From assembly GCA_012729115.1 (NCBI GenBank), contig JAAYDR010000041.1, positions 1 through 38,282 of the forward strand: DNA of 38,282 nucleotides. The letters run 5' to 3'. Position 1 is the stretch's first letter, and each line of letters opens with the position of its first letter. The notes under the pieces are model-generated. The model was not told where the DNA came from and ran no database searches. It was given only the letters and a program-made list of their open reading frames with translations. This DNA comes from Clostridiales bacterium. GTDB lineage: Bacteria; Bacillota; Clostridia; Christensenellales; Aristaeellaceae. Below, one piece after another: positions 1 through 38,282 of the stretch. Made by a program: the position numbers and the translations under genes.

Positions 1-125
1 GCTTCGCCCAGTTGGGCCAGCGTCATGGTGATGGCGGCGGTCAGGGTCGTCTTGCCGTGGTCCACGTGTCCGATGGTGCCGACGTTTACGTGCGGCTTGT
101 TCCGCTCAAATTTTGCCTTGGCCAT
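1..125 (-). CDS. tuf: Elongation factor Tu, N-terminal 41 residues (partial, cut by window edge)
   Basis: This is the GTPase that delivers aminoacyl-tRNA to the ribosome. The visible N-terminus reads [20 protein letters not shown] and continues into the P-loop GHVDHGKTT, which is diagnostic of EF-Tu. The gene begins at the ATG whose complement is at 123-125, with a GGAGGAAC ribosome binding site at 133-140. It follows fusA by 78 bases on the same strand, the classical last position of a str operon. The rest lies to the left of the window, so nothing can be said about domains 2 and 3. Confidence 0.97.
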
Positions 126-203
126 GGGGTTTGTTCCTCCTTACTTCCTGGGGAAAGATGATGTTGAAAGCGTGTCGCTTTTCCTTGTGTGTGTAGGGCC
201 GAA

Positions 204-2285
204 TCAGTTGCCTTTGCGGGTTCCAGTCACCTTTTCGGCGATGCCCTTGGGCACCTCCTCGTAATGGTCAAACTGCATGGTGAAAAGTCCGCGGCCCTGG
301 GTGCGGCTGCGCAGATCGGTAGCGTAGCCAAACATTTCGCTCAGGGGTACAAAGGCGTGAACGCTTTGTTCTCCCAGCCGGGCCTCCATTCCCTCAATGC
401 GGCCGCGACGGCTGGAAATGTCGCCGATGACATCGCCCATATACTGCTCGGGGATGATGACCTCTACCTTCATCATGGGCTCCAGCAGGCAGGGATCCGC
501 TTTGGTAAGGGCTTCCTTGAAAGCCATGGAGCCTGCGATCTTGAAGGCGATCTCCGAGGAGTCCACCTCGTGGTAGCTGCCGTCAAAGACGATCGCTTTG
601 AAATCCACGACTTCATATCCGCCCAGGATGCCGCTGCCGGAGGCCTCCCTGATGCCCGCGTCGATGGGGCCGATGAATTCTTTGGGAATCACACCGCCCA
701 CGATCTTGTTCTCAAAGGTGTAGCCGACGCCAGGTTCCACGGGTTGGATCTCGATCCAGCAATGGCCATACTGGCCGTGGCCGCCGGTCTGCCGCACATA
801 GCGGCCTTCCGCCTTGGCGGGCCTGCGGATCGTTTCCCGGTAGGCTACCTGGGGCTTGCCCACGGTGGCTTCCACCTTGAACTCACGAAGCAGACGGTCC
901 ACAATGATCTCCAGATGGAGCTCACCCATGCCCGCGATGATGGTCTGTCCGGTCTGGGTATCGGTATAAGTCTTAAAGGTGGGGTCTTCCTCCGCCAACT
1001 TCACCAGGGCCATGGTCATCTTGTCCTGGCCGGCCTTGGTCTTGGGCTCAATGGCCACCTGGATCACCGGGTCGGGGAATTCCATGGATTCCAGGATAAT
1101 GGGCTTCTTCTCGTCACAGAGCGTGTCTGCGGTGGTGGTGTCCTTTAAGCCCACGATGCCGCAGATCTCGCCCGCGTAGACGGTTTCAACCTCTTCCCGG
1201 TGATTGGCGTGCATCATCAGCAGCCTGCCGATACGCTCGCGCTTGTTCTTGGTGGAATTAAAGGCATAACTGCCGCTTTGGAGTACGCCGCTGTACACCC
1301 GGCAGAAGGCCAGGCGGCCCACAAAGGGGTCCGTCATGATCTTGAAGGCCAAAGCGGACAGGGGTTCCTCGTCGGAGGCGATGCGCTCCAGCATCTGGCC
1401 GGGATGATCCGGATCCTCCCCGGTAACGGGGGGAATGTCCAGCGGAGAGGGCATATAGTCCACCACCGCGTCCAGAAGGGGCTGCACGCCTTTGTTGCGA
1501 TAGGAGGTGCCGCAGATGACAGGGGTCATGGAGCAGGCAATGGTGGCCTTGCGCAGGGCTGCCTTGATCTCCTCCTGGGAGAGTTCCTGACCATCAAAGA
1601 ACTTCTCCAGAAGTTCCTCGTCCTGTTCTGCGATGGCTTCGATGAGAATTTGGCGGTACTCGTCGGCTTGCGCCTGCATCTGCGGGGGAATTTCCTCCTC
1701 CCGCACATCCTTGCCCTCGTCGTCGTAGTAGATTTCCGCCTTCATGCGGACCAAATCCACAATGCCTTTGAAATCGCTTTCCACGCCGATGGGTAGTTGG
1801 ATAGGTACTGCGTTGGCATTCAGGCGGTCTTTCATCATGCCCACCACGCGGAAGAAATCCGCGCCGGTGATATCCATCTTGTTGACATACGCCATGCGGG
1901 GCACATGATACTTGTTGGCCTGACGCCAGACGGTTTCGCTCTGGGGCTCAACACCGCCTTTGGCGCAGAACACAGCTACGGCACCGTCCAACACACGGAG
2001 GCTCCGCTCCACTTCCACGGTAAAATCCACGTGGCCGGGGGTGTCGATGATGTTGATGCGGTGACCGTTCCATTGGCAGGTGGTGGCGGCGGAGGTGATG
2101 GTAATCCCTCGCTCCTGCTCCTGCGCCATCCAGTCCATGGTGGCCGAGCCTTCATGCGTCTCACCCAAGCGGTGCGTGCGCCCCGTATAAAACAGGATGC
2201 GTTCGGTTGTGGTGGTCTTGCCTGCGTCGATATGGGCCATAATACCGATATTGCGCACCTTTTCCAAGGGGTGACTTCTGGGCAT
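204..2285 (-). CDS. fusA: Translation elongation factor G
   Basis: EF-G is the GTPase that drives ribosomal translocation and, with the recycling factor, subunit splitting. At 693 residues it has the usual bacterial length. The G domain shows the P-loop AHIDAGKTT at residues 17-25, the G3 motif DTPGHVDF at 81-88 and the G4 motif NKMD at 135-138. The long C-terminal part fits domains II to V. The start has an AAGGAG-type site just upstream (complement near 2292-2300). It lies 62 bases after rpsG and before tuf, the normal str operon order. No truncation is visible. Confidence 0.98.
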
Positions 2286-2347
2286 AGGGAATGGGTCTCC
2301 TTTCGGGTCTGCGGAATAGGGGAGCTTCGCCTGGAGTGGGAATATGC

Positions 2348-2818
2348 TTACCAGCGGTAATGGGCAAAAGCCTTGTTGGCTTCAGCCATGCGGTGCATTT
2401 CTTCCTTACGCTTCACAGCGGAGCCGGTGTTGTTGGCGGCATCCATGAGTTCGGCTGCCAGGCGCTCGGCCATGGTTTTTTCACCGCGCTTGCGGCTGAA
2501 ATCCACAAGCCAGCGCAGGCCAAGGGTCTGGCGGCGCTCAGGACGAATCTCAATGGGGACCTGGTAGGTAGCGCCGCCCACACGGCGGGCCTTGACCTCC
2601 AGTTGGGGAGACACATTGGCCAGAGCAGCCGTAAAGACTTCGTTGGCATCCTTACCGGTCTTGTTGGCAATGGTCTCAAAGGCTGAATAGCAGATGCGCT
2701 GCGCTGTGCCGCGCTTGCCGTCCAGCATGATCTGATTGATGAGTTTGGTAACCACAGTGGTCCCGTGTACGGGATCCGGCAATACCTCACGCTTAGGAAT
2801 AAATCCGCGACGGGGCAT
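2348..2818 (-). CDS. rpsG: 30S ribosomal protein S7
   Basis: S7 is a primary 16S rRNA-binding protein that nucleates assembly of the 30S head. The 156-residue product has the normal length and the recognisable start [19 protein letters not shown], followed by the conserved helix around [17 protein letters not shown] site lies about seven bases upstream of the ATG (complement 2818). It is separated from rpsL by an unusually long 262-base spacer. In enterobacteria the S12-S7 spacer is the S7 autoregulatory target, so the spacer may matter for control. Confidence 0.98.
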
Positions 2819-3080
2819 GGTTTTCCCTCCTTATGTCAGCCTGGGGCATATGCCCGGGGCTCTGGGTTCCATGGGGCGCCCTGGAAGGCAAGCCCTGGAG
2901 AAAGCTTCGTTCTGGCTTTGCGCTGCTGTGCTGTTTCTGACGGCCTTCAGCATCGACCGCTCCGGTCTACCGGAAAGTCACGCGGTGTGCGGGGTCATCG
3001 CCACGCTTCGATTCTCACGGGCAAGTTCTCCGCGCCTGCGCCCACTTCGAAAGGGGGGCAAACGGCTGCGCAAAAAGGGT
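2819..3080 (-). other. Long S12-S7 intercistronic spacer, no gene seen
   Basis: This 262-base stretch inside the str operon contains no convincing reading frame with a ribosome binding site on either strand. It is GC-rich. It holds a 12-base perfect palindrome GGGCATATGCCC at 2844-2855 and a small CCGGT/ACCGG inverted repeat near 2963-2974. I see no T-tract terminator. A structured S7-binding leader is possible by analogy with the enterobacterial str operon, but I could not model that fold. Confidence 0.4.
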
Positions 3081-3455
3081 TTACTTCTTAGGCCGCTTGG
3101 CGCCGTACAGGGACCGGCCCTGCATCCGCTTGGCCACGCCTGCTGTATCCAGAGCGCCGCGAATGATGTGATAACGAACGCCGGGCAAATCGCGCACACG
3201 GCCGCCGCGGATCAACACCACGCTGTGCTCCTGCAGATTGTGACCAATGCCCGGGATATAGCACGTACCTTCAATGAGATTCGTCAGACGGATACGTGCA
3301 ATTTTCCGCAGGGCAGAGTTGGGCTTTTTGGGTGTCGTGGTCTTGACGCTGAGGCAGACGCCGCGCTTTTGCGGGCAGCCTTGCAGAATAGGCGCCGTAG
3401 ACCGACCTTCCACCTTTTGCCGTCCCTTGCGGATCAATTGATTGATCGTGGGCAT
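3081..3455 (-). CDS. rpsL: 30S ribosomal protein S12 (Arg at position 88)
   Basis: S12 sits at the decoding centre and controls accuracy. The 124-residue product starts [13 protein letters not shown] at the ATG complementary to 3453-3455, with GGAGGTG upstream. A longer in-frame extension to 3488 has no ribosome binding site and is rejected. The decoding loop [13 protein letters not shown] is intact, with Lys43 and Lys44. The second loop reads [13 protein letters not shown], so residue 88 is Arg (codon at 3192-3194) where most bacteria have Lys; Asp89, the usual methylthiolation site, is kept. K88R is a known streptomycin-resistance substitution in E. coli and Mycobacterium. The gene lies between the L7Ae-like gene and rpsG. 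Confidence 0.98.
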
Positions 3456-3536
3456 GGAAACACCTCCGGAAATAATATCTATAAACACCCCGCAACCCTC
3501 GGGGTCTTATAGGCCTGGGATTGGGTCTCTGCCGGG

Positions 3537-3782
3537 CTACTTGAGCAATGCGGCGGCGGCGGTATCTACCCCCACCAGGCACAGCTTGCCCAGCTCCTTC
3601 ATGCTGTCCATGATCTGTAACGGCACCCGTTTCTCCTGGCAGAGAGATTCCACCTGACGATAGAGAAATTCATCCGCATCCTTGCAGAGGAACACGCGGG
3701 TTGCCTTGCCGTCTCGGACAGCCCGAAGAACCTGCTTGACGCCCACCACACGGTCGGTGGGATGGCGGAGGCGTTGCTCCAT
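3537..3782 (-). CDS. L7Ae-family ribosomal protein-like (YbxF/RplGB type)
   Basis: This is an 81-residue protein of the L7Ae/L30e/S12e/Gadd45 family, which binds kink-turn RNA. Firmicutes carry a copy (YbxF in Bacillus) just before rpsL. The family signature is visible in the C-terminal half, around IMDSMKELGKLCLVGVDTAA, with the KELG and hydrophobic GVDTAAA stretch. I start it at the ATG complementary to 3780-3782, preceded by GAGGAGG at about 3793-3799. A longer frame to 3932 overlaps the operon promoter at 3904-3932 and cannot be translated from that transcript. It is the first gene of the str operon here; rpoB/rpoC are not directly upstream. Confidence 0.9.
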   Translation of the reverse strand: MEQRLRHPTDRVVGVKQVLRAVRDGKATRVFLCKDADEFLYRQVESLCQEKRVPLQIMDSMKELGKLCLVGVDTAAAALLK

Positions 3783-3903
3783 GGGGGGAATCCCTCCTCG
3801 CTTGGATAGGTGGATGTCCGGATGCTGCATTGGGAGCTTCAAACCGATAGAGATCTTGTCCGGAAAAAAGCACACAAAAACAGAGATACTGGGCAACCAT
3901 AAC

Positions 3904-3932
3904 ATAATATCACGCGGACGATGAGGTGTCAA
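3904..3932 (-). promoter_or_regulatory. Sigma-A promoter of the str operon
   Basis: On the minus strand a perfect TTGACA (3927-3932) is separated by exactly 17 bases from TATTAT (3904-3909), with an A/T-rich stretch upstream resembling an UP element. Transcription would start near 3897, leaving a leader of roughly 115 bases before the L7Ae-like gene. Confidence 0.85.
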
Positions 3933-3964
3933 ATATTTTTTAGAACAGAGCGAGGAAGTAATAG

Positions 3965-3988
3965 ATAAAACAAGACTCCGGCGCGGAG
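3965..3988 (-). terminator. Probable terminator of the dnaD-dnaI-arsC-like operon
   Basis: The minus-strand transcript forms CTCCG-CGC-CGGAG (3976-3988) followed by a T-rich run (TCTTGTTTT). It lies just after the ArsC-like stop codon and before the str promoter, where a terminator is expected. The stem is short, so confidence is moderate. Confidence 0.55.
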
Positions 3989-4003
3989 GCCGTTCTTATT
4001 CCG

Positions 4004-4345
4004 TCATTCCATCCATCGCAGCCAGACGGCCTCATCCACCCCCACCGTGACCTGGCTGCCGTTTCGCACAATGGGGCTGATGAGAGCGGAGGGATCCTGT
4101 TCCAGTTCGGATAGAATCAGGCTGTCAATGGTCATGCGGGCCACAGGCCGCTCCAGGGCTTTCATGCCGGAGCGGTCTACCAGGGCGCGGGCTCCGGCGG
4201 CCCGGGCAAAAAGCTCCAGTTCCCGGCGGCCTGGTTTGTGCTTCTTTAGATCCACAAGCTGGTAGGGGATGCGGCGTTCCTTGAAGAAGCGCTCGGCCTT
4301 GAGGACGTCGGGATTCTTCTTATTGACATAAATTTGGATGTTCAT
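4004..4345 (-). CDS. ArsC/Spx-fold protein lacking the catalytic cysteine
   Basis: The 113-residue product matches the thioredoxin-like ArsC/Spx/YffB family in length and pattern: strand MNIQIYV, then a helix KAERFFKERRIPYQ, then a helical middle, then a late strand near IVRNGSQVTVG. Active arsenate reductases and Spx have a cysteine in the first loop. Here that position is Asn11 (sequence NKKNPDV) and there is no CxxC, so a redox role is unlikely. Its start overlaps the DnaI-like stop by four bases (4342-4345), so it is translationally coupled to replication genes. Function unknown; a protein-binding role like that of Spx is one inference. Confidence 0.75.
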   Translation of the reverse strand: MNIQIYVNKKNPDVLKAERFFKERRIPYQLVDLKKHKPGRRELELFARAAGARALVDRSGMKALERPVARMTIDSLILSELEQDPSALISPIVRNGSQVTVGVDEAVWLRWME

Positions 4346-5346
4346 GGGCGGCCTCCAACTTTACCCAGGCTTTTTCGGATGTCTTCGCCCATGAAGTTCA
4401 GCTGCTTGCAGTCCCTGCTGTCCAGCAAACGGGAGGTTACACGCTCGGTATAGCGGTCTTTCAGTGCCGTAAGGGTAAGATTGGTGCTGATGACTGTGTG
4501 CAATCCGGCCATCTGCCTCTCGTTGAGCAGGGCAAATAGTTGGGTGACGGTAATGTTGTTCATCAACGGTTCGGTCCCCAGGTCGTCCAGGAGCAGGACA
4601 GGTGCGTCCATAATGTCCGCCATTTGTTCCGGGTCGTTGTCAATGTAGGACTTGCGGGCAATTTCAAAGAGCCGATAGGCGCTGAGATAGAGGGGGAGGA
4701 AGCCGCGCTTCACCAATCGATGGGCGATGGAGTGAAGGAGATAGGTCTTGCCCAGGCCGCTCTGGCCGATGAGGAGCAAGTCACGGATTGGTGTATTGGG
4801 GAAGGTGTCTGCGTATTCCAGGGCAATGTTCCGGTTGAGGAGCATCATCTGCCGCTGGCTGACCCCATGGGGAGCCACGGGTTCCTGGGAGAACAGTTTT
4901 TCGTCAAATGCCTCGAAGGTTTGGGACCGGGGGCCGGTAAGACCCAGCGCGTCCAGCATCCGGCGATTCAGCTCGGTTTCAAAGCAGGCACACATGTGGC
5001 GGGTGGGCTCATAGATGTAGCCCTCATCCCGGCAGAGGGAACAGGTGTATTCAGGCTGGAGGGCCAGCGGGCTGAGGCCGCCGGATGACAGGCAGGCAGC
5101 GATTTTTTCATTATACAAAGCCATGGTTTGGGAGAGAGTGGCATTGATTTGCGGATTCTTGTGGATGGCGGTGATCCCGTGGCGGATGCCCGCCATAAGC
5201 GCTTCCTTGCGAGCGCTCAAAAGGTCCGAAAGGCCGGGGCACTGGCTGCAGGCATCGGCACAGCGCTGTTCAAAGAGGCGGTGGTTTTCCTCCCGGCGGA
5301 GGGCATAGTCTCGCTGAAGGCCCAGGATGATCTGATCCCTTGTCAT
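4342..5346 (-). CDS. DnaI/DnaC-like replicative helicase loader (AAA+ ATPase)
   Basis: This protein is expected to load the replicative helicase onto DNA at initiation and restart. The N-terminal 120 residues are helical and end in a zinc-ribbon-like cluster with Cys102, Cys105, Cys119 and Cys121, as in Bacillus DnaI. The AAA+ domain has Walker A GQSGLGKT at about 194-201 and Walker B VLLLDDLGTEP at about 250-260, followed by an Arg-rich sensor region near TERVTSRLLD. At 334 residues it is close to DnaI. It overlaps the DnaD-domain gene upstream and the ArsC-like gene downstream by four bases each, which implies one transcript. DnaC-like loaders of phage origin look similar, but the chromosomal context favours DnaI. 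Confidence 0.9.
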   Translation of the reverse strand: MTRDQIILGLQRDYALRREENHRLFEQRCADACSQCPGLSDLLSARKEALMAGIRHGITAIHKNPQINATLSQTMALYNEKIAACLSSGGLSPLALQPEYTCSLCRDEGYIYEPTRHMCACFETELNRRMLDALGLTGPRSQTFEAFDEKLFSQEPVAPHGVSQRQMMLLNRNIALEYADTFPNTPIRDLLLIGQSGLGKTYLLHSIAHRLVKRGFLPLYLSAYRLFEIARKSYIDNDPEQMADIMDAPVLLLDDLGTEPLMNNITVTQLFALLNERQMAGLHTVISTNLTLTALKDRYTERVTSRLLDSRDCKQLNFMGEDIRKSLGKVGGRP

Positions 5347-6857
5347 AGCTTGCGCGCCTCCTCCAACGCCTGGGCACTGGGGCCGTCGTATTCGGCGGGG
5401 TCATAGTCCCGCTGTGGGTATTGCTGCTCGATCACCTGTTTTGTCGGTCTGGGCGAGGGGGAATCGGGCCTGGCGGCAGTCTGGGCAGCTTCCTTGCGGC
5501 TGGCGTTTTCCGCCCGGGCTTCCTGCAGGGTGACAATGCCCTTGTCATGCCAGTTTTCCAGCACCTTGTCCATGAAAAGCAGAGGTTTGTCGGTGTTGCG
5601 GGCCATTTCCGCAGCCGCGTGAAGCAGTGGCTCGGGGATGTTCCATTGCTCCCGCCATTTCTGGAGCAACTCCCGGTCGCTGATCTTGGGCACGCATTCC
5701 CGCCCAGCGCTTTGGCAGAGGGCCTTCAGAAGAGTGTTCTGTTCCTGAATGGCGGCAAGGTAGTCCCGAACCTCCTGAGGGCTGGAAAGCCCTTTGTCCT
5801 TCCAGGAGATGAGCAACTCCGTTACGGAGTCCAGGGAGCGGTTTCCCCGGCGGGAGCCAACGGCCTGGGCTGCCAACAGGATCATTTCGTGGTCCCCATA
5901 GGTAAGCATGTCCCGGTAGACCAGGCGCTTGCCTTCATCGATCACCGCGGCCTTGATGCCGCAGGCGGAGAGCATCTCCCGCACCCGTTGGGTCTCTTCC
6001 TTTTCTTGGGAAAGCTGCTTCTCCACATGGGAGGCGGAGAGGCTTGCCTTGCCGCTGCGGGTGCGCAGGCCTTCCAGGATTTTATCCAGGTACTTAAAGC
6101 TGGGGTCGCCGCCGGTCATTTCGGTGCAGGCACTTTCGATGGCCTTGGGGGCAAACCCCCATTCCACGGTCCATTTTACATAAAGATCAGTTTCATCAAG
6201 GCTGGGATCCCTGTACTTGCCCATGCGGCGGAGGACCTTGCGGGCGCCCTTCCAGGCGGCCTCAGAGCGGGAAAACAACTGCTCCGCTGCCTCAATGCTG
6301 TGGACATGCTGCTGGCACAGTTCCACAGCCATCTTCTGGGCCTCTTTGAAGCTGAACTGTACCCCGCGGGTGCTTACCAGATGCTGCACCATCATCAGCA
6401 CGATTTCCCGGGGCAGGCCCAGCTGCTCCACCCATTCGTAGGCCAAAACGGTTTCGTTGCCGTGCAGCTTGCGCCGGTCCCCGAAGATGGTAAACAGCGC
6501 ATGGGCAAATTCCATGTAGGCCTCGTCCTGGGGAGCACACTGGCGGCTGACCAGGGTTTGCTGAACGCTCAAAAAGCGGTATAGAGGCGGGCTGTCCTTC
6601 ACACGCGCCACCAGCCGGCAGCGTTCCCAATAGCGCAGCGCCCGGGCCACATCCTCCTCCTCCAGGGACAGGGCTTTGGCTACATCCGCCAAAGTGAGGG
6701 ATTCCTCCATGCAGGTGGTCTGGGTATACATGAGACCATATAAATAGACCTTGATGTAGTTGTCCGGGGCAGCAGGCATGTATTCGCAGATAAAGGCGTT
6801 GGGAAGGGCGGTGACCTCCCACAGCATGGCGCTTTTATCGCTTTGGAACAAGGGCAT
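5343..6857 (-). CDS. DnaD-domain replication initiation protein with three DnaD-type repeats
   Basis: DnaD and DnaB of low-GC Gram-positives remodel origin DNA and help recruit the helicase loader. I start this 504-residue protein at MPLFQSDKSA, where GAGGTGA precedes the ATG (complement 6855-6857); a longer frame to 7070 runs across the promoter and is rejected. Residues 20-100 look like the DnaD N-terminal winged helix. The C-terminal DnaD motif (YxxxIxxxW type) appears three times: YLDKILEGL at 256-264, SVTELLISWKDKG near 344-356 and FMDKVLENWHDKG at 428-440. DnaD itself has about 230 residues and one such domain. The tail from about 455 is Pro/Gln-rich and likely disordered. It is the first gene of the helicase-loading operon. 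Confidence 0.88.
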   Translation of the reverse strand: MPLFQSDKSAMLWEVTALPNAFICEYMPAAPDNYIKVYLYGLMYTQTTCMEESLTLADVAKALSLEEEDVARALRYWERCRLVARVKDSPPLYRFLSVQQTLVSRQCAPQDEAYMEFAHALFTIFGDRRKLHGNETVLAYEWVEQLGLPREIVLMMVQHLVSTRGVQFSFKEAQKMAVELCQQHVHSIEAAEQLFSRSEAAWKGARKVLRRMGKYRDPSLDETDLYVKWTVEWGFAPKAIESACTEMTGGDPSFKYLDKILEGLRTRSGKASLSASHVEKQLSQEKEETQRVREMLSACGIKAAVIDEGKRLVYRDMLTYGDHEMILLAAQAVGSRRGNRSLDSVTELLISWKDKGLSSPQEVRDYLAAIQEQNTLLKALCQSAGRECVPKISDRELLQKWREQWNIPEPLLHAAAEMARNTDKPLLFMDKVLENWHDKGIVTLQEARAENASRKEAAQTAARPDSPSPRPTKQVIEQQYPQRDYDPAEYDGPSAQALEEARKL

Positions 6858-6902
6858 GGGCTCACCTCGATCAAAATGGGATCCGTCACTGGGTACTGTG
6901 GA

Positions 6903-6935
6903 AGTATACCATATTCTTTCGGGAGTCTCCAGAGC
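6903..6935 (-). promoter_or_regulatory. Extended -10 promoter for the dnaD-like operon
   Basis: The minus strand reads TATGGTATACT, an extended -10 (TGG before TATACT, 6903-6908). No good -35 is visible at 16-18 bases. The same TGGTATACT core stands before dnaE and before the membrane protein gene at 32682. Confidence 0.5.
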
Positions 6936-7030
6936 TGGGTAAAATCTGTTGCCCGCCGGATAGCGGCATCGTTTTCCATCAGCTGTTTGTCTGATGCTTT
7001 GGGAAAAATAGGGGAAGCCTGATGAAACAC

Positions 7031-7059
7031 GTGACAATCTGTTGGTTATGATGTACAAT
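7031..7059 (+). promoter_or_regulatory. Promoter of the AfuA/Fbp-type ABC importer
   Basis: GTGACA (7031-7036) and TACAAT (7054-7059) are spaced by 17 bases, giving a start near 7066 and a leader of about 40 bases before the binding-protein gene. I saw no clear Fur-type palindrome over it. Confidence 0.65.
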
Positions 7060-7107
7060 ACAGGATACAAAGCGGTTCACCGCGAATAGAATACAGGAGG
7101 CATCACC

Positions 7108-8118
7108 ATGAGGAAGATTATCGCATTGGCATTGGCGGCTGTCCTGACGCTTGGACTTTGTTCCGTAAGCGCGATGGCTGAAAAAGCCGACACGGACTAC
7201 ACCGGATCCGTGGTCATCTACTCCCCCCACGACGCCGATCCCCTGGCAGCGGGCATTGCCATGTTTGAGGCGAAGTATCCCAATATCAAGGTTGAGTTGG
7301 TTGCTGCCGGTACGGGCGAGCTTACCACGCGCCTTGATGCTGAAAAGGAAAACCCAATCGCTGACGTGCTTTGGGGCGGTGGCGCCGATTCCCTGGCCGC
7401 GTATACCCAGCTGTTCCAGCCCTATGTATGTGCCAATGATGATGTGATCGCCGATGCTTTCAAGGATGCCGACGACATGTGGATCGGCGAGTCTCCGCTG
7501 CCCATGGTCTTCGTCTACAACAAGACCCTGCTTGGCGACCAGGAGCCCCCCATGACCTGGGAAGCGTTGGCCGATGAAAAATGGAAGGGCAAGATCGCCT
7601 TTGCATCCCCCGCCAAAAGCGGCTCCGCCTTCACTCAGCTTTGCACCATGGTGCAGGCTGCCGGCGGTGACAACGAACAAGGCTGGGATCTCGTCGCCCG
7701 TTTCATTGCCAACCTGGATGGCAAGATTCAGGATTCTTCCGGGAACTGCCATAAGCTTGTTGCTTCCGGCGAGTACACCATCGGTGTGACCATCGAGAAG
7801 TCCGCCGTACTCTACGCCGACAATCCTGATATCGGTTTCCTGTATCCCGCTCAGGACTCCGCCGTTCCTGACGGAGTCGCGCTGGTCAAGGGCTGCCCCA
7901 ACGAAGAAAATGCAAAGCTGTTTATCGATTTTGTGACCGGCTATGACTGCCAGCTGGACCAGAACAAGAGCTGGAAACGCCGCCCGGTTCGCAGCGATCT
8001 CCAGCCCGAGGGTCTGAGCGCGCTTACCGAAATCGACCTGCTGGACTATGACTTCACCTGGGCTGCCACCAACAAGGCCGCCATCATCGAGAAGTGGCAG
8101 GATCTTGTGGCGCAATGA
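7108..8118 (+). CDS. AfuA/FbpA-type ABC transporter substrate-binding protein
   Basis: This is the extracellular solute receptor of the importer that follows. The first 24 residues form a signal peptide: basic MRKI, a hydrophobic core and an AMA-EK cleavage site. The Cys at LGLC is not in a good lipobox, so it is probably not a lipoprotein. The mature part begins GSVVIYSPHDADPL and contains GGGADSL and TWEALADEKWKGKIAF, the layout of family 1840 (AfuA/FutA/FbpA) ferric-binding proteins. Relatives also carry thiamine, polyamines or phosphonates, so iron is likely but not shown. The ATG at 7108 has an AGGAGG site. A strong hairpin follows, probably setting a higher level than for the membrane genes. 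Confidence 0.88.
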   Translation: MRKIIALALAAVLTLGLCSVSAMAEKADTDYTGSVVIYSPHDADPLAAGIAMFEAKYPNIKVELVAAGTGELTTRLDAEKENPIADVLWGGGADSLAAYTQLFQPYVCANDDVIADAFKDADDMWIGESPLPMVFVYNKTLLGDQEPPMTWEALADEKWKGKIAFASPAKSGSAFTQLCTMVQAAGGDNEQGWDLVARFIANLDGKIQDSSGNCHKLVASGEYTIGVTIEKSAVLYADNPDIGFLYPAQDSAVPDGVALVKGCPNEENAKLFIDFVTGYDCQLDQNKSWKRRPVRSDLQPEGLSALTEIDLLDYDFTWAATNKAAIIEKWQDLVAQ

Positions 8119-8196
8119 TCCGTCAGGCTTGAAACGCAACAACACGTCCCAAGGATCAAGCAGACTTTGTTTGACGCAGGGGCGTCAGCTTGTCTA

Positions 8197-8233
8197 AAAC
8201 TGAGGGACATCCAGCAAGGATGTCCTTCAGTTT
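8197..8233 (+). terminator. Intercistronic hairpin between binding protein and ATPase genes
   Basis: A 16-base stem (8197-8212 with 8218-8233, one G-T wobble) closes a five-base AGCAA loop and is followed by a weak TTTATAT stretch. It ends only a few bases before the ATPase ribosome binding site. Such stem-loops after binding-protein genes commonly stabilise the upstream message or act as partial terminators, so that the receptor is made in excess. Confidence 0.7.
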
Positions 8234-8250
8234 ATATGGGAGGGAACGGT

Positions 8251-9330
8251 ATGAGCAACGCGGTCATTATTCGGGATGTGATTAAGCGGTATGGTAAGTT
8301 TACCGCTGTAAACGGCATCAACTTGAATATCAGGCAGGGTGAGTTTTTCACTTTGCTTGGGCCATCCGGCTGTGGCAAGACAACGCTGCTCCGCATGATA
8401 GCGGGGTTTAACAGCATCGAGGCGGGCGATATCCTGTTTGGTGAGAAGCGCATGAATGACGTACCCGCCCATAAGCGCGATATCGGCATGGTATTTCAGA
8501 ACTACGCGATTTTTCCGCATCTGACTGTGGAAGAGAACGTCGCATACGGCCTTAAAGCCAAGCACTTGCCCGCAAAGGAGATTGCCACGCGAGTGGCCGA
8601 GGCACTGGAACTGGTGCAGATCCAGCAATTGGCCAAGCGAAAACCCAGCGAGTTATCCGGCGGCCAACAACAACGCGTAGCGTTGGCACGGGCATTCGTT
8701 ATTGAACCTTCAGTGCTGCTCATGGATGAACCGCTGTCAAACCTGGACGCAAAGCTTCGTGTACAGATGCGGTCCATTATCAAAAAGCTCCAGCGGAGGC
8801 TTGGCATCACCACCATCTACGTTACCCACGATCAGGAAGAGGCGCTTGCCATTTCCGACCGCATCGCGGTGATGAAGGACGGCGTAATCATGCAGTGCGG
8901 TACGCCGGTGGACATCTATGCAAAGCCTGAAAACCCTTTTGTAGCCAGCTTCATCGGCATCTCCAACTTTATTGGGTGCAAGGTCGGGCAAGGCGTGCAG
9001 CCTGGCATGGCCCGCGTGCAGGTGGAAAATGCGATTGATCTGAGTATTGCTGTCAGAAAGCCCTATACAGGGGAGGGAATCATATCCGCGCGCCCTGAGC
9101 AGCTGCGCATCAGCGACGAGGGCATGCCTGCAACCATCATGCTATCCACCTTCCTGGGCGATTTCATTGAGTACGAGGTACTTCTGGACAACGGACAGAC
9201 GCTCCAGCTCAACGAGTACACCAAGGACACCGAAAAACTGTATCCCGACGGCGCAAAGATACACGTTACTTTCGACCCTGCCCGTGTGAGCCTTTATACG
9301 GGCGATACCCAGGAGGTGCTCAGCATATGA
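8251..9330 (+). CDS. ABC importer ATPase with TOBE domain (FbpC/PotA-like)
   Basis: This is the cytoplasmic nucleotide-binding subunit that powers the importer. I start it at MSNAVIIRDV because GGGAGGGA lies directly upstream; an in-frame extension to 8167 runs through the intercistronic hairpin. The 359 residues contain Walker A GPSGCGKT at 37-44, Q-loop VFQNYAIFPH, signature LSGGQQQRVALARA from about 135, Walker B LLMDEPLSNLD from about 156 and switch THDQEEA. The last 110 residues fit a TOBE regulatory domain (for example SARPEQLRIS), as in FbpC and PotA. Its stop overlaps the permease start by four bases (ATGA). Confidence 0.95.
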   Translation: MSNAVIIRDVIKRYGKFTAVNGINLNIRQGEFFTLLGPSGCGKTTLLRMIAGFNSIEAGDILFGEKRMNDVPAHKRDIGMVFQNYAIFPHLTVEENVAYGLKAKHLPAKEIATRVAEALELVQIQQLAKRKPSELSGGQQQRVALARAFVIEPSVLLMDEPLSNLDAKLRVQMRSIIKKLQRRLGITTIYVTHDQEEALAISDRIAVMKDGVIMQCGTPVDIYAKPENPFVASFIGISNFIGCKVGQGVQPGMARVQVENAIDLSIAVRKPYTGEGIISARPEQLRISDEGMPATIMLSTFLGDFIEYEVLLDNGQTLQLNEYTKDTEKLYPDGAKIHVTFDPARVSLYTGDTQEVLSI

Positions 9331-10997
9331 AAGCGCGTGACCTTCGCCAGAGGCGGCTGAGTTTTGACTTCTGGACGTTTATGAAGATCGCCATCATCGC
9401 GGCGTTGGCTTTGTTCGTCGTCTATCCCTTTTACACGCTGATCACCAGAAGTGTCTACTCAAACAAAGAAGAAGGCTTGACGCTATACAATTTCATTCGA
9501 TTTTTTACCAAAAGTTATTACTATACATCCCTGAAAAACACCGCCGTCGTCTGCCTCACGGCAACGGTGACCACCATCCTGATCGGCGTTCCTATTGCCT
9601 ATTTGATGACGCGATACAATATTTTTGGCAAGAAGCTCCTGTATATCATGATCATCATGGCGCTCATGAGCCCGCCGTTTATCGGAGCGTATTCATGGAT
9701 CCTCATGTTTGGGCGCTCGGGATTCATCACAAAGCTGATGCTGAACGTTTTTGGTATCACGCTGCCAACCATCTATGGTCGAGGTGGAATTATTCTGGTG
9801 TTTACCTTCCACCTGTTCCCCTATGTGTACCTGTACACAGCCGGCGCCATGTCCAGCATCGACAGCTCGTTGGAGGAGGCAGCGGAAAACCTGGGTTCCA
9901 GCAAACTGCGCAGGCTGTTCACGGTAACGCTTCCCGTGATTCTGCCCTCGATCCTCGCGGGTGCGGTGATGGTGTTCATGACCTCGCTGGCCGACTTTGG
10001 CACGCCCATGCTCATCGGTGAGGGGTACACTGTGTTGCCTGTGCTGGTATATAACGAGTACATGAGCGAGTTGGGCGGCAACGCCTATATGGCAAGCGCC
10101 TTGTCGGTCATCATCGTGTTCTGTTCGCTTTCCGTACTCCTGGTGCAAAAGCTTATCGTGGAAAAAAGGAATTATACCATGACAGCCATGCGCCCGCCTC
10201 AGGTAATTGAGTTGCACGGTTTGAAGCGCTTTCTGGCATCGCTGCCTGTCTACATTATAGCGATCATCTCCTTTATGCCGCAGATTGTGGTTGTGGTAAT
10301 GAGCTTTATCCAGCGCAGCTTCTCCGGTGTAATGCAGGGTATCAACTTTGAGAACTACAGGATCATTGCAAAGCGCCTATCCACGAACATTACCAATACC
10401 TACCTCTTCTCCGTTGCGGCGATCGTGTTAATCGTCCTTGTTGGAATGCTCGTTTCCTACATCATTGTGAGGAAGCGCGGGAAAGTGGGTCAGTTGATTG
10501 ACCTGATCGTCATGTTTCCCTACGTGATTCCAGGCTCGGTGCTGGGTATCGGTCTCATTGTGGCCTTTAATCGCCAGCCGATTGTACTGACCGGTACGGC
10601 GTTGATCATGGTCATCTCCTATGTGATTCGAAAGCTGCCCTACACCGTGCGCTCCGGCAGCGCATTCTTGTACCAGATGGACCCATCCATTGAGGAAGCG
10701 TCCATCAATCTGGGTGTGTCGCCCATGCGCACCTTCTTCAAGGTCACAGCGCGTATGATGCTGCCCGGCATCATGTCGGGTGCGATACTCTCCTGGATTA
10801 CCTGCATCAATGAGCTGTCCTCCAGTATCATGCTCTACAGCGGTAAAACCTCCACCATTGCCGTTGCCATCTACCAGGAGGTCATGCGCATGAGTGACGG
10901 CACGGCGGCGGCTTTGGCAACAATCCTCACCCTCACCACCATCCTTTCTCTGCTCATTTTCATCCGCGTTTCCAAGGGAAAGGTATCCATTATTTAG
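9327..10997 (+). CDS. ABC importer permease, two fused membrane domains (FbpB-like)
   Basis: The 556-residue integral membrane protein forms the pore of the importer. It holds two copies of the binding-protein-dependent transport domain, about 12 membrane segments in all. Each copy has an EAA-type coupling loop: EEAAENLGSSKLRRLF in the first half and EEASINLGVSPMRTFF in the second. This one-chain arrangement is typical of ferric FbpB/SfuB permeases. The start overlaps the ATPase gene by four bases, so the two are translationally coupled. The 216 bases after it contain a loose CTCGCCT/AGGCGAG inverted repeat (11030-11070) but no clear T-tract terminator. Confidence 0.93.
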   Translation: MKARDLRQRRLSFDFWTFMKIAIIAALALFVVYPFYTLITRSVYSNKEEGLTLYNFIRFFTKSYYYTSLKNTAVVCLTATVTTILIGVPIAYLMTRYNIFGKKLLYIMIIMALMSPPFIGAYSWILMFGRSGFITKLMLNVFGITLPTIYGRGGIILVFTFHLFPYVYLYTAGAMSSIDSSLEEAAENLGSSKLRRLFTVTLPVILPSILAGAVMVFMTSLADFGTPMLIGEGYTVLPVLVYNEYMSELGGNAYMASALSVIIVFCSLSVLLVQKLIVEKRNYTMTAMRPPQVIELHGLKRFLASLPVYIIAIISFMPQIVVVVMSFIQRSFSGVMQGINFENYRIIAKRLSTNITNTYLFSVAAIVLIVLVGMLVSYIIVRKRGKVGQLIDLIVMFPYVIPGSVLGIGLIVAFNRQPIVLTGTALIMVISYVIRKLPYTVRSGSAFLYQMDPSIEEASINLGVSPMRTFFKVTARMMLPGIMSGAILSWITCINELSSSIMLYSGKTSTIAVAIYQEVMRMSDGTAAALATILTLTTILSLLIFIRVSKGKVSII

Positions 10998-11172
10998 CAA
11001 GAACGTGTTTTTCATAGACGTTTAGCCCGCTCGCCTAAATGCCGCGCTCAGCCAATGGAGGCCAGGCGAGGAAATGGCGGGCGGGCTGTGTCTGTGGGGG
11101 ATTGTTGGTTGCCTTGGCCTGTGCTTTGTCATGGGCTTGGGGAGGATCGTAGCTCTCAGCAGGAGCAAAGTA

Positions 11173-11181
11173 TGGTATACT
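11173..11181 (+). promoter_or_regulatory. Extended -10 promoter of dnaE
   Basis: TGGTATACT (11173-11181) is an extended -10 element 33 bases before the dnaE ATG. No convincing -35 hexamer lies 16-18 bases upstream, as is usual for extended -10 promoters. Confidence 0.5.
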
Positions 11182-11213
11182 GATCCCAGGAACTTTATCC
11201 AAGGAGGAAGCCC

Positions 11214-14200
11214 ATGGCCTTTGCCCATCTGCATCTGCACACGGAATACAGCCTTTTGGATGGCGCTTGCCGGATCAAGCCGCTGGTGAAGCACCTCAAG
11301 GAACTTCGTTTTGACCATTGCGCCATCACCGATCATGGGGTGATGTACGGAGTGGTTGATTTTTACTCCGCCTGCAAGGAGGCGGGTATCCATCCGGTCA
11401 TCGGCTGCGAGGTTTACGTATGCCCGGATCGCTTTGAAAAACAAACCGCCTCCCGTGAATACAGCCATTTCATTCTGCTGTGTGAAACCCAGGAGGGGTA
11501 TCAAAACCTAACCAAGTTGGTGAGCGCGGGTTTCACAGAAGGCTTTTACTACCGTCCCAGAATTGATTACAACCTGCTGCGGCAGCATCACAAGGGCCTG
11601 ATCGGACTGAGTGCCTGCTTAAGCGGGGACCTGCCCAAACTTATCCTCCAGGGCCGTATGGCGGAGGCGAAGGCGTATGCCTTGGACATGGAGAGCCTCT
11701 TTGGCAAGGGGAACTTTTTCATTGAGCTGATGGATCATGGTCTCCCCGAGCAGCGCCAGGTTCTTCCCGGTCTTGTGAAGGTATCTCAGGAAACGGGGAT
11801 CCCCATGGTGGTGACCAATGACTGCCACTACCTTCTGCGCCAGGATGCCCAGGCCCAGGAGGTACTCATGTGCATTCAGACAGGCAAGACCCTCCAGGAC
11901 GAAGGCCGTATGCGCATGGAGACCGAGGAGTTGTATGTAAAAAGCGAGGAGGAAATGCGTGTGCTGTTTCCGGAGTACGGGGAGGCCATTGAGAGAACCG
12001 CCGAGATTGCCGCCCGATGCCAGGTGGAATTTGATTTCAATAGTATCCATCTGCCGAAGTATCCGGTGCCCGAGGGAGAAACTGCACTGGAAATGCTGAA
12101 ACGCCTCTGCCGGGAGGGTTTGCACAGGCTTTATCCCGGTCAGGCCGACGACCCGGACAGTGAGCCCTCCCGGCGTCTGGCATACGAGCTCGACATGATC
12201 GCCCGGATGGGTTATGTAGACTACTTTCTCATCACCTGGGACTTCATCAACTATGCGAAACGCAATGGGATTATGGTGGGGCCGGGCCGCGGCAGCGGCG
12301 CAGGCAGCATTGTGGCCTACACCCTGTCCATCACCGCTCTGGACCCGCTGAAATACAACCTGATCTTTGAACGCTTTCTCAATCCCGAACGCCTGAGTAT
12401 GCCTGATCTGGACATCGATTTTTGCTATGAGCGCCGCCAGGAAGTGATCGACTATGTGGCTGCCAAGTACGGCAGCGATCATGTGGCCCAGATCATCACC
12501 TTTGGCACCATGAAGGCCAAGGCTGTGGTGAGAGACGTAGGCCGTGCCCTGGGGATGAGCTACGCCGCCGTGGATCAGGTGGCCAAGGCGATCCCCTTTT
12601 CACTGGACATGACCCTTAGCAAGGCCATGGAGATCAGTCCGCAGCTTCATACCTTACTGGAAAAAGATCCCCAGGTGCGAAAGCTCCTGGAAATGTCCCT
12701 GACCCTGGAGGGGATGCCCCGTCATGCCAGCACGCATGCCGCCGGGGTATTGATCACCGCCCGGCCTGTGACAGACTATGTGCCGCTGCAGCTGAATGAT
12801 GAGGTGATCACCACCCAGTACACCATGGGGATCCTGGAGAAGCTGGGCCTGCTCAAAATGGATTTTCTGGGCCTTCGTACCCTCACTGTAATTCGGGACA
12901 CCATCGATGTATTGCAGCAGGAAGGGATCACCCTCCGGGTGGAAGATATCCCTTTGGATGATCCTAAGGTCTACGAGATGATTTCCGCCGGGGACACCGA
13001 TGGGGTGTTCCAATTGGAAAGCAGCGGTATGCGTCTCTTCCTCCAAAATATGAAGCCCAATTGTTTTGAGGACATCATCGCAGCCATCTCCCTGTACCGG
13101 CCCGGGCCCATGGATTCCATCCCCCGTTATATACAGGGGAAGAATGACCCTGCTACCGTGCATTATGAAACTCCTTTGCTCAAGCCCATCCTGGATGTCA
13201 CCTACGGCTGTATGGTCTACCAGGAGCAGGTGATGCAGATTGTCCGGGATCTGGCAGGCTATAGCCTGGGCCGCAGTGACCTGATGCGCCGGGCCATGGC
13301 CAAGAAGAAGAAGGATGTGATGGCCAAGGAACGGGAGTACTTCGTCCACGGCATGAAGGATGAGGAAGGCAATCAGGTGATCGAAGGAGCCGTGCGCAGA
13401 GGGGTACCGGAGAGCGTGGCGGAAAAGATCTTTGACGACATGTCCGCCTTTGCCAGCTACGCCTTCAACAAGAGCCATGCCGCAGCCTACGGGGTGCTTG
13501 CCGTACAGACCGGATGGCTTAAAGCCCACTATCCTGTGGAGTTTATGGCCAGCATCATGAACAGCATGATGGACAGTTTGGGTAAGGTTGCAGAGTACAT
13601 CCAGTATTGCCGCAGCCGGGTCATCCCGGTTCTTCCGCCGGACGTGAACTCCAGCGGTTGGCGCTTCACCGTGGATCATGATCACAAGGGGCGGCTGGGC
13701 ATTCGCTTTGGTCTTGGAGGTGTCAAGAATGTGGGTCACCATGCGGTGGAAGCAATTTTGCGCGAGCGGCAAAACGGACTCTACAAGGGTCTGTATGATT
13801 TTGTTCGTCGCAATGTTTCCGACGCATTGAACAAGCGAACCCTTGAAAGTCTGATCAAGGCGGGGGCGTTTGACAGCATGGGCCTCAATCGAGCACAGCT
13901 GCTGTCCCTCTACGAGGGAGCTTTGGAGGAGGCGGTCCAGAAGCGCAAGGCCAATATCTCCGGGCAGGTATCTCTCTTTGACATGGCCGGAGCCGGTGAG
14001 ACCGCGGATCCCATTCCTCCCCCTATGGACGAGTATCCCTCCCGGGAACTGCTGAGCATGGAAAAGGACATGACCGGGGTATACATCAGCGGCCATCCCC
14101 TGGACGAGGTGACAGCGGTGCTGCAAAGCGGATTTACCAGCGTCCAGGATGTGATGACCCTCTCCCAGGGGGAGGATCATGGCATGGCTTACGACGGCAG

Positions 14201-14909
14201 CCCGGTAATGATGGCCGGGATTTTGACCGCCTGCAAGGGCAAGATTACCAAGAAGGGAGGCATGATGGGTTTTGTCACCCTGGAGGATCTGACCGGGCAG
14301 ATTGAGGGTCTGGTGTTCCCCAAGGTGTACGAAAAGTATCTGCCTCAGCTGAGGGCCGACAACATCGTTTGCCTGAGCGGAAAGCTGTCCTTTCGGGAAG
14401 AGGAGGAGCCCAAGCTGCTGGTGGATACGGTACAACAGCTCACGCCAAACAGCCAGATTGTACCCAAACCGCTGCTGCCCGTAGCGGCTGCGCGGGAGGA
14501 TGATGAGGACTGGATGTGGGAGGCAGGAGAGGAAAGCTGGACCGCTGCCCAGCCCATTCTCCAGCCCGCCATGGGACAGGCCCCTCTAGACCGTCCTTCT
14601 GATATCAGGCCTGCCCCAAAAGCTGCCCCCCAGAACAAGGCCGATGATCCCCGGCCGCTCACCGATGCCCAGCGTGCCAAGCAAGCCCGGCGCAAAATGT
14701 ATCTTCTGGCCCCCACCCGCGCGGATTTGGAGCGGGTAAAGAACCTGTGCGGGTGTCATCCGGGGCAGACGCCCGTTTATGTACAGATCGGTCAGGAGAA
14801 GATTATGCTTCTGCTATCCCAAGAGTTTTGGTGTGACGGGGGGGACGGGTTGCTGATGGAGTTGAAGGACACTTTTGGTCAGGATGGGGTCGTGATCAAG
14901 GAGGGGTAG
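11214..14909 (+). CDS. dnaE: DNA polymerase III alpha subunit, DnaE type
   Basis: This is a replicative C-family DNA polymerase. In Firmicutes with PolC it typically extends primers for lagging-strand synthesis; PolC is not in this window. The 1231 residues begin with a PHP domain (FAHLHLHTEYSLLDGA, ITDHGVMYG). The palm carries the catalytic PDLDIDF at about 397-404. The fingers region includes GPGRGSGAGS near 360. The OB-fold lies near 1005-1065 (VTLEDLTGQIEGLVF), before a Pro/Ala-rich linker and a final globular segment of about 70 residues. AAGGAGG precedes the ATG by about six bases. The length is somewhat above the 1100-1180 usual for DnaE, owing to the linker. It appears monocistronic or loosely linked to the GntR gene. 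Confidence 0.97.
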   Translation: MAFAHLHLHTEYSLLDGACRIKPLVKHLKELRFDHCAITDHGVMYGVVDFYSACKEAGIHPVIGCEVYVCPDRFEKQTASREYSHFILLCETQEGYQNLTKLVSAGFTEGFYYRPRIDYNLLRQHHKGLIGLSACLSGDLPKLILQGRMAEAKAYALDMESLFGKGNFFIELMDHGLPEQRQVLPGLVKVSQETGIPMVVTNDCHYLLRQDAQAQEVLMCIQTGKTLQDEGRMRMETEELYVKSEEEMRVLFPEYGEAIERTAEIAARCQVEFDFNSIHLPKYPVPEGETALEMLKRLCREGLHRLYPGQADDPDSEPSRRLAYELDMIARMGYVDYFLITWDFINYAKRNGIMVGPGRGSGAGSIVAYTLSITALDPLKYNLIFERFLNPERLSMPDLDIDFCYERRQEVIDYVAAKYGSDHVAQIITFGTMKAKAVVRDVGRALGMSYAAVDQVAKAIPFSLDMTLSKAMEISPQLHTLLEKDPQVRKLLEMSLTLEGMPRHASTHAAGVLITARPVTDYVPLQLNDEVITTQYTMGILEKLGLLKMDFLGLRTLTVIRDTIDVLQQEGITLRVEDIPLDDPKVYEMISAGDTDGVFQLESSGMRLFLQNMKPNCFEDIIAAISLYRPGPMDSIPRYIQGKNDPATVHYETPLLKPILDVTYGCMVYQEQVMQIVRDLAGYSLGRSDLMRRAMAKKKKDVMAKEREYFVHGMKDEEGNQVIEGAVRRGVPESVAEKIFDDMSAFASYAFNKSHAAAYGVLAVQTGWLKAHYPVEFMASIMNSMMDSLGKVAEYIQYCRSRVIPVLPPDVNSSGWRFTVDHDHKGRLGIRFGLGGVKNVGHHAVEAILRERQNGLYKGLYDFVRRNVSDALNKRTLESLIKAGAFDSMGLNRAQLLSLYEGALEEAVQKRKANISGQVSLFDMAGAGETADPIPPPMDEYPSRELLSMEKDMTGVYISGHPLDEVTAVLQSGFTSVQDVMTLSQGEDHGMAYDGSPVMMAGILTACKGKITKKGGMMGFVTLEDLTGQIEGLVFPKVYEKYLPQLRADNIVCLSGKLSFREEEEPKLLVDTVQQLTPNSQIVPKPLLPVAAAREDDEDWMWEAGEESWTAAQPILQPAMGQAPLDRPSDIRPAPKAAPQNKADDPRPLTDAQRAKQARRKMYLLAPTRADLERVKNLCGCHPGQTPVYVQIGQEKIMLLLSQEFWCDGGDGLLMELKDTFGQDGVVIKEG

Positions 14910-15001
14910 ATAAGGGATGAAGCCCTCTGGGTACCTTCTTTTCTGAGGCTGTTGTTATGTACCCTGACCGGGAATGCATTTTCTATCTCTATGGAATTTC
15001 C

Positions 15002-15030
15002 TTGACAATTTGGGGTTTTCAAGATAGCAT
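15002..15030 (+). promoter_or_regulatory. Sigma-A promoter of the GntR-family regulator
   Basis: TTGACA (15002-15007), a 17-base spacer and TAGCAT (15025-15030) form a good promoter. The predicted start falls inside the tandem repeat that follows immediately. Confidence 0.75.
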
Positions 15031-15052
15031 ACAAAATACAAACAAAATACAA
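15031..15052 (+). repeat. Tandem 11-bp direct repeat at the GntR promoter, candidate operator
   Basis: ACAAAATACAA occurs twice in perfect tandem (15031-15041, 15042-15052), beginning right after the -10 and covering the expected transcription start and the edge of the ribosome binding site. GntR/FCD regulators often repress their own gene from sites overlapping the promoter, so autoregulation is a reasonable inference. The unit is not a palindrome like classical FadR-type sites. Confidence 0.5.
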
Positions 15053-15065
15053 AGGGGCTGAGACC

Positions 15066-15752
15066 ATGGCGGCTGGCCGCTTTTCTCCCTCCTTGGAGAG
15101 CAAGCCCATCCGGGAAATCGCTTACGAAACCCTCAAGCACGCCATTATCACCGGGGAGATCCCCGCAGGGGTGCGCATTGTTGAAACCGAATACGCCGAT
15201 ATGATGCACATCAGCCGGACTCCTTTACGGGAAGCCTTGCGCAAGCTCGAGCGGGATGGGCTTGTGGAGTATGTTTTGCGCCGGGGGGTGGTGGTTCGGG
15301 CTTTCACAATCAACGATGTCCAGGAGATTTACACCATCCGCAATGCCCTGGAGATGCTCACGTTGCCCGCCATTGTAGAAAACGCCACGACCAAGGACAT
15401 AGCTGCCCTGCGGGAACTGCTGTGCCAGATGGATGAGCAGATGGAAAAGGGCGATATCGATAAACTTTCTCCATTGGCCCGAACCTTTCATGGAACAATG
15501 ACCCGCCTTTCCAAGCTCAACCGCATCCTGCGGGTCATTGAGAGTCAGGATGAGTACATCACCCGGTTTTCTGCCTTGTCCATTGCCAAGGAGAACCGCC
15601 GGCAATCCGCTCACCATGAACACCACCAGCTTGTGGACATGCTGGAGAAGAAGGATCTGGAGGGGTTCAGCCAGCTTATGAGCAAACACATCGAACGCAG
15701 CAAGCAAACATGTCTTGCGGCGCTGGCGCAAAGCAAGCTGCCTAAAAAGTGA
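15066..15752 (+). CDS. GntR-family transcriptional regulator, FCD (FadR) type
   Basis: The 228-residue protein has an N-terminal winged helix (PIREIAYETLKHAIITGEI, then SRTPLREALRKLERDGLVE at about 48-66), the textbook GntR DNA-binding domain. A helical FCD ligand domain follows with the His positions TFHGTM, HHEHHQ and SKHIERS that bind a metal in this family. The Asp that often lies four residues before the first of these His is Ala here. FCD regulators usually sense carboxylic acids or sugar acids, but no catabolic operon adjoins this one, so the ligand cannot be guessed. AAGGGG precedes the ATG. The pepF gene follows after 112 bases. Confidence 0.92.
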   Translation: MAAGRFSPSLESKPIREIAYETLKHAIITGEIPAGVRIVETEYADMMHISRTPLREALRKLERDGLVEYVLRRGVVVRAFTINDVQEIYTIRNALEMLTLPAIVENATTKDIAALRELLCQMDEQMEKGDIDKLSPLARTFHGTMTRLSKLNRILRVIESQDEYITRFSALSIAKENRRQSAHHEHHQLVDMLEKKDLEGFSQLMSKHIERSKQTCLAALAQSKLPKK

Positions 15753-15864
15753 GACAGGGGATGCTGTTCGTGAACGGTGCCTCTGAAAGTCTGATTCGGC
15801 CATGAATCATGCAGCTAATGGGGATATTATTGTAGCAATATGGCATATGAAAGGACATTGAGCC

Positions 15865-17622
15865 ATGACAGAAACCACATGGGATCTTTCCGTATTTTAT
15901 GAAAGCCTTCAGGATCCGGCCTTTCGCAGGGACATTGAGGAGATTCACGAACGCTTGAGCGAGGGGCATGCTCTGCTGGCTTCAGATACCGCCCCTCTGG
16001 GTCAATTGGAAGGCCTCACCCGGCTCCTGGAAACCCTGGTAAATAAGCTGTACAAGGCATTCTCCTATTGCAATCTTACCCTGGCTACCGATGCGCAAAA
16101 TGACGTGGCCCTAAAATACATGGATGAGCTCAGCCAGCTTATGGTGGACGTGGAGGTATTCCAAAGCGCCTTTACCCGCCATATTGGCTCTTTGGAGAAT
16201 TTGGAAGACTTGATTGCCGCCAGCCCCCTGCTCACGGAGAATGCTTTTATTCTGCGGGAGGCCAGGGAACAGGCCGCCCATCTTCTGCCTGAAAGCATGG
16301 AGAAATGGATGCTGCGTATGTCCTTAAGTGGCGGAGACGCTTTCAGCAAGTTGAGGGATCAGCTTATGGGCACCCATTTGGTGGAACTGGACGGCAAACA
16401 GCAGCCCCTGCCCGCCGTGCGGGGCATGGCCTATGACCCCGATCCCCAGGTCCGTAAAATGGCCTATGAGGCTGAACTGGCTTCCTATGCCAAGGTGGAG
16501 CTGCCCATGGCCTTTTGCCTGGCAGGGATCAAAGGGGAGGCCCTCACTATGGCCGAGGCCAAGGGTTATCCCGATCCGCTAACCCGGCAGTTGGCCGAGA
16601 GCCGAATGGACCATGAAACCCTCCAGGCCATGCTCACTGCAATCCAGGAGGCTCTGCCGGATTTTCGGCGCTATCTGCGGGCCAAGGCCAGGCTGCTGGG
16701 ATATCAGGACGGCCTCCCGTTCTATGATCTGTTTGCGCCGGTTACCAAGGCCGGGGCGCGCTACACACCCCAGCAGGCCCAAAAACTGTTGGTGGATGTG
16801 TTCACCAAAGTACACCCCAAACTTGGGACCTTTATTGACCAGGCCTTTGAAAACCGCTGGATCGACCTTTACCCTAAGGAAGGCAAGGAGGGCGGCGCTT
16901 TCTGTGCGGGCAACCATGAGCTGAAGATCAGCCGGATTCTCAGCAACTTTGTGGGCAGCTTCTCCGATGTGAGCACGCTGGCCCACGAGCTGGGCCACGC
17001 TTGGCATAACCGTTGCCTGGAGAGCGTGGGTGTGCTTATGGCCGATCCCCCCATGGCGCTGGCAGAAACCGCTTCCATTTTTAACGAAACCCTTCTAAAC
17101 CATACCATCCGCCAGAGTGCTGATGACGAGACTGCCTTTGGTCTATTGGAAGGAAACCTTCAGGAGACCACCCAGGTGGTGGTGGATATCTACAGCCGGT
17201 ACCTGTTTGAAAGCGCTGTTTTTGAGGCCAGAAAGACGCATATTCCATCGGCCCGGGAGCTGAAGGACATGATGCTGGACGCCCAGGAAAAGGCTTACGG
17301 AGATGGGCTGGACAAGGAGTTCCGTCACCCCTGGATGTGGGTGTGCAAACCTCATTATTACAGCCTGAACCAGCATTTCTATAACTTCCCCTACGCCTTT
17401 GGGCTGCTGTTTGGCCTGGGGGTCTTTGCGAAATACCAGGAGCAGGGCAACGCTTTCATGCCGCGCTATGATGCCCTGTTGGCGGCCTGCGGCAGCGGCA
17501 AGGTGGCGGATGTGGCAGCAAGCGTAGGCATTGATGTTCGCAGTACCGATTACTGGCGCTCTGCCCTCAGTGTCATCCGGGGCGAGATCGACCAGTTCGT
17601 GGCCATGGTGGAAAAGAGATAA
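15865..17622 (+). CDS. pepF: Oligoendopeptidase F, M3B zinc metallopeptidase
   Basis: This cytoplasmic peptidase cleaves medium-length peptides. The 585-residue protein has an all-helical N-terminal region, then the zinc site HELGH at about 374-378 (context LAHELGHAWHNR) and the third ligand Glu in LAETASIFNE about 26 residues later, as in family M3. The C-terminal segment HYYSLNQHFYNFPYAFG is also typical of PepF and contributes substrate-binding His and Tyr. There is no signal peptide. The ATG at 15865 follows a weak AAGGAC. The nucleotidyltransferase gene begins two bases after its stop, so the two are probably cotranscribed. Confidence 0.93.
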   Translation: MTETTWDLSVFYESLQDPAFRRDIEEIHERLSEGHALLASDTAPLGQLEGLTRLLETLVNKLYKAFSYCNLTLATDAQNDVALKYMDELSQLMVDVEVFQSAFTRHIGSLENLEDLIAASPLLTENAFILREAREQAAHLLPESMEKWMLRMSLSGGDAFSKLRDQLMGTHLVELDGKQQPLPAVRGMAYDPDPQVRKMAYEAELASYAKVELPMAFCLAGIKGEALTMAEAKGYPDPLTRQLAESRMDHETLQAMLTAIQEALPDFRRYLRAKARLLGYQDGLPFYDLFAPVTKAGARYTPQQAQKLLVDVFTKVHPKLGTFIDQAFENRWIDLYPKEGKEGGAFCAGNHELKISRILSNFVGSFSDVSTLAHELGHAWHNRCLESVGVLMADPPMALAETASIFNETLLNHTIRQSADDETAFGLLEGNLQETTQVVVDIYSRYLFESAVFEARKTHIPSARELKDMMLDAQEKAYGDGLDKEFRHPWMWVCKPHYYSLNQHFYNFPYAFGLLFGLGVFAKYQEQGNAFMPRYDALLAACGSGKVADVAASVGIDVRSTDYWRSALSVIRGEIDQFVAMVEKR

Positions 17623-17624
17623 GC

Positions 17625-18932
17625 ATGGATATATGCGCCGCGCCTTGGGTACACACTATCGGGGAAGTTTTTATGCGGGCCGGCCAGCCTCTGTGGATCG
17701 TGGGCGGCGCAGTACGCAATCCCTTGATGGGCCTCCCCATCAGCGACATCGACATGTGCGGTCCGGCTTTGCCCGGGGAGGTCCTCGCCTTCTGCAAGGG
17801 CACCGACGTTCGGGCGGAGCTCCGTGCCGCCCATTTTGGTACTGTGGAGCTCCATGTAAAGGATGAGTCGGGCGGGCACATGGCGGAGTACACCACCTTT
17901 CGGGAGGATAGCTACCGTTGCGGCCACAGGCCTGAGGTTGTCAAATTTGCCAGGGATTTGTCTGTGGATGCCCTGCGCAGGGACTTTTCCGTCAATGCTC
18001 TGTACAGGCATTGCCTCCCGGATGGTTTGGGCCCGGTGGAGGATCCCACGGGGGGCCTTGGGCATCTGGCGGCGGGAAAGCTGCACACCGTCACCGAGAA
18101 CCCCGATCAGGTTCTTAAGGATGATGGACTGCGGATCCTGCGGGCGGCCCGGTTTCAGGCGGAGTTGGGGCTTCAGCCTACAGACAGCCTGCTTGATTCG
18201 GCTGCCCGGTATGTCACTTTACTGGGTGAAATTGCACCAGAACGGCTACATGAGGAGCTGGCCAAAGTGATAATGGCCGATTTCCGGTATAGCCTGCCGG
18301 AGCGTGCTCTGCCCGCTACCGGGAGCGGGCTTGATACCATTTACCGCATTGGGGCGTGGCCGTATCTGTTCGATGATCTGCAGTATGACCCGGAGGCAGT
18401 GGGTGCATTGGTGGACTCGGCTTTGCGTGGATGGCTGCCGCCAGAGGGCCTGGCCCTTATCCCGGCCAGGCTAGCCTTGCTGTTTTGGAAGGAAAAGCCG
18501 GGCGACTTGGCGCGGGCATTGGAGAGGCTTCGTTTTTCCGTGAAAGAGCGGCAGACAGCTCTTAGGCTTGCAACGGTGCTGGAGAAGGCGGTTCATGAAG
18601 CATTGACTCCCTTTGAAGGGGCTCAAGCGGGGCTGCTGGCGCTGGAGTTCTGTGCCTCATCTCTGCAAGCCCTTGGCATTACAGAGGCATGTGCAAAGGT
18701 CACAGCGCTTTGGGAGGATCTGAAATCCCGGAATGTACCCACTTCTCTGCGGAATCTTGCTCTTCATGGGGAGGACGTAAGCCCTTTGGTACAGAATAAA
18801 GGATTGCCCCCTCCCTGTATAGGCAGGGTACTCAATGATCTGTGGCGGGCTGTTGCAGAGGGACAGGTTCCAAATGAGAAAAGGATTCTGATGAGTATGG
18901 CGGAGAGAGGGGTAGGGGAAACGGAAGGATAA
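17625..18932 (+). CDS. CCA-adding enzyme / poly(A) polymerase family tRNA nucleotidyltransferase
   Basis: This is a class II nucleotidyltransferase expected to add or repair the 3' CCA of tRNAs. The N-terminal catalytic domain has LWIVGGAVRNPLMG at about 26-39, followed by the metal-binding Asp pair in SDIDMCG. RRDFSVNALYR near 123 and DDGLRILRAARFQAELG near 166 are the nucleotide-binding and RNA-binding signatures of this family. The C-terminal half (about residues 215-435) is helical and less conserved. At 435 residues the length is normal. Whether it adds CCA, only A, or only CC cannot be told from motifs alone. It is coupled to pepF at a two-base distance. Confidence 0.92.
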   Translation: MDICAAPWVHTIGEVFMRAGQPLWIVGGAVRNPLMGLPISDIDMCGPALPGEVLAFCKGTDVRAELRAAHFGTVELHVKDESGGHMAEYTTFREDSYRCGHRPEVVKFARDLSVDALRRDFSVNALYRHCLPDGLGPVEDPTGGLGHLAAGKLHTVTENPDQVLKDDGLRILRAARFQAELGLQPTDSLLDSAARYVTLLGEIAPERLHEELAKVIMADFRYSLPERALPATGSGLDTIYRIGAWPYLFDDLQYDPEAVGALVDSALRGWLPPEGLALIPARLALLFWKEKPGDLARALERLRFSVKERQTALRLATVLEKAVHEALTPFEGAQAGLLALEFCASSLQALGITEACAKVTALWEDLKSRNVPTSLRNLALHGEDVSPLVQNKGLPPPCIGRVLNDLWRAVAEGQVPNEKRILMSMAERGVGETEG

Positions 18933-19050
18933 TTTGCCGTTGGGATTCAATTGACTATATGGACTGCGGTCCATGAGCGATTTTTCAAAGGGATCCATTA
19001 CTTTGGCGCGATCCAGAGGCAGAGCTTCTGGCAGAAAGGGGCTTTACCAC

Positions 19051-20598
19051 ATGAGTAATCCACAGGGAGTTGTGATCCTTGATTTTGGCGGCCAGTATAC
19101 CCAGCTGATTGCGCGTAGGGTGCGGGAAGCGGGTGTGTACTCGGTCGTTTTGCCTTATACGGCCAGCGTTGAGGATGTACTGGCCCATGAGCCCAAGGGG
19201 CTGATTTTATCCGGGGGCCCGGCGGGGGTGTTGGACGAGGATGCACCGCTGTGCGGGCGTCAGATTTTTGAACTGGGAATCCCTGTGCTGGGTATCTGCT
19301 ACGGGATGCAGTTGATGGCTCATGTGCTGGGAGGTCTGGTGGCCAGGGCTCCCCAGCGGGAGTATGGGCCTATTCCTGTAAGCATGCTGCAGCGGGAGAA
19401 GGGTCTGCTCAAAGGGATGGACGCGGTAAGCCCCTGCTGGATGAGCCATACATGGCAGGTGAGGGAGTTGCCGGAAGGCTTTTCGGCCATTGCCAGCACC
19501 CAGGCATGTCCGGTTGCTGCCATGGAGGACGAGAGCCGCGGGCTGTATGGTGTTCAGTTCCATCCGGAGGTGACCCACACCCGGGAGGGAAGGGTGCTGC
19601 TGGAAAATTTTCTCAAGGAAGTTTGCACTCTGACAGCGGATTGGAACATGGAGGCGTACGCCGACATGGCCATCCGGCAGATTAAGGAGCAGGTGGGGGA
19701 GAAGGGCACCGTGCTACTGGGCCTCAGTGGCGGTGTGGACAGTGCGGTGGCCGCGGCTCTTATTTATCGGGCGATTGGGGACAGGCTCACCTGTGTGTTT
19801 GTGGATCATGGCTTCATGCGCAAAGGTGAGGGGGACCAGGTGGTGGAGGTATTCAGCAACACCTTCCCCGTAAGGCTGGTCAATGTGGACGCGTCCGATC
19901 GGTTTTTTTCGGATTTGAAGGGCGTTGTGGATCCGGAGGCCAAACGCAAGATCATCGGCCGGGATTTTGTGGAAGTATTCAAGGAAGAAGCGGCAAAGCT
20001 GGGCAAGCTGGACCACTTTGCCCAGGGTACCATTTACCCCGATGTGATTGAAAGCGGCGCGGTGAAGGGCAGTGCGGTGATCAAGAGTCATCACAATGTG
20101 GGGGGCCTTCCTGCGGAACTGGGTTTTACCAGTCTGGTGGAGCCGCTTTCCATGTTGTTTAAGGACGAGGTGCGCAAGCTAGGCTTGACTCTGGGCCTTC
20201 CCCAGACGCTGGTAATGCGCCAGCCCTTCCCCGGGCCGGGGCTTGCCATACGGACTTTGGGTGAGCTCACCCGGGAGAAGGTGGAGATCGTACGGGAGAC
20301 CGACGCGATTTTGAGGGAAGAAATTGCTGCTGCCGGACTGGCAGGAAAAATTTCTCAGTATTTTACCGTGCTCACCAATGCGCGCAGCGTGGGCGTGATG
20401 GGAGACGAGCGGACGTATGCGTACGCGGTTGCGATACGCGCCGTGCTTACAGATGATTTTATGACGGCGGATGTGGCGCAGTTGCCATACGAACTATTGG
20501 GGAAGATCGCCGGGCGGATGGTGGGTGAGGTGTCCGGTGTAAACCGGGTGCTGTATGACGTGACCACGAAGCCCCCTGCCAGCATTGAATGGGAATGA
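19051..20598 (+). CDS. guaA: GMP synthase (glutamine-hydrolysing)
   Basis: The enzyme converts XMP to GMP with glutamine as nitrogen donor. I start it at MSNPQGVVILDFGGQYTQLI (ATG 19051), with GAAAGGGG upstream; an earlier in-frame ATG at 18973 lacks a site and extends past the conserved N-terminus. The class I amidotransferase domain has the nucleophile Cys83 in GICYGMQ and the His-Glu pair in FHPEVTHT. The ATP-pyrophosphatase domain has the PP-loop GLSGGVDSAVAA. The dimerisation domain has RQPFPGPGLAIR and ends KPPASIEWE. The 515 residues are the usual length. A perfect terminator follows directly. I saw no purine riboswitch upstream. Confidence 0.98.
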   Translation: MSNPQGVVILDFGGQYTQLIARRVREAGVYSVVLPYTASVEDVLAHEPKGLILSGGPAGVLDEDAPLCGRQIFELGIPVLGICYGMQLMAHVLGGLVARAPQREYGPIPVSMLQREKGLLKGMDAVSPCWMSHTWQVRELPEGFSAIASTQACPVAAMEDESRGLYGVQFHPEVTHTREGRVLLENFLKEVCTLTADWNMEAYADMAIRQIKEQVGEKGTVLLGLSGGVDSAVAAALIYRAIGDRLTCVFVDHGFMRKGEGDQVVEVFSNTFPVRLVNVDASDRFFSDLKGVVDPEAKRKIIGRDFVEVFKEEAAKLGKLDHFAQGTIYPDVIESGAVKGSAVIKSHHNVGGLPAELGFTSLVEPLSMLFKDEVRKLGLTLGLPQTLVMRQPFPGPGLAIRTLGELTREKVEIVRETDAILREEIAAAGLAGKISQYFTVLTNARSVGVMGDERTYAYAVAIRAVLTDDFMTADVAQLPYELLGKIAGRMVGEVSGVNRVLYDVTTKPPASIEWE

Positions 20599-20600
20599 TG

Positions 20601-20642
20601 AAAAACCCCGAAGGCTTGACCAATCAAGCCTTCGGGGTTTTT
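20601..20642 (+). terminator. Strong bidirectional terminator after guaA
   Basis: A perfect 19-base inverted repeat (20601-20619 with 20624-20642) closes a four-base CCAA loop. A run of A on the left and T on the right allows termination in both directions. Confidence 0.95.
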
Positions 20643-20710
20643 GATGGGCTGGCGGACGGTAATGATTCCGTTCACAGGGGATATCCAGAAGGTAGAATAA
20701 GGAGGCACCC

Positions 20711-21121
20711 ATGGACATTACAAGCTTTGACATCAAAGCCTATTTTGACAGCCTGGACCCCAAACGGCTGGAGGACATGCATACCCTGTTTAACATGGGC
20801 CAGCGGATCACAGGTGAGAAGCCTGCTGTATGGGGCTCCATACTGGGTTTTGGAAAGCTCCATTACCGCTACCCCACCGGCACCCAGGGGTTCATGCCCA
20901 CCCTTGGTTTTGCCAGCCGCAAGCAATCCCTGACGATATACCCTTCCCTGGACGTGGCCCAGTACGAGGAACTGAAGGAACTCGGGACGTTCACCCATGG
21001 TAAGAGCTGCCTGTACATCAAGAAGCTGTCGGATGTGAGGCTGGATGTGCTGGAAAGAATCATGCGCCGGGGCTATCAGGAAGCGCTGGGGTACGATTTT
21101 GTGACTCCAGTGGAGTACTGA
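20711..21121 (+). CDS. DUF1801 domain protein (YdhG-like)
   Basis: The 136-residue protein matches the DUF1801 family: an N-terminal helix with KRLEDMHTLFNMGQRITGEK, then AVWGSILGFGKLHYRYPTG, then GFASRKQSLTIY and finally GKSCLYIKKLSDVRLDVLE. The family forms a small alpha-beta fold of unknown biochemical role, and no catalytic residues are known. AAGGAGG stands before the ATG. It faces the convergent methyltransferase gene with 48 bases between the stop codons. A second, different DUF1801 protein lies at 35931-36350. Confidence 0.85.
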   Translation: MDITSFDIKAYFDSLDPKRLEDMHTLFNMGQRITGEKPAVWGSILGFGKLHYRYPTGTQGFMPTLGFASRKQSLTIYPSLDVAQYEELKELGTFTHGKSCLYIKKLSDVRLDVLERIMRRGYQEALGYDFVTPVEY

Positions 21122-21169
21122 GGGATTGCGCCTTGGCAGTATTTTGTAACTCAAAAAGGGCGTTGCCTT

Positions 21170-21967
21170 TCATAGCTTTCGTCCCACATACATCAGATGC
21201 TCCGCCCAGCTGAGCAGGTCTTCCCGCTCGGCCAGCTTTTCTGCCATGTCCAGCCAGGCGTTCACAACTTCTGCGGATTGGCACATGATGTTGCTCTCAC
21301 AGGGAGACAGGATGCCCTCCTGGCCAAAGAGGTGCAGTTTCTGTATGGGAAAGCGTGCCATGAAGGGCAACACCTCCTTTTGGCTGATGAAAAAGGCCTG
21401 GGTAAAGGCCATGCCACCAAAACTCTTATCCCTCACCACGGTTTCGCAAAACGCTGCTTCATTTTCATCCAGGAGGATCTCCGGTGCAAATTTCATGGCA
21501 TAAACCATCCCCGCGAACAAGCTGATGAAGGATGCAAAGTGCGTTCCCCCCGGTTGTAGCAGGCGCAGGCTTGCTTCCACTGCCTGGACCCGGTCACATT
21601 CTTCCAACAGGTGGTACAGCGGCCCCATAAGCAACACATGGTCAAAGGGACCCTCCACAACTTGATCTGCTCGCCGGGCATCACCCTGGACTGCTTGGAT
21701 AGAGAGCCCTGCCTCTTTGGCCTTGTTCTTGGCAAATCGGACATTTTCTGGAGAGAGGTCCAGCAGCGTAACGTCGCAGCCCATCCCAGCCAGCCATAGG
21801 GAATAGCGCCCCGGGCCTCCCCCGATGTCCAAAACGCGGTCCCCGGGCTTCACATAGCGCGTGATGTAACGGCAGGTGATGAGAAACTCCGGCCGATTGT
21901 CAATCCGTTCCCATTCTGTCTCCACGCTGGCATCGTAATAACTTCTGACCGTTTCGGCTACATCCAT
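21170..21967 (-). CDS. SAM-dependent methyltransferase
   Basis: The 265-residue protein has a class I Rossmann methyltransferase fold. Motif I is RVLDIGGGPGRYSLWLAG at about 44-61, the acidic ribose-binding residue is in VTLLDLSPENV, and a post-motif GPLYHLLEECDR follows. The C-terminal half has no signature I recognise, so the substrate is unknown. AGGAGGG precedes the ATG. The gene is reached from a strong promoter at 22191-22219 through a leader of about 217 bases with an internal terminator, which suggests conditional expression. Confidence 0.9.
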   Translation of the reverse strand: MDVAETVRSYYDASVETEWERIDNRPEFLITCRYITRYVKPGDRVLDIGGGPGRYSLWLAGMGCDVTLLDLSPENVRFAKNKAKEAGLSIQAVQGDARRADQVVEGPFDHVLLMGPLYHLLEECDRVQAVEASLRLLQPGGTHFASFISLFAGMVYAMKFAPEILLDENEAAFCETVVRDKSFGGMAFTQAFFISQKEVLPFMARFPIQKLHLFGQEGILSPCESNIMCQSAEVVNAWLDMAEKLAEREDLLSWAEHLMYVGRKL

Positions 21968-21997
21968 CCTGATCCCTCCTGAAGTACGGATATATGC

Positions 21998-22034
21998 AAA
22001 AAGCAGATGGAAGCTGTGATTGCTTTCATCCGCT
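21998..22034 (-). terminator. Terminator hairpin inside the methyltransferase leader (candidate attenuator)
   Basis: On the minus strand AGCGGATGAAAGC (22022-22034) pairs with GCTTCCATCTGCT (22002-22014) across a seven-base loop, 13 pairs counting two G-U. A run of T (21998-22001) follows. It lies between the promoter and the methyltransferase start, so read-through is needed for expression. An upstream segment (22094-22105), GCTTT-GC-CATCC on the minus strand, can instead pair with the 5' arm. Confidence 0.65.
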
Positions 22035-22190
22035 TTGAACCCGATGAAAATTGAATTTTTATCGCTTCAGGATCAAAGGGACAAAAGCCTGATGGATGGC
22101 AAAGCTATCAAACTTGTGATTGCACTTGTGAGCAAAGATGATTCTTGCTGCCATGACCTCCGTCCCCCCTGTTCCTCCAAAATTTTAGCC
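22035..22190 (-). other. Leader of the methyltransferase gene, no firm coding
   Basis: Between promoter and terminator the transcript could encode a 31-residue peptide starting MAARIIFAHKCNHKFD (22059-22154). Its GGAGG lies only two bases from the ATG, which is too close, so I do not annotate it as a gene. The stretch also holds the candidate antiterminator segment at 22094-22105. No known riboswitch consensus was recognised. Confidence 0.4.
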
Positions 22191-22219
22191 AGTATATCAC
22201 CGGGGGGGAGGGGTGTCAA
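22191..22219 (-). promoter_or_regulatory. Sigma-A promoter for the methyltransferase leader
   Basis: On the minus strand TTGACA (22214-22219), exactly 17 bases, then TATACT (22191-22196) preceded by TGA, an extended -10. The spacer is a run of C and G. It is one of the best promoters in the window. Confidence 0.85.
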
Positions 22220-22250
22220 GCATTTTATACGGCGTATGTTTCAGCCCTTT

Positions 22251-22316
22251 GGATGGTTTTCAGATGGTTTTTAGATGGTTTTTGGATGGTTTTTGGATGG
22301 CTCTTGGATGGTTGTC
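22251..22316 (+). repeat. Six tandem copies of an 11-bp unit, consensus GGATGGTTTTT
   Basis: Units start at 22251, 22262, 22273, 22284, 22295 and 22306. The first four differ from the consensus by at most one or two bases, and the last two by two or three. The array lies between the divergent promoters of the methyltransferase and the first GT-C gene, ending 24 bases before the -35 of the latter. The 11-base period is close to one helical turn, which suits cooperative protein binding or DNA bending; slippage is also possible. Confidence 0.9.
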
Positions 22317-22340
22317 CAAGGTTTCAGCCTTTTGGTATAA

Positions 22341-22369
22341 TTGACGCTTTTTGTTGACTATGTTACAAT
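22341..22369 (+). promoter_or_regulatory. Promoter of the first GT-C-like gene
   Basis: TTGACG (22341-22346), a 17-base spacer and TACAAT (22364-22369). The -35 region AATTGACGCTTTTT is repeated identically before the paralogous gene at 24422-24435. Confidence 0.8.
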
Positions 22370-22375
22370 ATTTTA

Positions 22376-22526
22376 ATAAACTGTATTTTGGAGGCGGAGG
22401 TTTGTCACATGGCCCGTTGACCTCTTGCCAGTATAGGGCGGCAACCCGATGCCGCCTGTTTTACGTTGCCCCGCTTGACACTGCGGGTGGTTTCCGCGTA
22501 TTCCAGAAAACATGGGAGGATATACA
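22376..22526 (+). promoter_or_regulatory. Leader of the first GT-C gene with a mini-ORF and terminator-like hairpin
   Basis: The 150-base leader has a strong ribosome binding site (GGAGGCGGAGG, 22390-22400) followed by ATG GCC CGT TGA at 22409-22420, a three-codon frame Met-Ala-Arg-stop. Then comes a 7-bp stem GGCGGCA/TGCCGCC (22437-22456) followed by TGTTTT. The arrangement resembles leader-peptide attenuation or a decayed older start, because the paralogue uses the same ribosome binding site position for a longer frame. Confidence 0.45.
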
Positions 22527-24347
22527 ATGACGAGTCCAAGCCGCAAGGTCAACACGGAACAGTGTAGAATGCTGTTTTTGTATTTCTTCACATGGGTGAT
22601 ACTGTCCCTCGCTTATTGCTTCCTCAACGTACCCTGTATCATTGATGAAACCGTTACCATGGCAAATGCCGCTCTGTTGAGCGGAAGAAACTGGTCGGAA
22701 TTTATCCGCAGTATGGCAAACAATTATTATCGGTATGGTCAGGCCATTTTAAACCTTCCTTTCATGTATATTGCCGACCCGTATTTGCGTTACAAGTTGA
22801 TGCTGGTCTTAAATGCCGCTGTGGTTGCCACATGTCCTGTTATGGCCTATTCCCTTTGCCGTCGGCGGGTGCAGGATCCTGTTCTGGCCATGCTGATATC
22901 CCTTGCAAGCGTTTTTCTGCCAGGAGTAGGTTTGTACAGCTCCTTTGAACGTGCCGATTATCTGCTGATTACACTGGCCTGGCTGACAATATATGCGTTC
23001 ACAAAAGCATATGAAAGCCGGAACCACCCAAAGCGTCAGGCAGCCTTCAGTTTATTGACCGCTGCAGCCTGCTGCTGTGCCTATGCCTCCCACACCAGAG
23101 GAATTGTATATATCGTGGCAGTGGTGTTCACTGTGCTGCTGATCCAGTTCACACGCAAAGAAAGAGCGGTTCATTACTGGAGCTTTATTCTTTCCCTGAT
23201 CGTACTTTTGTTGGTGGACCGGCAAATCTCAGCATGTTTTAAAAGCCGGCTTTGGAGTGGCGGAGAGCGCCGGGCTTCCCTGGATACAGTATCTCTGGAG
23301 GATTTGAAGCTTGTCTTCACCGGGGATGGAATCAAAATCCTGATCCGTATGCTGGCAGGATGGACCACCGCGTTTGTGGGGGGCACGATGGGCTTTGGCC
23401 TGCTGGGCGGTACGCTGACTGTGGGTGATTCCATCAGTCTGATGCGAAGCAAGAGTGAGGATCCCCAAAGGGATGCGTTCTCTCTCCTTACCCTGCTGCT
23501 GTTGCTGGGCAGTTATGCCATGGGCATTGCTTTTCTGTTTACTCATGTACCGGAAAATCCAGGGCGTGAAGACTTTTTCATTTATGAACGCTATCTTGTG
23601 GCAGCATTTGGCCCGATACTGCTGGTAAGCCTTTCCCGCCTGACGGACTCCAAACGAAGAATATCCACCAAACAATTCTGGCTGGTTTTGGTGATCACCG
23701 CGTTGCTCATTGGGGCGTTCAGTTATCTCATGCGGCCTGAATTGGCCGGATCCGTTGACAATTATCTGGGATTGCTTCCCTTTAGCAGGTTTACAGAAAA
23801 ACTGCCCATGTATACGTTCTTCTGGCTTTATAAAGGCGCAGTATTCCTGGACATGTTCATAGGAATCCTCCTTTTGCTCGCGGCCATTGGGTGGGGGAAA
23901 AAGCACTCCAGATCAATCGTCAGCGTGATTCTGGCGATTTCTCTTGTCTTTTTTGGCTTAAGCTTTGCAACCCACAGGCTCGAGGTAGATGCCGCAAAAA
24001 GAAAAACCACTGAGTATTCGGCATCGCAAATTCATCAGATTGCCGAAACCCTGCAAGATGAGCCCATTGTGGCCATACATCCTTCCATTTCCAGTTTTAC
24101 TCAAACCTATCAGTTTCTGCTGAAGGACCATACTGTATCGAAGCAGCAACCCAGCGACTGGAAAGACACGCTGGTGATCTGCCATCCATCGGCAATCGTC
24201 TCCATTCAGGAAACAAACCGGGTCTACTTTTTTGCCAATGAGAAGTATGATGAAACCAACTCCGATATGGTGGTGCTGGTTCACGGCGAAGCGATGAAAG
24301 CCAAGTTGGAAGCATATGGATATGAGCTGCTAACGGATAAACCGTAA
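22527..24347 (+). CDS. GT-C-like polytopic membrane glycosyltransferase, copy 1
   Basis: The 606-residue protein has about a dozen hydrophobic segments and a soluble C-terminal domain of about 100 residues. After the first membrane helix it has the acidic pair IIDETVTMANAALL, the position and pattern of the catalytic Asp/Glu in the first outer loop of GT-C enzymes (ArnT/PMT/GT39-GT83 types), then YYRYGQAILNLPFMY. I infer transfer of a sugar from a polyprenyl-phosphate donor on the outer face. The start at 22527 has GGGAGGA six bases upstream; an ATG at 22512 lacks one. Base composition is visibly less GC-rich than the housekeeping genes. It has a tandem paralogue at 24596-26413. Confidence 0.65.
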   Translation: MTSPSRKVNTEQCRMLFLYFFTWVILSLAYCFLNVPCIIDETVTMANAALLSGRNWSEFIRSMANNYYRYGQAILNLPFMYIADPYLRYKLMLVLNAAVVATCPVMAYSLCRRRVQDPVLAMLISLASVFLPGVGLYSSFERADYLLITLAWLTIYAFTKAYESRNHPKRQAAFSLLTAAACCCAYASHTRGIVYIVAVVFTVLLIQFTRKERAVHYWSFILSLIVLLLVDRQISACFKSRLWSGGERRASLDTVSLEDLKLVFTGDGIKILIRMLAGWTTAFVGGTMGFGLLGGTLTVGDSISLMRSKSEDPQRDAFSLLTLLLLLGSYAMGIAFLFTHVPENPGREDFFIYERYLVAAFGPILLVSLSRLTDSKRRISTKQFWLVLVITALLIGAFSYLMRPELAGSVDNYLGLLPFSRFTEKLPMYTFFWLYKGAVFLDMFIGILLLLAAIGWGKKHSRSIVSVILAISLVFFGLSFATHRLEVDAAKRKTTEYSASQIHQIAETLQDEPIVAIHPSISSFTQTYQFLLKDHTVSKQQPSDWKDTLVICHPSAIVSIQETNRVYFFANEKYDETNSDMVVLVHGEAMKAKLEAYGYELLTDKP

Positions 24348-24423
24348 GCTCAATGCAAAATGGAATGAACGCACATTATCCCTGCTCTGATCTAGGCCAG
24401 TGGAGCGGGTACCTTTCGCACAA

Positions 24424-24452
24424 TTGACGCTTTTTATCCAATGTGATAATAT
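24424..24452 (+). promoter_or_regulatory. Promoter of the second GT-C-like gene
   Basis: TTGACG (24424-24429), a 17-base spacer and TAATAT (24447-24452). It is clearly a copy of the promoter at 22341-22369, followed by a related GGAGGCGG leader segment (24473-24480). Confidence 0.8.
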
Positions 24453-24595
24453 GAACAAATGGATTGTACAAAGGAGGCGGGATGTTGTCCCATAACTCGT
24501 TGCCTTTCATGGTGTCGGGGGAGGGGGAACAATCTGATGATGCTTGCTTTGTCTTTCTATGGAAATGCTGCTGGATGTCGGAGGAGCAAGCTGTG

Positions 24596-26413
24596 ATGGA
24601 GCTGCCATGCAAGACCAACGCTGAACGTTATAGAAAGTTGTTCTTGTATTTCTTTACATGGATTATTTTGTCCATTACCTACCAGACCATGAATGTCCCA
24701 TACATCATAGATGAAAGTGTTACCATGGCCAACGCGGCCTTGTTGAGTGGCAACAACTGGTCGGACTATATCCGTAGCACGGGAAACTACTATTACCGGT
24801 ATGGCCAGGCGTTTGTGAACCTGCCTTTCATGTACATTGTCGATCCGTATCTGCGCTACAAGTTGATGTTGATTATGAATGCCGCTGTGATTGCCGCAAG
24901 CCCTGTTATGGCCTATTCCCTTTGCCGTCGGCAGGTGCAGGATCCTGTCCTGGCTATGTTGATATCCCTGGCAAGCGTTTTGCTGCCGGGAGTAGGTATG
25001 TACAGTTCCTTTGAACGTGCCGATTATCTGCTGATTACGTTGGCATGGCTGACAATATTTGCATTCATCAACGCTTATGAAAGCCGGAACAACCCAAAGC
25101 GCCAGGCGGCCTTTAGCATACTGACAGCTGCAGCCTGCTGCTATGCCTATGCCTCCCACACCAGGGGAGTCGTATTTATCGTGGCTGTGGTGTTGACCGT
25201 GCTGCTGATCCGGCTGGCCCGCAAAGAAAGAGCTGTTCATTACGGGGTTTTCTTTTTTGCCCTGGTCGTGCTTTTGCTGGCGGACTGGCAAATTTCAGCA
25301 TGGTTTAGAAGCCGGCTTTGGAGCAGCGGAGAGCGCCGGGCTTCCCTGGATACAAGCTCTCTGGTTGATTTGAACTTGATTTTTACAACGGATGGAATCA
25401 AAATTCTGATCCGTATGCTGGTAGGCTGGACGGCAGTCTTCCTGGGGGGGACGATGGGATTTGGTCTGCTGGGTGGTGCTTTGGCTGTAGAAGACACCAT
25501 CAAACTGATGCGTCGCAAGGGTGCAGATCCCAAGAATGAAGCTCTTTCACTGCTGGCTGTGTTATTGCTCTTGGGGTGCTTTGCTATGGGGATTGCCTTT
25601 CTGTTTGTACAAGCGCCCCGAAATAACTGGGCTGAACATTTTTTTGTCTATGAGCGTTATATCATAGCGGCATTTGGCCCGTTGATGATGGTTAGTTTAT
25701 CCCGCCTGACCGCCCCCCATCACAAGATATGTCCCAGGCTGTTAGCCGCTGTTATGATCATGATTCCGCTTCTGATCTTATCTTTTAGCTATCTTATGCG
25801 GCCTGAACTGGGTGGGTCCGCTCGCAATTATCTGGGACTACTCTCCTTTAGTATGTTTACGAATCAACAGCCCAAATACTCGTTCTTCTGGCTCAATAAG
25901 GGTTCAATTCTCCTTGTCCTGTTCACAGGAATTCTCCTTCTGCTTACGGCTATTAAGCGGGGACGGAAGTATCCCAGAACAACTGTCGGTGTGGTTCTGG
26001 CAATATCTCTGATCTTCTTTGGCCTGAGCTTCGTCACCCACCGGGTGAAGGAGGATGCCTTCCAAAGAAAAACCTCCGAACAGTCGGCCCGGCAAATCCA
26101 TCAAATTGCCGAAACCCTGCAAGAAGCACCCATCGTTACCCTGGATCCTTCGGTGGACAGTCTTGCACGGACCTATCAGTTCCTTTTGAAGGATCACCCT
26201 GTGTCTCTACAGCAACCCAGCGACTGGAAAGACACGCTGGTGATCTGCCATCCATCGGCAATAATCTCCATTCAGGAAACAAACCGGATCTACTTTTTTG
26301 CCGATGAGAAGTATGATGAAACCAGCCGCGATATGGTGGTGCTGGTTCACGGCGAAGCGATGAGGGACAAAGTGCAAGCAGCTGGATATGCGCTGACCAC
26401 GGAGAAACCATAA
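24596..26413 (+). CDS. GT-C-like polytopic membrane glycosyltransferase, copy 2
   Basis: This 605-residue protein is a close paralogue of the one upstream and shows the same membrane pattern, the IIDESVTMANAALL acidic motif, YYYRYGQAFVNLPFMY and the C-terminal soluble domain. I start it at MELPCKTNAERYRK because that aligns with the copy 1 N-terminus and has GGAGGA ten bases upstream. The frame stays open to an ATG at 24482 with its own GGAGG, which would add 38 residues with no counterpart in copy 1; that start cannot be excluded. The GT2 gene follows after 34 bases, so this copy probably leads the glycan operon. The two copies may differ in acceptor or sugar. Confidence 0.65.
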   Translation: MELPCKTNAERYRKLFLYFFTWIILSITYQTMNVPYIIDESVTMANAALLSGNNWSDYIRSTGNYYYRYGQAFVNLPFMYIVDPYLRYKLMLIMNAAVIAASPVMAYSLCRRQVQDPVLAMLISLASVLLPGVGMYSSFERADYLLITLAWLTIFAFINAYESRNNPKRQAAFSILTAAACCYAYASHTRGVVFIVAVVLTVLLIRLARKERAVHYGVFFFALVVLLLADWQISAWFRSRLWSSGERRASLDTSSLVDLNLIFTTDGIKILIRMLVGWTAVFLGGTMGFGLLGGALAVEDTIKLMRRKGADPKNEALSLLAVLLLLGCFAMGIAFLFVQAPRNNWAEHFFVYERYIIAAFGPLMMVSLSRLTAPHHKICPRLLAAVMIMIPLLILSFSYLMRPELGGSARNYLGLLSFSMFTNQQPKYSFFWLNKGSILLVLFTGILLLLTAIKRGRKYPRTTVGVVLAISLIFFGLSFVTHRVKEDAFQRKTSEQSARQIHQIAETLQEAPIVTLDPSVDSLARTYQFLLKDHPVSLQQPSDWKDTLVICHPSAIISIQETNRIYFFADEKYDETSRDMVVLVHGEAMRDKVQAAGYALTTEKP

Positions 26414-26447
26414 AGTCCTGTTAACACACAAAAGGAGCGAGTACATC

Positions 26448-27419
26448 ATGAAGCTGATAATCCAGATTCCTTGTTATAACGAAGCGGAGACGCTGGAGAT
26501 TGCCTTAAATGACTTGCCAAAGCGGCTTGAGGGTATTGATCAGATCGAGTACCTGATTATCAATGATGGCAGCCGGGATGACACAGTTCGTGTGGCCAGG
26601 GAATGGGGCGTTCACCATATTGTCAGTTTTAAACGCAACAAAGGGCTTGCCATGGGTTTCATGGCCGGTCTTGATGCTTGCCTGCGCAACGGTGCGGACA
26701 TCATTGTGAATACGGATGCCGATAATCAGTATTGTGGAGAGGACATTGAGAAACTGGTCCGGCCGATTCTGGAGGGGAAAGCAGACATCGTGATTGGCGA
26801 ACGCCCCATTGATGAAACCGAGCATTTTTCTCCAGTGAAGAAGAAGCTCCAGCGCTTTGGCAGCTATATCGTCCGCAAGGCGTCCAAAACCAGTGTGGCG
26901 GACGCGCCCAGCGGCTTTCGGGCTTATTCGCGCGAAGCGGCTATGGGCATCAACGTCATCAACAATTACACGTATACTCTGGAAACAATCGTACAAGCCG
27001 GTAATCGAAGGATGGCCATCCTGTCGGTTCCCATCCGCACCAACCCGGAGTTGAGAAAGTCCCGCCTGATCAGCAGCATATCCGGTTATGTGAAGCGCTC
27101 CATGGCCACCATTCTCCGCTCTTTCATGATGTACAATCCACTGAAATTCTTCGGCGCAGTGGGCGGTGTGCTGATGGCTCTGGGTCTTGTTTTGGGCGTC
27201 CGTTTTGTGGTGTTTTATGTGCAGGGCCTGGGAGCCGGTCATATTCAGTCCCTCATTCTCACAAGCATTCTCATTCTCATGGGTGTACTCACATGGGTGG
27301 TCGGTTTGCTGGCGGATATCACCGCAGCAAACCGGAAGATTCTGGAAGATATCCAATACCGTGTCCGTAAAATCGACTATGAGCAGGACTGCATTGATAA
27401 AGGGGATCACCAGGTATGA
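26448..27419 (+). CDS. Family 2 glycosyltransferase, polyprenyl-phosphate sugar synthase type
   Basis: The 323-residue protein has a GT-A domain: MKLIIQIPCYNEAETLE at the start, LIINDGSRDDT, and the metal-binding motif NTDADNQY at about residue 88-95. Residues about 230-295 form two hydrophobic helices. This architecture matches DPM1/GtrB/ArnC-like enzymes, which move a sugar from a nucleotide donor to undecaprenyl phosphate at the inner membrane face. The product would be the natural donor for the two GT-C proteins. AAAGGAG precedes the ATG. Its stop overlaps the next gene by four bases (ATGA). Confidence 0.88.
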   Translation: MKLIIQIPCYNEAETLEIALNDLPKRLEGIDQIEYLIINDGSRDDTVRVAREWGVHHIVSFKRNKGLAMGFMAGLDACLRNGADIIVNTDADNQYCGEDIEKLVRPILEGKADIVIGERPIDETEHFSPVKKKLQRFGSYIVRKASKTSVADAPSGFRAYSREAAMGINVINNYTYTLETIVQAGNRRMAILSVPIRTNPELRKSRLISSISGYVKRSMATILRSFMMYNPLKFFGAVGGVLMALGLVLGVRFVVFYVQGLGAGHIQSLILTSILILMGVLTWVVGLLADITAANRKILEDIQYRVRKIDYEQDCIDKGDHQV

Positions 27420-29749
27420 GAGATGTGGTGATTGCGACAACAGCAGCAAGCTATAGTGGCAACAAGGGTGCAGCTGCTATGCTGCAGAGCTCCATCAGCC
27501 AGCTCAGGGAAATCTATGGCCATCGCCTGAGTGTTAACCTGATGTCTGTTTATCCTTCGGAGGACCGGTGCCAGCTGCCTTTTGATTTCATTAATGTGGT
27601 GAGTTGCAAGCCGGAGATGCTGATGGCAGTCGCCTTCCCCCTGGCAATCCTCTATCGGGTCTTTCGCTGGTGTCCCCCCATCCGTAATCTCTTGTGCAAG
27701 CAAAAGATTCTGAAGACCTATAGCCGCACCGATCTGGTGATTGATGAAGCCGGAATTTCCTTTGTCGACAGCCGGGGCTTTCTCATGAATACCTATGCTT
27801 TTATCTGCATGGCCGTTCCGTTGCTCATGGGCGTCCCGGTTGTAAAATATGCCCAGGCGATGGGCCCCTTTCATTCCTTCTGGAACCGTTTTCTGGCCAA
27901 GTGGGTTTTGCCCAGGCTGAAGCTGATTTGCGCCCGCGGTGAACAGACCCGGGAGAATCTGGCGTCCATTGGAATTACCAGGAATGTTCACCTTTGCGCG
28001 GATGGCGCCTTTACGATGCCAGACAGCCCAGCCCACGATCACAAGGTGGAGGAGGCCTGCCAGAAGGACATAGCGTTTTGGAACGATCGCGTTGTCGGCC
28101 TTTCCATCAGCAGCGTCGTTCAGGAGAAATGCACCAGGATGGGGATCTGCTATCCCCAAATCATGGCCGACTTCACCAACTGGCTGACACAGAAAGGGTA
28201 CCACGTGTTTTTGCTGGCGAACGCCGCGCGGATGAATAGCCAAAAGCTTCGTAACAACGATCTGCCTGTGGGGGATGAAATCTACAGCTTGATCGCGGAC
28301 AAGACCAACGTCCGTTGGAACCGCGCCGAAATGGATGCAGAAGAAATCCGCGGATATATTGGAAAATGTCGCTATTTGGTGGCATCTCGCTTCCATGCGA
28401 TGGTCGGTTCGCTGGAGCGCCAGGTGCCCGTGCTTCTGGTGGGTTGGAGCCACAAATATCAGGAAGTTCTGGATATGTTCGGGCTGGGCCAGTATGCCAT
28501 TGACTTTTCACAACTGGACCTGGAATCATTGAAGAAAAGCTTCAACAGCTTTGTGGAGAGCGAGCCGAAGATTCGTGGCTCAATCACAGCACATTATGAT
28601 ACGGTCATCAATAGCAGCCTGGATAATGTCCGCTTCATCCGGGCTGAAATCGACAGAGCCCTTGCGAAGCCACTGCCCAAAGGTATGCGGGATCTCAATC
28701 ATTCCGACGCCTATCTGGGCGAGCATATCACTTGCCGTATGGGCTATGCCACCCAGGAGGAGATGCGGGACAACGCCGCTTCTGGCGGTATGGTCACAGC
28801 GCTGTTATGCCATTGGCTTACTACGGGACAAATTGATGGTGCTTTGGTCAGCCGGAGTGAGATTGTGGATGGCTGTCTGTCCCATCGTTCCTGGATCGCC
28901 ACCACCCCAGAGGAGGTGTGCAGCGCCTCTTCCAGCATCTATATGCATATGGGCCTGTTGCAGCATCTGGACCAGGTCCGGAACTTTCCGGGTAAGGTGG
29001 CCGTCGTGCTGACTCCCTGCCTTACAGAGGCCCTGGACCGAATGCTGCAAAAAGACGCGGTTTTAAGGCAAAAGATTGTTCTCAAGCTCTCGCTGTTCTG
29101 TAGTTGCAACCATACCCAGGGGGCAACGCTCCTTCCTCTCCAAAAACTGGGGATCAGTCTGGCTGGGGCAAACCGTTTGTATTACCGCCGTGGACATTGG
29201 CGCGGACAATCTGCCGTACTTTTCCAGGATAAGAGTGAGAAGCGTTTCAGCTACACAAAATCCTTCTGCGCTTACAAGAACGCGTTCTTCTTTGCGATGA
29301 AGAAATGCATGCTCTGCCAGGACCAGTTTGGCCGTGCCGCGGATATCAGCTTTGGTGATATCTGGCTGAAGGAAATGCGGAACAACCCCATCAAGCACAC
29401 TTGTTGTGTGATTCGCACGCCCAGAGCCTGGAACATGTATTGCAGTGCCTTGGATGCCGGTGTGATTACGGACCATCATATGACAGACCGTCAGATGGTG
29501 ATGGGCCAGAAGCGGGCGTTGACCTTCAAGTACAACTGCGCCAAAGCCAAGCAAAAATGGATGAATACCTATGGCGGAACGCGGGAATTGGATTTGCGGG
29601 ACCGGTGCCACTGGAACCATCGCCTCGCTTTCGCACTGGCACGTCACAATCAGGCCTTTGCAGCGAACTCTCCCCAAAAGCTTGCCTTTATTCCTATGAA
29701 GCTGATCTATTGGGAGATGTGCTTCATCCGCGCTCTATTGAGCTTCTAG
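27416..29749 (+). CDS. Fusion: polysaccharide pyruvyl transferase + F420-hydrogenase beta (FrhB)-like domain
   Basis: Residues 1 to about 380 look like a polysaccharide pyruvyl transferase (CsaB/WcaK family), with the N-terminal SGNKGAAAMLQSSI and the late SRFHAMVGSLERQVPVLLVG. These enzymes put a pyruvyl ketal on sugars from phosphoenolpyruvate. Residues about 430-770 match the FrhB/FdhB family: GYATQEEMRDNAASGGMVTA, the LTPCLTEAL loop, SLFCSCNHTQG, and the Cys pair in KKCMLCQDQFGRAADISFGD near 631-634. The usual N-terminal ferredoxin-like 4Fe-4S segment is absent. The two families often occur as separate neighbours in capsule loci; here they are one chain of 777 residues. What the second domain reduces is unknown. 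It overlaps the GT2 gene. Confidence 0.82.
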   Translation: MRDVVIATTAASYSGNKGAAAMLQSSISQLREIYGHRLSVNLMSVYPSEDRCQLPFDFINVVSCKPEMLMAVAFPLAILYRVFRWCPPIRNLLCKQKILKTYSRTDLVIDEAGISFVDSRGFLMNTYAFICMAVPLLMGVPVVKYAQAMGPFHSFWNRFLAKWVLPRLKLICARGEQTRENLASIGITRNVHLCADGAFTMPDSPAHDHKVEEACQKDIAFWNDRVVGLSISSVVQEKCTRMGICYPQIMADFTNWLTQKGYHVFLLANAARMNSQKLRNNDLPVGDEIYSLIADKTNVRWNRAEMDAEEIRGYIGKCRYLVASRFHAMVGSLERQVPVLLVGWSHKYQEVLDMFGLGQYAIDFSQLDLESLKKSFNSFVESEPKIRGSITAHYDTVINSSLDNVRFIRAEIDRALAKPLPKGMRDLNHSDAYLGEHITCRMGYATQEEMRDNAASGGMVTALLCHWLTTGQIDGALVSRSEIVDGCLSHRSWIATTPEEVCSASSSIYMHMGLLQHLDQVRNFPGKVAVVLTPCLTEALDRMLQKDAVLRQKIVLKLSLFCSCNHTQGATLLPLQKLGISLAGANRLYYRRGHWRGQSAVLFQDKSEKRFSYTKSFCAYKNAFFFAMKKCMLCQDQFGRAADISFGDIWLKEMRNNPIKHTCCVIRTPRAWNMYCSALDAGVITDHHMTDRQMVMGQKRALTFKYNCAKAKQKWMNTYGGTRELDLRDRCHWNHRLAFALARHNQAFAANSPQKLAFIPMKLIYWEMCFIRALLSF

Positions 29750-29759
29750 GAGGGTACTC

Positions 29760-30707
29760 ATGGAAGAGAAAAGGCCCAGGACGCCTACCGCCTTTCAAAA
29801 GGCAATGAAATGGTTGAAGCCGATCTATATAGCAGCTGCGCTCTTCTTTCTGGCGCGGTATCTCTTCCAGAATTACGAAGCGATCAGGGCTCTGCAGATC
29901 AGCTTGGACTGGCCGGTGCTGGCCTTGTCCATGGTCACCTATTTATTATACAAGCTGACGTTGGCTTGGCTATTTCATTATATAACCAGGCTGGACCGTT
30001 GTGACATTCCCGTGAGGGAGGCCCTGCCGGCGTATCTGTATTCCGTTTTGGGCAAATACATCCCCGGGAAAGTATTTATGTTGGCCGCCCGGTTTCCCTC
30101 TTATCAACGCCACCAGAAGCGCCTCAGCGATGTCTCGGTTTGTTTTCTCATTGAAAACGGATGCACCTTGCTGGGTGCAGCCTTCCTGTTTCTGCTTTCT
30201 CTGCTCTTCTTCCCCAACGATCTCCTTGTGCAGTATCAACTTGTCGTCATGGCGTTCATCGCGCTGTTCTTTATCTGCCTGAATCCAAAAATCATTAATT
30301 GGGTTCTGCACTGGTTCGGCCGCCTGTTTAAGCGTACAAATGATGTCAGTATCCCAATCACTTATCCTCAGATGATTAAGCTTGTGATGTTATTTATCGT
30401 AAATTGGCTGATTGTCGGCACCGGTTTCTATGTGCTAATCCGCTCGATCTATCCCATTCCGCTGTCACAGATGCTTTATGCAGGCGGGGTATTTGCCCTC
30501 TCCAGCATCATTGGCATTCTGGCATTCTTTGCACCCTCCGGTATTGGGGTTCGTGAGGGGATCATGATTTTGGGGCTGTCTTTCATCATGCCCCAGGAAT
30601 ACGCTGTGATCATATCCGTCGTTTCCAGACTGTGGGCGACTGTATCGGAGCTGCTTTTGATTGGGTGTGCGGCAATTTTTATCCGGGCACGAAAAAGCAA
30701 AACCTGA
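29760..30707 (+). CDS. UPF0104 / lysylphosphatidylglycerol synthase-type membrane protein (flippase-like)
   Basis: The 315-residue protein has about eight membrane helices and the hallmarks of the UPF0104 family: LGKYIPGKVFMLAARFPSY after the second or third helix and FAPSGIGVREGIMILGLSF near the end. The family includes the membrane part of MprF, which flips lipids, and AglD-like proteins of glycosylation loci. There is no catalytic synthase domain. Ten bases separate it from the fusion gene, with AGGAGG before the ATG, so it ends the glycan operon. I infer a role in moving lipid-linked sugar across the membrane. Confidence 0.8.
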   Translation: MEEKRPRTPTAFQKAMKWLKPIYIAAALFFLARYLFQNYEAIRALQISLDWPVLALSMVTYLLYKLTLAWLFHYITRLDRCDIPVREALPAYLYSVLGKYIPGKVFMLAARFPSYQRHQKRLSDVSVCFLIENGCTLLGAAFLFLLSLLFFPNDLLVQYQLVVMAFIALFFICLNPKIINWVLHWFGRLFKRTNDVSIPITYPQMIKLVMLFIVNWLIVGTGFYVLIRSIYPIPLSQMLYAGGVFALSSIIGILAFFAPSGIGVREGIMILGLSFIMPQEYAVIISVVSRLWATVSELLLIGCAAIFIRARKSKT

Positions 30708-30873
30708 GATGCCCAAGTGATGCCAATCAATCCTATTGATTCCACAAGGCTGTTGCTTAAGGCCGAACCGTATATGAGAGCATATTCATATTTTTAGATT
30801 TCCTCCTCCTGCAACAACATAATACTGTCTGCGACAACATGCAATACTTGACACGACCATGCAAGGTTTTCTC

Positions 30874-30902
30874 TTGACGCGCTCCAAATAATATCTTATT
30901 AT
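30874..30902 (+). promoter_or_regulatory. Promoter of the HTH-hydrolase-DUF4180 cassette
   Basis: TTGACG (30874-30879), a 17-base spacer and TATTAT (30897-30902), start near 30909. The 166 bases before it back to the UPF0104 stop hold a small AATCAAT/ATTGATT inverted repeat at 30725-30741 and no gene. Confidence 0.8.
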
Positions 30903-30933
30903 TACCTTGAATGGAACTATAGGGAGCGATTGT

Positions 30934-31386
30934 ATGAACGGTAACTACTACACTGTGGAGCAAATCGCGGAGATGCTCCACATGCATCCAAAGACGATTC
31001 AACGCTATATCCGGGAGGGCAAGCTGCGGGCCGGGAAAGTAGGAAAGGGTTGGCGAATCACCGGGCATGACTTGAGCGCGTTCATGGAAAGCCTTCAAAA
31101 CGGTTACGGGCCGGAGGGTGTGAAGCGGACAATACCCCAGGAGGATAGGGTCAGGGTGTCCTCCGTTGTGGATATCCGGGTCTATGACCGGGAGGAAGCA
31201 ATTCGTATCGTTAACACGCTGACGGCAGTGCTGAACACGAAACCGCCGCAATACGGCATTTCTTCCATGCATACCCAGTATATCCAGGATGAAGGCAAGG
31301 TCCGGGTCACCCTGTGGGGGGGCATACGCTTTATGGAAGCTATCATGGGCTCCATCGCCGTGCTCACGGAGCCAGAGGAAGAGTAG
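30934..31386 (+). CDS. Excisionase/MerR-like helix-turn-helix DNA-binding protein
   Basis: I start this 150-residue protein at MNGNYYTVEQIAEMLHMHPK, with AGGGAGCG upstream; an earlier in-frame start at 30907 lies before or at the transcription start. Residues 6-50 form an HTH_17 winged helix (TVEQIAEMLHMHPKTIQRYI, then GKLRAGKVGKGWRI and the helix GHDLSAFM). The C-terminal 90 residues, with DREEAIRIVNTLTAVLN and GKVRVTLWGGIRFMEAI, form a domain I do not recognise, perhaps for sensing or dimerisation. It leads a three-gene unit and is probably its regulator. Confidence 0.82.
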   Translation: MNGNYYTVEQIAEMLHMHPKTIQRYIREGKLRAGKVGKGWRITGHDLSAFMESLQNGYGPEGVKRTIPQEDRVRVSSVVDIRVYDREEAIRIVNTLTAVLNTKPPQYGISSMHTQYIQDEGKVRVTLWGGIRFMEAIMGSIAVLTEPEEE

Positions 31387-31398
31387 GAGGAAACCATC

Positions 31399-32235
31399 AT
31401 GTTGAATCAGAATGTGTTTAAGACGCCGCAGAGCCGGGATCAAATCCGATCCCGTTACAACGGGATTCTCAGCACCTTTCCCTTTGGGCAGCGTTATCTG
31501 GATACCAGCTATGGCAGGACTTTTGTGCTGGAAGCCGGCGCTCCCGAAAGCCCTGCCTTGGTCCTGTTGCATGGTTCATGTTCCAACAGCGCATTTTGGT
31601 ACCCGGAACTTTGTGCGCTGTCCGGCAGTTTCCGGGTTCTGGCCGTGGATATCCTGGGCGAAGCGGGAAACAGCGATGAAAACAGGCTTGGGTTGGCTTC
31701 GGAGGGATATGCCGACTGGTTGAAGGAAGTGCTCGATGCTTTGTCGGTCAGCGGGGCGGTACTGGTCGGTAATTCCCTCGGCGGCTGGATGGCCATGAAG
31801 TTCGCCGTAAAGTATCCCCAGTTTGTGTCAAAGTTGATTCTGGTCGCAACTGCCGGCTTGTCCCGGCTAAATCCGGATTTTCTGGACAGGGCAAACAAGG
31901 CTGCGTCCCAAGATGAAACCATGAAGGTGGATGCCGGTGTTACAGGGGAAGCTGCCTTGCCCCAAGAGGTGGAAGAGTTCATCAACCTGATTCTTTGGGG
32001 CTATAATCCGGTCAAAGAGGAGTTGCCTGTTTTTTCAGATCATCAGCTCGCAAAACTTACCATGCCCCTGCTGTATGTTGCGGGTAAGGACGATGCCATG
32101 ATCGACACCGTGGCAGCCGCTCAAAGACTAAAAAAACAGTTGCCCAACGCCCACGTCCATCTGCTGGAAAACACGGGGCATATGGTGCTCAGCGCCTTGG
32201 AGCACATAATTCCATTCCTGAGCGGGGAGGAGTAG
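31399..32235 (+). CDS. Alpha/beta hydrolase
   Basis: The 278-residue protein has the alpha/beta hydrolase fold with the oxyanion segment LVLLHGSCSNSAFW near 54-67, the nucleophile elbow GNSLGGW near 124-130, the acid in VAGKDDAMID and the catalytic His in ENTGHMVLS near 256. It has no signal peptide, so it acts in the cytoplasm. Substrate unknown; esterases, C-C hydrolases and lactonases share this layout. It lies 13 bases after the HTH gene and two bases before the DUF4180 gene, with GGAGG before the ATG. Confidence 0.9.
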   Translation: MLNQNVFKTPQSRDQIRSRYNGILSTFPFGQRYLDTSYGRTFVLEAGAPESPALVLLHGSCSNSAFWYPELCALSGSFRVLAVDILGEAGNSDENRLGLASEGYADWLKEVLDALSVSGAVLVGNSLGGWMAMKFAVKYPQFVSKLILVATAGLSRLNPDFLDRANKAASQDETMKVDAGVTGEAALPQEVEEFINLILWGYNPVKEELPVFSDHQLAKLTMPLLYVAGKDDAMIDTVAAAQRLKKQLPNAHVHLLENTGHMVLSALEHIIPFLSGEE

Positions 32236-32236
32236 C

Positions 32237-32599
32237 ATGCGGATTTTCACAAGGAACGGCACGTCCGTTGCTGTCATTGACAGCGCAAGGAAACTAACAG
32301 ATCCTCAGGATTTCCTGGACTTGATGGCCGAGGCCTGGGTTCATGGTCAATGTACAGGCATGGTCATTGACAAGGCAAGCTTGGGCGATGGATTCTTCGA
32401 TCTGAAAAACGGCCTGGCGGGGGAGATTCTGCAAAAGTTTTCCAATTACCGGATGAAGCTGGCCATCGTGGGGGATTTCTCCGGTTACCGGAGTAAGAGC
32501 CTTAGGGATTTTATAGGGGAGTGCAACAGGGGCAGTCTGATATTCTTTGAGGACAACGAGGAAGCCGCGCTGAATGCGCTGATGCCTGGAGACAGATAA
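32237..32599 (+). CDS. DUF4180 protein
   Basis: The 120-residue protein carries the DUF4180 pattern: a central FFDLKNGLAGEILQKFSNYR followed by KLAIVGDFSGY, then SKSLRDFIGECNRG and a C-terminal FFEDNEEAALNAL. The family has no established biochemical function. It is closely coupled to the hydrolase gene (two-base gap, GGGGAGGAG upstream), so the two products probably act together. Confidence 0.85.
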   Translation: MRIFTRNGTSVAVIDSARKLTDPQDFLDLMAEAWVHGQCTGMVIDKASLGDGFFDLKNGLAGEILQKFSNYRMKLAIVGDFSGYRSKSLRDFIGECNRGSLIFFEDNEEAALNALMPGDR

Positions 32600-32622
32600 A
32601 CACAATCAGTGTTTTCTGACTG

Positions 32623-32631
32623 TGGTATACT
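32623..32631 (+). promoter_or_regulatory. Extended -10 promoter before the membrane protein gene
   Basis: TGGTATACT (32623-32631) is the same extended -10 core seen before dnaE and the DnaD-type gene. No good -35 lies upstream. It gives the membrane protein its own start, separate from the DUF4180 unit. Confidence 0.5.
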
Positions 32632-32681
32632 TTACACAAGAGTAATGGTGATGTGGCACTTTGCAGGGAGGAATGCAGACG

Positions 32682-33293
32682 ATGGAAAACAGGCCGTTTG
32701 ACAGGGTTTTTGGAACAGTTGTTTTTGGCTTCATGCTGTTGGTGCTTCCCTTTTGTGCGGGTTGGTGGATTTCCTATCTGCTTGGGGCGGGATCGGAGAA
32801 GATCATTGCCATCGGGATCTCCTCGGGCATCATCGTGGGGATCGTCCTGAATCTGCTGTTGCTGAAAAAAACAATCGTGCGCCTATACTTACTGCCCACC
32901 TGGCTGATGATCGGCCTATTGGCGCTGTACTCCATTGGCATCTTCGGCTTCTTCATGGGCGTGCCCGTATTCAATGTTTTTGCCGGTATTCTTGCGGGCA
33001 TCTACACAGGCAGACAGGCCAAGGTGATGGACTGGGACGCGGCGTTTTATTCCGCAAGGCTTAAAAGGGCACAATGGGTATCCCTTTCCTTGCTTCTGAT
33101 GGCTTGCGTTACCTCCGCCGTTTTGGCATTATCGGACTCCCACACTCCTGCAAACATTCAGGGTATGCTTTCCCTGAATTTCACGTTAACCCCCTCACTG
33201 CTGATGGGAATTATATGGGTAGGCGGTGTACTCCTCCTGGCCGTACAGTTTGCGCTGACCAAGGTATCTGCGGCACTGGCATACGCAAGGTGA
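32682..33293 (+). CDS. Unrecognised integral membrane protein
   Basis: I do not recognise this 203-residue protein. It has about six hydrophobic segments, among them VVFGFMLLVLPFCAGWWISY near the start, GISSGIIVGIVLNLLLL, a long pair around PTWLMIGLLALYSIGIFG, then WVSLSLLLMACVTSAVLAL and LLMGIIWVGGVLLLAVQFAL at the end, and no enzyme motif. The start MENRPFDRVF has GGGAGG ten bases upstream; an ATG nine bases earlier (32673) is almost on top of the site. It stands alone between two promoters. Confidence 0.6.
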   Translation: MENRPFDRVFGTVVFGFMLLVLPFCAGWWISYLLGAGSEKIIAIGISSGIIVGIVLNLLLLKKTIVRLYLLPTWLMIGLLALYSIGIFGFFMGVPVFNVFAGILAGIYTGRQAKVMDWDAAFYSARLKRAQWVSLSLLLMACVTSAVLALSDSHTPANIQGMLSLNFTLTPSLLMGIIWVGGVLLLAVQFALTKVSAALAYAR

Positions 33294-33336
33294 TACCGGA
33301 GCAGCTGCTTTGTGGCAATCATTCCGATATCTCGGA

Positions 33337-33364
33337 TTGACAAATCACCGTCTTTTCCTATAAT
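33337..33364 (+). promoter_or_regulatory. Near-consensus sigma-A promoter before a structured leader
   Basis: Perfect TTGACA (33337-33342) and perfect TATAAT (33359-33364) with a 16-base spacer. It is the only promoter in the window with both consensus hexamers. The transcript would start near 33371, almost 250 bases before the next gene. Confidence 0.85.
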
Positions 33365-33370
33365 GAAATG

Positions 33371-33581
33371 GGCAGCAAACGAATCATAGGAATCAGCAAA
33401 ATACCGTTTTTGGAGGGATACCGTCCGGACCAGGCGGCTCAAAGCCTGTGCCGGAAAAGAAGGAAGCACGGACATCAGAAAATTGAGCCATTCCAATGGG
33501 AAGGCCTGTTTTTTGTGTTTGTGTACCTTTCGGCGGTATCCTCTTGTTTATCAGAGGGATACCGCAGCGGTTCCCTTTTTT
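33371..33581 (+). ncRNA. Candidate structured leader RNA / attenuator upstream of a methyltransferase
   Basis: The transcript contains a stable stem of two 5-bp helices (33424-33435 with 33444-33455, 2x2 internal loop, 8-base loop). Next is a terminator-like stem 33487-33505 followed by TGTTTTTT (33507-33514). After it come four segments that can pair in alternative ways: segment 1 GGAGGGATACCG (33412-33423), segment 2 GCGGTATCCTCT (33533-33544), segment 3 AGAGGGATACCGC (33553-33565) and segment 4 GGTTCCC (33569-33575) followed by six T (33576-33581). Segment 2 can pair with 1 or 3; segment 3 can pair with 2 or, as a terminator, with 4. No known riboswitch consensus was recognised, and no leader peptide with a good ribosome binding site was found. 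Confidence 0.6.
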
Positions 33582-33617
33582 CGTTTGCTGCAATCCATCA
33601 TGAGAAGGAGTAGAAAT

Positions 33618-34463
33618 ATGCTTTCCATACAAAATATTAAGTCCATCCTTGCAGAAATGGAGCGGCCGCTGCCCTACCAAACCGGCGCGGAGTTGTGGAG
33701 GGACCCCCATATCGCCGGTGAGATGCTAAAAGCCCACCTATCCCCGGATACTGATGCCGCCAGTTATCGGCCGGATACCATTCGCAAGATCTGCGCATCC
33801 CTGCCGGAGCGTATGGGGTTAAGGCCGGGTGACAGTATTGTAGACCTTGGTTGCGGGCCGGGGCTCTATTGCCAACGACTGGCACTGAACGGTTTCCAAA
33901 TGACGGGCGTGGACTGGTCCGAGAACTCTATTGAATACGCCAAAACACTATGTGCAGGGCAGTGCGTTGCCTTTCGTCAGGGAAGTTACCTGGAACCCTT
34001 TGGGCAGGAGGAATTTCATGGAGCATTGCTCATTTCCAGGGATTATGGCGTACTCCAGCCCCAGATGCGGCGGAGATTGCTTCATAACATCCATACGGCT
34101 CTCAGACCGGGCGGTTCCTTTGCCCTGGATGTGGAAAGCAAGGAAGCCTTCAAGGCATTCCAGAAAAATACTTCTCCCAGATGGGAAGCAGCGGAGAAGG
34201 GATTTTGGCGTCCCCATCCCTATGGGGTGCTCACGATGACCGTTGACTACCCGGAGATTGCAGCCGGCTGTACTCTCTACGCTGTGTTGGACGATCAGAT
34301 AACCATATACCGTGTCTGGCAAACCTACTTCACCCCGGATTCTATCCGTGCCGAATTGCGCGATGCCGGGTTTGACAAGGTGGAAGTGAGGACAAGTTTG
34401 ACGGGTGATCCATGGAGGGAGGAAGCCATGCAATTGGGTGTGGTATGCCATAAGAGGGCATAA
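33618..34463 (+). CDS. SAM-dependent methyltransferase (second)
   Basis: The 281-residue protein is a class I methyltransferase with motif I SIVDLGCGPGLYCQRLA at about 73-89, the acidic residue in MTGVDWSENSIEYAK, and GALLISRDYGVLQPQMRRRLL as post-motif II. The C-terminal half resembles members that act on small molecules, but the substrate is unknown. I start it at MLSIQNIKSI, where AAGGAG lies seven bases upstream; the open frame extends left through the leader but has no site. It is controlled by the leader at 33371-33581. It is only distantly similar to the methyltransferase at 21170-21967. Confidence 0.9.
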   Translation: MLSIQNIKSILAEMERPLPYQTGAELWRDPHIAGEMLKAHLSPDTDAASYRPDTIRKICASLPERMGLRPGDSIVDLGCGPGLYCQRLALNGFQMTGVDWSENSIEYAKTLCAGQCVAFRQGSYLEPFGQEEFHGALLISRDYGVLQPQMRRRLLHNIHTALRPGGSFALDVESKEAFKAFQKNTSPRWEAAEKGFWRPHPYGVLTMTVDYPEIAAGCTLYAVLDDQITIYRVWQTYFTPDSIRAELRDAGFDKVEVRTSLTGDPWREEAMQLGVVCHKRA

Positions 34464-34499
34464 GAAAGAGTATCTGCTTTACCCTATAAAACAATAAAG

Positions 34500-34585
34500 C
34501 CATGGAGGACTTTGGCTCCATGGGTGTCGAAAAGTACCATGAGTTGTCTGACTTTGTTTCACCCAGGGCAATACCCTGGGTGAAA
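34500..34585 (+). promoter_or_regulatory. Two hairpins between methyltransferase and esterase genes
   Basis: An 8-bp stem CCATGGAG/CTCCATGG (34500-34507 with 34516-34523) is followed by a perfect 12-bp stem TTTCACCCAGGG/CCCTGGGTGAAA (34557-34568 with 34574-34585) with loop CAATA. Neither is followed by a T-run, so they are poor intrinsic terminators. The second ends about nine bases before the esterase ribosome binding site and could affect translation or message stability, or be an operator. Confidence 0.55.
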
Positions 34586-34609
34586 GGTTGATATGGGAGG
34601 AGGAACATT

Positions 34610-35563
34610 ATGCCTATTCTGGACATGCCTCTTGCGGAGTTGGAGCGCTATCAGGGAGCCCCCATACCTGGTGACTTTGATGCTTATTGGGAGGAAGCTC
34701 TATCCCAGGTGGAAGATCGTGCTTATACCATTGCTCCTTCGGACTTTTCCCTCCCCGGGTATGAGTGCTCTATCCTCACCTTCACCGGCGTGGGTGGCGC
34801 GCAGGTGGGCGGCAAGTTCATTAGACCGCTGGGGGAGGGCATGTTGCCCGGCGTGGTGGTGTTTCATGGGTACAGAGGCAATAGCGGTGACTTTTTCAAT
34901 CTGTTGCCATATGCGGCGGCGGGGATGGCGGTCTTTGCCATGGACGTCAGAGGGCAAATGGGCATCTCTCAGGACAATTTTGTCTCAACCGGTAACACTC
35001 TGCTGGGGCACATCGTCCGGGGCCTGGAAGAATACAATCCCAAACGGCTCTTTTATCGCAACGTTTTCCTGGACACCGTACAAAGTGTCCGTATCCTGAT
35101 GAGCATGCCCTTCGTGGATGCGATGCGGGTGGGTGTTACCGGCGGTTCCCAGGGTGGAGCCTTGGCCACAGCCTGCGCGGGACTGGAGCCGAGGGTGAAG
35201 GTTGCTGCAATTGCTTATCCCTTCTTGTCGGATTACCGCCGGGTATGGGAGATGGATATGGGCAAGCGGGCCTATGAGGAACTGGAATACTTTATCCGCT
35301 GGCGTGATCCCCTCCATGAGCGGTTGGAAGACATGTTTCGCACCCTGGATTACATTGATGTAAGCCATCTGGCCCCGCGCATCAAGGCTCGCACACATTT
35401 TTTCCTCACCCTGCAGGATGACATCTGTCCGCCCTCCACCCAGTTTGCGGTCTATAACAACACGCCGGAACCCAAATCCCGGGATATCTATTACAACCAC
35501 GGGCATGAGGGTCTGCCTCGGATGGGAGATCGGACACTCCGGTTCCTGCTGGAAAACCTGTAA
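34610..35563 (+). CDS. Acetyl xylan esterase / cephalosporin-C deacetylase family hydrolase
   Basis: The 317-residue alpha/beta hydrolase matches the AXE1 family (carbohydrate esterase 7). It has the early GAPIPGDFDAYWEEAL, the strand with VVFHGYRGNSGDF, the nucleophile Ser in VTGGSQGGALA near residue 180, the acid in TLQDDICPPSTQFAVYN near 269 and the His in YNHGHEGLP near 298. Members remove acetyl groups from xylo-oligosaccharides and other small acetylated substrates. There is no signal peptide, so it would act on imported sugars. GGGAGGAGG precedes the ATG. Convergent with the DUF1905 gene. Confidence 0.9.
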   Translation: MPILDMPLAELERYQGAPIPGDFDAYWEEALSQVEDRAYTIAPSDFSLPGYECSILTFTGVGGAQVGGKFIRPLGEGMLPGVVVFHGYRGNSGDFFNLLPYAAAGMAVFAMDVRGQMGISQDNFVSTGNTLLGHIVRGLEEYNPKRLFYRNVFLDTVQSVRILMSMPFVDAMRVGVTGGSQGGALATACAGLEPRVKVAAIAYPFLSDYRRVWEMDMGKRAYEELEYFIRWRDPLHERLEDMFRTLDYIDVSHLAPRIKARTHFFLTLQDDICPPSTQFAVYNNTPEPKSRDIYYNHGHEGLPRMGDRTLRFLLENL

Positions 35564-35625
35564 TCGCTGGGACCTGGCAGGAGTCATCTCCTATATATTT
35601 CCGGACGATCTTTGTTGGATGCACT

Positions 35626-35934
35626 TTACCGCGTTTGTGTATGCTCCGTTTCACGTTCCTGAATGGTCACCTGGACCATGTCCCCCGGCTGCTTGTGGAT
35701 TTTTGCCCGGATTTCCTTGCGGATGCCCAGGATGGGGCAAGGTGAGCCGTCCTCGTTCTTCACACCCATATGGACCAGTTGCCCGTCATAGGGTTCACCA
35801 TCAAAGGTCGCATGAACCGCCACACGCCCCTTGCCAAACTCGGCTTTCAGGTTCAGGGGGATCATCACATAGGCCCCACCATGTTTGGTTTCGGCAATCA
35901 TTTCTGTTTGATATTGATATATTTTGGAGTTCAT
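35626..35934 (-). CDS. DUF1905 domain protein
   Basis: The 102-residue protein begins [20 protein letters not shown] and has the DUF1905 pattern: [20 protein letters not shown], then [23 protein letters not shown] and [10 protein letters not shown]. The fold is a small beta barrel of unknown function, often found beside YdeI/DUF1801 domains. I start it at the ATG overlapping the stop of the upstream DUF1801 gene (ATGA, 35931-35934), with AAGGAG eight bases upstream; an extension to 35958 is rejected for lack of a site. The coupling suggests the two act together, since DUF1905 and DUF1801-like domains are sometimes fused. Confidence 0.85.
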
Positions 35935-36350
35935 TTGGCATACTCCTTGTAGCACCACAGGGCGATCTCTGTGATGAGATCAAAGGGCACGGGCTTGTCG
36001 TAGGCAAATTGAATAGCTCCCTTGCTGTACTTGTACCCCGTGAGTCTGGGCGCGAAATGCCGAACGCCCCCATCGCCGGGATACAAACCGATATGCCGCT
36101 TGAAGGACGCAAAATGGATAATGTTTGCGCCCTTCCAATAGGTCGGCATTCGCCATGCCATCTTCTCGGTAGCGTCTGGGAGAGTCGCCCGAAGGGTATC
36201 CCGAACCTGATGAAGGAGAGGCCGCACCTCCTCCGGTAGACTGGCAAGGTATTCGTCGATGGTCTTGGGCGCTTGCACACAAAAATGTTGCTGGTGGGTG
36301 TTCTTGAACTCCCGTCCGCACTTGGGGCAGATCCAGGACGCTTCGCTCAT
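35931..36350 (-). CDS. DUF1801 domain protein with N-terminal zinc ribbon
   Basis: The 139-residue protein starts [20 protein letters not shown], whose CPKC and a later HFCV resemble a half zinc ribbon. A DUF1801 domain follows from about residue 30 ([35 protein letters not shown], then [14 protein letters not shown] and [15 protein letters not shown]). The function of this family is not known. It is the first gene of a two-gene unit with DUF1905. GGAGGA precedes the ATG. Confidence 0.85.
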
Positions 36351-36540
36351 GTTCCTCCTCCTTTGCGAGAGGTTTTGCTTTTGTTATTCGACTAAGGGGC
36401 GTTTTTCCCTTCTTGGGCGGTTTCTTCCCGACTTTACAGAAGGTCTCTTCTGATTTTTCGATATTGTTCGTAAATCCGGATTCAAAATCTGCCAATGATG
36501 ATGTATACTATAGATAAATTCACAATTCCACATGATTGCA

Positions 36541-36549
36541 TGCTATAAT
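36541..36549 (+). promoter_or_regulatory. Extended -10 promoter of the rubrerythrin gene
   Basis: TGCTATAAT (36541-36549) is a perfect -10 with extended TG. The -35 is weak (TTCACA at 36519-36524, 19-base spacing). The segment CTATAATGAGAATGA partly resembles a PerR box, which would fit peroxide control of rubrerythrin, but only about ten of fourteen positions agree. Confidence 0.55.
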
Positions 36550-36571
36550 GAGAATGATGGAGGGAATCAGC

Positions 36572-37237
36572 ATGGAACAATGGAAATGCAGTGTCTGCGG
36601 TTATGTTCATACCGGCCCCCTGGAAGAGGGATTCACCTGCCCACGGTGCAAGCAACCTGCCAGTGCCTTTGTGAAGGTTGAGGAAAAGCCCGCCCCAAAA
36701 GCCAATCCCTATGCAGGAACCAAGACCGAGAAGAACTTGGCGGAAGCCTTTGCCGGTGAAAGCCAGGCTCGCAACAAGTACACCTATTTTGCTCAGGTCG
36801 CCAGCCGCGAAGGCTACGATCAGATCAGTGAACTTTTCCTCAAAACAGCCCGCAACGAACAGGAGCACGCCCGTCTCTGGTTCGAGGAGTTGGGTCACAT
36901 CAACGGCACCGCCGCCAACCTCCTGGCAGCCGCCCAAGGCGAGAATTACGAGTGGACGGACATGTATGAACGCTTCGCCAGGGATGCTGAAGAGGAGGGT
37001 TTCTCCGAGTTGGCAGCCCGCTTCCGTCGGGTGGCAGCCATTGAGAAGTCTCACGAGGAGCGCTACCGCGCTTTGCTGAAAAACGTTCAGATGCAGCAAG
37101 TCTTCGAAAAGGGCGAGGAAACCATGTGGGAATGCCGCATTTGCGGGCACCTGGTCATGGGAAAAAAGGCCCCTGAGGTTTGTCCCGTCTGTTCCTACAG
37201 CCAGAGCTACTTTGAAGTCCGCAAAGAGAACTATTGA
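36572..37237 (+). CDS. Rubrerythrin with rubredoxin-like domains at both ends
   Basis: Rubrerythrins are non-haem diiron peroxidases that protect anaerobes from peroxide. The 221-residue protein starts at [11 protein letters not shown], with GGAGGG seven bases upstream. It has an N-terminal rubredoxin-like site (Cys6, Cys9, Cys23, Cys26). A ferritin-like four-helix domain at about 45-175 has the iron ligands in [23 protein letters not shown] and [12 protein letters not shown]-terminal rubredoxin site follows (WECRICGH near 186-193 and CPVCS near 204-208). Classical rubrerythrin has about 190 residues and only the C-terminal site; reverse rubrerythrin has only the N-terminal one. Its presence supports an anaerobic lifestyle. 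It stands alone, closed by a terminator. Confidence 0.93.
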
Positions 37238-37265
37238 CCGGGCAGATAGGGAACAAAGTTGAATG

Positions 37266-37298
37266 AACTCCCTTTGGATTGCATCCAAAGGGAGTTTT
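37266..37298 (+). terminator. Bidirectional terminator between rubrerythrin and cysK
   Basis: A perfect 14-base inverted repeat (37266-37279 with 37283-37296) closes a TGC loop and is followed by TT. It lies between two convergent genes and can serve both. Confidence 0.85.
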
Positions 37299-37317
37299 AG
37301 TATCTGCAGATCTCGTT

Positions 37318-38253
37318 TTATCCCTTGGCAAACAGTGGTGTTGACAGATATCTTTCACCTGTGTCGGGAAGGAGAACAACCACGTTTTTACCCACGAACT
37401 CAGGACGGGAGGCGACCTGGGTGGCAGCGTAAAGCGCAGCCCCGGAGGAGATGCCTACAAGGAGGCCTTCGGCTGCGGCCACTTGGCGGGAGGTCTCAAA
37501 GGCCTCATCATTGCCTACGGGGATGATTTCGTCCACGACTGTGCGGTCAAAGACATCGGGGACAAAGCCGGCACCAATACCCTGGATCTTATGGGGGCCG
37601 GGCTGACCGCCGGAGAGCACGGGGGAAGCAGAAGGTTCCACGGCAATGATCTTCACACCGGGAATCTTTTCTTTCAGCACCTGGCCAACGCCGGTGATGG
37701 TTCCGCCTGTTCCCACGCCTGCCACAAAGGCGGCGATGTCGCCATCTGTGTCCTTAAGAATCTCCTGGGCTGTTGTTTCCCGGTGGATTTTTGGGTTGGC
37801 GGGGTTGCGGAACTGCTGGGGAATAAAGGATCCGGGCAGTTCAGCCGCCAGTTCTTCTGCTTTGCGGATAGCACCCTTCATCCCCTCGGGTCCAGGGGTG
37901 AGTACGATTTCAGCACCCAGAGCAGCCACCAGGGCTCTGCGCTCCACGCTCATAGTCTCCGGCATGGTTAGAATCAGCCGGTAGCCTTTGGCAGCGGCCA
38001 CAAAGGCTAACCCGATGCCCGTGTTGCCGCTGGTTGGTTCGATGATGACGCTGTTCTTTGTAAGCAGCCCTTGCTCCTCTGCCGCGGTGATCATCGCAAA
38101 AGCAATCCTGTCCTTGACACTGCCCAGGGGATTGAAGTATTCCAGTTTGGCAATCAGATTCGCTTGAATGCCATGCTTAGCGCCGTACTGACTCAATTGC
38201 AATAGGGGAGTCCTTCCAATGAGATCTGTCAGGTTCCGGTAGACATTTGCCAT
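37318..38253 (-). CDS. cysK: Cysteine synthase A (O-acetylserine sulfhydrylase)
   Basis: This PLP enzyme makes cysteine from O-acetylserine and sulfide. The 311-residue protein starts at [20 protein letters not shown], with AAGGAGG upstream; the longer frame to 38271 begins at an ATG without a site. The PLP lysine is in [14 protein letters not shown], the phosphate and substrate loop is [11 protein letters not shown], the glycine-rich [12 protein letters not shown] binds the cofactor phosphate, and the C-terminal [11 protein letters not shown] is the usual PLP-nitrogen contact. Length and motifs fit CysK better than CysM or cystathionine beta-synthase. The promoter lies beyond the window edge. 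Confidence 0.95.
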
Positions 38254-38282
38254 GATCTCAACCTCCTTCATATAACATAGAA

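Follow-up and report, generated by a model that had tools for sequence, protein, structure and literature searches.

A conserved leader RNA with mutually exclusive pairings ahead of a methyltransferase gene in Clostridiales: a likely transcription attenuator

Introduction

Attenuators of the trp type are built from four RNA segments that pair either as 1:2 and 3:4 or as 2:3, and T-box leaders choose between a terminator and an antiterminator and carry a bulge that binds the tRNA acceptor end. A structured leader ahead of a methyltransferase gene, found in a 38,282-nucleotide stretch of DNA from a Clostridiales bacterium (hereafter the window), has features of both. Like trp-type attenuators, it has four segments that can combine as 1:2 and 3:4 or as 2:3, but it lacks a credible leader peptide, allows a 1:4 pairing, and accommodates two large hairpins between segments 1 and 2. 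With T-box leaders it shares a choice between terminator and antiterminator, and its AGGGATACCGC faintly resembles the T-box sequence; however, it has neither an Rfam T-box match nor, judged by eye, a bulge that could bind a tRNA acceptor end. Terminator-type riboswitches and riboswitch candidates have in common with it a structured leader, a three-way junction, a closing strand that is also the antiterminator partner, and a terminator-like stem before the gene. The leader differs from these in having no known aptamer, in a stem (P1) that joins the 5' end to bases behind the terminator, and in the possible 1:4 pairing. We know of no RNA class that combines a reciprocal four-strand switch with such a closure of the 5' end.

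Two described RNAs invite comparison. The present leader and the yjdF (azaaromatic) riboswitch (PMC7266159) may share a logic, in which foreign compounds are sensed upstream of a gene whose substrate is not known; they differ in that yjdF has been called a translational switch, and the leader has no Rfam match. The smtA motif of Thioalkalivibrio is set apart by its description as unusually long and as belonging to a Gram-negative halophile (PMC11109978). Among the open-licence papers listed by our literature search, no title or opening of an abstract describes the leader. At the gathering thresholds of Rfam 15, there were no matches anywhere in the window or in three homologous loci (L006, L007 and L020), and at E values up to 10 the region 33290-33640 gave a single chance-level match to a ctRNA (E 4.4) and none to the T-box model or to any SAM model, consistent with the first-pass annotation of this DNA, which had recognised no known aptamer. 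We conclude that the leader is a real and conserved cis-regulatory RNA, undescribed as far as searched, and that its most likely role is to attenuate transcription and to do the sensing directly.

The locus and its computed fold

The promoter reported in the first-pass annotation, with both consensus hexamers, is a full match (Table 1); shuffles of the region contained 0.4 promoter-like sites on average, and by eye, promoter-like hexamers lie at the matching place in L007, L020, and L006. Judged from the promoter spacing, transcription is expected to start at about 33371.

Table 1. Coordinates of the promoter, the parts of the leader, the methyltransferase gene and the leaders of the second type.
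Feature	Position	Strand	Remark
Promoter TTGACA-N16-TATAAT	33337..33364	+	12/12 consensus positions
Leader, 221 nt	33371-33591	+	ahead of methyltransferase gene 33618-34463
P1 5' arm GCAGCAAACGAA, expected transcript 5' end	33372..33383	+	complementary to 33580-33591
Segment 1 TTGGAGGGATACCG	33410..33423	+	partner is segment 2 or 4
Hairpin P3 (TCCGG...CCGGA)	33424..33455	+	in minimum-energy fold
Long hairpin P4 with inner stem, U run 33509-33514	33459..33531	+	computed fold
Segment 2 CGGTATCCTCTT	33534..33545	+	partner is segment 1 or 3
Segment 3 AGAGGGATACCG	33553..33564	+	partner is segment 2 (antiterminator) or 4 (predicted terminator)
Segment 4 CGGTTCCC and T6 tract, 3' half of predicted terminator	33568..33581	+	CGGTTCCC 33568-33575, TTTTTT 33576-33581
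P1 3' arm TTCGTTTGCTGC, starts in final two T of T6 tract	33580..33591	+	
Ribosome binding site of methyltransferase, AAGGAG	33605..33610	+	read from sequence
Class I SAM-dependent methyltransferase, 281 aa	33618..34463	+	Pfam Methyltransf_25, E 9.8e-14
Second-type leader, L079	2699-2869		
Second-type leader, L080	2776-2945		
Second-type leader, L022	3790-3955		
Second-type leader, L188	1501-1678	-	

The computed fold of the leader is exceptionally strong. The 238 bases from 33368 to 33605 reach -106.1 kcal/mol, compared with -67.8 +/- 4.1 in 200 shuffles, none of which was as good (z -9.4). Among 510 window stretches of 222 bases (508 regular tiles and the leader in register on each strand, with 24 shuffles each and hence rough z values), the leader accounted for the two lowest values, -7.9 on the plus and -9.5 on the minus strand, so that its complement folds strongly as well. 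The next lowest, -7.2 and -6.4, lie at 20551, followed by values of -4.3 and weaker. The 20551 outlier contains an intergenic 22-bp inverted repeat with A/T flanks (20598-20645, 95% complementary), an ordinary bidirectional terminator. The 250 bases upstream of the three methyltransferase homologues that carry the leader also fold strongly, with z values of -10.3, -6.2, and -6.1.

The minimum-energy fold contains the hairpin P3 that had been noted at first sight, as well as the inner stem of a terminator-like element proposed to end in six T at 33514; those six T, however, are paired within the long hairpin P4 and are not free. The repeat described earlier is present, in that GAGGGATACCG occurs at 33413-33423 and again at 33554-33564 and CGGTATCC (33534-33541) is complementary to either copy, and the downstream copy can alternatively pair with CGGTTCCC, directly followed by TTTTTT, as had also been claimed. 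An 8-mer that occurs twice with its complement between the copies arose in 8 of 5000 dinucleotide shuffles. The 1:2 / 2:3 / 3:4 scheme built on these elements had its segments correctly placed and mutually exclusive, but it was incomplete, as the 1:4 pairing and stem P1 had been missed, together with the homologues of the leader. P1 is a perfect 12-bp stem whose arms lie 196 bases apart and which joins the transcript 5' end to bases behind the predicted terminator; three of four species have the same arm cores, CAAACGA and TCGTTTG. When the leader is folded in full, the form closed by P1 is computed to be the most stable.

The protein encoded downstream is an accessory methyltransferase: counting the window's own, 9 of 150 genomes of the family encode a relative at E 1e-20. 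Twelve loci were collected from genome contigs, and a search of viral contigs for the methyltransferase gave none. Its AlphaFold model (pLDDT 88.6) has PsmD, SeMT, and CypM as its best Foldseek matches, with CcbJ further down and the bacillithiol methyltransferase NmbA also listed, and none of the 20 NCBIfam models listed reached its cut-off. PsmD, SeMT, CypM, and CcbJ are methyltransferases that act on small molecules or peptides in natural-product pathways. The substrate is probably a small molecule. An acetyl xylan esterase family (AXE1) gene lies downstream, at 34610-35563, after a gap of 146 bases.

Homologous leaders and covariation

The same leader is found directly upstream of the methyltransferase gene in four species, represented by the window, L007 (G098), L020 (HGW-Firmicutes-9), and L006 (G119); G504, a genome of the same order, has the same letters as L020. 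A covariance model made from the window, L007, and L020 only (R1) retrieved the L006 leader with 70.1 bits (E 1.6e-13, in 162,397 bases from 21 sources), and apart from leaders and their reverse strands the highest score was 17.3 bits. This fourth leader lies just upstream of a methyltransferase gene, on the minus strand of its locus. R1 finds the leader in 3 of the 20 homologue loci L006-L025 and not in the other 17, and all three examined loci with more than 50% protein identity (L007, L020, L006) have it. The methyltransferases of leader-bearing loci are 51 to 57% identical to that of the window (L007 over 176 residues) and those of leaderless loci 28 to 43%, and homologues from plasmid records (L079, L080) have no leader of the window type. 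Six neighbour proteins examined at three loci differ, with no regulator in common, and leader and gene therefore appear to travel as a unit.

A DNA search of 17 genus genomes matched the window alone, and one of phages and plasmids had no match. The pattern GAGGGATAC...GGTATCC matched 15 of 396 order genomes, and among the letters listed, it was leader-like in the window and G504 only. R1 found its own genome alone among 391 class genomes, and G119 and G098 among the six genomes of G119's genus. Model R2 gave three strong and four weak matches (E 0.03-0.09) in 308 family genomes; one strong match, its reverse strand, and weak ones in five genomes (E 0.006-0.05) in 103 genomes of G504's family; and its own genome alone in 398 phylum genomes. 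The larger covariance scans thus yielded no strong copy besides the four leaders, with the proviso that stricter filters were applied whenever more than 40 genomes were scanned, and these may miss divergent copies. Ten loci with weak matches (14 matches) were dropped; of the six alignments viewed, five were a hairpin with A- and U-rich flanks, as in ordinary terminators, and the sixth, in L044, was a poor full-length fit. In viral contigs, R2 matched none of 24 loci with GGRGGGATACNNTCCGG, and a model of a second leader type (R3, see below) matched none of the 80 stretches tested among 105 with GACTGGAAAAGAGTA.

The first-pass annotation had tied its reading to covariation among homologous leaders, and the four sequences collected do covary. 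In a MAFFT alignment of three sequences, not fitted to structure, both bases of a predicted pair had changed in some sequence for 21 of 69 pairs. In the alignment of four (A3), which was fitted to the structure model, it was 22 of 69, compared with 10.7 in shuffles and 2-6 with slid partners, and when 2:3 replaces 1:2 and 3:4 it was 21 of 55, compared with 9.8 in shuffles and 3-6 when slid; these shuffle counts come from four related sequences and do not amount to probabilities. The covariation is contributed by P1 (3/12 pairs changed on both sides, with 95.7% of cells paired in four species), P3 (5/11), P4, and the inner stems of P4. The alternative helices are also retained. In L006, the most diverged homologue, segments 2 and 3 both differ, and 2:3 is kept by compensating changes (11/11 pairs) and 1:2 by G-U pairs (10/11), so that both pairings survive the substitutions. 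In the window's register, the four leaders keep 9, 8, 7, and 7 of nine 3:4 pairs, with other registers available in L007 and L020, and 9, 8, 5, and 9 of nine 1:4 pairs. Four to six T follow stem 3:4 in all four leaders. The predicted L006 terminator is weak, a six-pair stem with TTTT after CCTG. The order of promoter, leader, and gene is conserved, the helices are conserved and covary, and both pairings coexist in four homologues. The leader has what is expected of a riboswitch in kind, a conserved, covarying domain sharing a strand with a computed expression platform, in four sequences.

Alternative pairings and their energies

The four segments can be combined as 1:2 with 3:4, which gives the predicted terminator, or as 2:3, with or without 1:4. 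For the terminated transcript, the first state and the 2:3 state with 1:4 are computed at -80.5 and -86.6 kcal/mol in the window, -84.0 and -83.7 in L007, -80.5 and -80.7 in L020, and -84.6 and -98.2 in L006. The two states are near-equal in L007 and L020; for the other two leaders, those of the window and L006, the state lacking the terminator is computed to be the more stable, so that termination would need kinetic control. When 1:4 is forbidden, the 2:3 state amounts to -83.9 (window), -79.0 (L007), -75.2 (L020), and -89.7 (L006), so that in L007 and L020 the terminator state is then the more stable one. Before segment 4 has been made, 2:3 is favored over 1:2 by 2.4 to 4.7 kcal/mol in all four leaders, and 1:2 can form earlier than 2:3 during synthesis. 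The best fold of the window's read-through form is -103.2 with or without 1:4.

The 1:4 pairing is the least secure of the leader, and its helix, with the U run behind it, might on its own terminate transcription. P1 requires read-through in order to form and has no clear role in the decision. A simple terminator scanner found no terminator-like sites over the leader region; stem 3:4 has a one-base bulge, and the pattern printed by the scanner names none. The logic that had been likened to trp-type attenuation or a riboswitch expression platform stands in that 2:3 and 3:4, the latter with its U run, exclude each other; the comparison with trp fails for the peptide, as the window, L007, L020, and L006 have no credible frame with a ribosome binding site, which the first reading had also noted.

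A possible mechanism and its rivals

These features are consistent with the following model, in which the RNA would be the 5' leader of the methyltransferase mRNA and, having two alternative stable folds, would attenuate transcription. In the off state, 1:2 would close a three-way junction with P3 and P4, and 3:4 would then make an intrinsic terminator, keeping the gene off. In the alternative state, 2:3 would pair, possibly together with 1:4, no terminator hairpin would form, and the polymerase would continue; after read-through, the new 3' strand would pair with the transcript 5' end to form P1 and so close the leader upstream of the ribosome site. The choice between the states would most likely be set by a small molecule bound at the P3/P4 junction, plausibly a toxic or foreign compound that the methyltransferase modifies, and induction by the ligand is a guess from the logic of detoxification. 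Termination, regulation, direct ligand sensing, and its direction are inferred. That the leader is an attenuator we regard as quite likely and give small-molecule sensing about an even chance; the explanation as a whole, a bistable attenuator set by a small molecule, with ligand and direction inferred, seems to us somewhat probable. If the leader senses a ligand, it would constitute a new class of gene-control RNA, and the ligand would give a lead to what this sparsely distributed methyltransferase modifies; a sensor of foreign compounds would make the otherwise unguessable substrate directly searchable by a reporter screen.

A protein could instead decide the fold, for example an antiterminator or the methyltransferase itself, by binding to the leader. 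Candidate protein sites are the long P4 hairpin and the P1 arm cores that three of four species have in common, and in the genomes searched, strong matches to the RNA models were seen with the methyltransferase gene only; the six neighbour proteins of the three loci differ and include no shared regulator, and the methyltransferase has a fold of the small-molecule type, and we consider this explanation unlikely. Attenuation by a ribosome translating a leader peptide, of the trp or erm type, would fit the similar four-segment logic and a segment 1 that is rich in GGAGG, reminiscent of a ribosome site, and an 81-codon frame from the ATG at 33368 does run through the leader of the window. That frame, however, is not common to the homologues: in L020, ATG, GTG, and TTG are all absent upstream of segment 1; the only such codon in L007 is a TTG (17 codons) at the very start with no ribosome site ahead; the two ATG at or before the expected start and the TTG at segment 1 of the window do not stand behind a ribosome site; and L006, by eye, has no credible frame, leaving no peptide common to the leaders. 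Ribosome-mediated attenuation is therefore very unlikely, since no credible start with a ribosome site precedes segment 1, and the missing Rfam match and peptide together disfavor trp-type attenuation and favor an RNA that senses by itself.

The P1 arms might alternatively be features of the DNA, the terminal inverted repeats of a small transposon or the halves of an operator, as they form a perfect 12-bp inverted repeat, separated by 196 bases, whose cores are the same in three of four species, in a region whose computed fold is strong on both strands. The leader is nevertheless single in its own genome, besides a 27-base match (E 0.009) and two 16-base matches (E 0.78), its position between promoter and gene is kept in four species, the compensatory changes include G-U pairs, and R1 scores the window leader at 192.5 bits on the plus and 34.5 bits on the minus strand; a mobile element or DNA-level feature is accordingly very unlikely. 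Scarcely better or worse, and if anything slightly less probable, is a stable structured small RNA or mRNA-stability element that switches little, in which the P1-closed leader protects the 5' end. Such an element would suit the stability of the P1-closed form in the full leader and the covariation of P1, but leaves unexplained why 1:2 and 2:3 are both kept through the substitutions of L006 and why T runs follow stem 3:4 in all four leaders. The bistable attenuator set by a small molecule remains our preferred reading.

A second leader type

In Enterococcus gallinarum (L079), Monoglobus (L080), and Vagococcus (L022), distant homologues of the methyltransferase gene are preceded by a second conserved type of leader, which has a P3-like hairpin, a P4-like long hairpin, and then a terminator-like stem. 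A covariance model of these three leaders (R3) found one more among 219 phylum genomes, in G1140 (L188, E 1.7e-5), which is separated by about 430 bases from a downstream glyoxalase-like gene, with acetyltransferase and methyltransferase genes next in the run; this methyltransferase matches that of the window over 103 residues only (30%). The Staphylococcus homologues L186 and L187 were tested by R3 alone. At the Rfam gathering threshold, the leaders of L079, L080, and L022 had no match (L079 had sub-threshold matches only), and that of L188 had none at E up to 1.

The covariance models do not match reciprocally. R2 gave two weak matches on L079, L080, and L022, both in L080 (best 15.6 bits, over P4), and an R3 search found none of the four window-type leaders. 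Run on the window leader, R3 scored 2.2 bits (E 0.66), with the match nonetheless falling in the P3/P4 register. The string TYCGG-N15-60-[CG]YGGAAVVGA is present in all four leaders of each type and at about a dozen other sites in 2.9 Mb (both strands), and was picked after viewing both types. As the models of the two types do not recognise each other, their kinship is only suggested by the layout and this short string, and homology, for which the models give no support, was set aside. We regard as doubtful a wider reading in which the leader represents a new class of riboswitch, responding to a toxic small molecule by inducing the enzyme that methylates it, with the Enterococcus, Vagococcus, Monoglobus, and G1140 leaders as a sister class built on the same junction. 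If this were true, both classes would form a group of RNA sensors controlling genes of detoxification or resistance, and would combine a reciprocal four-strand switch with closure of the 5' end.

Two observations concern the surroundings of the second-type leaders. In Monoglobus (L080, 777-4051), a recombinase gene precedes the methyltransferase gene and a gene for a cysteine-rich KTR protein follows it, a setting known from Tn916-like elements, in which it is occupied by accessory resistance genes; such neighbours are of the kind found on conjugative elements. Downstream of the Vagococcus methyltransferase lies a fluoride riboswitch (RF01734, L022 4914-4980, 39.9 bits).
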